Shown here in pieces: positions 1-64,000 of a stretch of 64,000 nt of DNA (positions are counted from its first letter, which is position 1; the number at the start of each line of letters is the position of its first letter). The stretch spans positions 62,001 through 126,000 of the forward strand of contig NZ_KK214997.1 of NCBI RefSeq assembly GCF_000633935.1. The letters run 5' to 3'. The position numbers were made by a program, and so were the translations under genes. The notes beneath the pieces are model-generated. The model was not told the DNA's origin. It ran no database searches and was given only the letters and a program-made list of their open reading frames with translations. Source of the stretch: Ectothiorhodospira haloalkaliphila ATCC 51935 (GTDB lineage Bacteria > Pseudomonadota > Gammaproteobacteria > Ectothiorhodospirales > Ectothiorhodospiraceae).

Positions 1-501
1 GGCCCGGGCCTCCTCCACCAGGGATGATATCCGCTCGAAGGCGGCTGTCTTGTGCCGCGGATCCACCGGCACATGGTAATAAGGGATGCCATGCCACTCC
101 ACGTAGTCCCGCATGGTCTCGTGGTTGGAGATCACGCAGGGGATCTCCAGAAACATCTCCTGGCTGCGCCAGCGATACAGCAGATCCGTCAGACAGTGAT
201 CCTGACGGCTCACCAGCGGCACCACCCGGCGGGGCCGGCTGGCGTCGGTCACCTGCCAGTGCATGCCATAGGCCTCGGCCACGGGCGCAAAGGCGTGCCT
301 CAGGCCATCGGCATCGAAGGGGAGCGTGCCCGCGTCGATCTCATAGCGCATGAAGAACCAGCCGGTCACCGGATCACAGTGCTGGCTCGCCTCGGTGATG
401 GACCCCCCATGCCCCGCCAGAAACCCGCTCACGGCGGCCACGATACCCACCCGGTCCGGGCAGGATACCGTCAGGCGAAAACGAACGGGTGTACCAGGCA
501 C
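1..501 (-). CDS. purU: Formyltetrahydrofolate deformylase (partial, runs off left edge)
   Basis: Hydrolyses 10-formyl-THF to formate and THF, supplying formate for purine synthesis. The visible part holds the N-terminal ACT domain (SCPDRVGIVAAVSGFLAGHG, then GWFFMRYEID) and the start of the formyltransferase-like domain (VPLVSRQDHCLTDLLYRW, then CVISNH and the VEWHGIPYYHVP stretch). Catalytic residues further on lie outside the window. A GTG at 501 with GAGGG about eight bases upstream is the likeliest start; another in-frame GTG lies at 525. The gene follows the FKBP-rhodanese gene by 10 bp on the same strand, so co-transcription is plausible. Identity is clear from family knowledge; only about 167 codons are visible. 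Confidence 0.88.
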   Translation of the reverse strand, partial: MPGTPVRFRLTVSCPDRVGIVAAVSGFLAGHGGSITEASQHCDPVTGWFFMRYEIDAGTLPFDADGLRHAFAPVAEAYGMHWQVTDASRPRRVVPLVSRQDHCLTDLLYRWRSQEMFLEIPCVISNHETMRDYVEWHGIPYYHVPVDPRHKTAAFERISSLVEEARA

Positions 502-511
502 CGACAGACCC

Positions 512-1279
512 TCAGCAACGTGCACCAAAGGTCAGCTCAGGGCAGGAACGGGTCACCGACTTGCCCGACTCGATCCAGCCCATGATGCCCTCGGTGACAT
601 TGTGTACGTTCTCATACCCCCCCTGCTCCGCCATGGCCTGGGAGAGGAAGGCCGTGCGGTTGCCCACGCGGCAGATGATGGCAAAGGACTCGTCCCGTTC
701 AACCAACCGGTTCAGCTCCGCCGGAAAGGCCGGGTTGAAACGCCCCTGCTCATCGAAGGCCGTGAGCAGCACGCTCCCTTCCAACACGCCGGTCTGCTGC
801 CATTCATCGGGACGGCGGATGTCGATCAGGGTCACACCCGACTCCAGCAGGGCTTCCAACTCAGCATTGCTCACGTTCGAGTAGGCAGGCCCTTCCACGC
901 GCACCAGTTCCACTTCAAAGCGCAGCGTCGCGTCCGGTGGAATCACACCACCCGCCCCCCGGGACCCGTAGGCCAGGTGCGGCGGGATGACAAGCTCCCG
1001 CTTGCCGCCCTCCTTCATTCCCTCAAGACCCATTTCCCAACCAGGAATCACCTGCCCATGGCCCAGCACAAGGCGCAGCGGCTCGCCCCGGTCGTGACTG
1101 GAATCAAACTGCGTACCATCCTCCAGCCAGCCGGTGTAATGCACATGCAACGTGTGGTGCATCGCTGCCCGATCACCCTCGCCCGCCTCGATCTCCTTGA
1201 TCTGGACCTCTGCCGAAGCATGCCCCGCAGCCAGCAGCAAGAAAGAACACAGCACAGCAAAAAGTCGTGGGATCCGCAT
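512..1279 (-). CDS. Periplasmic FKBP-type prolyl isomerase fused to a rhodanese domain
   Basis: A 255-residue exported fusion. Residues 1-23 form a signal peptide with an AEV-type cleavage region. Residues about 25-125 are an FKBP domain with the usual cues: [36 protein letters not shown], the [16 protein letters not shown] loop and a final FEVELV strand. Residues about 130-250 are a rhodanese domain with IDIRRPDEW and an active-site loop CRVGNR that keeps the catalytic cysteine. FKBP domains catalyse prolyl cis-trans isomerisation; single-domain rhodaneses handle sulfane sulfur. A role linking envelope protein folding with thiol or sulfur chemistry is inference. The gene is downstream of rraA (26 bp gap) and upstream of purU. 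Confidence 0.85.
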
Positions 1280-1305
1280 GGTTTCACCTCAAAAACGGGA
1301 CACAA

Positions 1306-1797
1306 TCAGCCAGGGCGCACCACAATACCATCTTCGTCCGCGAACAGCAGATCCCCCGGCCGGAATTCCACGCCCGCAAAGCGCACCGGGATATTCTCCT
1401 GCCCCACCCCCATCTTCCTGCTCTTGAGGGGATGCGTGGCCATGGCCTTCACCCCCAGGGACAATGCCCCGCAGGCCCGGGAATCCCGAATGCAGCCATA
1501 CATCACCACACCGGCCCAGCCATTCTTCACCGCCAGGATGGCCAGCTGATCCCCCAGCATCGCACACCGCATGGAGCCCCCGGCATCCACCACCAGCACC
1601 TTGCCGCGTCCATCGGTGCCCAGCATCTCGCGCACCTTGGAATTGTCCTCAAAGCACTTCAAGGTCACGATCTCGCCGGAGAAGGCCTTCTCCCCGCCAA
1701 AATCCCGAAAGATCGGCTCACACACCTGGATATCGCCGTCCTCGTGTTCATCGCACAAGTCCGCCGTACCCTGAAAATTCAATCGCTCGGATGTCAT
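1306..1797 (-). CDS. rraA: RraA family protein (RNase E activity regulator)
   Basis: About 163 residues, the usual length of RraA. Visible family features are DLCDEHED near the N-terminus, the [14 protein letters not shown] loop, [16 protein letters not shown], and a C-terminal [20 protein letters not shown] strand. E. coli RraA binds the C-terminal part of RNase E and inhibits it; many homologues are instead HMG/oxaloacetate aldolases with the same fold, so the regulator name is by family. The ATG at 1797 was preferred to 1812 because GGAGAG sits at proper distance before it. The gene lies downstream of aceA, separated by an aceA terminator and a palindromic repeat, so it probably has its own promoter. 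Confidence 0.88.
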
Positions 1798-1842
1798 GTT
1801 TTTTCTCTCCACTCATGTCAATGGGAGTCGGAATGCAAGGGT

Positions 1843-1954
1843 ATCGGGGCCTCGAGGTGGCCTGTAAGCGGGTGTCAGCCGCATGGATGCGGCTGCCAAG
1901 CCTACAAGGACGTATTCACGGCGTCCCGCGGTCAGGACACCTCGAGGCCCCGAT
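1843..1954. repeat. 112-bp nested palindromic intergenic element
   Basis: Terminal arms ATCGGGGCCTCGAGGTG (1843-1859) and CACCTCGAGGCCCCGAT (1938-1954) are a perfect 17-bp inverted repeat. Inside are a 9-bp perfect hairpin CAGCCGCAT/ATGCGGCTG with a 2-nt loop (1876-1895) and a 5-bp hairpin GGACG/CGTCC (1908-1926). The whole can fold as a branched cruciform. The inner text around GGACGTATTCACGGCGTCC resembles, from memory, a dispersed repeat of several gammaproteobacteria. It fills much of the 342-bp gene-free gap between aceA and rraA. Confidence 0.7.
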
Positions 1955-2056
1955 GCCCGTCGGCCCACTACCTACCCCCCCACAGGGGCCGCATATAATG
2001 AATAAGGACCTGGCCCCACCCAGGCCCGTTCGCAAGCCACCGAAACACAGGCCCCA

Positions 2057-2102
2057 CAAACAACAAGGGCCGCACCCCCCGTTTCCGGTTGATGCGGCCC
2101 TT
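2057..2102 (-). terminator. Intrinsic terminator of aceA
   Basis: On the minus strand AAGGGCCGCA (2102-2093) pairs perfectly with TGCGGCCCTT (2074-2065), followed by the T-rich GTTGTTTG. It lies 38 bp after the aceA stop and reads in the aceA direction. The rest of the gap up to rraA is the palindromic element plus about 100 bp with no recognised content. Confidence 0.75.
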
Positions 2103-2139
2103 GAAGGTCCCGATCAGTTCGGGTCAGCCCAGGCAGGCC

Positions 2140-3453
2140 TTAGCCGCTGAACTGATCTTCCTCGGTGGAACCCTTCAGCGCGGTCACCGAAGAGGTGCCA
2201 CCCTGAATCACGGTGGTGATGTCGTCGAAGTAACCGGCACCCACCTCCTGCTGGTGAGACACGAAGGTGTAACCCTTGTCGCGTGCCGCGAACTCGGGCT
2301 GCTGCACCTTCTCCACATAGTGCTTCATGCCCTCGCCGCGGGCATAGTCGTAGGCCAGATCGAACATGTTGTACCACATGTTGTGGATACCGGCGAGGGT
2401 GATGAATTGGTACTTGTAACCGTACTCGGACAGCTTCTCCTGGAAATGGGCGATGGTCTTGTCGTCCAGGTTCTTCTTCCAGTTGAAGGAGGGAGAGCAA
2501 TTGTAGGCCAGCAGCTGGTTCGGGTTCTTGGCGCGCACGGCCTCGGCGAACTCACGGGCAAAGCCCAGATCCGGCGTGCCGGTCTCGCACCACACCAGGT
2601 CAGCATACGGGGCATAGGCCACACCACGGGAGATGGCCTGCTCCAGACCATTCTTCACCCGGTAGAAGCCCTCGGCGGTGCGCTCGCCGCTGACGAACGG
2701 ACGATCGTTCTCATCAAAGTCAGAGGTCAGCAGGTTGGCGGCCTCGGCGTCGGTACGGGCCAGCAATAGGGTGGGCACCCCCATCACGTCGGAGGCCATA
2801 CGGGCGGCGATGAGCTTGTGCACCGCTTCCTGGGTGGGCACCAGCACCTTGCCACCCATGTGACCGCACTTCTTCACCGCGGCCAGCTGGTCTTCGAAGT
2901 GCACGCCCGCGGCGCCGGCGGTGATCATGTTCTTCATCAGTTCGTAGGCATTCAGCACACCGCCGAAGCCAGCTTCTGCATCTGCCACGATGGGCAGGAA
3001 GTAATCGATACCGTCCTTGTCTTCCGGGCTGATGCCACGGGACCACTGGATCTCATCGGCACGCTTGAAGGCGTTGTTGATGCGACGCACCACCGTGGGC
3101 ACGGAATCATAGGCGTACAGGGACTGGTCCGGATACATGGTCTCGGAGGTGTTGGCATCCGCCGCCACCTGCCAACCGGACAGATAAATGGCCTCGATAC
3201 CGGCCTTGGCCTGCTGCACGGCCTGACCACCGGTCAGGGCGCCCAGGCAGTTCACGTAACCCTTCTTCGCGTCGCCATTGACCAGCTTCCACAGCTTCTC
3301 GGCGCCGCGGCGGGCCAGGGTGTGCTCAGGCTGAACGGAGCCACGCAGGCGCACCACGTCCTCAGCAGTGTAGCCGCGCGTCACATCCTTCCAGCGCGGA
3401 TTTTCTGCCCAGTCCTTTTCGAGCGCCTTGATCTGTTCATCTCGGTTCATCAT
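2140..3453 (-). CDS. aceA: Isocitrate lyase
   Basis: Cleaves isocitrate to glyoxylate and succinate, the first step of the glyoxylate bypass. The 437-residue length matches the short (E. coli type, 434 aa) class. Visible hallmarks: [10 protein letters not shown] and the [13 protein letters not shown] metal/substrate region, and the signature KKCGHMGGK with catalytic Cys196. The C-terminal [15 protein letters not shown] segment is also typical. Start ATG at 3453 has GAGG seven bases upstream; a second ATG follows directly. It diverges from aceK, so the two share the 287-bp control region. Malate synthase is not in this window. Confidence 0.97.
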
Positions 3454-3677
3454 GCCTAATCCTCTGTCACTATATCGTTGTGGCCCGTATCCCGGGCGGG
3501 GGTCTCTCGGTCCGGACAGGACAACGTATGGCCGAACGCTCTCGTGTGGGCCCCGGTGACGCAGACCGGAAACCCGCTTATCTGCTTACCCGACGACTCC
3601 ACCCGACTTCTCGAATGGAGGGGCCAAGCGTAGTCTAGACTCAGACAAAAGCCAGCAAGAAATTTCAATAGTAACCA

Positions 3678-3713
3678 TTTGCTGGTGCAATGCAACATAG
3701 CAACTGATGCAAA
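3678..3713. promoter_or_regulatory. Cluster of TTGC/GCAA half-sites between aceA and aceK
   Basis: Read on the minus strand, four TTGC copies occur at short spacings, followed by one GCAA; TTGCTGGTGCAA (3680-3690 region) is itself a palindrome of two half-sites. The cluster sits in the shared promoter region, 225-260 bp upstream of aceA and 28-63 bp upstream of aceK. TTGC/GCAA-type operators are known for XRE-family short-chain acyl regulators (PccR/RamB type); assignment to one of these is inference. Confidence 0.35.
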
Positions 3714-3740
3714 CAGAGTAAATACTGTAGTAAATTCGAC

Positions 3741-5546
3741 ATGACGACGGCACACACCGCTCAGGCGACCAAAGGCGACCAGCAGACCATGAATGACCGC
3801 GCGCGGCAGATCGCCCGCTCCATCCTCACGGGTTTTGAACGCCACTTCTCGTTCTTCCAGGAAATCACCAGCAGTGCCCGGGAACGCTTCGAGCATGCCG
3901 ACTGGGAGGCCGTTCGGGCCGCGTCAGTCAAACGGATCAGTTCCTACGACGGGCGGGTGCAGGAAACCCTCTCCAAGGTGCGCGCCACCTTCGGTATCAA
4001 TGGCCTGGAGGAACAACTGTGGCAGCGGGTGAAGATCTCCTACATGGACCTGCTCCAGCACCACTCCCGCCCGGAACTGGCAGAAACCTTCTACAACTCG
4101 GTGTTCTGCCGCCTTTTTGAGCGCAAATACTACAATAACGACATGATCTTCCTGGAATCCGTGGCCAACCGGCAGGAACTGGCCGAGCGTTACCGGGGCT
4201 ATCTATCCTTCCATACCCGCGATGGGGGCGTGGAAACCTGCATCTGGGAGATCCTCTCCGCCTTCTACTTCAACCTGCCCCACGCCGACCTGTCCCAGGA
4301 TGTGAGCAACATCACCGAGGCCCTGATCGAGCGATCCGCATTCGGCTCCGAGGCCATGTCGGATCTGCGCATCGACGTGCTGGAGTTCCCCTTCTTTCGC
4401 AACAAGGCCGCCTACCTGATTGGCCGTGTGGTGCACGAGGGGCACTGCCACCCGTTCATCGTGCCGCTCACCAACAACGAACACGGCGGCATCGTCGCCG
4501 ATGCGCTGCTCACCACCGAGGAGGAGGCCGAAGCGGTGTTCAGCTTTGCCCGGGCCTACTTCCTCGTGAAAACCCCGGTCCCTGCGGCCACCGTGGCCTT
4601 CCTGCAGGATCTGATGCCCAACAAGGCCGTGGCCGAACTCTACATGAGCCTGGGCTTCCACAAGCAGGCCAAGAACGAATTCTACCGGGACTTCCTCCAC
4701 CACCTGGCCGACAGCGACGACCTGTTCGCCCTGGCCCCGGGTACGCCGGGCCTGGTGATGATGGTCTTCACCCTGCCCTCCTACCCGTATGTATTCAAGG
4801 TGATCAAGGACCGCTTCCCGCCGCAGAAGGATGTCACCCACGAATTGATCGAGCGACGTTACCTGCAGGTGAAGATGCACGACCGGGTGGGCCGCATGGC
4901 CGACACCCTGGAGTTTTCCGAGGTGGCCTTCCCCCTGTCACGGTTCTCCCCGGAACTGCTGGAGGCCCTGCAGAACGAGGTGGGTTCCCAGGTGGAGGAA
5001 AGCGACGGCATGCTGGTGATCAAGCACCTGTATATCGAAAAGCGCATGCTGCCGCTGGACGTCTTCCTGCAAAGTGCCAATGAGGAAGAAGCACGTCATG
5101 CCCTGCATGAATGGGGACTGGCAGTGAAGCAGTTGATGGGCGTGAACATCTTCCCCGGCGACCTGCTGTTCAAGAACTTCGGGGTCACCGACAGTGGCAA
5201 GGTGGTGTTCTATGATTACGATGAGATCTGCTATCTCACCGAGTGCCATTTCCGCAAGATCCCCGAATCCCCCTTCCCCGAGGACGAACTCAGCTCGGAT
5301 GCCTGGTATTCAGCCGGACCCAACGAGGTCTTCCCCGAGGAATTCCCCACCTTCCTGAGCACCGACCCCAGGGTGCGCCGCACCCTGATCAAGCTGCACC
5401 CCGACCTGTTCGACTACCGCTACTGGCAGGCGCGACAGGAGGACGTGAAGAAAGGCATCCATGGCGATGTCTTCCCGTATCGCCAGTCGGTCCGCTTCGA
5501 CAAATCGGCCGCTCAGCGACCAGCGGCCCAGGCCGCCTCCGCCTGA
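3741..5546 (+). CDS. aceK: Isocitrate dehydrogenase kinase/phosphatase
   Basis: A bifunctional enzyme that phosphorylates isocitrate dehydrogenase to divert carbon into the glyoxylate bypass, and dephosphorylates it again. At 601 residues it has the family length. Residues up to about 310 form the regulatory domain; the kinase-like domain begins with the glycine-rich APGTPGLVMMVFTLPSYPYV loop and FKVIKDRF (nucleotide-binding lysine), and includes FYDYDEICYLTECHF with catalytic aspartates. Pairing with divergent aceA supports the role. The start is uncertain: ATG 3741 has no clear ribosome site, and ATG 3789 (MNDRARQIARSIL) aligns better with E. coli AceK. Confidence 0.95.
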   Translation: MTTAHTAQATKGDQQTMNDRARQIARSILTGFERHFSFFQEITSSARERFEHADWEAVRAASVKRISSYDGRVQETLSKVRATFGINGLEEQLWQRVKISYMDLLQHHSRPELAETFYNSVFCRLFERKYYNNDMIFLESVANRQELAERYRGYLSFHTRDGGVETCIWEILSAFYFNLPHADLSQDVSNITEALIERSAFGSEAMSDLRIDVLEFPFFRNKAAYLIGRVVHEGHCHPFIVPLTNNEHGGIVADALLTTEEEAEAVFSFARAYFLVKTPVPAATVAFLQDLMPNKAVAELYMSLGFHKQAKNEFYRDFLHHLADSDDLFALAPGTPGLVMMVFTLPSYPYVFKVIKDRFPPQKDVTHELIERRYLQVKMHDRVGRMADTLEFSEVAFPLSRFSPELLEALQNEVGSQVEESDGMLVIKHLYIEKRMLPLDVFLQSANEEEARHALHEWGLAVKQLMGVNIFPGDLLFKNFGVTDSGKVVFYDYDEICYLTECHFRKIPESPFPEDELSSDAWYSAGPNEVFPEEFPTFLSTDPRVRRTLIKLHPDLFDYRYWQARQEDVKKGIHGDVFPYRQSVRFDKSAAQRPAAQAASA

Positions 5547-5560
5547 ACCGATGGCTCAGG

Positions 5561-6112
5561 CTACTCGCTGATGCGCATGGCTGCCCGCAGGTAGTGGAAC
5601 ATGGACCACAGGGTGAGGCCAGCGGCCACGTAGAGCAGGACCATGCCAATGCTCATACTGGGCAGAGCGAGGATGGGCTGGCCGTAGAGCAACAGGAAGA
5701 TGGCCACCATCTGCGCGGTGGTCTTGAGCTTGCCGATCCAGGACACCGCCACCGCCCCTGACTGCCCCAGCTGCGCCATCCACTCCCTCAGGGCGGAGAT
5801 GGCGATCTCCCTGCCGATGATCACCACCGCCGCCAGGGTGAGCAGAACGCCACCTGGGTTGTCTACCAGCAGCACCAGGGCCGTGGCCACCATGAGCTTG
5901 TCGGCCACCGGGTCGAGAAAGGCACCAAACTGGGATGTCTGCTCCAGGCGCCGCGCCAGATAGCCATCCAGCCAGTCCGTCACCCCTGCCAGGGCGAAGA
6001 TGAAGGCGCTCACCGGGCCGGAGAGCGGGTGAGGATAGTAGTACGTGACCACGATCAAAGGGATCAGGGCGATCCGCAGCCAGGTCAGCAGATTGGGGAT
6101 GGAGAATGTCAT
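5561..6112 (-). CDS. pgsA: CDP-diacylglycerol-glycerol-3-phosphate 3-phosphatidyltransferase
   Basis: Makes phosphatidylglycerol phosphate, the committed step to PG and cardiolipin, in the inner membrane. It has 183 residues with several membrane helices. The CDP-alcohol phosphatidyltransferase signature is complete: DG..AR followed by G...D...D, seen as DWLDGYLARR then GAFLDPVADK. It is the last gene of a minus-strand array uvrY-udg-uvrC-pgsA and begins 3 bp after the uvrC stop, an arrangement known from many gammaproteobacteria. It converges on aceK with 14 bp between the stops. Confidence 0.94.
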   Translation of the reverse strand: MTFSIPNLLTWLRIALIPLIVVTYYYPHPLSGPVSAFIFALAGVTDWLDGYLARRLEQTSQFGAFLDPVADKLMVATALVLLVDNPGGVLLTLAAVVIIGREIAISALREWMAQLGQSGAVAVSWIGKLKTTAQMVAIFLLLYGQPILALPSMSIGMVLLYVAAGLTLWSMFHYLRAAMRISE

Positions 6113-6115
6113 GAA

Positions 6116-7951
6116 TCAGTCGTCGTGTAGCGAATCGAATATCTGCTGCGCCAGCTTGCGACTGATGCCGGGCACCTTGGCGAGCTCTTCCACCCTGGCA
6201 CTGCTGACGCCCCTCAAGCCACCAAAATGCTTGAGCAGTTGCTGGCGACGCTTGGGCCCCATACCGGGAATCTGCTCCAGCGGTGACGTATTGCGTGCCT
6301 TGGCACGCTGCTGACGGTGTCCCGTGATGGCAAACCGGTGCGCCTCGTCGCGGACCTGCTGAATCAGGTGCAGTGCCTTTGAGCTGGGCGGCAGTATAGA
6401 CGGGCCGCGTTCATCGCTCAATATAAGCGTTTCCAGGCCCGGCCGGCGATCCTCGCCCTTGGCGATGCCCACCACCATCACACCCTCCACCTGCAACTCC
6501 TCCAGCACCTCCAAGGCCTGACGCACCTGCCCCTTGCCACCATCGATGAACAGGATGTCGGGCAGACGCGCCTCCCCCTCCTTGAGACGGGTGTAACGCC
6601 GATGCAAGGCCTGGTGCATGGCCGCGTAATCATCCCCGGGGGTGATGTCACGGATGTTGAAGCGTCGGTAATCCGACTTGAGCGGACCTTCGGGGTTGAA
6701 GACCACACAGGAGGCGACAGTGGCCTCCCCCTGGGAGTGGCTGATATCAAAACACTCCATGCGTGTGGGCACCTCCTCCAGCTCCAGGGCTTCCCGCAGG
6801 GCCTCCAGGCGCTCACGCATCCCGGCCCTGCCGGCCAGACGCGTGGCCAGCGACATCTGAGCATTGCGCTGGGCCATCTCCAGCCAGCGCGCACGCTCGG
6901 CGCGCACGTTCCAGGCAAGGGTCACCTTGTGGCCCCGTTGCATGGCAAGCATTTCCTCCAGCAGGTCCGGTTCCTCCGGGGCATGACTGACGATGATCTG
7001 GGGCGGCACCTCCCGGGACAGGTAATACTGCCCCAGGAAGGCCGTCATCAGTGCTTCGCCACTGGTTTCCTCCGGCAGGCTGGGGAAGAGGGCCCGGTTG
7101 CCCAGGTTCAAGCCACCGCGAATGGAGAAGACCTGCACACACACCTGCCCCCCCTCCAGGGCCGCGGCGATGATATCCACATCGCCGCCCTCACCGCTCA
7201 CATACTGCCGCTCGGAGATCTGCCGCAGTCGGGTGATCTGATCACGCAGCTGGGCCGCCCGCTCGAACTCCAGGCGAGCCGAGGCCGTCTCCATCTCGGC
7301 CACCAGATCCCGCATCACCTGATCGCTGCGGCCTTCGAGAAAATCCACCGCATGCTTCACATCGCGGTCATAGGCCAGGGGATCGATCAGCCCCACGCAG
7401 GGAGCGGTGCAACGCTTGATCTGGTATTGCAGGCAGGGGCGTGAGCGATTCTCGAAAAAACTGTCCTTGCAGGGGCGGATCAGAAAGAGTTTCTGCAACA
7501 GGTTGAGCGTGTCGCGCACCGCCGGGGTGGATGGATACGGCCCAAAGTAGCGCCCTGGCTTCTTGCGGGCGCCACGATGAAACGTCAGGCGTGGATAGGT
7601 GTGCTGGGAGAGGTGGATATAAGGGTAGCTCTTGTCATCTCGCAGCAGCACGTTGTAGCGCGGCCGGTGCTGCTTGATGAGGTTGTTCTCCAGCAGCAGG
7701 GCCTCGGCCTCGGTGGTGGTCACCGTGACCTGCACATCCCGTATCTGCGCCACCATGGAACGGATGCGGGGGCTGGGCAGGTTGCGGCGAAAATAGCTGG
7801 ACACCCGGTTTCTGAGGTTCTTCGCCTTGCCTACGTAGAGCACCACGCCATCCTCGTCCAGCATCCGGTAGACACCCGGATGGCGGGTCAGTCCGGCCAG
7901 GAAGGACTTGGCATCAAAGCCCGGTTCCGGTGCAGACTCTTCCGTCACCAT
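6116..7951 (-). CDS. uvrC: Excinuclease ABC subunit C
   Basis: Makes the dual incisions around lesions in nucleotide excision repair with UvrA and UvrB. It has 611 residues, the standard length. The N-terminal GIY-YIG domain (about 20-100) shows GVYRMLDEDGVVLYVGKAK and RNRVSSYF. A cysteine-bearing segment follows (CLQYQIKRCTAPCVG), then a UVR/UvrB-binding helix near 210-240, the RNase H-like endonuclease domain (ECFDISHSQGEATVAS, FIDGGKGQV) and a C-terminal tandem helix-hairpin-helix (IPGMGPKRRQQLL, VPGISRKLAQQI). It starts 4 bp after the glycosylase stop. Confidence 0.97.
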   Translation of the reverse strand: MVTEESAPEPGFDAKSFLAGLTRHPGVYRMLDEDGVVLYVGKAKNLRNRVSSYFRRNLPSPRIRSMVAQIRDVQVTVTTTEAEALLLENNLIKQHRPRYNVLLRDDKSYPYIHLSQHTYPRLTFHRGARKKPGRYFGPYPSTPAVRDTLNLLQKLFLIRPCKDSFFENRSRPCLQYQIKRCTAPCVGLIDPLAYDRDVKHAVDFLEGRSDQVMRDLVAEMETASARLEFERAAQLRDQITRLRQISERQYVSGEGGDVDIIAAALEGGQVCVQVFSIRGGLNLGNRALFPSLPEETSGEALMTAFLGQYYLSREVPPQIIVSHAPEEPDLLEEMLAMQRGHKVTLAWNVRAERARWLEMAQRNAQMSLATRLAGRAGMRERLEALREALELEEVPTRMECFDISHSQGEATVASCVVFNPEGPLKSDYRRFNIRDITPGDDYAAMHQALHRRYTRLKEGEARLPDILFIDGGKGQVRQALEVLEELQVEGVMVVGIAKGEDRRPGLETLILSDERGPSILPPSSKALHLIQQVRDEAHRFAITGHRQQRAKARNTSPLEQIPGMGPKRRQQLLKHFGGLRGVSSARVEELAKVPGISRKLAQQIFDSLHDD

Positions 7952-7955
7952 GGGA

Positions 7956-8597
7956 TCAACGGGAGTCCAGGCGCTGGCGCAGATCCGCGAAGACAGCCTG
8001 AAACATCTCCGGCGTCAAGCGGCGGGTCTGGGTGTTGTAGCGACTGCAGTGGTACGAGTCCACCAGGGTGAGACCGCCGGGCAGATCATGCACGCGGTGA
8101 TGACCGAAGGGATGATCCTTGAGTTTCAGGTTCCGTGCCCTCAGGACGGCCTGATGGGCGATGGCACCCAGGGCCAGCACCACGGCGGGATTGGGCAGGG
8201 TTTCCAGTTCCGCGGCCAGATAATCATTGCAGGCGCGAACCTCTGCCCCCTGGGGTTTGTTCTGGGGCGGCAGACACTTCACCGCATTGGTGATGCGGCA
8301 ATCCTTCAGGGTCAACCCATCGTCACGGGAACGGGATTCAGGATGGCTGCCAAAGCCCATGTCGTACAGGGTGCGGTATAGCAGGATGCCCGCATGGTCG
8401 CCGGTGAAGGGCCGGCCCGAGGCATTGGCACCGTGCATGCCCGGCGCCAGCCCGACAATCAGCAAGCGGGCATCGGGGTCACCGAAGGGAGGTACGGGGG
8501 CGGCATGATAACCCGGATGCGCCTCGCGCACCTGGGACAGAAACCCCACCAGTCGGGGGCACCGGGTACAGTGGAGGTCAAATACGGTTCGGGACAC
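7956..8597 (-). CDS. Family 5 (UDGb-type) uracil-DNA glycosylase
   Basis: Base-excision repair enzyme removing uracil and probably other deaminated bases from DNA. The 213-residue protein carries motif GLAPGMHGANASGRPFTGD and the C-terminal motif SYHCSRYNTQTRRLT, which together indicate family 5 UDGb. Cysteines for a 4Fe-4S cluster are visible (CTRCPRL near residue 10, VKCLPPQNKP, and RACND). Start is GTG at 8597. It is inserted between the response regulator (15 bp upstream) and uvrC (4 bp downstream), placing two repair enzymes in one array. Family 4 is less likely given the GLAPG..G.N..G motif. Confidence 0.84.
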   Translation of the reverse strand: MSRTVFDLHCTRCPRLVGFLSQVREAHPGYHAAPVPPFGDPDARLLIVGLAPGMHGANASGRPFTGDHAGILLYRTLYDMGFGSHPESRSRDDGLTLKDCRITNAVKCLPPQNKPQGAEVRACNDYLAAELETLPNPAVVLALGAIAHQAVLRARNLKLKDHPFGHHRVHDLPGGLTLVDSYHCSRYNTQTRRLTPEMFQAVFADLRQRLDSR

Positions 8598-8612
8598 GAC
8601 AGCGCACAGACC

Positions 8613-9317
8613 TCAAGCGTCTTCGGAAGGATCCGGAGCGGTGATGCCATGATCCATGGCCATGCGCAGCAGCTCGATATCGCTGGAGCACTCCAGCTTG
8701 TCCCGCAGGCGGGCCTTGTAGGTACTGACGGTTTTCACATGCACGCCCAACTCATTGGCAATCTGCTGTTGCTTGCATCCCTTCACCAGAAGCACCAATA
8801 TCTGGCGCTCTCTGGGAGAAAGACGGGCCAGGGCATCCTTCGTCCCGGCGCTATCGCCCCCCGACAGTTGGTGGGCGATTTTCGGGCTCACATGCCGGTC
8901 ACCGCGCACGGCCAACCCGATGGCCTCGATCAACTCGTCTACCTGACACCCCTTGGTGAGATAACCCGAAGCCCCGCTATCCATCAGCCAGCGGGGGAAC
9001 GGCCCCTCGTCCTGAACGGTGAGCACGATCACCTTGGTCCCCGGGTAACGGGCCAGTACCTGCCGGGTGGTCTCAAGCCCCCCCATGCCGGGCATGTTCA
9101 GGTCCAGCAACAACACATCCGGGCGCAGACGTGGCAATTGCTCCAGGGCCTCCTCACCGGAACCGGCCTCGCCCACCACATGGATACCGGTCTGCGCAGA
9201 GCGGGATTCCAGCAACCCACGAATACCGATGCGCACCAGCTCGTGATCATCCACCAGCAGCACGTCCACCATGCGCGGACTCAACCCGCTACCGGCTCCG
9301 TCGTGATCTCGGGACAT
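8613..9317 (-). CDS. uvrY: UvrY/GacA-type LuxR-family response regulator
   Basis: Two-component regulator. Its N-terminal receiver domain has VLLVDDHELVRIGI, the phospho-acceptor aspartate in VLLLDLNMPGMGG, the switch threonine in VIVLTVQD and lysine in GYLTKGC. The C-terminal LuxR-type helix-turn-helix shows LSPRERQILVLLVKGCKQQQIA and HVKTVSTYKARL. The UvrY/GacA group usually sits upstream of uvrC and activates CsrA-sequestering small RNAs under BarA/GacS; no sensor kinase or csr gene is visible here. ATG 9317 is used; a TTG at 9329 and an ATG at 9272 (MVDVLLVDD) are alternatives. It overlaps no neighbour if 9317 is correct. Confidence 0.86.
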   Translation of the reverse strand: MSRDHDGAGSGLSPRMVDVLLVDDHELVRIGIRGLLESRSAQTGIHVVGEAGSGEEALEQLPRLRPDVLLLDLNMPGMGGLETTRQVLARYPGTKVIVLTVQDEGPFPRWLMDSGASGYLTKGCQVDELIEAIGLAVRGDRHVSPKIAHQLSGGDSAGTKDALARLSPRERQILVLLVKGCKQQQIANELGVHVKTVSTYKARLRDKLECSSDIELLRMAMDHGITAPDPSEDA

Positions 9318-9322
9318 TGCGA

Positions 9323-9790
9323 CTACCAATCCTTGTAAGGGTGTTGCACAAGACTCGTGTTGTAATAGCGCGGGTCATGGGAGACCTCTTCGCCGGCCCA
9401 GGGGGGTATGGCCGGCTCCTGCTCGGCATGCTCCAGCTCCACCTCAGCCACCACAAGACCGGCATTGTCTCCCTCGAACACGTCCACTTCCCACAGGTGA
9501 TTCCCCACCGGCACGAAATGACGGGTCTTCTCGATCAAGGGATGATGGCACAGGGATTCCAGCAGGTCATGAGCATCGGCCGCCGGGATGGAATACTCGA
9601 ACTCCTGACGCTGCACACCCAGCGTGGCGCTCTTGATGTTCAGGTCCGCTTGCTCATCGGACACGCGCACCCGCACCGAAGCGCTCTTGTTACCACACAG
9701 ATAACCCTGCCTGAGCTTCACGCTCTTTGTGACATGCTGCTTCCAGGCATCAGAAACCACGAGGAATTTTTTTTCGATTTCCTGTCCCAT
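9323..9790 (-). CDS. CYTH-domain inorganic triphosphatase family protein
   Basis: A 155-residue single-domain CYTH protein. The ExExK motif lies at the N-terminus (MGQEIEKKFLV), and further tunnel residues appear as SVRVRVSDEQADLNIKS, RQEFEYSIP and VAEVELEHAEQE. CYTH proteins bind triphosphate compounds through charged residues and a divalent metal; the bacterial short form is usually an inorganic triphosphatase. ATG 9790 is preferred because EIEKKF is normally at the extreme N-terminus. Its stop lies 5 bp before the response-regulator start, so the two may be co-transcribed. Confidence 0.86.
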   Translation of the reverse strand: MGQEIEKKFLVVSDAWKQHVTKSVKLRQGYLCGNKSASVRVRVSDEQADLNIKSATLGVQRQEFEYSIPAADAHDLLESLCHHPLIEKTRHFVPVGNHLWEVDVFEGDNAGLVVAEVELEHAEQEPAIPPWAGEEVSHDPRYYNTSLVQHPYKDW

Positions 9791-9888
9791 GGCACCACCG
9801 AAAGATTGCGACGACCCATACCTTAGCATGATCGACGGACATTCGGTTCACGCCCACGCAAACGCCAGGCCCACGGGCAGGAGCGAGC

Positions 9889-10860
9889 CTAAAAGTACAC
9901 CAACGCCGAACCCCAGGTGAAACCGCCACCAAAGGCTTCCATGAGCACCAGCTGACCGGGCTGGATACGCCCATCGCGCACCGCCTCATCCAGGGCCATG
10001 GGTACCGAGGCCGCCGAGGTATTGCCGTGATTCTCCACGGTCACCACCACCTTCTCCATGGGCAGTTTCAGCTTGCGCGCCGTGGCCTGAATGATGCGGA
10101 TATTGGCCTGATGAGGGATGAGCCAGTCCACCTGGGATTGCTCCAGGCCATGCTTTTCCAGGGTTTCCTCGACGATCCGCCCCAGGGTGTTGACCGCCCA
10201 CTTGAAGACCTCGTTGCCCTTCATCTGCAGATAGGCTTCGCCGGCAATCATGTCCTTGTAGCCACGCCCCACTCCCCGGGGCACGCTCAGCAGATTCTCG
10301 TAACGGCCATCCGCGTGCAGGTGCGTGGAGAGTACACCGGGCTTGTCCGATGCCTCCAGAACCACGGCGCCGGCACCGTCTCCAAAGAGCACGCAAGTGC
10401 CCCGGTCGTTCCAGTCCAGGATACGGGAGATGGTCTCTGCTCCCACCACCAGGGCGCAACGGGCACTGCCCGCCCGAATGAACTGGTCGGCCACGCCCAG
10501 GGCATAGACAAAGCCCGTGCACACGGCCTGCACATCGAAGGCCGGGGAGCCGTTGTGCACGCCCAGACGCTGCTGCAACAGGCAGGCCGTGCTGGGAAAG
10601 ACCTGGTCCGGGGTGGTGGTACCCACAATGATCAGATCAATGTCCTCGGGGCGGCGCCCAGCCATTTCCATGGCTCGACGGGCCGCCTGCTCCGCCAGAT
10701 CGCAGGTGCTCTCGTCGTCCGCCACCACATGGCGCTGAGCAATGCCGGTGCGCTCGCGGATCCACTCATCCGAGGTCTCCACGATCTTTTCCAGATCCCG
10801 GTTGGTCAGAACCTTCTCCGGAAGATAGCTCCCGGTCCCTGTTATACGGGAATAGATCAC
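9889..10860 (-). CDS. fabH: Beta-ketoacyl-ACP synthase III
   Basis: Starts fatty-acid synthesis by condensing acetyl-CoA with malonyl-ACP. It has 323 residues. The catalytic triad is visible as Cys114 in [12 protein letters not shown], His250 in [11 protein letters not shown] and Asn280 in [11 protein letters not shown], matching E. coli C112/H244/N274. The glycine-rich C-terminal [12 protein letters not shown] is typical. The start overlaps the plsX stop by 4 bp, so the genes are translationally coupled in yceD-rpmF-plsX-fabH. The fabD-fabG-acpP part usual downstream is absent here; the next gene is the CYTH protein. Confidence 0.97.
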
Positions 10861-11885
10861 GATGCCGACTCCTCATTCAGCAGCTCTCCCAGCCGCTTGT
10901 CGATGCGCTGCGGTACCCGCTTGCGCGCCTCGATGCGGGCAATGCGGATGGCGTTCTCGAAGGCCACTGCATCGGCCCCACCATGGCTCTTGATCACCAC
11001 GCCCTGCAGCCCCAGCAGGCTGGCCCCATTATAGGCTCGGGGGTCAATGCGACCACGGAACTTGCGCAATACCGGCATGGCCACCAGGGCGGCCAGGCGA
11101 CTCAGCAAGCCGCGCTTGAATTCGGCCCGCATGTAATGCGAGACCATCCGTGCCACGCCCTCGCTGGTCTTGAGCGCCACGTTGCCCACAAAGCCGTCGC
11201 AGACCACCACATCCACGTCACCGCAGTAGATGTCGTTGCCTTCAACGAAACCGATGTAGTTCAGGTGGCTCTGCTCCAGCATATGGGCCGCTTCCTTCAC
11301 CTGGTCATTCCCTTTGATGTCCTCCTCACCAATATTCAGCAGGCCCACCCGTGGATTGCTGACATTGTCCACGGCGCTGGCCAGCTCGGAGCCCATCACG
11401 GCGAACTGGTACAGATGACTGGCCGAGCAGTCCACGTTGGCACCCAGATCCAGCATGTGGGTGTGGCCCTTGATGGCGGGGATGGCGGTGATGATGGCGG
11501 GGCGATCGATCCCCGGGAGGGTCTTGAGCACGTAGCGGGCCGTGGCCATCAGGGCGCCGGTGTTGCCGGCACTGACGCAGGCATCCGCCTGCTGGTGCTT
11601 GACCAGGTTGATGGCCACCCGCATGGAGGAGTCTTTCTTGTTACGCAAAGCCTGTGTCGGGGGCTCGTCCATGCCCACCACCTGGGCGGCGTGATGGATG
11701 CGCAGCCGATCCGAGGGCGCCTTGCCAAGGGCAGCCAGTTCCTTCTCCAGCCTCGCCTTGTCGCCCACCAGGATGAGGTGGATATCGGAAAACTCGGCCA
11801 GTGCCTTGAGTGCCGCCGGAACAACCACATGGGGGCCGTGATCACCCCCCATGGCATCCAGTGCGATGGTAAAGAGACCGCTCAT
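10857..11885 (-). CDS. plsX: Phosphate acyltransferase PlsX
   Basis: Converts acyl-ACP to acyl-phosphate for the PlsY route of phospholipid synthesis; peripheral to the inner membrane. The protein from ATG 11885 has 342 residues. It begins with [12 protein letters not shown], the family signature, and contains [21 protein letters not shown] and [17 protein letters not shown], all typical. A longer frame upstream to 12044 is rejected as it adds no PlsX sequence. It lies between rpmF (about 200 bp upstream) and fabH (4-bp overlap). Confidence 0.95.
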
Positions 11886-12084
11886 GGACAAACTCTTTTT
11901 TGATCTGCACAGGAAAGCCTCGCGGGATACTTGACCCCACGAGGTCGATAGCGGAGGGCCAAACGGCCCACCGGCAATGGCCTCGTCGGTTGCCCGGCAG
12001 TCCGTCGACTCATACCCCTGACCGGCGTGACACCGGTATTCCAAGGGTCATGCATCAACATCACCGGCAACCCGGGACCCGATT

Positions 12085-12279
12085 TTACTCGTCGTCTTCT
12101 TCCAGATCCTTGGCCTTGATCACCTGACGACCACGGTAAAAACCGTCGGCACTGATGTGATGACGACGATGCAGCTCACCGGTGGTGGGCTCAACGGACA
12201 GGGTGGGACCGGTGAGGGCGTCGTGGGAACGACGCATGCCGCGACGGGAGCGGGTGGTACGACCTTGTGCAACAGCCAT
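12085..12279 (-). CDS. rpmF: 50S ribosomal protein L32
   Basis: A 64-residue ribosomal protein with the typical basic N-terminus ([20 protein letters not shown]), [20 protein letters not shown] and YRGRQVI. The ATG at 12279 has GGAGAG at good distance. L32 zinc cysteines are absent, which is the common zinc-independent form. It follows yceD by 63 bp. A 199-bp gap to plsX contains a short ACCGG/CCGGT hairpin and no gene. Confidence 0.97.
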
Positions 12280-12342
12280 GATGTCTCTCCAATGATAAAG
12301 CGTTCTATGCCGCCGGGGTTTCCCCGCCGGCGGCCGTGTCAA

Positions 12343-12882
12343 TCAACCGTCGTCGTCCAGGCGCCCCTTCAGGGCACCCAGGGCAGCGAACGGGTTGTCT
12401 TCCTGCTTGCGGAGTGTCTCCACCTCCGCCTGCGAAAATTCTTTCAATGGCTGATCCGGGCAGCGGTCATCCGCATGCATGGGGACCGTCGGCAACGCCA
12501 GGAGCAGTTCGTCCTCCACCAGCGCCCAGACCGAAATCCGCCCGTCTTCCAGCATGACCGGCTCAAGCTCGACCGGCAGCTCCTCGATGGAGCGTCCTTC
12601 ATCAAGCACCACGCCCTCGAAGGTGGTATCCACTGGCCAGGTCATGGACCCCAGGCAGCGCTGGCATTGCAAGGCCAGCTCAGCCTGGGCGCTGCCGAAC
12701 ACCTTCACCTGCCCACCATGCTCCCGCCCGAATCGCAGCGACACCCGTGCTGGCGCGGCCAGTGCGATACCCGCTGCAACCAGACGCGGCAGGCTCGATG
12801 CTTCCAGCAGGCCCTCCAGAGGGCGCGTGTTACCGGCGAGGCGAAACGGGTCGACCCGCTCGGGAAGGGTGGTCTCGGACAT
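12343..12882 (-). CDS. yceD: YceD/DUF177 family protein (23S rRNA accumulation)
   Basis: A 179-residue DUF177 protein. The signature CQRCLGSM with two cysteines is present at about residue 94, followed by TFEGVVLDEGRSIEELPVE; the acidic C-terminus NPFAALGALKGRLDDDG is also typical. Homologues are encoded upstream of rpmF in most gammaproteobacteria and plants, and loss lowers 23S rRNA levels. Here it starts the yceD-rpmF-plsX-fabH array and diverges from the carboxylase genes across a 265-bp gap. Confidence 0.9.
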   Translation of the reverse strand: MSETTLPERVDPFRLAGNTRPLEGLLEASSLPRLVAAGIALAAPARVSLRFGREHGGQVKVFGSAQAELALQCQRCLGSMTWPVDTTFEGVVLDEGRSIEELPVELEPVMLEDGRISVWALVEDELLLALPTVPMHADDRCPDQPLKEFSQAEVETLRKQEDNPFAALGALKGRLDDDG

Positions 12883-13147
12883 AAGCGCGCAATTCTAGAG
12901 GGCTTATCGCGGAACTGTCAAAACGAATTCGCGATCACGGCTTGAAAAACCGTGCTTCGTTCACGGATACTGACGGTTTGATGACAATCTGCGGGCTGCA
13001 CGCGGCCCCCGCCTCTTCCCCATGCTTGGGTCGAGAGTCGGCTTTTTCAAGGTGCACGGGCCAGGCCCCGGGCAGCGAATCCTGCCCCGACCAGGCCAGG
13101 CACCAATCCATGAATCAATCGCCTCAGCGCAGGCGCGGGACCTGTTC

Positions 13148-14566
13148 GTGATAAAGAAGCTTCTGATCGCCAACCGCGGTGAGATCGCCGTTCGTATCAT
13201 CCGCGCCTGCGCGGAGATGGGCATCACCTCCGTGGCCGTGTACACCGATGCGGACCGCCACGGGCTGCATGTCAAAAAGGCCGATGAATCCTATTCCATC
13301 GGCCCCGACTCCCTGTCCGGCTACCTGAACGTGCACCGCATGGTGAACATGGCCCGCACGGCCGGCTGCGATGCCATCCACCCGGGTTACGGATTTCTCT
13401 CCGAAAACCCCGAATTTGCGCGGGTTTGCGCCGACCGCGGCATCCAGTTCGTGGGGCCGGACAGCAAGGTCATCAGCCGCATGGGCGACAAGGTGGCTGC
13501 GCGTGAGGCCATGATCGAGGCGGGCGTGCCCGTCATCCCGGGCAGCGAGGGTAACCTCTCCGACGTCGAGGAGGCTGTCAGCCTGGCCCGCGACATCGGC
13601 TACCCGGTCATGCTCAAGGCCACCAACGGGGGCGGTGGCCGCGGCATCCGTCGCTGTGATGACGAGGCCAGCCTGCGCCGCAATTATGACCGCGTGCGAT
13701 CCGAAGCCACCAAGGCCTTTGGCAGCACCGAGATCTTCATGGAAAAGGCCATCGTCAACCCGCGCCACATCGAGGCACAGATCCTGGCCGACCGCCACGG
13801 CAACGTGATCCACCTCTATGAGCGGGACTGCTCCATCCAGCGGCGCCATCAAAAGCTGGTGGAGATCGCCCCCTCGCCCCAGCTCAGCCCCGAGCAGCGT
13901 GAATACGTGGGCGAACTGGCCGTGCGCGCCGCCCGGGCGGTAGGTTACGAGAACGCCGGCACCGTGGAATTCCTCATGGATGCCGACGACAGCTTCTACT
14001 TCATGGAGATGAACACCCGCCTGCAGGTGGAGCACCCGGTTACCGAAATGATCACCGGAGTCGACATCGTGCAGGAGCAGATCCGTATCGCCGCTGGTGA
14101 GCCGCTGCGCTACAGCCAGGATCAGATCAGCTGCCGAGGCTTCGCAATAGAGTTTCGTGTCAACGCCGAAGACCCGAAGAACGATTTCCTGCCCAGCTTT
14201 GGTCGCATCACCCGCTATTTTGCCCCCGGTGGACCGGGGGTACGCACCGACGGTGCCATCTACACCGGTTACCACATCCCGCCCCATTACGACTCCATGT
14301 GCGCCAAGCTCATTGTCTGGGCGCTGGACTGGGAATCCCTGATCCCTCGGGCCCGCCGCGCCCTGAACGACATGGGCGTATACGGCGTGAAGACCACCAT
14401 CCCGTATCATCTGGAGATCCTGGACAGCGAGGCCTTCCGCAAGGGCAGCTTCGACACGGGTTACGTGGATGCCCACCCGGAACTCACCCAATATTCCGTT
14501 CGTCGCCCCACCCGGGAACTGGCGGCCGTGATCGCCGCTGCGATTTCCGCTCACAAGGGTCTCTGA
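13148..14566 (+). CDS. pycA: Biotin carboxylase subunit of a two-subunit pyruvate carboxylase
   Basis: ATP-dependent carboxylation of biotin. The 472-residue protein starts at GTG 13148 with IKKLLIANRGEIAVRIIRAC; the upstream extension to 13022 is not biotin carboxylase-like. Visible: HPGYGFLSENPEFARVC, the ATP-grasp loop TNGGGGRGIRR, and the catalytic block EMNTRLQVEHPVTEM. Length and the partner gene 18 bp downstream match the PycA/PycB pair of Pseudomonas rather than accC, which would pair with accB. Anaplerotic oxaloacetate formation is the likely role and would complement the glyoxylate bypass. It could also serve an oxaloacetate decarboxylase, but no membrane beta or gamma subunit is present. 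Confidence 0.88.
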   Translation: MIKKLLIANRGEIAVRIIRACAEMGITSVAVYTDADRHGLHVKKADESYSIGPDSLSGYLNVHRMVNMARTAGCDAIHPGYGFLSENPEFARVCADRGIQFVGPDSKVISRMGDKVAAREAMIEAGVPVIPGSEGNLSDVEEAVSLARDIGYPVMLKATNGGGGRGIRRCDDEASLRRNYDRVRSEATKAFGSTEIFMEKAIVNPRHIEAQILADRHGNVIHLYERDCSIQRRHQKLVEIAPSPQLSPEQREYVGELAVRAARAVGYENAGTVEFLMDADDSFYFMEMNTRLQVEHPVTEMITGVDIVQEQIRIAAGEPLRYSQDQISCRGFAIEFRVNAEDPKNDFLPSFGRITRYFAPGGPGVRTDGAIYTGYHIPPHYDSMCAKLIVWALDWESLIPRARRALNDMGVYGVKTTIPYHLEILDSEAFRKGSFDTGYVDAHPELTQYSVRRPTRELAAVIAAAISAHKGL

Positions 14567-14584
14567 CCAGAAGGTAATGCACTG

Positions 14585-16408
14585 ATGTCCAAGGTAACGA
14601 TCACCGACCTGACCCTGCGAGACGGCCACCAGAGCCTGATCGCCACGCGCATGCGCACGGAGGACATGCTCCCCATCTGCGAGAAGATGGACGCGGTGGG
14701 CTTCTGGTCCCTGGAAGTCTGGGGCGGCGCCACCTTCGACGCCTGCCTGCGATTTTTGAAGGAAGACCCATGGGAGCGCCTGCGCCAGTTGCGCGAAGCC
14801 CTGCCCAACACCCGCCTGCAGATGCTGCTGCGCGGCCAGAACCTGCTGGGCTACCGCCATTATGCCGACGACGTGGTGCGCGGCTTCGTGGCCAAGAGCG
14901 CCGATAACGGCATGGATGTCTTCCGCATCTTCGACGCCATGAACGACACCCGCAACGTGCGCGTGGCCATCGAGGCCGTCAAGAAGGAAGGCAAGCACGC
15001 CCAGGGCGCCATCAGCTACACCACAAGCCCGGTGCACACCCCGGAGCAGTTCGTGACCATGGCCCGCGAGATGGTGGACATGGGCTGCGACAGCATTGCC
15101 ATCAAGGACATGGCCGGCCTGCTCACACCCTATGCCACGGGCGAGCTGGTCTCGGCCCTCACCGACGCGGTTGCCGTTCCCATCCACCTGCACACTCATG
15201 CCACTGCAGGTCTCTCCGAGATGTGCCATCTCAAGGCGGTGGAGCACGGTGCAGCCAACATCAACACCGCCATGTCGGCCTTTGCCGGCGGCACCAGCCA
15301 CGCCCCCACGGAGAGCATGGTGGCGGCCCTGCATGACAGCCAGTACACCACCGGTCTGGATCTGGCCGCACTCCAGGAGATCGGCTTTTACTTCCGGGAG
15401 ATCCGCAAGAAATACCACCAGTTCGAGAGCGAGTTCACCGGCGTGGACACCCGCGTGCAGACCACCCAGGTGCCGGGCGGGATGATCTCCAACCTGGTCA
15501 GCCAGCTCAAGGCCCAGGGAGCCCTGGACAAGGTCAACCAGGTGATGACCGAAATCCCCCGGGTGCGAGAAGACCTGGGCTATCCGCCCCTGGTCACGCC
15601 CACCTCCCAGATCGTGGGCACCCAGGCGGTGATGAACGTGCTCACCGAAGAGCGTTATCAGACCATCACCAACGAGGTGAAGAGCTATCTGCAGGGTCGG
15701 TATGGCCGCACCCCGGGTCAGGTGAACGCCGTGGTGCGCCGCAAGGCCATCGGGGATGCGGAGGTGATCGAGTGCCGCCCTGCCGATCTGCTGCAGGACG
15801 AGATGGACGCACTGCGCAAGCAGGTGGGCGACCTGGCCCGGTCGGAAGAGGACGTGATGATCTACGCCATGTTCCCGGACCTGGGTCGCGAGTATCTGGA
15901 ACATCGCCGCGACGGCAAGCTGGTGCCCGAACCCCTGGAGCCCGTGGGCGCCAAGGCCGAGGAAAAGAACGCCCCGGTGGAATTCAAGGCCACCCTGCAT
16001 GGCGAGACCTACCACATCAAGGTCACCGGCACCGGCCACAAACGGGACCACGAGCGTCCCTTCTATGTTACCGTGGACGGCATGCCGGAAGAGATTGTCG
16101 TCGAGACCCTGGACGAACTGGCGCTGGATGGTGACGGCGGTGCCCGACGCGATGGCCCGCGGGGCAGCGGTCGTCCCCGTGCCACCAAGCCCGGCCACGT
16201 GAGCACCTCCATGCCTGGCACCATCATTGATGTGCTGGTGAAGGAAGGCGACGAGGTCAAGGCCGGTGACGGGGTGCTGATCCTGGAAGCCATGAAGATG
16301 GAAACCGAAGTCCAGGCCCCCGTGGGCGGTGTGGTCAAGGCCATTCATGTGGCCAAGGGTGACAGCGTCAACCCCGACGACGCCCTGGTGGAGATCGAGG
16401 GCAGCTGA
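14585..16408 (+). CDS. pycB: Carboxyltransferase/biotin carrier subunit (PycB/OadA type)
   Basis: A 607-residue protein with a TIM-barrel carboxyltransferase domain starting [14 protein letters not shown], including IKDMAGLL and [10 protein letters not shown] (metal-binding histidines), then a conserved PYC_OADA domain, a charged Gly/Arg/Pro-rich linker near 515-535, and a biotinyl domain with EAMKMETE, Lys571 being the biotinylated lysine. It transfers CO2 from carboxybiotin to pyruvate (or the reverse in OadA). The 18-bp spacing from pycA and the lack of decarboxylase beta/gamma genes favour pyruvate carboxylase. It overlaps yceF by one base. Confidence 0.89.
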
Positions 16409-16989
16409 TGAACCCCGGACTCGTCCTGGCCTCGACCTCGCCGTTCCGCCGCGAATTGCTGCAGCGCCTGGCCCTGCCCTTCGATACCTGCTCACCACAG
16501 GTGGATGAGACCCCGAAGGCAGGAGAGGCCCCGGGTGCCATGGTGGCCCGCCTGGCCGAGGCCAAGGCCCGGGCGGGTGCCGCGCAAAAACCCGACAGCC
16601 TCATCATTGGCTCCGACCAGTGCGCCGAGCTGGATGGTCGGATACTGGGCAAGCCTGACAGTCATCAACGGGCCGTGGAACAACTGGGGGCGGCCTCGGG
16701 CCGCACGGTGGTCTTTCACACCGGGCTGTGCCTGCTGAATGCCGTCACCGGCGAGGCGCAGGTGGACCTGGCAACCTACAGGGTGCGGTTTCGCTCACTG
16801 AGCGCCGAGCAGATCGAGAACTACCTGCGCAAGGAACAGCCCTACCAGTGTGCTGGCAGCATCAAGTCGGAAGGGTTGGGAATCGCACTGTTCGAGGCAA
16901 TGGAGGGAGACGACCCCACGGCGCTGGTGGGACTCCCGCTCATCCGGCTGTGCAGCATGATGGAGCGGGCAGGCCTTCCTGTCGTGTAG
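16408..16989 (+). CDS. yceF: Maf family nucleotide pyrophosphatase (YceF group)
   Basis: A 193-residue Maf protein. Family cues are [40 protein letters not shown] and the KPYQ-like [16 protein letters not shown]. Maf proteins hydrolyse non-canonical or modified nucleoside triphosphates; the YceF branch prefers 7-methyl-GTP. The SDQ variant in place of ADT is typical of YceF. In E. coli yceF diverges directly from yceD; here the two carboxylase genes lie between them, and the start codon overlaps the pycB stop by one base. Confidence 0.92.
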
Positions 16990-17009
16990 GCCCGGTCGTG
17001 CGCCGGGCC
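16989..17009. terminator. GC-rich hairpin between convergent yceF and FHA gene
   Basis: GGCCCGG (16989-16995) and CCGGGCC (17003-17009) form a 7-bp all-GC stem with a 7-nt loop directly after the yceF stop. There is no T-run on either side, so intrinsic termination is uncertain. Confidence 0.3.
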
Positions 17010-17019
17010 CGGGGCACGC

Positions 17020-17445
17020 TCAGTGGGGCACGGAAAAGCTCACCAGATGCGTATCGTCTTCGGCCACCGGGCGTCCCAGGCTGATCAACCCCTCCCCCAC
17101 CAACGGCAATTCCTCCCCGTTGAGCAGGCAGATTTCGTCATTGCCCTGCAAACGCACATAGGTTCCATTCGTGCTCTGATCGATGAGCACGAACTTGCCC
17201 TTGCGATAGATCACCCGGGCATGATGCCTTGAGGCCACGGGCACCGACACCATCAGGTCGCAGTCATGGCTGCGGCCCAGCACGAACACCCGGGCACCTG
17301 CGGTAAACCAGTGTTCCTCCCCGTGCAAACCGAACACCATACGGGCATTGAGGTCATAGAGTGCACGCATGCTCTCCGCACTGATCCGCTGCGTGGGGGA
17401 GCGTTCCTCGTGATCGTCGCCTGGATTATCCGGAGAAGCTGTCAT
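17020..17445 (-). CDS. FHA domain protein
   Basis: A 141-residue soluble protein whose C-terminal two thirds is a forkhead-associated domain: VLGRSHDCDL, VPVASRHHARV and DQSTNGTYV are the phosphothreonine-binding loops. FHA domains bind phosphothreonine peptides, so partners are expected from a Ser/Thr kinase pathway; none is visible nearby. ATG 17445 gives a compact N-terminal region (about 40 residues, RISAESMRALYDLNAR) before the domain; a longer frame to 17667 would overlap the ldh start and is less likely. Divergent from ldh with about 185 bp between. Confidence 0.85.
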   Translation of the reverse strand: MTASPDNPGDDHEERSPTQRISAESMRALYDLNARMVFGLHGEEHWFTAGARVFVLGRSHDCDLMVSVPVASRHHARVIYRKGKFVLIDQSTNGTYVRLQGNDEICLLNGEELPLVGEGLISLGRPVAEDDTHLVSFSVPH

Positions 17446-17629
17446 ATACCGCGTATCCTCTTGAAAGGCCTGAAGAGAAACAGGCCCTGACCAGTCCGTG
17501 ATTATGCCGTGAAACCTGCGGAAGTTTTGTGATGTTCTACCAGAATCAGTCATCATGACAAGCGTTGCCATACCACAGCAGATACATTGCCCCTCTTGAG
17601 GGGGGCACCCAGCCCAGGAGAGTTCTGCC

Positions 17630-18571
17630 ATGGCCAAGAATAGTGTAGGCATCATCGGCACCGGCAACGTAGGGGTTGCCGCCGCCTATTCCATTTTTCA
17701 ACGACAGATCGCCGGCAATCTGATCCTGGTGGACCGGGATCATCAGCGGGCCGAAGGCGAGGCCATGGACCTGATGCACGGCCAGTCCCTGGTGGGACGG
17801 GTCATGGTCCGGGCCGGCGACTATGCCGACCTGGCCGACTGTAGCGTGATCGTCATCACTGCCGGCGTCAACCAGAAACCCGGCGAGTCGCGCCTGGAAC
17901 TGCTCAACCGCAACGCCGCCGTGTTCCGCGAGATCGCCGGTCATCTTGACCGCCACGCGCCCGACGCCGTGCTGGTGATTGCCACCAATCCGGTGGACAT
18001 CCTCACCTACGCGATGCAGCGCCTCACACAACGACCGGCCCAACGCGTGATCGGTACCGGCACCATGCTGGACACCTCCAGGTTCCGCGCCGCACTGGGT
18101 GAATACTATGGCGTGAACCCCCGTTCGGTGCACGCCTACATCATGGGCGAGCACGGTGATTCCGAGGTTCCCATCTGGAGCAGCGCCAAGGTGGGCGGGC
18201 TTAACCTGTTCGAGCAGACGGTCAACGGGCGGCAGTTCGACGCCCAGGCCATGGAGAGATTATTTCAGCAGGTAAAGACTGCCGCCTTTGATATCATCTC
18301 GCGCAAGGGCTACACCAACACCGCCATTGGCCTGGTGATCGCCTATCTGGTGCGCGTGATCCTGGAAGATCAGAAGAGTGTTCTGGCGGTGAGCGTGGAC
18401 CCTCAGGGAGACTATGGCCTTGAGGATGTCTGCCTGAGCGTCCCCTGCATCGTCGGTCGGGATGGCATTGAGTCCCGTGTGGCGCCATTGATCAACGATG
18501 CGGAACTCAAGGGCATGCAGGCATCGGCGCAGGTCCTCAGAGACAGCCTCAAGGGCATGTCCATCGATTGA
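17630..18571 (+). CDS. ldh: L-lactate dehydrogenase (NAD-dependent)
   Basis: Interconverts pyruvate and L-lactate. The 313-residue protein has the Rossmann GIIGTGNVGVAAAY loop, DRDHQRAEGEAMDL, catalytic His175 in MGEHGDSEVPIWS, and LDTSRFR with the Asp/Arg pair. The specificity loop AGVNQKPGESR has Gln82 where malate dehydrogenases have Arg, pointing to lactate; the serine after GE and MGEHGDSE also follow LDH. AGGAGA precedes the ATG. It is monocistronic, with a likely terminator after it. The MDH alternative is less likely because of Gln82. Confidence 0.9.
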   Translation: MAKNSVGIIGTGNVGVAAAYSIFQRQIAGNLILVDRDHQRAEGEAMDLMHGQSLVGRVMVRAGDYADLADCSVIVITAGVNQKPGESRLELLNRNAAVFREIAGHLDRHAPDAVLVIATNPVDILTYAMQRLTQRPAQRVIGTGTMLDTSRFRAALGEYYGVNPRSVHAYIMGEHGDSEVPIWSSAKVGGLNLFEQTVNGRQFDAQAMERLFQQVKTAAFDIISRKGYTNTAIGLVIAYLVRVILEDQKSVLAVSVDPQGDYGLEDVCLSVPCIVGRDGIESRVAPLINDAELKGMQASAQVLRDSLKGMSID

Positions 18572-18603
18572 ACGACAAAGGCCCGACTGAACGGGTCCCG
18601 ACC

Positions 18604-18632
18604 CCCTTCTCCCCATCGGGCAGAAGGGTTTT
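18604..18632 (+). terminator. Probable intrinsic terminator of ldh
   Basis: CCCTTCT (18604-18610) pairs with AGAAGGG (18622-18628), followed by TTTT (18629-18632). It is 33 bp past the ldh stop. The 11-nt loop can also pair internally. Confidence 0.6.
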
Positions 18633-18662
18633 AATGGCTTGAAAGACCCAAGGAATCCTCAA

Positions 18663-19499
18663 ATGCACGCCGTGGCCGGTCCACGCGCCCGTGTGGGCGC
18701 CTTTATCGAATCCGACCGCATTCAGCGCTGGATCATCGCGCTGATCCTCATCAATGCAGCGGTGCTGGGTCTGGAGACCTCGCCGACCGTCATGGAGCAC
18801 ACGGTGGGGCCGTGGCTGCTGGTGGCAGACAAGGTCATTCTGGGCATCTTTGTGGTGGAAATCCTGCTCAAGCTCTTTGCCCAGGGCTGGGGCTTTTTCC
18901 GACGCCCCTGGAACGTGTTCGACTTCCTGGTGGTGGGCATCGCCCTCGTCCCGGCCTCCGGCCCCATGGCCGTGCTGCGGGTGCTGCGACTGTTGCGCCT
19001 GGTGTCCATGATGCCCAAGCTGCGCTTCATCGTGGAGGCCCTGCTCAAGGCCATCCCGGGGATCCTGTCCATCCTGGGCCTGCTGGTGCTGCTGTTCTAT
19101 GTGTTCGCGGTGATTGCCACCGGCCTGTTCGGCAAGAGCTTTCCGGAGTGGTTCGGCAGCCTGGGACAATCCATGTACACCCTCTTCCAGGTCATGACCC
19201 TGGAGAGCTGGTCCATGGGCATCGCCCGACCGGTGATGGAACAATACAACTGGGCCTGGGTGTTCTTCGTGCCCTTCATCCTGATTGCCACCTTCACCAT
19301 CCTTAACCTTTTCATCGCCATCATCGTCAACACCATGCAGTCGATGCAGGAGGATCAGCAGCAGTTCGAGCATGACACCATCGAGGAAGTGGTCCACGCC
19401 GAGAACACCCAGTTGCACGAAGACCTCAAGGCACTGCGCCAGGAAATCCGGGAGCTGCGCAAGGAGATCTCCAGCGACCGCCCATCCGGCTCAGGTTAG
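18663..19499 (+). CDS. Voltage-gated sodium channel, NaChBac/NavAb type
   Basis: A six-helix, single-repeat inner-membrane channel (278 residues) that would form a tetramer. S1-S4 lie at about 20-120, the voltage-sensor S4 carries Arg106, Arg109 and Arg112 at three-residue spacing, S5 is about 130-155, and the selectivity filter TLESWS (179-184) is the sodium-selective motif of bacterial Nav channels. S6 includes ILNLFIAIIVNTM. The cytoplasmic C-terminus (about 225-275) is a heptad-like coiled coil. ATG 18663 has AAGGA eight bases upstream; TTG 18639 is the alternative. Sodium entry for flagellar motility, chemotaxis or pH homeostasis is known for homologues in halo/alkaliphiles. Confidence 0.93.
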   Translation: MHAVAGPRARVGAFIESDRIQRWIIALILINAAVLGLETSPTVMEHTVGPWLLVADKVILGIFVVEILLKLFAQGWGFFRRPWNVFDFLVVGIALVPASGPMAVLRVLRLLRLVSMMPKLRFIVEALLKAIPGILSILGLLVLLFYVFAVIATGLFGKSFPEWFGSLGQSMYTLFQVMTLESWSMGIARPVMEQYNWAWVFFVPFILIATFTILNLFIAIIVNTMQSMQEDQQQFEHDTIEEVVHAENTQLHEDLKALRQEIRELRKEISSDRPSGSG

Positions 19500-19539
19500 C
19501 CCTCCACTTGATCACACATTCGTTGCGAAGGACTCCGGC

Positions 19540-19734
19540 ATGAGCGAAGACGACCCACAGACCGAAGCCCCGTCAAGGCCCTACACCGGCCCGGAGCGCC
19601 GCAAGGGCGAGCGCCGCAAGAGCCAGCACGACCGTCGGGAAATGTTCCGCTTCGAGCCGGAAAAGGACCCACGACGCTCTGGCAAGGACCGCCGCAAGGC
19701 CAATCAGGATATCTGGAAGCAACGGGACATTTGA
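19540..19734 (+). CDS. Small highly charged protein with repeated ERR/DRR motifs
   Basis: Unrecognised 64-residue protein. It starts at ATG 19540 with AAGGA eight bases upstream. The sequence is dominated by arginine, lysine and acidic residues: TGPERRKGERRKSQHDRRE, then DPRRSGKDRRK. Similar GPERR..DRR patterns occur as short tails or stand-alone small proteins in gammaproteobacteria (recollection, untested). No signal peptide or membrane helix. It follows the sodium channel by 40 bp and may be co-transcribed. Confidence 0.6.
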   Translation: MSEDDPQTEAPSRPYTGPERRKGERRKSQHDRREMFRFEPEKDPRRSGKDRRKANQDIWKQRDI

Positions 19735-19959
19735 TCCCTTTACGCGAACCGGGTTGAAATCCAAAGGGCCATGGTCTGAAATCATAGGCCCGATAGCGCG
19801 CGTCGGGCTCCGGGGTGGACGAAACACGGTATGATGACACCTCGGACCCTGGCCCCATGGAGAGCGTCTTTCAGGTCTCCATCCACCAGTCTCGGCATGC
19901 TCTTTGCCTCAAAAGACGGGTTCAAGGCTTTTTCACTTCACAACCCCGAGGTCTTCATC

Positions 19960-20478
19960 ATGATTTCCACTGCCATGGCCGAAAAGATCAGCAACCAGAT
20001 CAACCGCGAATTCTACTCGGCGTACCTGTACCTCGCCCTCTCCACCGAGGCCGACAACGCCAACCTGCGCGGCGCCGCCGAGTGGTTCATGGCGAAATAC
20101 CACGAGGAGTCTGCACACGGATTGAAGATGGTGCGCTACCTGCTCGACCAGGGCGCCGAAGTCACCCACGGCGCGATCACCGCACCACCTTCCCAGACGG
20201 GCTCGCTGCTGGCCATGTTCGAGCGCACCCTGGAGCACGAACAGCAGGTCACCGCGGCCATCCACGACATCGTCGACCAGGCGCTCAGCGAAAAGGACCA
20301 TGCCACCAACATCTTCATGCACTGGTTCGTCACCGAGCAGATCGAAGAGGAAGCCACCGTCAGCGACATCCTTGGTCGACTGCGCCTGTTCGGTGACCGC
20401 AGCGAAGGGCTGCTGATGATCGACAACGAGCTGGCCGCCGCCGCAAAGAGTATGGGACAGGGAGAGTCGGTCGCCTGA
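19960..20478 (+). CDS. ftnA: Non-haem ferritin (FtnA type)
   Basis: A 172-residue four-helix iron-storage protein forming a 24-mer. Ferroxidase residues align with E. coli FtnA numbering: Glu17, Glu50, His53, Glu94 and Gln127, and the third-site residues Glu49, Glu126 and Glu130 are also present. It lacks the haem-binding methionine layout of bacterioferritin. ATG 19960 with GAGG upstream is preferred to the longer frame at 19831, which is not ferritin-like. A 225-bp leader precedes it and no Fur box was evident there. Confidence 0.94.
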   Translation: MISTAMAEKISNQINREFYSAYLYLALSTEADNANLRGAAEWFMAKYHEESAHGLKMVRYLLDQGAEVTHGAITAPPSQTGSLLAMFERTLEHEQQVTAAIHDIVDQALSEKDHATNIFMHWFVTEQIEEEATVSDILGRLRLFGDRSEGLLMIDNELAAAAKSMGQGESVA

Positions 20479-20554
20479 CCGGTTCTTCACCTGCTGGCTT
20501 CATGGTCAGGATGACCGACATCCACCACAATCCGGCCGCGCGAAAAGCTCCCTG

Positions 20555-20638
20555 ATGTCAAAAAAGAAGAAGGACAAATGTTGCAAGAAATACAAAGAGG
20601 GCAAGCGCTGTAAGGATTGCCCCAAGCGCAAGGACTGA
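20555..20638 (+). CDS. 27-residue lysine/cysteine-rich mini-protein
   Basis: ATG 20555 to TGA 20638 encodes a 27-residue peptide beginning MSKKKKDKCCKKYKEG and ending RCKDCPKRKD. Four cysteines (9, 10, 19, 22) in a CC-x8-C-x2-C pattern among 12 lysines suggest metal binding. I recall similar small CCKKY...CP-type proteins in other gammaproteobacteria, but this was not checked. The ribosome site is weak. It lies 76 bp after ftnA on the same strand. Confidence 0.5.
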   Translation: MSKKKKDKCCKKYKEGKRCKDCPKRKD

Positions 20639-20696
20639 TGTGCCGGCACTCGGGCGTCAGTCGGCCCGATGGTTTGCCAACGACACTCACTGCCCC

Positions 20697-21050
20697 TCAC
20701 ACCACACACGTGGCCCCGGGCCTCTCGGCCATGGTGGTCAGGCGTTCATGGTCGCGAACGAAGGGCTCGGTGGGGGCAATCTCCCGGGCGGTGCGTTCAA
20801 GGATGTCGCGCACCCAGACAGGGAGGTCGGGATTGATCCGGTAAAAGATCCACTGGCCACGTCGATGATCGGCGACGATGCCGCTCTCGCGCAGCAGGGC
20901 CAGGTGGCGGGATACCTTGGGCTGGGGCATCTGAATGGCGTGGGTGAGCTCGCACACACAAAGCTCACCCTCCTGACAGAGCAGGGTGAGGCATCGCAGG
21001 CGTGTGGAATCGGACAGGGCCTTGAAAACGGTTTCCGGTAACTTGTTCAT
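20697..21050 (-). CDS. ArsR-family metalloregulator
   Basis: A 117-residue winged-helix repressor. ALSDSTRLRCLTLLCQEGEL leads into the ELCVCEL metal-site motif of arsenic-type ArsR proteins; the recognition helix is QPKVSRHLALLRESGIV and the wing is RRGQWIFYRIN. Another cysteine lies near the C-terminus (GATCVV). ArsR/SmtB proteins release operators on binding metal(loid) ions; the CVC motif favours As(III)/Sb(III). No arsenic-resistance gene is nearby; it follows a DCC-family gene by 5 bp on the same strand. Confidence 0.9.
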   Translation of the reverse strand: MNKLPETVFKALSDSTRLRCLTLLCQEGELCVCELTHAIQMPQPKVSRHLALLRESGIVADHRRGQWIFYRINPDLPVWVRDILERTAREIAPTEPFVRDHERLTTMAERPGATCVV

Positions 21051-21055
21051 GGAAA

Positions 21056-21487
21056 TCAGGAGTCCTTGGGCAACTCACAGGTCGCGGGTTGCCGACGGCG
21101 GTAGCGGGCGAAGATGCCGTAACCAAAATCCATCACCGGCAACACGCCCGGGATCGCCGATACCACCCTGGCCAGCCAGCGATAACCTGGCAGGGCGCTC
21201 CAGACGGTGACAAAGGCATAGGCACCGGTGGTCAGCCGACCCTCGGCATCGCAGGCATGCATCCGCTTCATGGCTTGCTCCCAGGTCACTCCCAGGCGAT
21301 CGAGCTGCTCGGGATGACTGTGCAGATCAAGCCAGTTGACCCGTCCGGCCTTGTCCAGGCGCCGATAGTGGCCGATCTCGCGGCGGCACAGGGGGCAGCC
21401 ACCATCGTAGAAGACCATGGGTCTGCCATCGAAGCCATCGTCTTGCGACGGACTGGAAGAGACGGAACTGTTTTCGGCGGTATTCAT
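21056..21487 (-). CDS. DCC-family thiol-disulfide oxidoreductase-like protein (DUF393)
   Basis: A 143-residue protein with the DUF393 signature FYDGGCPLCRREI (CxxC in a thioredoxin-like setting), followed by LDLHSHPEQLDRLGV and MHACDAEGRLTTGAYAF, and a C-terminal RYRRR segment. The CPLC dithiol implies redox chemistry; the physiological partner is unknown. ATG 21487 has GAGG about ten bases upstream. It begins 11 bp after the ubiG stop and ends 5 bp before the ArsR gene. Confidence 0.88.
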   Translation of the reverse strand: MNTAENSSVSSSPSQDDGFDGRPMVFYDGGCPLCRREIGHYRRLDKAGRVNWLDLHSHPEQLDRLGVTWEQAMKRMHACDAEGRLTTGAYAFVTVWSALPGYRWLARVVSAIPGVLPVMDFGYGIFARYRRRQPATCELPKDS

Positions 21488-21498
21488 GGGATTTGCCC

Positions 21499-22260
21499 TC
21501 AAGATAGGCGGGGGCCGGGCTTGTGCGTCATGAGCATGTAGTTCACACCCATGTACCCGGCCAGACTCATGCGACGGTTGAACGGATTGACCCGCACCCC
21601 CGTGCGTTCGATCACCTCCAGACCATCCGGCGTGAGCAGGGCCTCGAGTTCACCCGGCGTGGGGAAGCGCTTCCACTGATGAGTCCCCCGGGGTAACCAG
21701 CGCAGGATGTACTCCGCACCGACGATGGCGGCGACAAAGGAAGCCGCCGTGCGGTTAATGGTGGCAATGAAGCCATAGCCCCCGGGGCGCAGCAGGCGGT
21801 TGCAGGCCTGCATGAAGCCAGGCAGATCCGCCACATGCTCGACCACCTCCATGTTGAGCACCACGTCGTATTGGGTGTCTCGGTCCGCCAGCGTCTCCAC
21901 GGAGACCTCTTCATAGGTGACCGGCAAACCGGAGTGTTCCCCGTGCATCCGCGCCACGACGATATTGCGGCCGGTTACATCCACGCCGTGCACATGGGCA
22001 CCCAGCCTCGCCATGGACTCACTGAGAATCCCGCCTCCGCAGCCGATATCCAGCATGGTGAGACCGTCCAGTGGGCGCTCGGCATTCGGGTCGCGTCCCA
22101 GATACTGGCAAAGCCGCTCCAGGATGTAGCGGGTGCGTACCCGATTCAGGGTGTGCAGGGCCCAGAAAGGCCCCTGATCGTCCCACCACAGATCGGCCAG
22201 AGCAGTGTAGCGGGCCACCTCATCCGGGTCGATGGAAGACTCCTGGGTCGGGGTCGTCAT
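21499..22260 (-). CDS. ubiG: Ubiquinone biosynthesis O-methyltransferase
   Basis: SAM-dependent enzyme doing both O-methylations in ubiquinone synthesis. The 253-residue protein shows the UbiG start DPDEVARYTALADLWWD, RTRYILERL, motif I LDIGCGGGILSE, GVDVTGRNIVVA, NMEVVEHVADLPGF and the C-terminal WLPRGTHQWKRFPTPGEL. The start codon shares one base with the garR stop, so the genes are coupled. The usual downstream gph phosphatase is replaced by the DCC-family gene. Confidence 0.95.
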   Translation of the reverse strand: MTTPTQESSIDPDEVARYTALADLWWDDQGPFWALHTLNRVRTRYILERLCQYLGRDPNAERPLDGLTMLDIGCGGGILSESMARLGAHVHGVDVTGRNIVVARMHGEHSGLPVTYEEVSVETLADRDTQYDVVLNMEVVEHVADLPGFMQACNRLLRPGGYGFIATINRTAASFVAAIVGAEYILRWLPRGTHQWKRFPTPGELEALLTPDGLEVIERTGVRVNPFNRRMSLAGYMGVNYMLMTHKPGPRLS

Positions 22261-23159
22261 CAGTGATCTCCTGCCTCTTTGGGTGGTGGCGTCAAGCGGC
22301 GCAATACCTCGGCAATCACCGCGGAATCATCTTCACCATATCCCTGCCCCACGGCTGCGTTGATCCACTGGGCCGCCTGGGCCGTACCCGGCAGCGGCAA
22401 ACCCAGGTCGGCGGCGGTCTGCAGCACGATCCCCATATCCTTGGCGTGCAGCCGGGTCTTGAAACCGGGCGGGTAGGAGCGATTGATCATGCGCTGGCCA
22501 TGCACCTCCAGTACCCTGGAGTAACCCAATCCACCCAGCAGGGCCTCGCGCATGGCCTTCGGGTCCACGCCCGCGGCCTCGGCCAGGCGGATGGCCTCGG
22601 AGACGGCGGTCATGGTCTGGGCCACAATCAACTGATTGCAGGCCTTGGTGATCTGACCGGCCCCGTGGTCGCCCACATGGGTGATGCACTTGCCCACCAC
22701 CTCGAGCACCGGACGCACCCGTTCCAGCACGTCGACCTTGCCGCCCACCATGATGGTCAGGCTGCCCTCCTTCGCTCCCTGCTGACCTCCCGAGACCGGT
22801 GCATCCAGCATGTCCACGTCCCGATCGGCCAGGGCCGTGGCCAGTTTGCGGGTGGCCGTGGGGGAGATGGTGCTGTGATCCACCACTACCAGGCCCGGCT
22901 GGGCACCTTCGATCACGCCGTTATTGCCCACGAGCACCTGCTCCACATCGCGGGTATCGGAGACGTTGGTCAGCACCACGTCCACCTGGCGGGCCAGCTT
23001 GGCCGGACTCGTGTCCACCTGAGCACCCGCGTCCTTGAAGGCCTCCGTGGCCTCGGGACGTCGCGCCCATACATGAACTTCATGGCCGGCCTTGAGCAGA
23101 TTCAGGGCCATGGGGCCACCCATGATGCCCAAACCGATACAACCCACCTTCAACGTCAT
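22260..23159 (-). CDS. garR: 2-hydroxy-3-oxopropionate reductase / 3-hydroxyisobutyrate dehydrogenase family
   Basis: NAD(P)-dependent beta-hydroxyacid dehydrogenase of 299 residues. Visible: N-terminal VGCIGLGIMGGPMALNLL (cofactor loop), DAPVSGGQQGAKEGSLTIMV substrate motif, and GAGQITKACNQLIVAQ with the catalytic lysine. Length and the IMGGPMA form match tartronate semialdehyde reductase (GarR/GlxR), but 3-hydroxyisobutyrate dehydrogenase cannot be excluded. ATG 23159 has GGAG six bases upstream. A link with glyoxylate metabolism (aceA) through tartronate semialdehyde is possible; no glyoxylate carboligase is visible. Confidence 0.84.
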   Translation of the reverse strand: MTLKVGCIGLGIMGGPMALNLLKAGHEVHVWARRPEATEAFKDAGAQVDTSPAKLARQVDVVLTNVSDTRDVEQVLVGNNGVIEGAQPGLVVVDHSTISPTATRKLATALADRDVDMLDAPVSGGQQGAKEGSLTIMVGGKVDVLERVRPVLEVVGKCITHVGDHGAGQITKACNQLIVAQTMTAVSEAIRLAEAAGVDPKAMREALLGGLGYSRVLEVHGQRMINRSYPPGFKTRLHAKDMGIVLQTAADLGLPLPGTAQAAQWINAAVGQGYGEDDSAVIAEVLRRLTPPPKEAGDH

Positions 23160-23226
23160 CATCGACTCCAGCAATTCATTGAATGAGATCCCATTCCGCC
23201 CGGCCAGGTTCAACCCGCGCAGGGGC

Positions 23227-24006
23227 TCAGCACATCAAACGACGCCGCAGCAGCCACGTGGACAGGCTCAACGCCACCAAACCGTAAGCGGCCACCACAC
23301 TCAGATGCAGCAGCACATTCACCGGCCATTCGCCGATCATCAGCGGCCGAATCACCTCCACCACATGCACCAGCGGCAGCAGATGGGCCAGGATCACGAT
23401 CACGTCCGGCAACTGATCCAGCGGAAAAAACACCCCCGATAGCAGCAACATGGGCGTGATCGCCAGGGTGAAGTAGTACAGGAAGAAATCATAACTGCGT
23501 GATAGGGCCGTGACGATCATGGCGCAGGCCGCAAAGGCAAACCCTGCCAGCAGGATCACCGGCAGCGCCAGCAGTGCCCGCAGGTCGCTGACCAGCCCCA
23601 GCAGAGCCGCCACCACCAGGATGGCCGTGGCGCTCATCAGGGCCTTGGTGGCTGCCCACATGATCTCCCCCAGGACAATGTCATCCAGGTTCAATGGCGC
23701 ACCCAGCAGCCCGTCCCAGGTCTTTTGTTCGGACATGCGCGTGTACGCGGAATACATGCCCTCGAAACTGGCCGTGTACATGGCGCTGGAACAGATGATG
23801 CCCGAGGCCAGGAAGACCATGTAGGGCAGGTCACCCAGGTCTCCCACCAATTGGCCGAATCCATAGCCGAAGGCCAGCAGATACAGCACTGGCTCACCGA
23901 AGTTGCCCAGCACGGACGGCACCATGATCTTGCGCCACACCAGAAGATTGCGGCGCCACACGGGAATGAACCGCAGACTCAGCTGCGGCATCAGGGAGGT
24001 CATCAT
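23227..24006 (-). CDS. ABC-2 type transporter permease (NodJ family)
   Basis: A 259-residue inner-membrane permease with about six hydrophobic helices. The N-terminal FIPVWRRNLLVWRKIMVPSV, GNFGEPVLYLLAFGYGFG and TRMSEQKTWDGLLGAPL segments are characteristic of NodJ-type ABC-2 exporters. It begins 3 bp after the ATPase gene and works with it. NodIJ in rhizobia export lipo-oligosaccharides, but outside rhizobia the substrate is unknown, so no nodulation role is implied. Confidence 0.88.
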   Translation of the reverse strand: MMTSLMPQLSLRFIPVWRRNLLVWRKIMVPSVLGNFGEPVLYLLAFGYGFGQLVGDLGDLPYMVFLASGIICSSAMYTASFEGMYSAYTRMSEQKTWDGLLGAPLNLDDIVLGEIMWAATKALMSATAILVVAALLGLVSDLRALLALPVILLAGFAFAACAMIVTALSRSYDFFLYYFTLAITPMLLLSGVFFPLDQLPDVIVILAHLLPLVHVVEVIRPLMIGEWPVNVLLHLSVVAAYGLVALSLSTWLLRRRLMC

Positions 24007-24009
24007 GGT

Positions 24010-24972
24010 TCAGTCCCTCAACTCGTGTCCGGTGAGTTTCATGAAGACATCTTCCAGATTGGCCGGACGATGCAGGTAGCGCAGCCCGGCCCGCTCCAGG
24101 CGCTCCAGCACGGGGGCCGCCTCACGGCAGTACAGCAGGGCCATATCCCCCACCCGGTGGGCCCGCGCTGGCAGGTCGTCCGTCTGACCGTCCAGCCAGC
24201 GCATGGCCGCGTTGCCATTGATCTCCAGCACATGGGGATCAATATGCTCGGCAATCAGGGCATTGGGGCTGTCCTGGGCAACGATCCGCCCCCGGTCCAT
24301 GATGGCCAGCCGATCACAAAGACGTTCCGCCTCCTCCATGTAATGGGTGGTGAGGATCAGCGTTGTACCCTGCTGCTTGAGGCCTCGCAGGCACTGCCAG
24401 ATATGATGGCGCGCCTGGGGATCCAGCCCGGTGGTGGGCTCATCCAGCACCACCAGTTCCGGGCGATTGATCAGCGCCCGCGCCAGAGTGAGGCGGCGCT
24501 TCATCCCTCCGGAGAGGGAATCAATGCCCATGTTTTCCCGTTGCCCCAGGTTGGCAAAGGCAATGAGTTCGTCCACGCGACGGCGACGCGCATCGCCCTT
24601 GAGGCCGAAGTATCCGGCATAGGTCGTCAGGTTCTCCCGTACGGTGAAATCCGGATCGAGATTATCGAACTGAGGCACGATACCCAGCCGTACTCGAGCC
24701 TCACGCGCCCTGGCGGGAATGGGCTCGCCCAGCACATGCAAGGTGCCGCCGTCAGGAGGGGTCAGCCCCAGCATCATGCGCAGGGTGGTGGTCTTGCCTG
24801 CCCCGTTGGGCCCGAGCAACCCGAAACATTCCCCCGGGCGTACCTCCAGATCAATGTGATCCACCACCGTCTGGCCGTCGTAGCGCTTGAGCAGCCGGCA
24901 GGCCCGCGCAATGTGCGGTCCATCCGCAGTCTGCGCAGTGGTGAAATCGTCGGTTAAAGCAACTGTATCCAT
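24010..24972 (-). CDS. ABC transporter ATP-binding protein (NodI family)
   Basis: ATPase partner of the adjacent NodJ-like permease, about 320 residues. Walker A GLLGPNGAGKTTTLRMM, Q-loop region RLGIVPQFDNLD, signature LSGGMKRRLTLARALI, Walker B LVVLDEPTTGLDPQ and the H-loop LILTTHYMEEAE are all intact. A C-terminal extension of about 90 residues follows, typical for NodI and daunorubicin-exporter-type ATPases. ATG 24972 with AAGGGA upstream is preferred over 24999. It heads the minus-strand series ending in the ArsR gene. Confidence 0.92.
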   Translation of the reverse strand: MDTVALTDDFTTAQTADGPHIARACRLLKRYDGQTVVDHIDLEVRPGECFGLLGPNGAGKTTTLRMMLGLTPPDGGTLHVLGEPIPARAREARVRLGIVPQFDNLDPDFTVRENLTTYAGYFGLKGDARRRRVDELIAFANLGQRENMGIDSLSGGMKRRLTLARALINRPELVVLDEPTTGLDPQARHHIWQCLRGLKQQGTTLILTTHYMEEAERLCDRLAIMDRGRIVAQDSPNALIAEHIDPHVLEINGNAAMRWLDGQTDDLPARAHRVGDMALLYCREAAPVLERLERAGLRYLHRPANLEDVFMKLTGHELRD

Positions 24973-25080
24973 GCAACGTCCCTTGAGTTGACCGATCATG
25001 TTACTAAGTGGCGGGCCGGCGACGCCAGCAACCCGACCTTTTGCCGGGTGTTGCCCCTTGCCAAACGCGCCGCCTTGAAA

Positions 25081-25100
25081 TACTGTCTATAGATATAGAA
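25081..25100. promoter_or_regulatory. LexA operator (SOS box) of lexA
   Basis: TACTGTCTATAGATATAGAA matches the E. coli SOS consensus TACTGTATATATATACAGTA at 16 of 20 positions, with CTGT intact and ATAG for ACAG. It lies 13 bp before the lexA start codon, supporting autoregulation and damage control of lexA-imuA. Confidence 0.8.
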
Positions 25101-25112
25101 GCGAGGACCGGT

Positions 25113-25712
25113 ATGGAAAAGCTCACCCCCAGGCAGGCGGAAATCCTGGCATTCATCCGCGACTACATGCAGACCAGCGGCATGCCGCCCACCCGGGAGG
25201 ACATCATGCGTGCCTTTGGTTTCAAGTCCCCCAACGCGGCGGAGTGCCATCTGCGCACCCTGGCCCGCAAGGGCGCCATCGATATCCTGGCGGGCACTTC
25301 CCGCGGGATTCGTCTGCGCGAACCCCTGGGGCTGCCCCTGGTGGGCCGGGTGGCCGCCGGGGCACCCGTCCTGGCCGAGGAGCATATTGAAGATCACTAC
25401 CGGCTGGACCCACGCCTGTTCAATCCCCGGCCGGATTACCTGCTGCGGGTGCAGGGGCTCAGCATGATCGGTGCAGGCATCATGGACGGAGATCTGCTGG
25501 CCGTCCATCGCACCCCCGAGGTGCGTAACGGCCAGATCGCCGTGTTCCGCCTGGAGGACGAGGTCACCGTGAAGCGTTTCCAGCAGGAGGGGCACACGGT
25601 CCGGCTGTTGCCGGAAAACCCGGACTTTGAACCCATTGTCGTGGATTTGCGCCAGGAGGCACTGAACGTGGAGGGCGTCAGCGTCGGCATCATCCGTAAT
25701 CAGGATGCCTGA
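25113..25712 (+). CDS. lexA: SOS response repressor LexA
   Basis: Represses SOS genes and self-cleaves with RecA filaments. It has 199 residues. The N-terminal winged helix starts [19 protein letters not shown] with [18 protein letters not shown]. The cleavage site is Ala82-Gly83 ([12 protein letters not shown]), and the catalytic dyad is Ser117 in [16 protein letters not shown] and Lys154 in EVTVKRF. ATG 25113 has GAGG upstream; the longer frame to 25008 would run over the operator. It overlaps imuA by 8 bp, so both are probably SOS-induced together. Confidence 0.97.
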
Positions 25713-26388
25713 CCCGCAGGCCCCCAGCGACGCCACGCCAACCCTGGAGAGCCTGCTGCAGCGCCCGGACATCTGGCGTGGCGGCGGCCAGGATGGCCAT
25801 CACAGGCAGACCCTGTCCAGTGGTGATGCAGCCCTGGATCAACGCCTGGGCGGCGGCTGGCCACAGGGGGCCCTGGTGGAACTGCTGCTGGACCAACACG
25901 GCATCGGAGAGGTTTCCCTGCTGCTACCGGCCCTGGCCGCCCTCACCCAGGGCGGGCGCGCCGTGGCCCTGGTGGCTCCGCCCTATGTTCCCTATGCACC
26001 GGCCCTTCGGCAGGCAGGCATCCACCTTCGACACCTGCTGTGGATCACGCCCCGGGATGACACGGAGATCCTCTGGGCCATGGAGCAGATCCTGCGTGCC
26101 GGCCCCGTGGGTGCGGCACTGGTCTGGCCTCAACGATTGACCTCCCGGCAGTTGCGCCGACTGCAACTGGCAGCGGAGCAGGGTCGCGCCACCGGTTTCA
26201 TCTATCGTCCCACGCAACATATCCGGGAGCCCTCCCCTGCCGCACTCAGGCTGCGCCTGCACGCCGACAGGGGGGGGTCGCCAAGGCTGGAGATCATCAA
26301 GCAGCGGGGACCTAAAACCACTCCACAACCGCTTCCAGAACAGCATCAGGACATTCCTCCTGGGGCACGTGACCGCACCCGGGAATAG
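25705..26388 (+). CDS. imuA: ImuA/SulA-like RecA-fold protein
   Basis: A 227-residue member of the ImuA (SulA-like) family. Typical segments are [40 protein letters not shown] and [18 protein letters not shown]. It lacks the functional Walker A lysine of RecA. ImuA works with ImuB and DnaE2 in mutagenic translesion synthesis; neither partner follows here. Pseudomonas SulA, a division inhibitor next to lexA, is a shorter relative, but the GIGE..LLLPAL block favours ImuA. Its last 77 bp overlap the convergent hydrolase gene on the other strand. Confidence 0.85.
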
Positions 26389-27295
26389 TCGCCACCGTGG
26401 CGTGGGGCAGTGCCTGCGCTGCGCGCCTGGAATCCTCGGGAGGTACAACCCGATCCTCCTCCCCGATGATCACCAGGCTTGGCTGCGTCAGCTCCCCCAG
26501 ATGAGCACTCACATCCACCGGACTGGCCATGGCGCGCACAAAAAGCTCACCCCAGGCCAGATCCCAGTTTTCCACGCGGGTGTGAATCATGGTGAGCGCG
26601 CGCCGCTCATCACTGATGGCCTGCGGATCATGATAAGACAGATCCAGCAGGGTTCCACGAGAGCCCAGTTGCCGGGCCAGCAACAGGTTCAGACGCCGGA
26701 TCTGGGGCAATTGGGTCACCGCGTCCGGGAAGCTGGGCCGATCCACATACACCCACGGGTTGATCAGGACCAGGCCGCTGACCCGCTCCGGGGCCTCCAG
26801 GGCCGCCTCCATGGCCAGGGTGGCCCCGGAGGAGTTGCCCACCAGGATGGCCTGATCGATTCCCCTGGCATCCAGGAAGGCCAGCAGGTGCGTCAAGGCC
26901 GCCTCCTTGGTGAAGGGGTTGGGCCCCGACCACTCATCACGGGTGGGCTTGGCACTCAGCCCGTAGGGCACCTGGTCATGGGCCACCACCCGCCCGTGCT
27001 CGGCCAGGCCAGGCAGGAGTTCATTCCAGGTATAGGCATTGAAGGTGAAACCGTGAAGCAGAACGAACGTGGGCGCATCTGCCTCGCTGCCCCCATCGGC
27101 CTCCAGATAATGCAGTTTCAATCCATCGGTCCCCGCAAAGGGAATGGTCACGAACCGGCTCTCTTCGGTCGCGACCGCCTGGGCCGATTCGAGCCCCTTC
27201 AGGGGTTGGCTGGAGATCAGAAATGGGCCCAGCAGCAGGACCAGAAGTCCCAGCGTGAACAGACTACCGAGGATGATCAAGAGCCATCTAAGCAT
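26312..27295 (-). CDS. Membrane-anchored alpha/beta hydrolase
   Basis: A 327-residue alpha/beta-fold hydrolase. An N-terminal hydrophobic segment (about 3-28) acts as signal anchor. The oxyanion region is LLHGFTFNAYTWNEL, the nucleophile elbow VGNSSGATLAM, the acid in GEEDRVVPPE and the histidine in [10 protein letters not shown], so the Ser-Asp-His triad is complete. The substrate cannot be read from sequence; esterase, lipase or epoxide/haloalkane-type relatives are possible. AAGGA precedes the ATG. Its 3' end overlaps imuA antisense by 77 bp. Confidence 0.87.
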   Translation of the reverse strand: MLRWLLIILGSLFTLGLLVLLLGPFLISSQPLKGLESAQAVATEESRFVTIPFAGTDGLKLHYLEADGGSEADAPTFVLLHGFTFNAYTWNELLPGLAEHGRVVAHDQVPYGLSAKPTRDEWSGPNPFTKEAALTHLLAFLDARGIDQAILVGNSSGATLAMEAALEAPERVSGLVLINPWVYVDRPSFPDAVTQLPQIRRLNLLLARQLGSRGTLLDLSYHDPQAISDERRALTMIHTRVENWDLAWGELFVRAMASPVDVSAHLGELTQPSLVIIGEEDRVVPPEDSRRAAQALPHATVATIPGCGHVPQEECPDAVLEAVVEWF

Positions 27296-27499
27296 GAGAT
27301 TCCTTACAAGGTTTACTTTATAATCCGCCGTTTTTCATGCGCTTTAAAGGCATGGATACACGCCATGCCCGCCTCTGGCGCCATTCACTTTACCGTCTCG
27401 ACCGACCACCAGCCAGTCTGCCAGGCCGCCTGAACGGCCCGAGGCCCGCGGGCTGGCCCGGTTGGCGCAGACCAGTACGCGCCTTATAGTGACCACGCC

Positions 27500-29020
27500 A
27501 TGGACAAGCCAGCCCGAACCCAGCCCGACGTTCCCAGCAAGCCCCTTTTCCGACAGCGCCTCGTTGCCGAGGCGGTGCGCATCCACGAGGATCGCGAGGG
27601 CCGTGTCATTGATGATGCCATGGCCTGGAAGGTGGGCCGCGAGACGTCTGGTGATCTGGAGGCCCGGGTACTGGCCCGGGCCGCAGCCACCCGCCTGGGG
27701 GCACGGGTCGAGGATGCCCTGCAGGGGGTGAGCCGCCTGGGTACCTGGATGGGCATACTGGCATTGCTGCTGGCCGGCCTGTTGGGCGTGGGCGCTGCCG
27801 GTGCTTCTCTGGGCGCGCCACTGATGGACGATGCCTCACGCATCAACATCTTCTGGGCCCTGGGCAGCCTGCTGGGCGTACAAACCCTGCTGCTGCTGCT
27901 GTGGCTGCTGGTCATGCTGTTGTTGCCTCGAGCCGGCGGTGGACTCCTGGGACATGGGGTGCTGGGGGCCGGTGGTGGCCTGGCGCGTTGGCTGTCCCGC
28001 GCCCAGGCCCATGAACTGGCGGTGCGCGCCCTCCTCAATCTGCTGGGCCGGGGCGGACTGGCCCGATGGTCGGCAGGTACCGTGACCCACCTGCTATGGG
28101 CCGCCTTTGGCGCCGGGGCCCTGCTCATGTGCATCTGGAGCCTGAGCGTGCGCCAGTATGATTTCGCCTGGGGAACCACCCTGCTCAGCGAAGCCCACTT
28201 CATCACCCTGATTCATACCCTGGGCGCCCTGCCCGCCTGGGTGGGCATCCCGGTACCCGATGAGGAACTCATCCGCGCCAGCCGCCTGGGCGTCAGTGAG
28301 GGTGCCGACGGTCGCATTGCCTGGTCGGGCTTCTTGCTGGGCAGTCTGCTCTTTTACGGGCTGTTGCCCCGCGTGTTGCTCGGCCTGCTGTGTCTTGGTC
28401 TGGCGCGCCGTTCAGCAGCCCGCACCCACGTGGATCTCAGCGCCCCCGGATATGCCCGCCTGGCCCCGCGCCTGCAGCCCGACCACCATCGCCTTGGCGT
28501 GATTGATCCACCACCCGCCCCACCCCCGCCAGGGCATGCCCCCCAGGAGCGTCGAGACACACGAGACACCAGCACCCCCATGGCCCTGGTGGGCTTTGAA
28601 CTGGAGCATGCCCGGGATCACTGGATCCAGAACACGCGTCACCCCCGGTGCATCCCCCTGGGCCAGGTGGACGATCGCCATACCCGCCGCGACATCCTGG
28701 CGGCGCTGGCGGCACAGGACCCCGCACCCTCGGTGGTGGTGGTGGTCTGCTCCCTGGCCCGCACCCCGGATCGCAGCACCGAAGGCTTCCTGGCAGATCT
28801 CCGTTCCCGCACCACCGCACCCGTCTGGCTGCTGCTGGACGAGGCGCGCATTGCCCGGGAGCGGGAGGTCGACCTGGCGGCCCGGTATCGCGCCTGGCAA
28901 GCGCTGTCGGAACGGGCCAGTCTGGATCGCCTCTTGCCCGATGACCCGGGCCAGGCCGATCATCGGGATGCCCGAATCCTGCTGGATGCCTTCGACCCTA
29001 CCAAGGATCACGCGTCATGA
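27500..29020 (+). CDS. DUF2868 membrane protein, partner of a GTPase
   Basis: A 506-residue protein not functionally known. Residues 1-75 are soluble (RLVAEAVRIHEDREG, then VEDALQGVSRLGTWMG). Four or more hydrophobic helices follow (about 78-105, 117-143, 190-220, 275-300), then a soluble C-terminal half. It looks like the DUF2868 family, typically encoded upstream of a DUF3482 GTPase. Here the GTPase start overlaps its stop by 4 bp. The family role is unknown; co-occurrence suggests a membrane anchor or effector of the GTPase. The 204-bp gap before it contains a TATAAT at about 27320 but no clear -35. Confidence 0.78.
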   Translation: MDKPARTQPDVPSKPLFRQRLVAEAVRIHEDREGRVIDDAMAWKVGRETSGDLEARVLARAAATRLGARVEDALQGVSRLGTWMGILALLLAGLLGVGAAGASLGAPLMDDASRINIFWALGSLLGVQTLLLLLWLLVMLLLPRAGGGLLGHGVLGAGGGLARWLSRAQAHELAVRALLNLLGRGGLARWSAGTVTHLLWAAFGAGALLMCIWSLSVRQYDFAWGTTLLSEAHFITLIHTLGALPAWVGIPVPDEELIRASRLGVSEGADGRIAWSGFLLGSLLFYGLLPRVLLGLLCLGLARRSAARTHVDLSAPGYARLAPRLQPDHHRLGVIDPPPAPPPPGHAPQERRDTRDTSTPMALVGFELEHARDHWIQNTRHPRCIPLGQVDDRHTRRDILAALAAQDPAPSVVVVVCSLARTPDRSTEGFLADLRSRTTAPVWLLLDEARIAREREVDLAARYRAWQALSERASLDRLLPDDPGQADHRDARILLDAFDPTKDHAS

Positions 29021-30399
29021 GTCCGCTATTGCAGGTGGCCGTGGTCGGCCACACCAACACAGGCAAGACCTCCCTGCTGCGCACCTTGTCCCGCGACACG
29101 GATTTTGGCGAGGTGTGCGACGCCCCGGCCACCACCCGGCACGTGGAGGGCACGGAGATTCTGGTAGACGGCGGGCCGGTCATGGCCCTGTTTGACACCC
29201 CGGGCCTTGAGGATGCCTCCGGCATCCTGGACTGGCTGGAGACCGGTCAACAGGATCGCCACGCCGGGGCCGAAGCGCTGGAGCGGTTTCTGCAGGCCCC
29301 CGAAGCCAGTGGACGCTTTGAGCAGGAGAGCAAGGTACTGCGCCAGCTGCGCAGCAGCGATGTGGGCCTGTACGTCATTGATGCCCGCGAGCCGGTGCTG
29401 GGCAAATACCGGGATGAACTGGCCGTACTGGGCATGTGTGCAAGACCGCTGATCCCCGTGCTGAACTTCGTCGCCTCCCAGGACAACCGTGAGCCACAGT
29501 GGCGGGAGACCCTGGCCAACCTGGGCCTGCATGCCGTGATCACCTTCGACTCGGTGGTCTATGACCTGCAGGGGGAACTGCGCCTGCACGAAAAGCTGCG
29601 CAGTCTGCTGGACGCCTACAGAGAACCCCTGGGCCGCCTCATGGAGGCCCGCACCCGGGAGGCCCAGTGGCTGGAGAGATCCGCGGCAGAGAGTGTCGCC
29701 GACATGCTGCTGGACATCGCCGCCTGCACGCTGCTTGTGCCGCGTGAACCCGCGGCCACGGAGGCCGGCATGGAAGAATTGCAGCGTCTCGTCCGCAGAC
29801 GGGAGCAGGATTGCGTGGATGCCCTGCTCAGCCTGTATCGCTTTCGCGCCAGCGATTATCTGGCCACCCAGATACCACTGGAGGATGGTCAGTGGGGCAT
29901 GGATCTGTTCACCACCGACGCCTTGCGTCACTACGGGTTGCGTACCAGTGAGGGCGCAGCGGTCGGCGGCGCCATCGGGCTGGCCATCGACGTGATGGCC
30001 CTGGGCACCACCCTGGGTGCGGGTACCGCCGCGGGTGCCACCGCCGGTGCACTCATGGGCAATGGCGTCGGCCTGGGTCGGCGCCTGGGTCAGCGCATGC
30101 GAGGACAACGGGAACTGAGGGTCAATGACACCACACTGCGTCTGCTGGCCCTGCGCCAGCGGCAGCTGGCCCGGGCCCTGTCGCGTCGCGGCCATGGCGC
30201 CGAAAAGGCCCTGGAACTCAATACTCCTACGGATAACACCTGGCGCCGGGGCAAGTTGCCTGCCCCGGTCCGCAAGGCGCGGCTCCACCCCCGCTGGTCG
30301 CGTTTGAATGAGCGAGCTGATGGCGTGGAGTCGAAGCCACGCGCTCAGGCGTTGGAGGCGTTAACCGAGCAGTTGCTGGACGAAGGAAGCCGTGTGTAG
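29017..30399 (+). CDS. GTPase with DUF3482 C-terminal domain
   Basis: A 460-residue Era/MnmE-like GTPase. G1 is VVGHTNTGKTSLL, G2 is probably the TTRHVEG region, G3 is DTPGLEDA. The canonical NKxD of G4 is not seen; LNFVAS occupies that place, so base specificity is uncertain. The DUF3482 region ends with a glycine/alanine-rich segment (about 320-355, GAAVGGAIGLAIDVMALG and following) that may insert in membranes, then a basic tail. It overlaps the DUF2868 gene by 4 bp and converges on the chemoreceptor gene, 12 bp between stops. Confidence 0.88.
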   Translation: MSPLLQVAVVGHTNTGKTSLLRTLSRDTDFGEVCDAPATTRHVEGTEILVDGGPVMALFDTPGLEDASGILDWLETGQQDRHAGAEALERFLQAPEASGRFEQESKVLRQLRSSDVGLYVIDAREPVLGKYRDELAVLGMCARPLIPVLNFVASQDNREPQWRETLANLGLHAVITFDSVVYDLQGELRLHEKLRSLLDAYREPLGRLMEARTREAQWLERSAAESVADMLLDIAACTLLVPREPAATEAGMEELQRLVRRREQDCVDALLSLYRFRASDYLATQIPLEDGQWGMDLFTTDALRHYGLRTSEGAAVGGAIGLAIDVMALGTTLGAGTAAGATAGALMGNGVGLGRRLGQRMRGQRELRVNDTTLRLLALRQRQLARALSRRGHGAEKALELNTPTDNTWRRGKLPAPVRKARLHPRWSRLNERADGVESKPRAQALEALTEQLLDEGSRV

Positions 30400-30411
30400 C
30401 CCCCCTCGACC

Positions 30412-32067
30412 CTACACCTGATAACCCGACACCCGATTCTGCAAATCCGCTGCCAGTCGCGCCAGTTGTTCGCTGGCGGCAGCGATTTCCTGGGCGCCAT
30501 TGGAAGTCTGATCCACCGAGTGGGAGATGGTGCTGATGTTGCGGTTGATCTCCTCGGCCACGGCGGACTGCTCCTCGGCGGCGCTGGCGATCTGCGCATT
30601 CATGTCGTTGATGCTGACGATGGAGTTGTTGATGGAGTCCAGTGACTGACCGGCCTTGGCGGCCTTGAATACACTATCCTGGGCCTTGGTACGACCCTGT
30701 TCCATCACGCGCACCGCCCCGCTGGCACCACTTTGCAACCGCTCGATCATGTCCTGGATCTCGGTGGTGGAACTCTGGGTACGACTGGCGAGTGTGCGCA
30801 CTTCATCGGCCACCACGGCAAAACCCCGCCCCTGCTCACCGGCGCGAGCCGCCTCGATGGCGGCATTCAGGGCCAGCAGGTTGGTCTGCTCGGCAATGCC
30901 CCGGATCACATCCAGCACCTTGCCGATCTCGTCACTGTCGGCGGACAGGCGGGTAATCACCTCAGAGGCGTTCTCCACTTCATGGGCCAGTTCCTCGATG
31001 GAGGCAATGGTTTCCTTCACCACCTGACTCCCCGTGGAGGTCTCCTGCTGGGTGTCCTGGGCTGACTGGGCCGCATGAGAGGCATTGCGGGCCACCTCCT
31101 GCACCGTCGCCGTCATCTCGTTCATGGCCGTGGCCACCTGATCCGTCTCCGAGTGCTGCCGCTTCACCTGCTCGCGAGTCTCCTCCGACGTGGTGGAGAG
31201 CTGTTCTGCCGCCGAGGAAAGCTGGGCCGTGGCCGAACCCACCTGGCGCACCAGTTCATGCACCCGGTCGGCAAACCGGTTGAACCCATCTGCCAGGTCG
31301 GCCACCTCGTTTCTGCCCTTCACGACGAGTCGCCGCGTCAGATCCCCACCGCCATCGCCGATGTCACGCAGGGTATGTGCCGCCTCGCGGATGGGTCCGA
31401 CGATCATGCGGGCGAAGAACACCGCCCCCACGATGCCAACGACCACAACCACCAACAAGGCCATGAGCATCCCGCCAACCAGCTCGGTAACACCGCGGGC
31501 GACGATGGAATCGGCCTGTTCCTTGGGGATACCCAGCCCCATGATGCCGATGACCTGGTTGCGTTCGTTGAACAGGGGTTCGTAAGACGTCAGATGGGGT
31601 ACCCCCACGATCTCGGAAACACCGGTGTAGCGCTCACCCTGAATCGCCGACGCGTAGGCCGCCGTGTCACGGCCCAAGGGTGTGCCCACGGCACGCCTGC
31701 CATCCGGCCGGGTGACGCTGGTGATCACCCGGGGAAACTGGTTGCCGTCGCGAGCAAAGATGGTGAACACGATCCCCAGATCGCGACTGATGGCATCGGC
31801 CATCTCGTGACGCCCTTCCAGCGGTTCACCATCCGCATCCACCAGTCGTCCGTTGGAAACCCCAACGCTGCCGTAATACTGCGTCAGATACACCCGGGCG
31901 GCCCGCAGGTCCCCCTCCGCCTTCACCAGCAGACTGTGATCCACCAACTGACGGGAGGTATTGGCCATGCTGTGATAGGACACCAGCAGGAATACCAGCC
32001 CCACCACCGTCAGCCCAACTACCGCGAACAGAATCAGCCTTGCCTGGATCGTTATATTATTCAGCAT
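30412..32067 (-). CDS. Methyl-accepting chemotaxis protein with periplasmic Cache domain
   Basis: A 551-residue transmembrane chemoreceptor. TM1 is about 8-30; residues 35-185 form a single Cache-type sensor ([43 protein letters not shown]); TM2 is about 190-215; a HAMP domain ([15 protein letters not shown]) follows. The signalling hairpin tip is the conserved [20 protein letters not shown] and [12 protein letters not shown]. No C-terminal CheR-binding pentapeptide. The ligand is not predictable, though Cache receptors of this type often sense small carboxylates. No che genes nearby. Confidence 0.94.
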
Positions 32068-32181
32068 GTTGACGTCTCTTGTTGAAGCCCTGGGTCATCC
32101 GGTATCGGCCAGCGGTCATTCTTCTTATCGGCCGCCAGCGGGCATTCCTTAATCCCCCGCCCTTAATCCCCCGCACCGTGA

Positions 32182-33570
32182 TCACCCTGCCGGCCCGCGC
32201 AACAGGCTCATCATGGCGCTGGCCTTGTGCAGGGTCTCCTGGTACTCATCCTCGCCATCGGAGCCTGAGGTGATGCCCCCGCCGGCCCAGAATCGGACCT
32301 GCCCATGACTGTTCACCAGGGTGCGGATGGCAATGCTGGTATCCATGTCGCCATCAAAGCCCACATAGCCGATGGCCCCGCAGTACACCCCGCGCCGATG
32401 CGGCTCCAGAGCCTCGATGATCTCCATGGCTCGAAGCTTGGGCGCTCCAGTGATGGACCCCCCGGGAAAACATCCCCGCAAGAGGTCCAGCGCATCACGA
32501 CCCGCTGCCAGGCGCCCGCTCACTGCGCTCACCAGGTGGTGCACCGTGGCATAGCTCTCCACGCCAAAAAGCTCCGGCACACGCACGCTGCCAATGGCAC
32601 AGGTCTTGCCCAGATCGTTGCGCAGCAGGTCCACAATCATCACATTCTCGGCCCGATCCTTGGCGCTGGAGGCCAGTTGCGCCCGTTGCGCCTGATCGGC
32701 GCTCCGGTTGGCACCCCGGGGACGGGTCCCCTTGATGGGGCGGGTGCTCACCTGGCCAGCGCGCACCTCCAGAAAACGCTCCGGTGAGTTGCTCAGGATG
32801 TTGGCCTCGGGCAGTTTGAGAAAGGCCCCGAAGGGCGCCGGGCTGATGCCCCTGAGGCGCTGGTAGCTGCCCCAGGCATCCCCCTGAGCCAGGGCGCTGA
32901 AGCGTTGCGCCAGGTTCACCTGATAACAGTCACCCTCGCGGATGAAGGCCTGCACCCGGGCGAAGCGGGCCTGATAGTCTTCCCGTGACATATTGGACTG
33001 TATACCGCCACGCAGCCTGAATCCCGATCGCATCCGCCCCCGGCCGGCCTTGGATAGCATGCGCAGCAACTCCGGCCAGATCCGGGCCGTATGAGGATCC
33101 AGTCCGCGCCCCACCAGCCAGGCCACTTGTTCCTGATGGTCCACCACCACCGCCCAGTCATGAATGCCCACCGCCATCTCCGGCAGGTTCTCGCCGTCCT
33201 GGGCCAACGAAGGCAGGCGTTCGAACCGACGTGCCAGGTCATAGCCAAAATAACCCAGCGCGCCCCCTGAAAAGGGCAGGCCATTCACGGGCGGCAATCG
33301 CGGCCCCAGGCAGGTCGCCACCAGGCGCAGCGGATCGTCCCCGCTTTCGCGCACGCCACTGCGTTCCTGGATGCGCGTCACGCCCCCCCGGGTGACCACT
33401 GTGACGAAGGGGTCGGCGGCCAGGATATCGTAGCGACCACGCCGGCCGGCAGTGCCGCCGCTGTCCAGGAAGACCGCCCAGGGTCGATCCGCCAGCACCT
33501 GAAACAGCCGCGCCCCATCCCCGGGATAGGGCAGACGCTCAAGCCGGAAACCGGTGGAACGGACGGTCAT
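32182..33570 (-). CDS. pabB: Aminodeoxychorismate synthase component I
   Basis: Aminates chorismate to ADC in p-aminobenzoate/folate synthesis together with PabA (not seen here). The protein from ATG 33570 has 462 residues, near E. coli PabB (453). Chorismate-binding motifs are visible: PIKGTRPRG (active-site lysine), VDLLRNDLGK, GSITGAPKLRAMEII and YCGAIGYVGFDGDMD. The PIKG (not PIAG) form argues for PabB over TrpE. The longer frame to 33705 adds no family sequence. A 371-bp gap follows upstream to the efflux operon. Confidence 0.93.
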   Translation of the reverse strand: MTVRSTGFRLERLPYPGDGARLFQVLADRPWAVFLDSGGTAGRRGRYDILAADPFVTVVTRGGVTRIQERSGVRESGDDPLRLVATCLGPRLPPVNGLPFSGGALGYFGYDLARRFERLPSLAQDGENLPEMAVGIHDWAVVVDHQEQVAWLVGRGLDPHTARIWPELLRMLSKAGRGRMRSGFRLRGGIQSNMSREDYQARFARVQAFIREGDCYQVNLAQRFSALAQGDAWGSYQRLRGISPAPFGAFLKLPEANILSNSPERFLEVRAGQVSTRPIKGTRPRGANRSADQAQRAQLASSAKDRAENVMIVDLLRNDLGKTCAIGSVRVPELFGVESYATVHHLVSAVSGRLAAGRDALDLLRGCFPGGSITGAPKLRAMEIIEALEPHRRGVYCGAIGYVGFDGDMDTSIAIRTLVNSHGQVRFWAGGGITSGSDGEDEYQETLHKASAMMSLLRGPAG

Positions 33571-33808
33571 GGTGGCGGGACAAACCTCGTGGATGACGTC
33601 GAAACAGGCAGCGGGAGCGCGGATTCTACTATGATGCCGGTGGCAATGGGGGCCGGGCCGGATGGCATCTGCTGGTCTGGACTGAGTATACTGCGCCCGC
33701 TGCATGACAAACGCCGCCCGCGTGGCCGGTGCATGAAACCCGCGCCCACCGATGGTGTCTATCCGCAGGGCAGATCACCGCAAATACCCTGTCGGCGAAT
33801 CCGCTGTC

Positions 33809-33831
33809 AACGCATGACAGCGTCATGCGTT
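33809..33831. promoter_or_regulatory. Perfect 10-bp inverted repeat upstream of the RND operon
   Basis: AACGCATGAC and GTCATGCGTT flank AGC at 33809-33831, 111 bp before the membrane-fusion gene. The 23-bp dyad fits a TetR- or MarR-size operator and may control the efflux operon; no regulator gene is adjacent. It could also be a short hairpin, as it is followed by TTT. The remaining 350 bp of the pabB-efflux gap hold nothing I recognise. Confidence 0.42.
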
Positions 33832-33941
33832 TACCCCTCATCCAGGCCTTTGCGGCTGCCACCCGACGTGGCATCCCTGGCCTGAATCAGCCACCGTTCA
33901 AGCCCACACGACCCCGCCCTTCCGGCCATGGACAAGACCCG

Positions 33942-35129
33942 ATGAAACGACTCCCGATCCTGATCGCCCCGGTATTGATCCTGGTGGCGGTGCTCATCTG
34001 GTGGGGAACCGGATCCGATTCAGACACCGGGCCGGGCCCGGGTGCCGGCCAGGGCGCCGTGGCCGTGAGCGTGGATACCGTCACGCGCGCAGATCTGACG
34101 GACCGTGCGTTCTTCACCGGCTCCCTGGTGGCTGCTCACCGGGTGGAAGTGGCCACACGCGTGGCCGGGCGTCTGAAGCGCCTGCATGTGGACATTGGCG
34201 ATCAGGTGGAGCCGGGACATTTGCTGGCAGAACTGGACGATGACGAATTCCAGCAGGACCTGGAGCAGGCCCGTGCCGAACTGGCGGTATCCAATGCCAA
34301 CCTGATCGAGGCCCAGGCGGCGCTGACCTCGGCACAGCGCGCCCTGGACCGCACCCGGGACCTGCGCGAACAGCGGGTGGCCTCCCAGTCCGAACTGGAA
34401 TCGGCGGAAACCGACGTGGAGGCCCGCCAGGCGGGTGTCACCCTGGCCCGTTCCCAGATCGCCCAGCGCCAGGCGGCCCTGCGCAATGCCCAGATCCGTC
34501 TGGACTTCACCCGTATTCAGGCGGAACTGGATAACGGTGAAGGCCAGTGGCTGGTGGCCGACCGCATGGTGGATCAGGGCAGCATCCTGCAGGCCAACAC
34601 CCCCATCCTGGCGCTGGTGAATCTGCAACCCCTGCGGGCCCGGGTATTTGTCACCGAGCGGGATTACGCCCGCCTGGCGCCCGGCCAGTCGGCCCAGCTT
34701 TCCACCGTCGCTCATCCCGGCGAGACCTTTGAAGGTGAGGTGATCCGCGTCGCTCCCGAGTTCCGTGAGGCTTCCCGCCAGGCTCGGGTGGAAATCCAGG
34801 TGCCCAACCTCGACCAACGCCTGCGCCCGGGCATGTTCGTGGAGGCCAGGATCAGCACCCGCACTGTGGAAGATGTGACCGTGGTGCCCATTGATGCGGT
34901 GCTCGAACGGGACGGCCAGCGCGGCGTCTTCCAGGTGGAAGAAGCGGACAATGGCCCCATTGCCCGGTTCGTGGCCGTGAGCACCGGCATTGAGGAAGCC
35001 GGGAAGGTGCAAATCACCGAACCCGAGATCAGTGGTCGGGTGGTCACCCTGGGGCAGCACCTGCTCAGTGACGGTGTGCGGTTGCGTATTGCCGACGAGG
35101 GCGAGGCCCGTGCCGAGGACGAGCGCTGA
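33942..35129 (+). CDS. RND efflux membrane fusion protein
   Basis: Periplasmic adaptor of a tripartite efflux pump, 395 residues. N-terminal hydrophobic anchor (about 4-22), then a barrel-sandwich half (LVAAHRVEVATRVAGRLKRL), a long alpha-helical hairpin (about 95-185, rich in Ala/Gln/Arg/Glu), the second lipoyl half (RMVDQGSILQANTPILALVN) and a beta-barrel (RPGMFVEARIS). ATG 33942 starts just before the hydrophobic segment. The stop shares one base with the permease start, and the outer-membrane gene follows, giving a complete MFP-RND-OMF operon. Substrates are unknown. Confidence 0.93.
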   Translation: MKRLPILIAPVLILVAVLIWWGTGSDSDTGPGPGAGQGAVAVSVDTVTRADLTDRAFFTGSLVAAHRVEVATRVAGRLKRLHVDIGDQVEPGHLLAELDDDEFQQDLEQARAELAVSNANLIEAQAALTSAQRALDRTRDLREQRVASQSELESAETDVEARQAGVTLARSQIAQRQAALRNAQIRLDFTRIQAELDNGEGQWLVADRMVDQGSILQANTPILALVNLQPLRARVFVTERDYARLAPGQSAQLSTVAHPGETFEGEVIRVAPEFREASRQARVEIQVPNLDQRLRPGMFVEARISTRTVEDVTVVPIDAVLERDGQRGVFQVEEADNGPIARFVAVSTGIEEAGKVQITEPEISGRVVTLGQHLLSDGVRLRIADEGEARAEDER

Positions 35130-38100
35130 TGAATCCCGCTCGCTTTACCGTCCCTCGCCCCATATTCACCTCCATGGTGACGGCCATCGTGGTCACCCTG
35201 GGGCTCATGTCCCTGTTCCGCCTGCCCATCGATCTGATGCCGGACATCACCTTTCCCACCATTTCGGTGATGACCACCTACGAAAATGCCGGCCCGGAGG
35301 AAATTGAACAACTGATCACCCGCCCCGTGGAGGAAGCCGTCTCGGCCGTCCCTGGCGTGGAGGAAGTCACATCCACCTCATCCGAGGGTTCCAGCACCGT
35401 AAGGATCTCCTTTACCTGGGGCACCAACCTGGACGACGCCACCAACGAGGTGCGCGACCGGCTTGATCGTATCGTCAATGCCCTTCCCGAGGAGGCCGAC
35501 CGACCCAGGGTGCGTCGCTTCGACAGTTCGGACCTGCCGGTGATGCTCATCGGCGTGGCCGCCGAGCTGGACCCCATCGAACTGCGCCAACTCATCGATG
35601 ACCGTATCCGCACCCGCCTGGAGCGGGTGCCCGGCGTGGCGGCCGTGGACGTCTGGGGCGGCCTGGAACGGGAGATCCGGGTGGAAGTGGATCAGGACAG
35701 GCTGCAATCCCTGCAACTGGGCCTGGAGGATATCCGTCAGGCACTGCGTGAGGCCAATGTCACGGTGCCGGCGGGCGAGATCGTGCGGGGTCGCATGGAC
35801 CTGCGCCTGCAGGTTCCCGGGGAGTTCGAGACTCTGGACCAGGTTCGCGGTACCGTCGTCGCCACCCGGGAGGGCTCTCCCATCTTCCTGCATCAGGTGG
35901 CTCAGGTACGGGACACCCACCAGCGCATCACTCGCCTGATCCGCATCAACGACACCCCCGGGGTGCGCCTGGCCGTGCGCAAGCAGGCCGATGCCAATAC
36001 CGTGCAGGTGGCCGAAGCGGTGCGCGCAGAGATCGCGCGCCTCAACCGGGAGAATCCTCAGCTCGATATCGTCGCGGCCATCGACAGCTCCCGCTTCATT
36101 GAACGCTCCATCGCCAACGTGGGCCGCTCCATCCTCTATGGCGGCAGCCTGGCCGTTCTGGTACTGCTGTTCTTCCTGCGCCATCTGCGTTTCACCCTGG
36201 TGGCCGCCACGGCCATCCCGGTCTCGGTGATCGCCACCTTCGGCCTGATCTACTTCGGCGGCTTCACCCTCAACCTGATGACCCTTGGCGGTCTGGCCCT
36301 GGGGGTCGGCCTGATGGTGGACAATGCCATCGTGGTGATCGAAAACATCGCCCGACGCCGCACCGAGGACGGACTGCCCGCCGCACAGGCCGCCACCGAA
36401 GGTACATCCGATGTGGCCGCGGCCATCACCGCCAGTACCCTGACCACCCTGGCCATCTTCCTGCCCATGTTCTTTGCCCAGGAGATGGCCGGGGTGCTAT
36501 TCAAGCAGCTGGCCTTCGTGGTGGCCTTCGCCCTGTTCTGCTCCTTGCTGGTGGCCCTGACCCTGGTACCCATGCTCATGGGGCGCAAGGGCACGGTGAG
36601 CGAACGCCCGGGCAACCCGCTGACCCAACGTGCCGCCGCCGTGGCCGGTGGCATCGTCCGGCGCGTGGAAACGGGTTATCTGCGACTTCTGGATGCCGTA
36701 CTGGCCCATCGCTGGACGGTGATCGTGCTGGCACTGAGCCTGTTCGTGCTGGCATTGGCCCTCATCCCGCGCCTGGGCACCGAATTCATGCCCGCCACCG
36801 ATGAGGGCGAACTGCGGGTCAGCATCGAGATGGAGCCCGGCACCCGTCTGGAGATCCTGGACCAGGCCGTACGCCGCATGGAAGATGTCCTGAAAACGCA
36901 TGTTCCGGAGGTGGAGAACCTGGTCACCAGCGTGGGGGGCTCCACATTCCGTTCCACCTCGCCTTCCACTGCCTCGCTGCGTATCTCCCTGGTGCCCCAG
37001 GATCAGCGCAGCCGCAGCACCGACCAGATCGCGGCCGACCTGCGCCGCCAGCTGGGCGACATGCCCGGCGCCACCATTCGGGTGCGCCCCAGCCGCGGCA
37101 TGATGATGGGCCGTATCGGCGGCGGGGGTAATGACGAGAGCCTGAGCCTGGAGGTACGCGGATTCGACCTGGAAACCATCGATCAGGTGGCCGCCGAACT
37201 GGAGACGCGACTGGCGCGGATCGAAGGCATCACCGACGTGCGACTGGGTCGCGAGGAAGGCCGCGAACAACAGCTGGTGCGCATCAACCGCACCCGCGCC
37301 GCCGACCTGGGCGTGAGCGTTTCCCAGGTGGCCCGCACCCTGGAGACTGCCCTGAGCGGCGGTAGCGCCGGTCAGTTCCGGGATCGCAGCACGGAGACCC
37401 GCATCTGGGTACAACTGCGGGATGCCGAGCACATGACCCTTCAGGAGGTGCTCAATATCACCGTGCCTGGTCGCGACGGCGAGCCGGTGAGCCTGCGCCA
37501 CCTGGTGGACCTGGAGCCGTCGATCGCCCCCTTGCAGATCGAACGCAAGGAACAGCAGCGCATCAACGAGGTGTTTGCCAATACGGCCGGTCGGGACCTG
37601 GGTTCCATCGTCGCCGACGTGCGGGCCGAACTGGCGGATATGCCCCTGCCCCGCAACGTGGACATCACCTTCGGGGGGGACGTGGAGGAACAGCAACGGG
37701 CATTCGCGGAGCTGGGTCTGGCTCTGCTCATGGCCGTGGCCCTGGTGTACATGGTGATGGCCAGCCTGTATGAATCCCTGCGGGATCCTTTCATCGTGAT
37801 GTTCTCCGTGCCCCTGGCCCTGATCGGCGTGGTGGCGATGCTGCTGGCCACGGGCACCACCCTGAACGCCCAGTCCCTGATTGGTATCATCATGCTGGTG
37901 GGCATCTCGGTCAATAACGCCATCCTGCTGGTGGATCAGAGCGCCAGACTGCATCGCAGCCAGGGTATGACACCCCGTGCTGCCGTGCGTGAGGCCGCCC
38001 GTCGGCGCCTGCGACCCATTTTGATGACCTCGCTGACCACCATCCTGGCCTTGATCCCCCTGGCCATCGGCATCGGTGAGGGCGGCGAGGTCCAGGCGCC

Positions 38101-38233
38101 CATGGCGCGGGCGGTGATCGGCGGGTTGTTCAGTTCCACCCTGATCACGCTGCTACTGATGCCGGTGCTCTACACGCTGTTCCATCGAGAAGATGCGGGG
38201 GCTCCCGCTGCCAACCCGATCAGGTCGACATGA
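35129..38233 (+). CDS. RND family efflux permease
   Basis: Proton-driven inner-membrane pump, 1034 residues, with the usual 12 helices and two large periplasmic loops. N-terminus [22 protein letters not shown]4 [20 protein letters not shown] and TM10-11 [15 protein letters not shown]. The TM4 Asp-Asp pair of AcrB is VDN here, and the TM10 lysine (AcrB K940) is replaced within NNAILLVD, as in several divergent HAE/HME-like branches. A Met/Gly-rich stretch ([15 protein letters not shown], about residue 650) is unusual. Drug, lipid or metal export cannot be separated by reading. Confidence 0.94.
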
Positions 38234-39879
38234 TGTCCCCAAACCGAACCCTGCGCCCCACCCTTCTGGCCCTGGCCCTCTCCGGTCTGATGTTGCTGCC
38301 TGCCACCCAGGCTCAGGCCGATGATCTGCCCACCCCGCCCTGGCTGGAGGAACGCCTGGATGCCTGGGGCCCAGCGCCCCATACGCTTCCCGAAGGAGCC
38401 CCCAAGCCCGGTGCGCCAGCGGCCTGGTCCCCCGGTCCGGGGCAGGTGTCATCCGGGCAGTTGGAGTTGTCGGTGGAAAACGCCGTCTTCATGGCCCTGC
38501 AGAACAATCGCTCCCTGGCCATGGAGCAGTTGCAGCCACTGATCACGGGCACCTTCGAGGCGGTGGAACGGGCGGTGTTCGATCCGGTGCTGTTCGCGGA
38601 GATGAGCCTGTCCGAGGATGAGACGGTGCGGCAGTTCGATCAGGCCCAGATCCCCGATCAGGTGACCCGCTCTCAGCGGGATCGTGCCGAAGCCGGACTG
38701 CGTCAGAGTCTGCCCACCGGCACCGACATCGAGCTTTCCCTGCGCACCGTGCGCAGTGAGTCGACACGAACCGACGAGCAATTCACCTCCCGTGCCGGCC
38801 TCACCCTCACCCAGGCCCTGCTGCGCGGTGCCCGCATCGATTCCAACCTGGCCAGTCTGAGGCAGGCCCGGGTGGACACACAGAGCTCCCTGTACGAGTT
38901 CCGGGGCTTTACCGAATCCCTGGTGGCCGACGTGGAAACCGCCTACTGGGACTACGTCCTGGCCAGTCGCCGCACCCAGATTTTCGAGGAGTCCCTGGCG
39001 GTGGCGAGTCAGCAACTGGAAGAAACCCGTCAGCGCATCCGCGTGGGTGATCGGCCCGAGAGCGAGGAGATCTCCGCCCGTGCCGAGGAGGCCCTGCGCC
39101 GTCAGGGTCTGATCGATGCGCGCTCGCAGCGGGCTCAGACCCGCATCCGCCTGTTACAGCTCATCAACCCGTCCGTGGCCCATTGGGGCACCCATGTCAC
39201 CCCCCTGGACGCACCTGACCCACAGGTACCCGCTCTGGAACCGGTGGGCGACCATATGCAACTGGCCCGTGAATTGCGCCCTGCACTCAATGAAGCGCGC
39301 CTGCGCGTACAGCGCGGCGAACTGGAACTGATCCGCACCCGTCAGGGCCTGCTGCCGCGCCTGGATCTGTTCGTCACCCTGGGCCAGAGCGGCTATGCCT
39401 CCGCCTTCGGCGATGCCTGGCGCGAGGTGGACGGCCCCGGCTACGACTACAGCGTGGGCCTGCAACTGGAATATCCCATCGGCAACCGGGCCGCCCGGGC
39501 CGATGCCGAACGGGCCGGCCTGAGCCGCCAGCAGGCCCTGGAGGCGCTGGGGAATCTGCAGCAACTCACCGCCCTGGATGTGCAGAACGCCTGGTTCGAG
39601 GCCAACCGCACCCGCGAACAGATCCAGGCCACGCAACTCACCCGGGAGCTTCAGGAAGAGGTGCTGCGTGGCGAGCAGGCCCGCTTCCGCGTGGGCACCG
39701 GCACAGCCCTGGCCCTGTCCCAGGCGCAGCGGGATCTGCTGGAGAGCCAGCTGGAGGAAGCCGAGGCCATCATCCGTCATCGTCAGGCCCTCACCGAACT
39801 CTATCGTCAGAGTGGCACGCTGCTGCTGCGCCGCGGGATCGAGGCCCCGGGAGATCAGGCGGTTGAGGTGAGTTTCTAA
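38230..39879 (+). CDS. TolC-family outer membrane efflux protein
   Basis: Outer-membrane channel of the tripartite pump, 549 residues. A signal peptide ends at about ALA/QADD (residues 25-34). It carries two OEP repeats of alternating strands and long helices, with typical segments such as VENAVFMALQNNRSLAMEQL, LTLTQALLRGARIDSNLASL, VGLQLEYPIGNRAARADA and VGTGTALALSQAQRDLLESQ. A roughly 50-residue proline-rich N-terminal region precedes the first repeat. ATG 38230 overlaps the permease stop by 4 bp. Confidence 0.92.
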   Translation: MMSPNRTLRPTLLALALSGLMLLPATQAQADDLPTPPWLEERLDAWGPAPHTLPEGAPKPGAPAAWSPGPGQVSSGQLELSVENAVFMALQNNRSLAMEQLQPLITGTFEAVERAVFDPVLFAEMSLSEDETVRQFDQAQIPDQVTRSQRDRAEAGLRQSLPTGTDIELSLRTVRSESTRTDEQFTSRAGLTLTQALLRGARIDSNLASLRQARVDTQSSLYEFRGFTESLVADVETAYWDYVLASRRTQIFEESLAVASQQLEETRQRIRVGDRPESEEISARAEEALRRQGLIDARSQRAQTRIRLLQLINPSVAHWGTHVTPLDAPDPQVPALEPVGDHMQLARELRPALNEARLRVQRGELELIRTRQGLLPRLDLFVTLGQSGYASAFGDAWREVDGPGYDYSVGLQLEYPIGNRAARADAERAGLSRQQALEALGNLQQLTALDVQNAWFEANRTREQIQATQLTRELQEEVLRGEQARFRVGTGTALALSQAQRDLLESQLEEAEAIIRHRQALTELYRQSGTLLLRRGIEAPGDQAVEVSF

Positions 39880-39932
39880 GGGGCGATCCATGCCGCTGAC
39901 CCGTGGCGGTACATTGCCGATATCCTTGCCTC

Positions 39933-40826
39933 ATGACCACACTGCAGATCCTCATCCCCACCTTTGCCCTGATCGTTCTGGGCTTCCTGCTGAAACGACA
40001 CGCCGCCTTCAACCAGGGCTTCTGGTCCGACCTGGAATGGTTGATCTACTACATCCTCTTCCCGGCGTTGTTGTTTGGCTCACTGGCCCGGCATCCGCTG
40101 GAGATCCAGAGCGCCGCCGGGATGATCTACACCGGGTTCATCTTCATGCTGGGGGGCATGGCCCTGGGCTATCTGGGGCAGCGGTGGATGCGGCTGGGGG
40201 AGCGTGAATTCGCCTCGGCTTTCCAGTGCGCCTTCCGTTTCAACTCATATATCGGCTTTGCCATTCTCGGCGGACTTCATGGGGCTGAGGGTGTGGCCGT
40301 GTTCGCCATCCTGACCGGCTTCATGGTACCCCTGGCCAATGTAGGTGCCGTGTGGGCCCTGGCCCGCCGTGGCAACCACGGCCTGCTGCGGGAACTGGCC
40401 CGCAACCCCCTGGTGCTCTCCACCTTTGCCGGTCTGGCCTGGTCCATCACTGGCTGGCCCCTGCCGACGATGCTGGATACCTCGTTGGGCTTTCTGGGTG
40501 AAGCCGCCCTGCCCCTGGGGCTGATTGCCGTGGGGGCCGGCCTGCGCCTGGCGGGGGTGGGCCGGCATGCCCCGGCCATTGCCTACCTGACCGTGGTCAA
40601 GCTCATCGCCGTGCCGGCCATCGCCCTGGGCGCCGCCATGCTCCTGGGGGTGAGTGGCGTCTATCTGGCCGCCGCGCTGGTTCTGGCCGCCCTGCCCACG
40701 GCCTCTTCGGCCTATATCCTGGCCGTGCGCATGGGCGGCGACGGACAGATCGTGGCCGCCCTGATCGCCACGCACACCCTGGCGGCGGCCATCACCTTGC
40801 CCTTGTGGCTGTTATTGATCGGCTGA
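39933..40826 (+). CDS. AEC family transporter (auxin efflux carrier superfamily)
   Basis: A 297-residue inner-membrane protein with about ten hydrophobic helices. Opening TTLQILIPTFALIVLGFLLK and LEWLIYYILFPALLFGSL are characteristic of AEC/MleP-type permeases; the central FRFNSYIGFAILGGLHG and C-terminal TASSAYILAVRMGGDG (the TASSAY motif) also fit. Bacterial members move dicarboxylates or other organic anions. ATG 39933 is used; the frame 39903 extension is not conserved. It lies 53 bp after the efflux operon and 57 bp before mobA, with no clear functional link. Confidence 0.88.
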   Translation: MTTLQILIPTFALIVLGFLLKRHAAFNQGFWSDLEWLIYYILFPALLFGSLARHPLEIQSAAGMIYTGFIFMLGGMALGYLGQRWMRLGEREFASAFQCAFRFNSYIGFAILGGLHGAEGVAVFAILTGFMVPLANVGAVWALARRGNHGLLRELARNPLVLSTFAGLAWSITGWPLPTMLDTSLGFLGEAALPLGLIAVGAGLRLAGVGRHAPAIAYLTVVKLIAVPAIALGAAMLLGVSGVYLAAALVLAALPTASSAYILAVRMGGDGQIVAALIATHTLAAAITLPLWLLLIG

Positions 40827-40883
40827 GGATGAGGTTGCGGTTACTCAAGCCCGCCGGATCGGGTTACACTCCGATATAACCTT

Positions 40884-41546
40884 ATGACCCAACCCACGCC
40901 CATAGCGCCCACTCCAGCCTCCGTCACCGGCGTCATCCTGGCCGGTGGCCGGGGCGAGCGTATGGGCGGGCGCGACAAGGGCCTGGTGGATCTTGCCGGG
41001 CAACCCATGGTGCGTTGGGTCATGGACAGGCTTTCGCCTCAGGTGGACAGGCTCATCATCAGTGCCAATCGCCATGCAGATGCCTACGCAAGCTTCGGTG
41101 CCCCCGTGGTGGCCGACACACAGCCCGGCTTTGCCGGCCCCCTGGCGGGCATCGCCGCGGCGCTGAGCGCCACCACCACGCCCTGGATACTCACTACCCC
41201 CTGCGATTGCCCACAACTTCCCGATGACCTGCTGCAACGACTGTCTCGGGCCCTCCAGGCTCAGGGCGGGAGGCTGGCCATCGCCCATGATGGTGAACGC
41301 CCGCAGCCCGTCTTCGCCCTGTTGCACCAGTCGCTGCTGCCCGACCTTGAGGCCTTTATCAGCGCCGGTGAACGCAAGGCCTGGATCTGGTGCCAGCGCC
41401 ATCATGCGGCCGTGGCCGATTTCTCTCACTGCGCCCGGGCCTTCACCAACATCAATACACCCCAAGAGCATCGCCTGTTGGCTGCCACGCTCCCCACCGG
41501 CCAATTACCCGGGATGCCCACGCCGCCGGAGGACCGCGCCTCATGA
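40884..41546 (+). CDS. mobA: Molybdenum cofactor guanylyltransferase
   Basis: Transfers GMP to molybdopterin, giving the MGD cofactor of DMSO-reductase family enzymes. It has 220 residues. The nucleotidyltransferase signature [15 protein letters not shown] is intact, with [18 protein letters not shown] and [10 protein letters not shown] (Asp/Cys region). The stop overlaps the moaA start by 4 bp, placing it first in mobA-moaA-moeA. MobB is not present here. Confidence 0.94.
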
Positions 41547-42547
41547 GTCCAACACCCCCGCCCGCCCTCGTAGACCGGTTTGGACGCCGCGTGAACTACC
41601 TGCGGATTTCCATTACCGATCGCTGCGATTTTCGCTGCGTGTACTGCATGAGCGAAGACATGCAGTTCCTGCCCCGAAATCAGGTACTCACCCTGGAAGA
41701 GATCCAGCAGATCGCCCAGGCCTTTGTGGCGCTGGGAGTGGACAAGATCCGCATCACCGGTGGCGAACCCCTGATACGGCGGGGCGTAACCGGGCTGTTC
41801 CGGGGGCTGGGCAGCCTCCCCGGCCTTGAGGAACTCACCCTCACCACCAATGGCTCCCAGCTGGCCCGTCACGCCCCGGCGCTGCGGGCTGCAGGCGTCC
41901 GCCGCATCAATATCAGCCTGGATAGCCTGCGACCAGAGCGCTTTCGACGCATCACCCGGGTGGGCGACCTGCAACGGGTACTGGATGGCATTGAAGCAGC
42001 CCGCGAGGCGGGCATGGAGCGGGTCAAGATCAACAGCGTGATCCTCAAGGGCCGTAATGAGGACGAGATCATCGACCTGGTGGACTTCTGTCGTGACCGG
42101 GGCATGGATATCAGCTTTATCGAGGAAATGCCCTTGGGCGTGAATCCGGATCACGACCGGGCTGAGGTGTTCTATTCCAGCGATCGGGTACGGTCCGATA
42201 TCGAGGCCCACTACCCCCTGATCCCCACCACCGAATCCACGGGCGGCCCGTCCCGCTATTTCCGTCTGGGCGATGGCCCCACCCGGGTGGGCTTCATCTC
42301 GCCCCATAGCCACAACTTCTGCGGTGACTGCAACCGGGTGCGGCTTACCGCCGAGGGGCGCCTGCTGCTTTGTCTGGGCCAGGAGCACTCGGTGGACCTG
42401 CGCCGTGTGGTGCGCGAGCACCCCGGGGATTCCCGGGCGCTGACCCAGGCCATCATCGACGCGATGCAGATCAAGCCGCAGGGACATGCCTTTGATCTGA
42501 GCGTCAAGCCGGTGATCCTGCGGCACATGAGCGTGACCGGTGGATGA
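41543..42547 (+). CDS. moaA: GTP 3',8-cyclase
   Basis: Radical-SAM enzyme that begins molybdopterin synthesis from GTP, together with MoaC. The 334-residue protein has the N-terminal cluster motif CDFRCVYC (CxxxCxxC) in [14 protein letters not shown], the [12 protein letters not shown] region, [14 protein letters not shown], and the second cluster CGDCNRVRL followed by LLLC (C-x2-C-x13-C). It ends in Gly-Gly, needed in the family for activity. ATG 41543 overlaps the mobA stop. Confidence 0.97.
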
Positions 42548-43860
42548 CCGCCTCAAAACTCACCACACAACCCGGGGTTCAGACCATGACTGAAGCCAAC
42601 ACCCGTGCCGCCTCGCACTGCCACGATGATCACGACCCGGACTCCATGACACTGCACCAGGCCCGGCAACGGATGCTCGAGTCCGTGAACCCGGTGACTG
42701 GTCACGAACGGCTTGGCTTGCGGGCCGCCCTGCACCGGGTGCTGGCCGAGCCGGTCCTGGCCCCCATTGCCGTGCCCGGCCACGACAACGCCGCCATGGA
42801 CGGCTACGCCCTGCGCGGCGCCGACCTGCCCGGGCAGGGATCGGTGCGACTGGAACTGATGGGCACCGCCTGGGCCGGCAAGCCCTACACCGGCTCTGTG
42901 GGCCCAGGCGAATGCGTGCGCATCATGACCGGTGCCATGGTGCCGGAAGACTGCGACACCGTGATCATGCAGGAGAAGGTCACGCGCGAAAGCGATCAGA
43001 TCATCATCCCCGCCGGGCCGCGTGCCGGCGAGAACATCCGCCGTGCTGGCGAGGATGTGCAACAGGGTCAGACGGTGCTGGACGCCGGAGCGGCGATCAC
43101 CCCGGCGCGTCTGGGCCTGCTGGCCTCCCTGGGGCTGGTGGAAGTCACCGTGCGTCGCCGCCCGAGAGTGGCCTTTTTCTCCACGGGCGACGAGCTCACG
43201 CCCCTGGGTCAGCCCCTGCCACCCGGAGGCATCTACGACAGCAATCGCCACACCCTCTTTGGCATGCTCACCGCATTGGGCGTGGACGTGCTGGACATGG
43301 GGGTGATCCCGGATGCCCGCGAGAGCCTGAAGGCGGCCTTCGAGGATGCGTCAACCTGCGCTGATGTGGTGATCAGCACCGGTGGTGTCTCGGTGGGAGA
43401 AGCAGACTATATCCGCGACATCTTGGGTCAGGTGGGCCAGGTGGACTTCTGGAAAGTGGCCATCAAGCCCGGCCGTCCTCTGGCCTTCGGTCGCGTAGGG
43501 GAAGCCGTTTTCGTGGGCCTGCCGGGCAATCCGGTCTCGGCGGTGGTCACCTTTCATCAACTGGTTCAGCCCATGCTGCAACGGATGATGGGGATTGCCG
43601 AACCCGGGCTGCCCCCGCTGTTCCCGGCCACTTGCCAGAGTGCGCTGAAGAAGCGTCCGGGGCGAATCGAGTTTCAGCGCGGGGTGCTGGAGCGGGATGA
43701 GGCGGGGCAGATGCAGGTCCGGGCCACCCCGTCCCAGAGCTCCGGCGTGCTCAGTTCCATGAGCGAGGCCAATTGTTTCATTGTGCTGGAGATGGAGCAG
43801 AACCAGGTGGCGCCGGGCGAAACGGTGCAGGTGCAACCGTTCTGGGGCGTGCTGCCCTGA
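42544..43860 (+). CDS. moeA: Molybdopterin molybdenumtransferase
   Basis: Inserts molybdate into adenylated molybdopterin. It has 438 residues. Visible: [37 protein letters not shown], the [13 protein letters not shown] and GGIYDSNRH motifs, [16 protein letters not shown], and [19 protein letters not shown]. All are standard for MoeA. An N-terminal His/Asp-rich stretch ([10 protein letters not shown], about 25-34) precedes the domain and is unusual; the real start may be ATG 42586. The start overlaps the moaA stop by 4 bp. Confidence 0.95.
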
Positions 43861-43876
43861 GGGACACCCACCGGAC

Positions 43877-44629
43877 CTACATGGTCGGAATCACCGCCTC
43901 CAGGAGACGACGCACGTTCACCATGGCCTCGCTGACATTCTTCTCCACATCCTCCATGGAAATCTCCCCGGCGCCTTCGCCACGACCAGCGGCCCAGTTG
44001 GCCACCACGGCGCAGGTGGCATAACCCAGCCCCAGTTCCCGGGCCAGGCCCGCCTCGGGCATGCCGGTCATGCCCACCACGTCGCAGCCGTCCCGCTCCA
44101 GTCGGTCCACTTCGGCGCGGGTTTCCAGACGCGGGCCCTGAGTGGCGGCATAAGTCCCGCCATCATGGGCATCGAGCCCGATGGACCGGGCGCTGGCCAG
44201 CAGGCACTGACGCAATTCCGAACAATAGGGCTCGGTGAAGTCCACATGGGTCACATGACTCAGGTCTTCCTCGAACAGGGTGTGCCCCCGGGACCAGGTG
44301 TAGTCGATGATCTGATCGGGAAAGACGATCCGGGGCGGATACATCTCGGCGGTGATCCCCCCCACGGCAGCCACCGCCACCACACGACTGATGCCGGCAT
44401 TCTTCAATGCCCAGAGGTTGGCCCGGTAGTTGATGCGGTGCGGGGGGATGGTATGCCCATAGCCGTGGCGTGCCAGGAACATCACTTCCCGCCCGGCCAG
44501 CACCCCATGGGTGATGGGCCCGGAGGGCTCGCCATAGGGGGTGTGCATCACCTCGCGGCGGGTGATTTCCAGGCCATTGAGGGAGGTCAGGCCGGTGCCA
44601 CCGATGATGGCAATGGTGCTGTCAGTCAT
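43877..44629 (-). CDS. mtnP: S-methyl-5'-thioinosine phosphorylase (MTAP/PNP family)
   Basis: Phosphorolysis of methylthioinosine or methylthioadenosine, recycling purine and methylthioribose. The 250-residue protein has IAIIGGTGLTSL, FLARHGYGHTIPPHRINYRA, VAAVGGITAEM, TQGPRLETRAEV and VGMTGMPEAGLARELG. In Pseudomonas a close relative acts on methylthioinosine and is encoded beside nagZ; here nagZ and hpt lie upstream on the same strand, which supports that assignment, since hypoxanthine released would feed the Hpt reaction. The substrate call is inference. Confidence 0.9.
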   Translation of the reverse strand: MTDSTIAIIGGTGLTSLNGLEITRREVMHTPYGEPSGPITHGVLAGREVMFLARHGYGHTIPPHRINYRANLWALKNAGISRVVAVAAVGGITAEMYPPRIVFPDQIIDYTWSRGHTLFEEDLSHVTHVDFTEPYCSELRQCLLASARSIGLDAHDGGTYAATQGPRLETRAEVDRLERDGCDVVGMTGMPEAGLARELGLGYATCAVVANWAAGRGEGAGEISMEDVEKNVSEAMVNVRRLLEAVIPTM

Positions 44630-44697
44630 GGATCTCTCTTACTTTGGGAAAATTCGGGCCGCCCGCTGGCGGCGAGGATACGGTCAGGACACCCCGC

Positions 44698-45255
44698 TCA
44701 ACATCCTTTCACGGCGTAGATGCCGTTGGCGTTGCGCAGGTATTCCTTGTAGTCCATGCCATAACCGAAGACATAGCGGTCTTCCACTTCCACGCCCACG
44801 TAGTCGGCCTCCAGACCGGGCACGCGGCGATCATGATGCTTGAGGACCAGGGCCGCGCTGTGAACCGCGCGGGCCCCCTGCCGACGGCAATACTCCAGGA
44901 GGCCGGCCAGGGTATGGCCCTCATCCAGGATGTCGTCCAGGACCAGGACGGTGCGATCCTTGAGTTCTATCTGGGGTTCCATGATCCAGTGCAGGGTGTC
45001 GCCCCCCTTGAGTTCGCCTCGATAACGGGTGGCATGCACATAATCCACCTGCAGCGGAAAATGCAGGCGGGTCAGCAAGTGACCGGTGAAGACCACCCCA
45101 CCAGTCATCACGCAGAGCAGCAAAGGGTTCTGATCCTTCATGTCCCGGGTGATCGCCTCGGCCATGTGGTCGATCGCCGCCTCCACCTGTTGCTTCGAGA
45201 CCAGACAATCGGCTTCGGCGTAGACCTGTGCGACGTGCTCCGGGGTAACGGACAT
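44698..45255 (-). CDS. hpt: Hypoxanthine-guanine phosphoribosyltransferase
   Basis: Salvages hypoxanthine and guanine with PRPP. The 185-residue protein from ATG 45255 (AAAGGG upstream) contains LLLCVMTGGVVFTGHLL, VHATRYRGELKGGDTLHW and the PRPP-binding loop VLVLDDILDEGHTL, then YVFGYGMDYKEYLRN. The longer frame to 45345 is not conserved. Its substrate could come from MtnP downstream (68 bp gap). The leader has two direct GTTTGCTGCGT copies at about 45270-45290. Confidence 0.92.
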   Translation of the reverse strand: MSVTPEHVAQVYAEADCLVSKQQVEAAIDHMAEAITRDMKDQNPLLLCVMTGGVVFTGHLLTRLHFPLQVDYVHATRYRGELKGGDTLHWIMEPQIELKDRTVLVLDDILDEGHTLAGLLEYCRRQGARAVHSAALVLKHHDRRVPGLEADYVGVEVEDRYVFGYGMDYKEYLRNANGIYAVKGC

Positions 45256-45312
45256 GACAACCCTTTGTGTTTGCTGCGTGTTTGCTGCGTGAAGTGATCG
45301 ATCAAGCCATGA

Positions 45313-45338
45313 TCTCCTCTCCCGGGTGAGAGAGGAGA
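45313..45338 (-). terminator. Hairpin after the DsrE-like gene
   Basis: TCTCCTCTC (45313-45321) pairs with GAGAGGAGA (45330-45338) over an 8-nt loop, 14 bp beyond the DsrE-like stop and before hpt. No T-run follows, so it may be a processing or attenuation structure rather than a full terminator. Confidence 0.42.
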
Positions 45339-45351
45339 CCCGCAAGACAAC

Positions 45352-45720
45352 TCAGTAGGTGAACGTCACCGTATCATCATCCATGGCCTCGCCGATGACG
45401 TAGGCCCCACCCACGGTCTCGTCCACTTCGGGGATCATATCATCACCCCAGAGATCCAGCGTGGGCGTGCACACCTTGAACGTAACGCCCGCCTCGTGGG
45501 CATCCTTGATGAAATCGTAAACGGACTTGGGGCTGCCTTCCTGCACGAACAGGTTCTCGGCCACCCCCTTCTTGGCCAGCTCCCCGGCACGGCCGGTCAT
45601 GACCACTTCCACGTCATATTCCATGGCCGCTGCCACGGTGGCCTGGAAGAAGGGAGCCCCCAGCTCAGAAGGGTTCTTGGGATCGGTGTTGACCATGATA
45701 ATTAGTAATTTGTCGGCCAT
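45352..45720 (-). CDS. DsrE/DsrF-like family protein
   Basis: A 122-residue soluble protein: KLLIIMVNTDPKNPSELGAP opening, VEVVMTGRAGELAKKGVAEN, and a single cysteine in FKVCTPTLDLWGDDMIPEVD. The fold is that of DsrE/F and peroxiredoxin-like small proteins; DsrE relatives carry persulfide sulfur on a conserved cysteine. With only one cysteine and no dsr or tus genes nearby, a sulfur-trafficking role is possible but unproved. It lies between nagZ and hpt on the same strand. Confidence 0.82.
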   Translation of the reverse strand: MADKLLIIMVNTDPKNPSELGAPFFQATVAAAMEYDVEVVMTGRAGELAKKGVAENLFVQEGSPKSVYDFIKDAHEAGVTFKVCTPTLDLWGDDMIPEVDETVGGAYVIGEAMDDDTVTFTY

Positions 45721-45820
45721 TCTCTTAACTCCTTTGGTGGTTCAGGCGGCATTATAGGCAGGCTATTCCACTCCCGCCAATGCATAAGCCCGGCTTATTC
45801 ACGGATCAGCCAAGCCCTTG

Positions 45821-46867
45821 TCACACCGGCAATTCCATGTTTGACGAGTCGTCCATGGACCCCGCCAGGGCCACGGCGGCCTCCCAGTCCGGATCCTTGC
45901 GAAGTGCTTCCCAGGTCGGCGCCCGCCGACCGTGCATCCTGGCCAGCCTGGCCATGGCCACGGGTGCCTCGTGACCCGCCAGGGCATCCAGCGCCTGGGC
46001 CGCACCGTCGGGATGATTGCATACCAGCATCATGTCGCAACCGGCAGCCTGGGCCTTGAGCGCCCGCTCGCCGTAGTCCCCGAAGGTCTCGGTGGCCGCC
46101 ATGCTCAGATCATCGCTGAAGATCGCCCCCTGGAAACGCAGCTGCCCACGCAATATGTCCCTTAACCAGTAGCGCGAGAACCCCGCCGGCAGCCCGTCGG
46201 CCCGGGAGTACACCACATGGGCAGGCATGAGCCCGGCGATGCCCTGCTCGATCAGCCGCTCGAAGGGCAGCATGTCATCAGTGAGGATATCCCGCTGCGG
46301 TCGCTCGTCCACCGGCAATTCCAGGTGGGAATCGGCGCGTACGCCGCCATGGCCGGGGAAGTGCTTGCCCACTGCCTCCATGCCTGCCGAGCGCATCCCC
46401 CGCATCCACTGCACGGCCAGATCGGCCACCACATGGGGCGAGCGATGAAAGGCGCGATCCCCGATCACACCGCTGCAGCCGTGGGCCAGATCCAGCACCG
46501 GTGCAAAGCTGAAGTCCACGCCGGCGGCGCGCAACTCCGCCGCCATCAGCCAGCCCAGCAGGCGGGATCTGCGCCGTGCCTCAGTGGGGTTCCTGTCGTA
46601 CACTTCACCCAGGCGGGCCATGGGGGGCAGCTTCGTGAAACCTTCACGGAAACGCTGTACCCTGCCCCCCTCATGATCCACCGCCACCAGCAGATGCGGA
46701 TCCCGCAGGGCATGGATCCGGGTCACCAGTTCGGTGAGTTGCTCCACCGACTGGAAATTTCGGGTGAACAGGATCACCCCACCCGCCATGGGATGGCATA
46801 ACAGGCGTTGCTCGGCGGCGGTGAGGGTGGTCCCCTCAAGATCCAGCATCACGGGCCCCAGGGGCAT
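45821..46867 (-). CDS. nagZ: Beta-N-acetylhexosaminidase (family GH3)
   Basis: Cytoplasmic enzyme removing GlcNAc from anhydromuropeptides in peptidoglycan recycling; its product signals AmpC-type induction in some species. The 348-residue protein has the GH3 short form: VAVDHEGGRVQRFR, the KHFPGHGGVRADSHLELP loop with the His/Asp dyad, and the nucleophile in FSDDLSM. FAPVLDLAHGCSGVIGDRAF is also typical. Start ATG 46867. It precedes the DsrE-hpt-mtnP genes, as nagZ precedes mtnP in Pseudomonas. Confidence 0.96.
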   Translation of the reverse strand: MPLGPVMLDLEGTTLTAAEQRLLCHPMAGGVILFTRNFQSVEQLTELVTRIHALRDPHLLVAVDHEGGRVQRFREGFTKLPPMARLGEVYDRNPTEARRRSRLLGWLMAAELRAAGVDFSFAPVLDLAHGCSGVIGDRAFHRSPHVVADLAVQWMRGMRSAGMEAVGKHFPGHGGVRADSHLELPVDERPQRDILTDDMLPFERLIEQGIAGLMPAHVVYSRADGLPAGFSRYWLRDILRGQLRFQGAIFSDDLSMAATETFGDYGERALKAQAAGCDMMLVCNHPDGAAQALDALAGHEAPVAMARLARMHGRRAPTWEALRKDPDWEAAVALAGSMDDSSNMELPV

Positions 46868-46950
46868 GGCAGCTTACTCTTGCACTCGGGATCGAGACCC
46901 GCGATTGTAACGGATAGCGCTCCAAGGGCCACACAACCCAGAAGGATCGG

Positions 46951-47793
46951 ATGCCGATGGCAGATCAAAGCACCCCAACCGCCAACCCGGTTCACGACCT
47001 GGGACCCGCCGAAAGGCGACCCCGGGTGGCACTGGTCAACCCGGGGGGCGAGGCCAACATCAACGGCCAGTTCGTGCTGGGGCGCCTCAGCGCCTTTCTC
47101 ACCAGCCTGGAATCGGGCGAATCGCCCCGGGGGCGCCTGCGGGAGCGCATCCTCATTGCCCCCTGCCCTGGGTCCGACCAGGCCCGGAACGTTGCCGAGC
47201 AGACCCGTCAGGCCTTTTACCGGGTGGAGGTAGGCCACGGGGCGGACGGCATGGATGCCCTGCCCCAGGTATTTCTCATCAATCCCAGCGACGATGAACG
47301 ATCATCCGCCTGCCTGTTCGGCCTGGCTGCGGTGATCGAACACCCGGAACACATGAATGGGGACGCCCCCTGGCTGCCCGCCTGGCGGGAAGCCGGCGGC
47401 GAGAACCTCTATCTCAAGGCCGGCCGCGCCGGTGAATTGCAGCCGGCCCTGTGCGAGCGCCTGTTCCGGGCCCTGGTGACCTTTCTCACCCATGCCGAGG
47501 TGATTCAGGACATCAGCCTCGCGGAGGAGGAGGATGACCTGCACTATTTTGGTGAGAAACAGGTCTTCGAACTCACCAGCGACGCCCGCGGCCTGTTCGT
47601 GTTCCGGCAGGATCCGGGGCACTGGCTCCATGGCGGTGACCTGATCGGCTATCTCTACGATCGCGGCACCGGTGCCCTCATCAAGGAATTCAAAACACCC
47701 GTGAGCGGCCTGTTGACCTCGATCCGGCGCAATCCGCTGGTGGAGGCCGGCTCGCCCGTGGCAACGGTCAGCCGCCTGGAGCGCGAGGACTGA
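46951..47793 (+). CDS. Aspartoacylase/succinylglutamate desuccinylase-like protein with degenerate metal site
   Basis: A 280-residue relative of M14-type zinc deacylases. The zinc motif, normally a His-Gly-(Asp/Asn)-Glu block followed by N/G residues, appears here as NPGGEANINGQFVLGRL: the glutamate and INGQ part are kept but the metal-binding histidine is glycine. The C-terminal beta-domain (GLFVFRQDPGHWLHGGDLIG, then TGALIKEFKTPVSGLL) is well kept. So it may be catalytically inactive or use a changed site. AAGGA lies upstream; ATG 46957 is an alternative. It diverges from nagZ. Confidence 0.75.
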   Translation: MPMADQSTPTANPVHDLGPAERRPRVALVNPGGEANINGQFVLGRLSAFLTSLESGESPRGRLRERILIAPCPGSDQARNVAEQTRQAFYRVEVGHGADGMDALPQVFLINPSDDERSSACLFGLAAVIEHPEHMNGDAPWLPAWREAGGENLYLKAGRAGELQPALCERLFRALVTFLTHAEVIQDISLAEEEDDLHYFGEKQVFELTSDARGLFVFRQDPGHWLHGGDLIGYLYDRGTGALIKEFKTPVSGLLTSIRRNPLVEAGSPVATVSRLERED

Positions 47794-47802
47794 CGCGCCC
47801 AC

Positions 47803-47831
47803 AAAAAAACGGGGCATCCGAAGATACCCCG
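47803..47831 (-). terminator. Strong minus-strand intrinsic terminator with UUCG loop
   Basis: On the minus strand CGGGGTATC, loop TTCG, GATGCCCCG, then seven T. The stem has one mismatch. It points leftward, although no minus-strand gene is recognised to its right, so it may end a small RNA. It also forms a hairpin after the plus-strand deacylase-like gene, but without a T-run in that direction. Confidence 0.75.
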
Positions 47832-48077
47832 CAAGCAGGAGGAGTGAACGAGATGACCGACAAGGCGGTGATGCATATCTTGCCAGACACTCAAGGATGA
47901 GCAACCGGCGTGCCAAATCATAACTCACTGATTCAAAAGGACTCATCGATTCCTTTGGAGCATCAGCTCGCACCAAAAGGGTGCAACCATTCGGGGATTC
48001 GCGCAGCAATGATGCACCGCGGAATTTCCGGTTTTGTGAACGACTTACAAGAGTGATGACCCGGCAGTATTGATATT
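47832..48077. other. Gene-free interval with possible small RNA or mini-ORF
   Basis: No conserved protein fits in the 426-bp gap 47794-48219. On the minus strand the stretch just before the terminator is pyrimidine-rich (CACTCCTCCTGC), like an sRNA seed against ribosome sites. On the plus strand AGGAGG at about 47838 precedes a 15-codon frame at 47853-47900 (MTDKAVMHILPDTQG). Either reading is unproved. Confidence 0.3.
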
Positions 48078-48103
48078 CCACTTGACCTGTTACACTCAAG
48101 TGG
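48078..48103. promoter_or_regulatory. 8-bp inverted repeat upstream of the Lpp-like gene
   Basis: CCACTTGA and TCAAGTGG are separated by 10 nt, about 117 bp before the lipoprotein start. TTGACC within it could be a -35 box. An operator or a hairpin near the promoter is possible; no regulator is assigned. Confidence 0.33.
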
Positions 48104-48219
48104 CGTGAATTTTTTCAGAATTCAGTCCGATGGAGTCATGGCCACCGCGCCTTGGGGCACCCCCGGGCTGGAGCCATACATGCCCCGAAAAACAACGATC
48201 CTTTGTAATGGAGGTTACG

Positions 48220-48513
48220 ATGCGTAAAGGTATGATCAGATTTGCCGTGGTTCCCGCCGCCGCTTTCGCTCTGGTGCTGAGCACCGGCTGTGCCACCACC
48301 CAGAATATGGAAGAACATCGTCAGATGATCGACAACGCTGGCGTCACCGCCGACCGCGCCCTGCGCACCGCCGAGGGGGCCCAGTCCAGTGCCGATAGCG
48401 CTCAGCGCACCGCGAATGAGGCCAACCAGAAGGCCGACCGCGCCCTGGAAGAAAATGCTCGCCTGCGGGAGATGATGCAGCGCATGGAGCGCACCATGGA
48501 GCGTGGCAAGTAA
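48220..48513 (+). CDS. Lpp/OprI-like outer membrane lipoprotein
   Basis: A 97-residue lipoprotein. The signal sequence ends in a lipobox LSTGC with lipidated Cys24. The mature part is a heptad coiled coil rich in alanine (ADRALRTAEGAQSSADSAQ), ending MERTMERGK with a C-terminal lysine, the residue joined to peptidoglycan in Lpp. GGAGG precedes ATG 48220. It resembles OprI of Pseudomonas more than E. coli Lpp in length. It is followed by a very strong terminator, fitting a highly expressed gene. Confidence 0.86.
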   Translation: MRKGMIRFAVVPAAAFALVLSTGCATTQNMEEHRQMIDNAGVTADRALRTAEGAQSSADSAQRTANEANQKADRALEENARLREMMQRMERTMERGK

Positions 48514-48571
48514 GCAGGCTCCCTGCCTGTCGTGATTGTGCGTGTCATGATTGACTGACACGCAAAACAGA

Positions 48572-48609
48572 CCGGGCCCGCCAAGTGAATGGCGGGCCCG
48601 GCCTTTTTT
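48572..48609 (+). terminator. Strong intrinsic terminator of the Lpp-like gene
   Basis: CCGGGCCCGCCA (48572-48583) pairs perfectly with TGGCGGGCCCGG (48590-48601), followed by a T-run at 48604-48609. A smaller 7-bp hairpin CGTGTCA/TGACACG lies just upstream (48541-48562). Confidence 0.9.
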
Positions 48610-48680
48610 ATGCCTGAACAGCAACCCAGGTGAGGGGGCGGAGGGCCTGCCCCCCGCCCCCTGCACCCTGGATTCAATAC

Positions 48681-50759
48681 TCAGAAGCGGTACTTCGCAC
48701 CGAGTTCAAAGCTGCGCTCCGGCCCCACATAGATGCCCTGCCGCAGACCCGAGATATAACGCTCATCGGTCAGGTTCTTGACGGCACCAAAGACACTGAA
48801 CTGCTGATTGACAGCATACTGCCCGGTCAGGTCGACCGTGTAGTAACTGGAAAGCAGTCCATCCCGATGATTCTCAGGATCGATCTCCTTACGGTTGCGG
48901 GCCTCGCCATAAACTTCCCCTGTGTAGTTCACAAGCAGGGCCGCCTCCAGCGGGCCTGTGTGATAAGCCAGCGTCAGATTACCCATCCATTCCGGGGAAT
49001 AAGACAGTCGGTTCCCAGCATCTACGTCCTTCTCTGGAATACCGGATCGAAATTCAGCAGTCGGGATCCAGGTTAAATTACCATCCAGCATGAATCCATT
49101 TCCGAAATCATACCCGACAGCACCCTCTACGCCTCTGATCCGAGCATCACCCTCTTTGGGGTCGGCGATGGCCGATATGCCGGGTTCCACATAGTTCGAG
49201 AAATCCATATTGAAGGCAGCGACTTCGTAGCGCATGGAACCGGTGGCGCCACGAACCCCGATCTCGATATTGGTGGATTTTTCGGGATCGGAGACGAGAT
49301 CCGGATCCAGGGCATTGGCCACCTGCGGAGGCGCCATCGCCCGGTGAATGCCACCGAACAACTGTGCCGACGGATTCAGCCGATAGGTTGCACCAATACC
49401 CGGAAGGAAATGGGAATCAGAAAATGAACCGTCATTGTCGGCGTTCCTTCTATCCTCTCGCTCGACCTTATAGCGTTCTGTACGCAATCCTGCGGTGATG
49501 GAGAGGTCCGAGGTCACGTCAAAACGGTTTTGTGCAAAAAGCCCAATATTGGAGGCACTCAGGGTGCGATCCTGCCTCAAGTCACCGGCTTGATGGGTGG
49601 TGTCGTAGCGCAAGGCAAAAGGAGTGTTTCCTGCGTCGATATCAAGCATCTCCTCTTCCATGTACCGGATACCAAACTCAGCCTCGTTATTGATACCAAA
49701 CGTTTCGTGATTCAACGTCAAGCGTGAATCGACCCCGATACGCTCGAACTCACGGACGGCGCCGCGAAAAGCGTTTCTATTGTCAGGACCGTAATCCCAG
49801 ACTGTCACCCCATCAACCTGCTTGGTGCCGTCAACGTTTTGCCTCCAATAGCCACGATCCATCTCGCTCCAGTAAACCAGCGTTCTCAACTCGGCATCCC
49901 GGTTGATCTGCCATTCATGGTTCACATCAAACGATGTTCGACTGGTGAGATAATAGTCATCCGGTGCGGGATTGAATGTCTTGCCCGCCTTGTAGGCATC
50001 CTCAAAGAGTCCGCGGTACGAGATATTGGCCTCATTGTCGTAGTAGACAAATTTCGCACTGATGTACTGGTCTTCACCAATGGCCGTGCCTGCCCTGACC
50101 ATCACATCGGTCATGGTGTAACCCTTATCCATCCAGCCATCACTTTCGGCGCGGGTGGCGATGATGCCGAAGCGGGAATCGCCACTGGGGGAACTGCCGC
50201 CGAGCTCCGCGACCACCTCCTGGGTATTCCAGGAGCCCACCTTGCCGCGGACGGACACACCATCCTCAGGCATTCTGGTCTGGAAGTTGATAACACCACC
50301 GATATTGTTGGGTCCATAACGCAGGGAGGAGGCGCCCTTCAGGACTTCAACCCCTTCCATGCGCTGCACCCGGGGATTGTAGTACCTGGAGTTACCGATA
50401 AATATCCCGGGCTGGACCGGCACACCGTCCTCCAGCACCAGGGTCTTGAAATCGCCGGCGGGGATGCCGCGCACACCAAAATTGGTCACTACCGCAGACT
50501 CTTCCTCGCCCTTGATATAGACACCCGGCACCCTGCGCAGCAGATCCTCGGTGGAGCGAGGCTGGATGCGATCCACATCCTCCTGGGTCAACACATTCAC
50601 CGCGGCTGGAATCCTGGCCCGCTCGGCTTCGGTTTGTCCGACGACATCGATGCGGGGCAGCTGGAATGCCCTTTCCTGAGCCATGGCCGTGCTCACGCTC
50701 CCCATCGTGCCGAGTGCCAAGGCCACCGCAGTGACCAGCGAAGTATTTTTGACTTGCAC
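48681..50759 (-). CDS. TonB-dependent receptor, FecA/ferric-siderophore type
   Basis: A 692-residue outer-membrane gated channel. Signal peptide to about residue 28 (STAMAQ), TonB box region LPRIDVVGQTEAE, plug domain with TEDLLRRVPGVYIKGEEE and GPNNIGGVINFQTRMPEDG, and a 22-strand barrel ending in ERSFELGAKYRF with terminal Phe. The FGVRGIPAGDFKTLVLEDG block resembles FecA-group receptors. Start is GTG 50759 with GGAG eight bases upstream. The hemP gene lies upstream with a Fur box, so iron regulation is likely. It has no N-terminal signalling domain. Confidence 0.93.
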   Translation of the reverse strand: MQVKNTSLVTAVALALGTMGSVSTAMAQERAFQLPRIDVVGQTEAERARIPAAVNVLTQEDVDRIQPRSTEDLLRRVPGVYIKGEEESAVVTNFGVRGIPAGDFKTLVLEDGVPVQPGIFIGNSRYYNPRVQRMEGVEVLKGASSLRYGPNNIGGVINFQTRMPEDGVSVRGKVGSWNTQEVVAELGGSSPSGDSRFGIIATRAESDGWMDKGYTMTDVMVRAGTAIGEDQYISAKFVYYDNEANISYRGLFEDAYKAGKTFNPAPDDYYLTSRTSFDVNHEWQINRDAELRTLVYWSEMDRGYWRQNVDGTKQVDGVTVWDYGPDNRNAFRGAVREFERIGVDSRLTLNHETFGINNEAEFGIRYMEEEMLDIDAGNTPFALRYDTTHQAGDLRQDRTLSASNIGLFAQNRFDVTSDLSITAGLRTERYKVEREDRRNADNDGSFSDSHFLPGIGATYRLNPSAQLFGGIHRAMAPPQVANALDPDLVSDPEKSTNIEIGVRGATGSMRYEVAAFNMDFSNYVEPGISAIADPKEGDARIRGVEGAVGYDFGNGFMLDGNLTWIPTAEFRSGIPEKDVDAGNRLSYSPEWMGNLTLAYHTGPLEAALLVNYTGEVYGEARNRKEIDPENHRDGLLSSYYTVDLTGQYAVNQQFSVFGAVKNLTDERYISGLRQGIYVGPERSFELGAKYRF

Positions 50760-50874
50760 AGTTAAGACTCCAGCGTTTTAGTATGTGTCGAGAAAATGGC
50801 TGGCTTGAAGTCCAGGGACTTCTGGCTGGCTGGCGGATAACTGCCGGGGACGTGAGGCCTGCCCCGGCATTCAA

Positions 50875-51084
50875 TCATTTCGTCAGAATCAGTTTTCCCT
50901 TACTGGTGACACGCAGGGTGTAGATCTCCCCCATGTGCTCGATCTGCAACTGCCGCCTGCCCTGCAACAAGCGCTGACTGGACAGCAGATCCGCACGACC
51001 GGAGGACAACCCGGAATGGCCGGCTCCCTCCTGCGTGCTGAGGGCATCGGGCATTGCCGGATGCTTGGGATTATGCTGGCTCAT
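50875..51084 (-). CDS. hemP: Hemin uptake protein HemP/HmuP
   Basis: A 69-residue small protein whose C-terminal half is the HemP domain: SQRLLQGRRQLQIEHMGEIY followed by TLRVTSKGKLILTK, ending in the invariant LTK. In other bacteria HemP/HmuP is induced by iron starvation and needed for haem receptor expression. ATG 51084 is preferred over 51132. The receptor gene starts 115 bp downstream on the same strand, and a Fur box lies 87 bp upstream. Confidence 0.9.
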   Translation of the reverse strand: MSQHNPKHPAMPDALSTQEGAGHSGLSSGRADLLSSQRLLQGRRQLQIEHMGEIYTLRVTSKGKLILTK

Positions 51085-51170
51085 CGGATGATCTCGCGGA
51101 CGTCTTCGCAGCGCCCGGTGCCCGGCGGGCACCCACCGCAGCCAGACACCTCCAGGGCAGTGGCGCTATT

Positions 51171-51189
51171 GTTGTTGATAATCAATCCT
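51171..51189. promoter_or_regulatory. Fur box upstream of hemP
   Basis: GTTGTTGATAATCAATCCT matches the 19-bp Fur consensus at 12 positions, with the core TGATAATCA exact. It lies 87-105 bp before hemP, where a promoter for hemP and the receptor is expected. Confidence 0.65.
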
Positions 51190-51288
51190 ATTGTCAAATC
51201 CTATCAGGACGCATTTGGGAACTTTTCACGGAGAGATCAATACAGGGCGCCCGCCGAAGGCCAGTCAGCAAGGGGAAATCAGGGAAGG

Positions 51289-51318
51289 AGCCCCTCTCCC
51301 GCTCGCGGGAGAGGGGCT
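51289..51318. repeat. 14-bp palindromic hairpin, likely dispersed repeat and terminator
   Basis: AGCCCCTCTCCCGC and GCGGGAGAGGGGCT pair perfectly over a 2-nt loop, followed by GGGGTGAGGGC. This CCCTCTCCCGC..GCGGGAGAGGG..GGGTGAGGG text is, from memory, a repeat scattered in many proteobacterial genomes. It lies 20 bp past the lipoprotein stop and could end its transcript. The 250-bp gap around it holds only this and the Fur box. Confidence 0.72.
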
Positions 51319-51337
51319 GGGGTGAGGGCCAGGCCGC

Positions 51338-51961
51338 TCAGTTCCGCCGCCGCGGCACCACACTGGCAGGGTGCAGATCACACCGCAATTGCCCACGCAG
51401 GAATCGATGACCCTCGATCCGCTCGCTCAGCCCCCGGCGATAATCACTGGTGGTGCCCACCACCTGGGCACAGGCGGCGGCATGGGTTTGATACTGCCCC
51501 GAGCGGGGGCACAGGGTGAGGCGCGTGCCATCAAAATGGGCATACCCCGTGCCGCGACGACGCACCCGTCCGTCTTCCACGGCCTGCATCTCGAACCCCC
51601 ATTCCATGCCCTGCACCACATCCAGGGCCAGGGGCTGCACGCTGCGCCAACTGCCGCCCAGATAGGCTTCGGCCTCCCTCAGCACACATTGAACCCGTTC
51701 ACCGAATCCCGCCTCCTGACGCCGCACCTCCAGCTCCGCCCTCTGCCTGGCGGCCTCCTCCTCACGGGCCCGGGCCTCGGCGGCCCGCTGCTCCGCGCGA
51801 GCCTGATCCAGAGCCGCCTGCTGCTGACGGGCCTGCAAACGTTGCTCCGCTGTCATGGCCTCCCATTGTTCTTCGGGGATATCCAGGGGATAGCGGGTGG
51901 CGCACCCCATCAGGAGCACGACGATCGACAGGGTGATCAGCAGAGCGGGTATGGTTTTCAT
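51338..51961 (-). CDS. Putative lipoprotein with coiled-coil region
   Basis: Unrecognised, 207 residues. Signal peptide with lipobox VVLLMGC gives Cys20 as lipidation site. Residues about 35-90 form an Ala/Arg/Glu/Gln-rich coiled coil (MTAEQRLQARQQQAALDQAR). The C-terminal domain has three cysteines (VQCVLREAEAYLGG, LTLCPRS, AAACAQVVG) and a few aromatic residues. ATG 51961 has GAGG seven bases upstream. It diverges from the second TonB receptor with 173 bp between them. Function is not known. Confidence 0.72.
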   Translation of the reverse strand: MKTIPALLITLSIVVLLMGCATRYPLDIPEEQWEAMTAEQRLQARQQQAALDQARAEQRAAEARAREEEAARQRAELEVRRQEAGFGERVQCVLREAEAYLGGSWRSVQPLALDVVQGMEWGFEMQAVEDGRVRRRGTGYAHFDGTRLTLCPRSGQYQTHAAACAQVVGTTSDYRRGLSERIEGHRFLRGQLRCDLHPASVVPRRRN

Positions 51962-52134
51962 CAGTTGCCTCATTGGTGGGAACAGGTGCCTGGCACGGCC
52001 GCGATAACCCCACAGATTAAATCGTGTAATTTCCATGATAAATCCATATGATTCCGCCTGATAAGCCCGCCTGGCCGCCCATGGGCACCGAAGAAGCGGG
52101 TGATGACAAACAGCCACCTTGAGGAAGAGAGCCC

Positions 52135-54240
52135 ATGCGTCTGCGTGCCCTCACTGCACTGATCACCACCTCTGCCCTCCCCGTCACGCTCCTGGCGGAG
52201 ACCTCCGTCACCCTCCCGCCCATGACGGTCACGGCCAAGGGCTATGAAGCCGCCATCACGGAGACCGCCGCCGCGGTGAACGTGATCGAAGGGGATGCCG
52301 TGCGGTGGCGCCAGGCGCGCACCCTGGGCGATGTGCTCCGGGGAGAGCCGGGGTTGTCGGTGGCGGTGGACGGCTCGGTGGGCGTGGATCCCATCATTCG
52401 GGGGCTCAAGCGTGACCAGGTACTGGTGCTGGTGGACGGCGTTCGCATCAATGCCATGCAGCCCCCGGCCCGGGGATCGCTGGCCTCGTACGTGAACATG
52501 GACCTGGTGGAACGCATCGAGGTGATCCGGGGACCCAGCTCGGTGCTGTATGGCGCCGGTGCCATGGGGGGCGTGATCAACATCATCACCCGCGGTGGCG
52601 GCATGAGTGCGGAGCCCGAGACCCGGGGCTGGACGAGCCTGGGCTACTCGTCGGTGGACACCGGCATTCGCGGCTCCCTGGGGGCATCCGTATCGGGGCC
52701 ACGCAGTGTGCTGGATGTATCCGCCGCCTATCTGGATACGGACGACTATCGCACTGGCGAGGGGGAAAGGCTTCGCGACAGCGGCACTGAACAGCAGGCG
52801 GTGCATCTGCGTTACCGGGTGCGGGTGACCGACGGCCACGAACTGCAGTTCCGGGCGCAGCGGGATCGGCGGGAGGATGTGTGGTATCTGGCGTCGCGGC
52901 GTTTTCTGGAAGAGGCATTCGAGCCGCCGGCAGGACAAGGCTTGCCCCAGCCCCAGGGCTTGAACACGCACTACACGCCCCGGCAGACCCGGGATCTGCT
53001 GGAACTCAGCTACGACGCGGACCTGGGAGGCGCATGGGGCAACCAGCTATCCGCCTCGGTCTACCGCCAGGAACTCACACGAGGTAATTACGACTGGAAC
53101 CGGGAACGACGGACCGACTACCGAACCTCCGACACGGATTTCACCACGGATGGCGTCAGGATTCAGTGGGAGTCCTCCCCCCTGCCTCGGCACGTGCTCC
53201 TGGTCGGCGCGGAAGCCTGGCGGCTGCAGGCCAGCCCGGTCTCCTATATCGGCTTTCCCCCGGATTATGATCCCGTCAATGAATTCCAGCTGATCGACCA
53301 GGGACGTCTGGAATCGCGAGGCCTGTTCATCCAGGACGATATCCACCTGGACAACGTCACCATCTCGCTGGGTGCCCGCTACGATGAGGTGCAGGGTCGC
53401 GCCCGTGATGCCCTGGGTGTTCCGGGGCCGCTGGATAGCACTGACTACAACCTGTCCTGGTCCACGGGCATCACCTGGTATGTCGACGACGCCTTCACAC
53501 CCTATGCCAGTCTCTCGGAAGGCTATCGCTCAGCCGGCCTGCTGGAACGTTACCTCACCTATGCCTACAGTGATGGCTTCACCTGGCTGAGCAATCCCCA
53601 ACTCGACCCCGAACGCAACCGCACCCTGGAGATCGGCGCCCGCGGCGAGCTGGGCAACACTCGCTACACCCTGGCGGTGTATGAGAGCCGAATCAAGGAT
53701 CACATTGGCGGCCAGGTGGTCAGCCCCGGCCTGAAACAGACCGTCAACCTGGACGAAGCCCGCATCCGTGGCGCCGAGTTCAGCCTGGAGCACGACCTCA
53801 CCGATCGGCTCACGGCACTGGCCAGCGGTACCTGGCTGCGCGGGGACAACCGGGATTCCCGGTTTGACGAACCCCTCTACCAGATGCCCCCACCGGAACT
53901 CACCCTGGGCCTGCTCAGTGGCGCACCCCGGGGCTGGCAATGGGAGGCGCGACTGCGCGCCGTGGCCTCACAGGATCGGGTGGCGGAACGCTTCAGCAAC
54001 GGCAGCGAACGCGAGACCGGCGGCTTCACCACCGCCGATGTGCGGGTGGGTTACCGCTTCGGGCCCGGGGGCGGCTTCCGGGAACAGGCACTCACCCTGG
54101 CGGTGACCAACCTGGCGGACCGGAATTATCGGGAACACGTCAACGAGATGACGGATGAGCGCCTGGCCAGTGGGCCGGGAGTGCAGGAATTGCGGGCACC
54201 GGGCCGCAGCCTGGGCGTGACCTGGGTGGGAGAATTCTGA
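52135..54240 (+). CDS. TonB-dependent receptor, haem/metal type
   Basis: A 701-residue outer-membrane receptor. Signal peptide to about residue 21, TonB box MTVTAKGYE, plug with ARTLGDVLRGEPGLSVAVDG, IIRGLKRDQVLVLVDGVRIN and GPSSVLYGAGAMGGVINIIT, and a barrel ending LGVTWVGEF with terminal Phe. A NPQLDPERNRTLEIG segment resembles the NPNL loop of haem receptors, and SEGYRSAGLLERYL is where FRAP normally occurs, only partly kept. Haem, copper or cobalamin ligands remain possible. GAGG precedes the ATG. Confidence 0.92.
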   Translation: MRLRALTALITTSALPVTLLAETSVTLPPMTVTAKGYEAAITETAAAVNVIEGDAVRWRQARTLGDVLRGEPGLSVAVDGSVGVDPIIRGLKRDQVLVLVDGVRINAMQPPARGSLASYVNMDLVERIEVIRGPSSVLYGAGAMGGVINIITRGGGMSAEPETRGWTSLGYSSVDTGIRGSLGASVSGPRSVLDVSAAYLDTDDYRTGEGERLRDSGTEQQAVHLRYRVRVTDGHELQFRAQRDRREDVWYLASRRFLEEAFEPPAGQGLPQPQGLNTHYTPRQTRDLLELSYDADLGGAWGNQLSASVYRQELTRGNYDWNRERRTDYRTSDTDFTTDGVRIQWESSPLPRHVLLVGAEAWRLQASPVSYIGFPPDYDPVNEFQLIDQGRLESRGLFIQDDIHLDNVTISLGARYDEVQGRARDALGVPGPLDSTDYNLSWSTGITWYVDDAFTPYASLSEGYRSAGLLERYLTYAYSDGFTWLSNPQLDPERNRTLEIGARGELGNTRYTLAVYESRIKDHIGGQVVSPGLKQTVNLDEARIRGAEFSLEHDLTDRLTALASGTWLRGDNRDSRFDEPLYQMPPPELTLGLLSGAPRGWQWEARLRAVASQDRVAERFSNGSERETGGFTTADVRVGYRFGPGGGFREQALTLAVTNLADRNYREHVNEMTDERLASGPGVQELRAPGRSLGVTWVGEF

Positions 54241-54246
54241 TCAAGC

Positions 54247-55599
54247 TCAGTTGCGCTCCTGCGCCCCTGAGCTTGACTCCGCGACCGGGGTGGCCACCAC
54301 CCTGTTGCGGCCCGACTCCTTGGCCTGATACAGGGCGTTATCTGCCTCGTGAAGCATCTGTTCCAGGCTGCTTCCCAGGCGGGTGGTAACCCCTACGCTC
54401 AGGGTAAGTTTCACGCACTCGCTGTCCAGACAGAACTCCATGCTGGCCACCGCCTGACGCAGGGTCTCGGCCAGCGCGATGGCCGTCTTGTGATCAACGT
54501 CCTGCGCCACCAGACAGAACTCCTCGCCACCGTAACGCACCAGGATATCCGAGGCACGCGCCCGAGCCTTGAGCGCCTTGGCCACCTGGGTGAGCACCTC
54601 GTCTCCCCCGAAGTGACCGAAACGATCATTGATGTGCTTGAAGAAATCCAGATCCATCAGGATCACGCCCAGACCACGCCCACCCCTGCGGGCTGCCTCG
54701 TGCAGCATCTGTCCGGCATCGGCCAGATATCGGCGATTGAACAGGCTGGTCAGCGGATCATGGTTGGCGGCGTTTTCCATCTCCTGGATCAGTTCGATCA
54801 GGGCCACGTTCTGATTGACCCGCACGAAGAACTCCTCTTCCAGGAAGGGCCGTGTAATGAAGTCGTTGGCCCCGGCCTTGAGCTGACGGGCTGAAAGGAT
54901 GCCCGAGCCATGATTGGACATGCCGATGATGCACAGCCGGGTGCGGCAATAATGTTGGCGAACCCGGGTGATCAGGGTGATGCCATCCATGCCGGGCATG
55001 TGCTGATCGCACAGCATCAGGTGAATCTGATCGCCCCGCTCTTCCAGCAGTTTCAGTGCGCTCTGCCCATCCTTTGCCTCCAGCAGCCGGTAGCCGTAGC
55101 GATGCAGCAGAGCCATGAGGTAGGCTCGAGCGGAGGTGGAATCATCCACCACCAGCACGCCAATGTTGCGATTACGATGGATACGCTCCACCGAGCGCAC
55201 CACATGGTCGATCTCGGAGAGATTGTCCTTATTGATGTAATCGATAATGCCCAGATCAATGAGCCTGTCCCGCTCATCGTCGCTGACACCTGCCGTGAGG
55301 ACCAGAACCGGAATGCCCTGATCAAGCACCCAGGGAACCACTTCCCCGTCCGGCGCATCCGGCAGATTCAGGTCCAGCACGGCGAGGAAGAACTGCTCGG
55401 CACCTTCCTCAAGTGCCGCCTTGGCCTGGGCCAGGGAGCCGGCCACTCTTACCTGAAGATCGGGCAACTCAGCGATCTTGTTGGCCAGCAGACCGGCCAC
55501 CGAGCGGCTGTCCTCGACTACAAGGACATGATGGCCGGTTTCTCTGTAGATCTGTGGCATGTCGAGGGAGCCCGTGTCGGGGCGATAGACTGGTATCAT
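54247..55599 (-). CDS. Diguanylate cyclase with two receiver domains
   Basis: About 450 residues: REC1 (HVLVVEDSRSVAGLL, LAVLDLNLPD), REC2 (VLVVDDSTSARAYL, LMLCDQHMPGMDG, FITRPF) and a C-terminal GGDEF domain (DPLTSLFNRRYL, LMDLDFFKHINDRFGH). The active motif is GGEEF, and an RxxD inhibitory site (RASD) lies five residues before it, so feedback by c-di-GMP is expected. Two response-regulator inputs allow dual phosphorylation control. The start (ATG 55599) has no clear ribosome site; 55560 is an alternative. It converges on the TonB receptor with 6 bp between stops. Confidence 0.91.
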   Translation of the reverse strand: MIPVYRPDTGSLDMPQIYRETGHHVLVVEDSRSVAGLLANKIAELPDLQVRVAGSLAQAKAALEEGAEQFFLAVLDLNLPDAPDGEVVPWVLDQGIPVLVLTAGVSDDERDRLIDLGIIDYINKDNLSEIDHVVRSVERIHRNRNIGVLVVDDSTSARAYLMALLHRYGYRLLEAKDGQSALKLLEERGDQIHLMLCDQHMPGMDGITLITRVRQHYCRTRLCIIGMSNHGSGILSARQLKAGANDFITRPFLEEEFFVRVNQNVALIELIQEMENAANHDPLTSLFNRRYLADAGQMLHEAARRGGRGLGVILMDLDFFKHINDRFGHFGGDEVLTQVAKALKARARASDILVRYGGEEFCLVAQDVDHKTAIALAETLRQAVASMEFCLDSECVKLTLSVGVTTRLGSSLEQMLHEADNALYQAKESGRNRVVATPVAESSSGAQERN

Positions 55600-55701
55600 G
55601 GTAAAGAATTGTAGCGAATATAACACCCCGGCCCCATCGGATCACCGGTTCGGGTGGCCAAGATGGCAGCCCTCCGCGTGGGGATACACTGACACTTATC
55701 C

Positions 55702-57213
55702 GTGATTCACAGCGTCAAGCCAAACATACTCATGGTCTACCTGGTGGCGGGCCTCAGTTGCCTGCTGCTCACGACCACCTTCTATCTGGGCGGCTTCAAG
55801 CCCCTGGCGGATCGCCTGCGGTCGGGACATGAAGCAGAGATCGAGTTCTCCATGCGTGCTTCCCAATGGCTCGTACAGGGGGTTCTCGACCGTCACTTTG
55901 CCCTGGCACGTCAGACCGCCAGCCGGACCGCCATCCGCCAACGACAGGTAGAGCACCTGCAAGGACGCATCTCCCTGGAAACCCTGCGTGGTTTCAGCAA
56001 CCCGAAGCTGGCCGACGCCCTCATTGCCAATGACGAGCTGCTGGGCATTGAGCGCCTCGGGCCGTCGGGGGAGCGGTTTCTGCAGGTCGGCCTGTTGCCA
56101 AACGAAAGCCCCGCCGAGGCCTGCCTGGCACGAGAGGACTCCGGTATCCATTTGCTTGAACCCATGCCGCTGGGTGAGTACCAGGCACTGGTTTACTGCT
56201 CCCCCATCATCGACCCTGCCGCCGGCTGGGTGGGCTCGGATCTACTCTACGTGAACGCCAGCGCCCTGAACGCGGTCATCGAAAGACCCCAGGAACGCGA
56301 TCTGCGGACCATGACCTTTGGCCTGGCCGGTCCGACCGGGGACATTCTCTTCTGGCCACGAACCCAGGCACCGATGGACTCATTGGAGGCGTTCGAGCGC
56401 TTTCGACGGGGGCAAGAACAGACATCCAGCCATCTCGTCCGCGTCCTGGACCTTGAGGGCACGAACTGGCAATTGTTCGCCGTGGTGAACGAGCAGCGTT
56501 TCTTCGCGGAGACCAACGAACAGCTGGGTCGCCTCACCCTGATACTCGGGCTTTTGGTCCTGGTGATCTTCGTCCTGACCGTCGCCACTCTGCGGCCCAT
56601 CATCCGAACACTGGTCGAAGCCCACGACCTGGCGGACCGGGCTCAGCGGGATGGCATGACCGGCCTGTTCAACCATGCCCATATGCAGGAACTGGTGGAA
56701 CGGGAAATTCAGCGCAGCCGCCGCTATCGCAACGCCTTCTCCCTGCTCATGCTGGACATCGATCATTTCAAACAGGTGAACGACACCCATGGACATCCGG
56801 TGGGTGACGAGGTTTTGAGCCATATCGCCCAGATTCTCACCGATCTGGCCCGACAACCGGATCTGGCTGCCCGCTACGGGGGCGAGGAGTTCCTGCTCGT
56901 CATGCCGGAAACGGGTCCGGAAGGAGCGCTGATGGTGGCCGAGCGCCTGCGCCAGGAGATCAAGGACAATCCCGTGGAGGTCGGCGGCACGCACATCCCG
57001 ATCACCGTGAGCATCGGCGTGGCCAGTTGCCCGGCTCACACGCCGCCGCCTTCCCGGCAGTCCATGATCCGCATTGCCGACGAGGCCCTGTATGCCAGCA
57101 AGCGCAATGGGCGGGATCGGGTGACCCAGCAGGTGATCGACGGCAAGACATCACGTTCGCTGCGGCGCGTGGAGGGGCCTCATCCGGATGGGCGGAAAAA
57201 AGAGGGCTCCTGA
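55702..57213 (+). CDS. Membrane-bound diguanylate cyclase
   Basis: A 503-residue protein. TM1 about 11-30, a periplasmic sensor of about 240 residues (dCACHE-like: AAGWVGSDLLYVNASALN, GLAGPTGDILFWP), TM2 about 278-302, then GGDEF (DGMTGLFNHAHMQEL, LMLDIDHFKQVNDTHGH, ARYGGEEFLLVMPE). The GGEEF motif is intact and an RxxD inhibitory site (RQPD) sits five residues upstream. Start is GTG 55702; an ATG at 55732 is possible. It diverges from the REC-REC-GGDEF gene with about 100 bp between. Confidence 0.91.
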   Translation: MIHSVKPNILMVYLVAGLSCLLLTTTFYLGGFKPLADRLRSGHEAEIEFSMRASQWLVQGVLDRHFALARQTASRTAIRQRQVEHLQGRISLETLRGFSNPKLADALIANDELLGIERLGPSGERFLQVGLLPNESPAEACLAREDSGIHLLEPMPLGEYQALVYCSPIIDPAAGWVGSDLLYVNASALNAVIERPQERDLRTMTFGLAGPTGDILFWPRTQAPMDSLEAFERFRRGQEQTSSHLVRVLDLEGTNWQLFAVVNEQRFFAETNEQLGRLTLILGLLVLVIFVLTVATLRPIIRTLVEAHDLADRAQRDGMTGLFNHAHMQELVEREIQRSRRYRNAFSLLMLDIDHFKQVNDTHGHPVGDEVLSHIAQILTDLARQPDLAARYGGEEFLLVMPETGPEGALMVAERLRQEIKDNPVEVGGTHIPITVSIGVASCPAHTPPPSRQSMIRIADEALYASKRNGRDRVTQQVIDGKTSRSLRRVEGPHPDGRKKEGS

Positions 57214-57377
57214 ATACCCCCTGTCCCCGGCCGGTAACCACGCATGCAACCTTGTCCGTACAGAAATGAGGGGTATTCTTGAGCCAGCGCTTGGGGCAAA
57301 ATAATGCCCTTTCGGATCATCCTGCCCTTGACAATCGGCCCATCGCCCTGAGCCGCAAACATCCATTGAGAGACACC

Positions 57378-57725
57378 ATGCCCGCAAGAACACGCATCAT
57401 CCTCCTGAGCATCGCCGCTTTGATCACCATCGTCTTTCTGCAACCGCTGCTCACCTTGCTTGGCGGCCTGATGGTGCTCGCCCTGGTCGGCACCCTGATC
57501 TTCCGCGATCTGCCGCTGGACACCCAGGACGCCATCGAAGAATACGTGAACGCCTGGCTACAACGTGCCCGGGATGGCTTCTGGCCTTCCAGCCAGTCCC
57601 GTCACGATGATGATCCGGTCCTGATGGTGGAAGAAGAATACGAGGAGAAGCCCGCACCCAAGCCCCGCGCACGTCGCAGCCGGGCGCGGAGCAAGAGCAC
57701 CTCCGGGAGCAGCACCACTTCCTGA
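57378..57725 (+). CDS. Small membrane protein of unknown function
   Basis: A 115-residue protein. Residues about 5-45 are strongly hydrophobic (ILLSIAALITIVFLQPLLTL, then GGLMVLALVGTLIF), giving one or two membrane helices. The C-terminal half is acidic then basic (VEEEYEEKP, PRARRSRARSKST). I do not recognise it. GAGAG precedes ATG 57378. It lies between a diguanylate cyclase and putA, converging on putA. Confidence 0.66.
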   Translation: MPARTRIILLSIAALITIVFLQPLLTLLGGLMVLALVGTLIFRDLPLDTQDAIEEYVNAWLQRARDGFWPSSQSRHDDDPVLMVEEEYEEKPAPKPRARRSRARSKSTSGSSTTS

Positions 57726-57769
57726 AACAACGGGGCACCCGCCCCCGCATCCCCGGCCGCGGCGGGCTC

Positions 57770-60700
57770 TCAGCCTGCCGAGCGCCGGCGGCTCACCGAC
57801 TGCGGTGGCGGCAGTCGCTTCTGCCCATTGCCGCCACCATGGCCATTCGTGCCACCGCCGCCATCCCCTTCGGCCATCGCAAACAGGCTGGCATTGCCGC
57901 CCACTGCGGCGGTATTCATCGTCACCACCCGCTCGGTGGCAAACTTCAACAGGTAATGGGGGCCACCGGCCTTGAAGCCGGTCCCTGAAAGCCCTTCGCC
58001 ACCGAAGGGCTGGGTGCCGACCACCGCCCCCACCATATCCCGGTTCACATAGGCGTTGCCCACCCGTGCCCTTCGCGTCACGGCCTCGGCATGGGCATCG
58101 ATCCGGCTGTGGATGCCCAGGGTCAGACCAAACCCCAGATCGTTGATCTGATCCACCAGGGAATCCAGTTCCCGGGCACGCCAGGTCACCACGTGCAACA
58201 TGGGGCCAAACACCTCGGCCATCAACTCATCAATGCTCTCCAGGCGGTACAGAGAGGGCGCCATGAAGAAACCCTGCTCGCAGTCCCCTCCCAGCGGCGC
58301 CCGGTGCAGAACACGGCCGTGCTCCTCCATGGTCTGATGATGGGCCTCGAGCCGCTCCAGGGCCTCGGCATCAATCACCGGGCCCACGTCCGTCACCAGC
58401 CAGCGGGGATCTCCCACCACCAGGGAGTCCATGGCGCCCTTGAGCATCTTCAAAAGCGGCTTGACGATATCCGCCTGCACGCAAAGCAGCCGCAGGGCCG
58501 AGCAACGCTGACCCGCACTGAGGAAGGCCGAGCGCACGATGTCCATCACTACCTGCTCATGCAGGGCAGTGGAATCCACGATCATGGCATTGATGCCGCC
58601 GGTCTCCGCGATCAAGGGAACAATGGGACCCTCGCGCTCGGCCAGACCCTGGTTGATCAGGCGCGCCGTCTCATTAGAGCCGGTGAAGGCCACGCCTTTG
58701 ATGCGAGGATCGCTCACCAGCAACGGTCCGATCTCACCACCGGGCCCGGGGAGGCAGTGCAGCACGTTGACGGGAATACCGGCCTGATGCATGAGCGTCA
58801 CGGCCCGGGTGGCCACCAGACTGGTCTGCTCCGCGGGCTTGGCCACCACGGCATTACCGGCTGCCAGCGCAGCGGTGACCTGCCCGGTAAAGATGGCCAG
58901 GGGGAAATTCCAGGGGCTGATGCACAGAAAGGTGCCTCGACCACGCAGACTCAACTCGTTTCGCTCTCCGGTGGGCCCCGGCAATACGGCAGACCGTGAG
59001 AACAGGCGGCGGGCCTGGGCGGCATAATACCGGCAGAAATCCACCGCCTCGCGCACCTCGGCGTGGGCATCACGCAGGCTCTTGCCCGCCTCCTCCACAC
59101 ACAGACTCATGAGTTCGGCCTGGTGCTTTTCGTAAAGATCAGCGACCTTTTCCAGGATTTGGGCTCGATCCTCGGCGGGTGTGGCCTCCCAATCCGGCCA
59201 GGCGGCATCCGCCGCTTCCAGTGCCGCCTTCACATCCCGCTCACCGGCCCAGGTCATCTTGCCCGGCTGGCACTGGGCATCCGCTGGAGATATGACGGCC
59301 TGGGCCTGATCCGTACGCATCGTCCCGGCCACCAGCGGCCCGCCACGCCAGCCCTTCCCGGCGAGTTGCGTCATCTGAGCGGACAGCTTCAACAGCAAGG
59401 AGCGATCCGAAAAGTCCAGCCCCGCACTGTTACGCCGCGCCTTGCCATAGATGTCCTTGGGGAGGGCGATACGCGGGTTGCGCAACGGCTCGCAGATGCG
59501 CAACTGTGCTGCGGGATCGGCAATCAGATGCTCCAGATCATCCTCGTGGATGCGATGCACGAACGAAGAATTGGCACCGTTCTCCAGCAAACGGCGCACC
59601 AGATAGGCCAGCAGGTGTTCATGGCTGCCCACCGGCGCATAGATGCGGCAGGGCACCTTGGGGGTATCACGCCCCACCAACTGATCAAAAAGCGCCTCAC
59701 CCATGCCATGGAGACGCTGCAGCTCGAACTCCTTGCCCTGAGCCATTTCCATGACGGCGGCCACCGTATGGGCATTATGGGTGGCGAACTGCGGATACAG
59801 GTGCGGGCAGTCGTGCAGCAGGTGGCGGGCACAGGCCAGGTAGGAAACATCCGTGGCCGCCTTGCGAGTGAACACCGGATAGTCGGACAGGCCCTGAACC
59901 TGTGAGTCCTTGATTTCCGTGTCCCAGTAGGCTCCCTTGACCAGGCGCACCATGAGTTGGCGACGCTTCAGGGCGGCCTTGTTCTCCAGCCACCCCAGCA
60001 CCTCCCAGGCCCTCTTCTGATAGGCCTGCACGGCAACCCCCAGACCTTCCCAGTTCTCCAGGCTGGACTCATCCAGCAGGCGTTCCACCACATCCAGCGA
60101 CAGGTCCAGGCGCCAGGACTCCTCGGCATCGATGCACAGGGGGATGTAATAGTCCCGGGCCAGTTGGCACAGTTCCAGGATGCGCGGCATCAGCCTGCGG
60201 TGCACCCGCTCTTCATGTCCGGGCTCGTAACGGTTATCCAGGGCCGAGAGCTTCACCGAGATGCCCGGGCGCTCCCGCATGGTGATGCGCGGGTCCACCG
60301 ACTTGCCGATGCGCACGATGGCATCCTTGTAGGCCTGAAAATAGGCCTGGGCGTCCTCCTCGGTGCGGGCCGCCTCGCCCAGCATGTCGTAGGAATACAG
60401 ATAGCCATGCTTTTCGTTTCGACGCGCCCGCTTCATGGCCTCGTCGATGGTTCGACCCAGGACGAAACCGTCTCCCAGCATGCCCATGGTGCGGCGCACC
60501 GCCGTACGGATCACCGGGCTGCCAATACGGGCCAGCATGCGATGCACCACCCTGGACAACCAGCGTCGGCGATCATCCGTATCAATGATGCGCTCACTCA
60601 ACCACAGGCTCCAGGTGGCGGCATTCACCAGGAATGGCCGATCACGCCCCAGGTGGGCATCCCAATGGGAGGCAGTGAGCTTGTCGTGAATCAGCCGGTC

Positions 60701-61009
60701 CGCCGTGGCCTTGTCCGGCACCCTGAGCAGGGCCTCTGCCAGGCACATGAGGGCGATGCCCTCATCGCTGGAGAGATCATATTCCTGCATCAGCGCCGCC
60801 ATGCCGGACTGGCGCTTCTGCGCCTGGATCATCCCCTTGACGAGCCCCCGGGCCAGGTACCGGGTGCGGGTGCCACTCTCCTCGTCCTGGGGCAGGCGTT
60901 CGAGCAGCATCCTCGCCGCCACGGCCTCATCGGCCCGATACAGTTTGCTGATGGACTGTCGATCGCGGTGCGGCAGAGAGTCGGGATCGGCGTAGACAAA
61001 TCGGCTCAT
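57770..61009 (-). CDS. putA: Bifunctional proline dehydrogenase / P5C dehydrogenase
   Basis: Oxidises proline to glutamate in two steps at the membrane, feeding electrons to quinone. The protein from ATG 61009 (AGGA upstream) has 1079 residues and lacks the N-terminal ribbon-helix-helix DNA-binding region of E. coli PutA, so it is the enzyme-only form. PRODH domain motifs: GISVKLSALDNRYEP, CIDAEESWRLDLSLDV, RLVKGAYWDTEI. ALDH domain: FLCISPWNFPLAIFTGQV, ETGGINAMIVDSTAL and catalytic Cys in SAGQRCSALR. The C-terminus is Gly-rich, low complexity. The position of its regulation is unclear. Confidence 0.97.
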   Translation of the reverse strand: MSRFVYADPDSLPHRDRQSISKLYRADEAVAARMLLERLPQDEESGTRTRYLARGLVKGMIQAQKRQSGMAALMQEYDLSSDEGIALMCLAEALLRVPDKATADRLIHDKLTASHWDAHLGRDRPFLVNAATWSLWLSERIIDTDDRRRWLSRVVHRMLARIGSPVIRTAVRRTMGMLGDGFVLGRTIDEAMKRARRNEKHGYLYSYDMLGEAARTEEDAQAYFQAYKDAIVRIGKSVDPRITMRERPGISVKLSALDNRYEPGHEERVHRRLMPRILELCQLARDYYIPLCIDAEESWRLDLSLDVVERLLDESSLENWEGLGVAVQAYQKRAWEVLGWLENKAALKRRQLMVRLVKGAYWDTEIKDSQVQGLSDYPVFTRKAATDVSYLACARHLLHDCPHLYPQFATHNAHTVAAVMEMAQGKEFELQRLHGMGEALFDQLVGRDTPKVPCRIYAPVGSHEHLLAYLVRRLLENGANSSFVHRIHEDDLEHLIADPAAQLRICEPLRNPRIALPKDIYGKARRNSAGLDFSDRSLLLKLSAQMTQLAGKGWRGGPLVAGTMRTDQAQAVISPADAQCQPGKMTWAGERDVKAALEAADAAWPDWEATPAEDRAQILEKVADLYEKHQAELMSLCVEEAGKSLRDAHAEVREAVDFCRYYAAQARRLFSRSAVLPGPTGERNELSLRGRGTFLCISPWNFPLAIFTGQVTAALAAGNAVVAKPAEQTSLVATRAVTLMHQAGIPVNVLHCLPGPGGEIGPLLVSDPRIKGVAFTGSNETARLINQGLAEREGPIVPLIAETGGINAMIVDSTALHEQVVMDIVRSAFLSAGQRCSALRLLCVQADIVKPLLKMLKGAMDSLVVGDPRWLVTDVGPVIDAEALERLEAHHQTMEEHGRVLHRAPLGGDCEQGFFMAPSLYRLESIDELMAEVFGPMLHVVTWRARELDSLVDQINDLGFGLTLGIHSRIDAHAEAVTRRARVGNAYVNRDMVGAVVGTQPFGGEGLSGTGFKAGGPHYLLKFATERVVTMNTAAVGGNASLFAMAEGDGGGGTNGHGGGNGQKRLPPPQSVSRRRSAG

Positions 61010-61118
61010 GCTGTTGTCCTGTCTTCCTGGCAATCGCATGAGGATAGCCTCAACAGCCTCATGGAATCCATGGATGCGGAGACCAACACCATCCCCTGGG
61101 CCTCACGCCCCCTGGGCC

Positions 61119-64000
61119 TCACGACGGTGAATGGGCCCGGCAGCGGGCCCGCAGGATGGCCGGAATCTCCTCGGCCGGCACCGGCCGGCTGAATAGATAG
61201 CCTTGTGCCCGGTGACACCCCATGTCCAGCAGGGCCTCCTGATGCTCGGTGGTTTCCACACCCTCGGCGAGCACCTCCATACCCAGGTGGGCGCCCAGGG
61301 TATTCACCGCACGGGCGATGGCCATGTCCCGCTGGTTTTCCGGCAGCCCCCGAATGAAGCTCTGATCGATCTTGAGCACATCAAAAGGCAGATCCTTGAG
61401 ATACGAGAGAGAGGAGTACCCGGTGCCGAAATCGTCCACCGCCAGTTGCACCCCCATGGCCTTGAGCTCACCGAGGAAAGCCGAAGGCCCCTGACGACGG
61501 TCCATCACGAAGCTCTCGGTCACTTCCAGTTCCAGCAGCGAAGAATCCAGACCGCTTTCCTGCAGCGCATCCGCCACCGTTTGCACCATGTCGCTGCGCT
61601 GCACTTGAATGCCCGAGACGTTGACCGCAATGGTGCCGAACTCAAGTCCCTGCGCCGCCCAGTGTCGGGCCTGCAGACAAGCCTGACGCAACACCCAGCG
61701 ACCCAACGGCAGGATCAGACCGGTCTCCTCGGCTATGGGGATGAACCGATTGGGCGGAATCATGCCCTGCTCCGGGTGACGCCAGCGCACGAGCGCCTCC
61801 AGCCCCACCACCGAGCCATCGATCAGATCCACCTGAGGCTGGAAATGCAGCAGGAGTTGATTCGAATCCAGGGCATGACGCAGTTCCGAGGACAGCGTCA
61901 CCCGATCTCGAGCGTGGTCGGTGAGGTCCTCCGTGTAATGAAAATACACGTTGCCACCCTGCTCCTTGGCATGATGCATGGCGGCATCACTGAATTGCAT
62001 CAACTCCTCGGCGTCATGGGCATCCCTGGGAAAACTGGCGATCCCGATGCTGGTGGTGATGAAGATATCTCGATCCGCAATCCGGACCGGCGCCTCCACC
62101 ACCTGGCGGATGGCCTCCGCCACCAGGTCAGCGCGACACTGCTGTCCGTTTTCCCCCGGCACCATCACGGCAAATTCGTCACTGCCCAGGCGCGCCAGCA
62201 CCTCGTCATCCTTCATGACCGAACCGAATCGTTCCGCCACTTCGTAAAGCAACTCATCCCCCACGCGAATGCCCAGGCTGTCGTTGATGTGCTTGAAGCC
62301 ATCCAGATCCACCAGCAGCACCGACAGCCCTCCGGACTGACCGCGTTTGGCGGATGCCAGGGCCTGCTCCAGGCGGGTACGGAACAGCAGACGATTGGGC
62401 AGGTTGGTGAGCGGATCCCGATGTGCCAGGCGTTCGATCTGATCCTGAGAGTCCTTGAGATCCGAGACGTCGGAAAACACCCCGATAAAGTGGCTGAGCA
62501 CGCCGCTCTCGTCGCGTACCGCATTGATCACCGTCCATTGGGGATAAATGGCGCCGCTCTTGCGTCGATTCCACAGTTCACCGCGCCAAAAACCCGACAG
62601 GCTGATGGCATCCCATAGGCGTCGGTAAAACAAGGGTTGATGACGCCCTGACTTCAGCACACGCGGGTTCTTCCCGGTCACCTCGTGCTGCTCATAACCT
62701 GTGATATGGGTGAAGGCTTGATTGACGGCCAGAATCTCCCCTTTCGCATCCGTGATCATCACCCCTTCGCTGGTGGCCCGAAATACCGTGGACCACTGCC
62801 GCAGGCTCTCCTCAGCGCGCTTGCGATCCGTGATGTCCTGAAACGCCCCCTGGACATGCGTGATGCGCCCCCCCTCACCCTGCACGGCGACCCCCATGGC
62901 CCGTACCCAGATTTCCCTGCCCCTGGCGGTGCATATCCGCATTTCCTCGTCGAAGGGCTCGCCCATGTTCGCACAGCGACGAAACACCTCCTCCATACGG
63001 CGCCGATCCCCCGGCATGTAAAAGGCCAACGCCTGTTCGATGCTCACCCCGCTGCCCGGCTCCAGGTCATGGATCCGGCAGACCTCGTCGGACCATTCCA
63101 CTGTTTCGCTGCCCAGATCAGCCATCCAGCCGCCCATGCGCGCCAGGGTGCCAGCCATCTGCATCAGGCGTTCACTGTGGCGCAGTTTGCGCTCGGCCTC
63201 GATGCGTTGAGTGACGTCGTGAATGATGGAATACAGCAGGGTCTGCCCCTGGAACTGGATGGGACCGCTGTAGACCTCCACGTGGCGGATGCTGCCGTCG
63301 GCCAATCGGTGCGGAAAAAGAAAGAACTTGATTGACCTCTCACGGGCGCTGGCCATTTCGGCCTTGACCTGTTCCGCTTCCAGTTGATTGATGTCCATGA
63401 TGCGCATGGCGCACAGGGTGTCCCGATCCCAGCCATAAAAATCGCAGGCGGCAGGGTTGGCATCCACGATGTGGCCATCCTCCGGCTTAATGAGCAGCAT
63501 CACCGAGTGATTGTTCTGGAACAGGGCACGGTAACGGGCCTCGCTTTCCCGCAAGGCGTCGGCGGCCGCCTGCTCGCTGGCCACCCGTTGGGCCCGCAAG
63601 GCCAGGCGCTGCAGGCGCCCCTGCTGACGCCACACCCACATCAGGGCGGCCGCGATCACCGCCACGGCGCCCAAGGTGATGGCACTGACCCAAAAGACAA
63701 GAACCTGAAGCGATGCAAAGATCTCGTCCCGCGGACTCCGCGCCAACAACAGCCAATCAGTGCCAGGCACCTCCTGGCTCGCCCACAGCCAGGTATCGTT
63801 ACCTACCAGATCATGGAGCCCCGGGATCGGCTGTGGCGGGGCTTCATGCCGGGGCGGGTAGACGACACGCCAGCCGTCATCGTCATGGGCCTGCAGCAGC
63901 AACATGTCTCCGGACTGGCTGGCGGAGGACCACACGCCCAGCAGCGGCGAAAGAAAACGATCCACCTCGGCACGCATCACCAGAAAACCCACATGCTCGA
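61119..64000 (-). CDS. PAS-GGDEF-EAL c-di-GMP signalling protein (5' end outside window)
   Basis: At least 957 residues visible; the N-terminal sensor runs off the right edge. The visible start is a periplasmic Cache-like segment, a membrane helix (about 93-118), then three PAS domains (about 150-265, 285-395, 405-520), a GGDEF domain (HRDPLTNLPNRLLF) and an EAL domain (EALVRWRHPEQG, LELEVTES, DDFGTGYSSLSYL, GMEVLAEGVET). The GGDEF motif reads GSDEF, a deviation from the GG[DE]EF consensus, while EAL residues are intact, so phosphodiesterase activity is more likely. A 15-nt sequence repeats across its stop codon. Confidence 0.93.
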   Translation of the reverse strand, partial: EHVGFLVMRAEVDRFLSPLLGVWSSASQSGDMLLLQAHDDDGWRVVYPPRHEAPPQPIPGLHDLVGNDTWLWASQEVPGTDWLLLARSPRDEIFASLQVLVFWVSAITLGAVAVIAAALMWVWRQQGRLQRLALRAQRVASEQAAADALRESEARYRALFQNNHSVMLLIKPEDGHIVDANPAACDFYGWDRDTLCAMRIMDINQLEAEQVKAEMASARERSIKFFLFPHRLADGSIRHVEVYSGPIQFQGQTLLYSIIHDVTQRIEAERKLRHSERLMQMAGTLARMGGWMADLGSETVEWSDEVCRIHDLEPGSGVSIEQALAFYMPGDRRRMEEVFRRCANMGEPFDEEMRICTARGREIWVRAMGVAVQGEGGRITHVQGAFQDITDRKRAEESLRQWSTVFRATSEGVMITDAKGEILAVNQAFTHITGYEQHEVTGKNPRVLKSGRHQPLFYRRLWDAISLSGFWRGELWNRRKSGAIYPQWTVINAVRDESGVLSHFIGVFSDVSDLKDSQDQIERLAHRDPLTNLPNRLLFRTRLEQALASAKRGQSGGLSVLLVDLDGFKHINDSLGIRVGDELLYEVAERFGSVMKDDEVLARLGSDEFAVMVPGENGQQCRADLVAEAIRQVVEAPVRIADRDIFITTSIGIASFPRDAHDAEELMQFSDAAMHHAKEQGGNVYFHYTEDLTDHARDRVTLSSELRHALDSNQLLLHFQPQVDLIDGSVVGLEALVRWRHPEQGMIPPNRFIPIAEETGLILPLGRWVLRQACLQARHWAAQGLEFGTIAVNVSGIQVQRSDMVQTVADALQESGLDSSLLELEVTESFVMDRRQGPSAFLGELKAMGVQLAVDDFGTGYSSLSYLKDLPFDVLKIDQSFIRGLPENQRDMAIARAVNTLGAHLGMEVLAEGVETTEHQEALLDMGCHRAQGYLFSRPVPAEEIPAILRARCRAHSPS

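Follow-up and report, generated by a model that had tools for sequence, protein, structure and literature searches.

A predicted sigma-54-dependent small RNA with an anti-Shine-Dalgarno linker in Ectothiorhodospira and other Gammaproteobacteria

Among the bacterial small RNAs (sRNAs) that depend on sigma-54 are Qrr, GlmY/GlmZ and CrcZ/CrcY, which have enhancer-binding proteins of their own and whose seeds and folds are other than those of the RNA described here. Sigma-54 is also linked to RNAs of nitrogen control. In pseudomonads, NrsZ (RF02695) is described as an sRNA of nitrogen limitation that is dependent on both NtrB/C and RpoN (passages of PMC8395346). NfiS and NfiR of Pseudomonas stutzeri are nitrogen-related noncoding RNAs that act with nif mRNAs; like the RNA predicted here, NfiS is sigma-54-dependent and NfiR has an NtrC site (passages of PMC6606865). 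In Enterobacteriaceae, GlnZ is an RNA of the NtrC regulon that represses genes of carbon metabolism, e.g., sucA (passages of PMC9731577).

The window, i.e., the whole stretch of 64,000 nucleotides from Ectothiorhodospira haloalkaliphila ATCC 51935 that was analyzed, carries on its minus strand an intrinsic terminator at 47831-47810, with the stem CGGGGTATC/GATGCCCCG (one G-U pair), a cUUCGg loop (TTCG closed by C-G, 47822-47819) and seven T directly 3' of the stem at 47809-47803. The original prediction of a minus-strand sRNA had been built on this leftward-reading terminator and on a C/U-rich tract preceding it, and both are present, the tract being the anti-Shine-Dalgarno sequence CACTCCTCCTGC at 47846-47835. 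The nearest minus-strand gene to the right encodes a TonB-dependent receptor (stop at 48681) and lies beyond a divergent plus-strand gene for an Lpp/OprI-type alanine-zipper lipoprotein (48220..48513; NF040598), consistent with the claim that several hundred bases separate the terminator from any such gene. Terminator-scoring hairpins were found on both strands at 48569-48604. Since the terminator scan, taken alone, gave about what is expected by chance (3 terminator-like sites versus 2.2 +/- 1.5 in shuffles), the case for an RNA gene was built on comparison.

Comparison with relatives suggests that the feature is larger than first described, with the terminator and the tract representing the 3' half of a predicted gene of about 88 nt that is read from the minus strand at about 47890-47803; its end is set by the T run. 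From 5' to 3', this gene consists of a stem-loop (47850..47892), the anti-Shine-Dalgarno linker (47835..47846), which is unpaired in the predicted fold, and the terminator (47803..47831). The 90-nt minus strand of the window gave a fold z of -4.43, and the same fold, including a mostly unpaired linker with ACUCCUCCUGC, was predicted for 13 loci in the family, where z ranged from -3.4 to -5.9 and RNA length from 85 to 91 nt. Both ACUCCUCCUGC and ACTCCTCCTGC are found in all 13 of these family loci, the former identically, while the linker differs among families yet remains C/U-rich. Two weak extra family matches without a sigma-54 element, L024 and L025, were excluded from the 13 family loci and from alignment A3; alignment A4 excluded these two as well as L021 (RNA identical to L020), L031, L036, L043 and L046.

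Covariation further supports the fold. Among 12 distinct family sequences, 5 of the 9 pairs in the 5' stem-loop showed compensatory changes, and 18 cells were changed on both sides as compared to 6.1 in shuffled data; with 30 distinct sequences the numbers were 112 and 32.7, although both alignments were fitted to the structure and the counts are therefore biased towards it. A MAFFT alignment of six sequences, which was not fitted to the structure, pointed in the same direction with fewer changes (7 cells versus 3.2); here, 5 pairs had both sides changed, a value reached by 30 of 500 shuffles. Covariation in relatives had been proposed as a check, with conservation of the hairpin alone to count against an sRNA; compensatory changes were found in both helices, and the 5' stem, the linker and the promoter are conserved as well. 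Together with the constant ACUCCUCCUGC and a sigma-54 element with the expected spacing at 12 of the 13 family loci, the covariation argues for a minus-strand sRNA ending at the terminator, and the constancy of ACUCCUCCUGC is also consistent with the seed against ribosome sites that had been suspected in the tract.

The same conserved bases could be read on the plus strand, where a small protein would start at the ATG at 47853, with GCAGGAGGAG as its Shine-Dalgarno site. At 12 of the 13 family loci an ATG does follow GCAGGAGGAG, giving peptides that start with MTD, MAN or MAD, but they range from 10 to 61 residues and diverge after about four residues, and L016 has no ATG. Moreover, the part in which they are alike is the complement of a conserved RNA helix with compensatory pair changes, and the sigma-54 element and the T run suit the minus strand only. 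A plus-strand peptide, which was ruled out on length and sequence, is thus scarcely credible. In those 12 loci, the Shine-Dalgarno site and ATG of the plus strand (47853-47900 in the window) mirror the anti-Shine-Dalgarno linker and stem of the RNA.

Upstream of the predicted RNA, a sigma-54 -24/-12 element, TTGGCACGCCGGTTGCT, is located on the minus strand at 47900..47916 and matches all 13 scored positions, with GG and GC fixed in the scoring. With the usual sigma-54 spacing, the transcript would start near 47889. A score of at least 12 was reached by 0.11% of 5710 control windows and a score of at least 11 by 0.44% of them, as compared to 12 of the 13 family loci for the latter (12 of 15 if L024 and L025 are included), and the covariance models used to find these loci were built without any upstream sequence. 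Besides L024 and L025, the family locus without a sigma-54 element upstream is L017 (genome G013), which has retained the RNA body and the linker; its promoter may have been exchanged. No sigma-70-like promoter was found close to the element in the window, and a sigma-70 reading was dropped.

An NtrC-type palindrome, TGCACCCTTTTGGTGC, lies further upstream on the minus strand (47970..47985) and matches 10 of 10 positions, a score that none of 443 control windows reached. Sites with 9 or 10 matches were found at 10 of the 13 family loci as compared to 4.3% of the 443 control windows, and at only 4 of 31 loci of other families. As a site scoring at least 9 is missing from 3 of the 13 family loci and from 27 of the 31 loci of other families, either another activator acts there or the link to NtrC is wrong for these loci. 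Independent lines of sequence evidence thus point to sigma-54 control of the RNA and, in this bacterial family, to control by NtrC.

In the source genome (G000), the NtrC-type pattern TGCACYNNNNNGGYGC occurs 30 times and the reversed-pattern control once. A sigma-54 element scoring at least 12 lies within 400 bases in 8 of these 30 cases; three of the eight precede rnfAB, torF-glnK and glnA are each preceded by one, another is at the RNA gene, and the last two are L053 and L054. The NtrC-type sites and strong sigma-54 element before the electron-transport genes rnfAB are found at 816947-817006 of contig C4 (L072-L074). The presence of ntrC itself, which was above the cut-off in 43 of 44 genomes, was useless as a predictor of carriers, since the gene is found in carriers and non-carriers alike.

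A covariance model search of 47 family genomes identified 13 carriers of the RNA, and a search at the order level repeated this family search. Carriers included 6 of 10 genomes of Ectothiorhodospira (g1) and all genomes of three further genera (g2, 1/1; g4, 5/5; g5, 1/1), and the non-carriers included the remaining 4 of Ectothiorhodospira and all 30 genomes of g3; ntrC was present in all non-carriers examined for it. The whole-genome model search of G009 was negative. E. marina (L003/L009) and two E. mobilis strains (L008, L010) have the lpp-nagZ region but lack the RNA there, suggesting that the gene was either lost or never there.

Downstream of the RNA and in the same orientation, the window carries nagZ, which encodes a beta-N-acetylhexosaminidase (45821..46867, minus strand; NF003740, 464 bits). 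A tblastn search with the NagZ of the window found the gene at 13 of 81 loci in four families, always downstream of the RNA and in the same orientation; these are 9 of the 13 family loci as well as L039 (f112), L028 (f136), and L037 and L042 (f43). This arrangement could indicate a leader or attenuator of nagZ, with transcription starting at the sigma-54 promoter and either stopping at the terminator or running on into nagZ. However, a 280-aa ORF on the opposite strand (46951..47793, plus strand), or its homologue at the same place, intervenes in the window, L015 and L016, and in family f60 the neighboring gene, which precedes the RNA, encodes an adenylosuccinate lyase; the remaining loci show no nagZ, an absence that tells little because the loci extend at most 1.5 kb per side. 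The intervening ORF and the other gene contexts speak against a nagZ leader, which is very unlikely.

Two details of these neighborhoods may be added. The 280-aa ORF had no NCBIfam or Pfam match, and only some lineages have it or its homologue between the RNA and nagZ. At L029 and L040, both from f60, the RNA is located downstream of the adenylosuccinate lyase gene in the same orientation, instead of upstream of nagZ.

Beyond the family, model R2 (E <= 0.001), likewise built without upstream sequence, matched 23 of 370 gammaproteobacterial genomes, 2 of which belong to Ectothiorhodospira and 21 to 12 other families. Of the 22 matches outside the family, counting a tandem pair in one genome (G208), 17 had a sigma-54 score of at least 11 and 18 a score of at least 10, as compared to 0.44% of the 5710 control windows at the former threshold; the binomial probability of 17/22 is ~2e-36 with the matches taken as independent, though related genomes are not fully so. 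Elements scoring at least 11 were found in 9 of the 12 other families with R2 matches. L031, L036, L043 and L046 have no sigma-54 element, and some of these four are probably false matches. The two members of the tandem pair (L033/L047; contig C121, 16638-16899) are about 90 bases apart and each has a sigma-54 element, an arrangement like that of sibling sRNAs.

With the more permissive search by model R3 (E <= 0.01), 58 of the 370 gammaproteobacterial genomes were matched, many of them probably due to chance. Because A4, the training set of R3, was partly selected on promoters, R3 was assessed with the 46 class matches that are not part of A4. Of these, 12 had a sigma-54 score of at least 11; this number does not count L143, which has a full sigma-54 element further upstream, and for L142 the contig ends 9 bases upstream. 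The source genome has a second, weak R3 match (L161; contig C4, 42301-42385; E 0.0029), with a C/U-rich linker and a terminator and no sigma-54 element. The RNA was found in 5 of 5 genomes of the order to which G355 belongs. A search across the phylum matched 15 of 397 genomes, and none of the ten matches in ten genomes outside the Gammaproteobacteria had a sigma-54 score of at least 11. As judged from sequence, relatives of the RNA thus occur in several gammaproteobacterial families.

Comparison with described RNAs indicates that the RNA represents a new family within a known kind, the sigma-54-dependent trans-acting sRNAs; the predicted gene has both a -24/-12 element at its start and a site for an enhancer-binding protein upstream, as this kind would have. 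Neither the window nor any of 20 distant loci gave a match at the gathering score of an Rfam 15 family. At E values up to 5, the only Rfam match in the window was asX3 (E 0.98), just past the terminator, and in eight loci searched at E up to 0.5 the only matches were to P31 and tfoR, both on L030, and to ar7 on L014, the last lying away from the RNA. The tfoR (RF02100) match on L030 is the only one on the RNA in a distant locus and falls below the gathering score (25.2 bits versus 70; E 0.021).

NrsZ is the closest described RNA in its logic, i.e., nitrogen limitation acting through NtrC and sigma-54, which for the present RNA is read from motifs. It is nevertheless another RNA, as length, fold, location and model score show. 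NrsZ has about 226-229 nt and repeated GUACAGGCAGG hairpins, whereas the present RNA has about 88 nt, one stem-loop and a terminator; the NrsZ gene adjoins ntrC (passages of PMC8395346), whereas in the source genome the RNA (contig C3) and ntrC (contig C4) lie on separate contigs. Neither model matched the other RNA at threshold (best score 8.2 bits, with filters off), and RF02695 did not reach its gathering score. In the NrsZ copy of G464, TTGGCACGCCCTCTGCA is found just upstream of NrsZ. NfiR is a 54-nt product (passages of PMC6606865), and the Nfi RNAs are set apart here by description, not by sequence. GlnZ is released by processing from the glnA 3' UTR (passages of PMC9731577), whereas the RNA described here would be transcribed from a predicted promoter of its own. 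The RNA is not described in the passages of PMC8395346, PMC10117139, PMC6606865 and PMC9731577 nor, among the matches listed, in the open-licence literature, where no sRNA of such kind is described in purple sulphur bacteria among the matches listed.

The RNA is probably a trans-acting sRNA that is activated by NtrC and sigma-54 and masks ribosome-binding sites under nitrogen limitation, with transcription, activator and targets deduced from sequence features. Under such a mechanism, phosphorylated NtrC would bind the palindrome at 47985-47970 when nitrogen is limiting and would activate sigma-54 RNA polymerase at 47916-47900 to transcribe the free-standing gene. The RNA would then fold, according to the computed structure, into the 5' stem-loop and the terminator with ACUCCUCCUGC exposed in the single-stranded linker between them. 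The U tail of the terminator could bind Hfq, and hfq was found in all 11 carriers searched, while the linker would pair with AGGAGG-type ribosome-binding sites and thereby block the translation of selected mRNAs.

A TAXI-type TRAP solute-binding protein, acetyl-CoA synthetase and HiPIP are weakly supported candidate targets. In a search of 11 carriers for the pattern CAGGAGGAGN{2,9}ATG, the start of the gene for the TAXI-type protein was the one gene start common to five Ectothiorhodospira genomes; the gene was read in G000 (TIGR02122), G002, G003 and G005, and by its matching site only in G007. For acs and HiPIP, the gene starts were read in G000, and identical sites in G007 were matched by site only. 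Duplex energies for the candidates ranged from -18.7 to -24.6, and thus did not stand out against the best value of -25.0 among 95 ORF starts of the window, which are mechanical ORFs of at least 150 aa and not annotated genes. Since the energies are not above the background best, no target is claimed; ranking targets by duplex energy was uninformative.

That pairing energy singles out no target would also fit a sigma-54-dependent RNA that acts by binding a protein, e.g., as a CrcZ-like sponge; passages of PMC6606865 list the pseudomonad RNAs CrcZ and CrcY as protein-binding or catabolite-repression noncoding RNAs. However, what is left unpaired in 13/13 family loci is a strict anti-Shine-Dalgarno sequence that occurs once per RNA, with no repeats, which makes action by protein binding unlikely and favors the masking of ribosome-binding sites. 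A wider proposal can be put forward only tentatively, namely that the matches represent one ancient, so far unlisted sRNA family across many gammaproteobacterial orders, in which the constant elements would be a sigma-54 promoter and, flanked by two hairpins, a bare anti-Shine-Dalgarno linker. Such an RNA might be activated by NtrC in some lineages and by another enhancer-binding protein elsewhere, and might act as a general translational brake of the sigma-54 regulon on mRNAs with AGGAGG-type sites.

The sigma-54 and NtrC control, the extent of the gene, its link to nagZ and its spread all go beyond the original prediction. The sigma-54 element, the C/U-rich linker and the linkage to nagZ make homologues easy to find and to test in culturable relatives, for which E. 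marina and E. mobilis, lacking the RNA at the same site, provide natural comparisons. If true, the proposed role would bring a regulatory RNA into the nitrogen control of purple sulphur bacteria, and would provide a family in which the evidence for the promoter does not stem from the search model.
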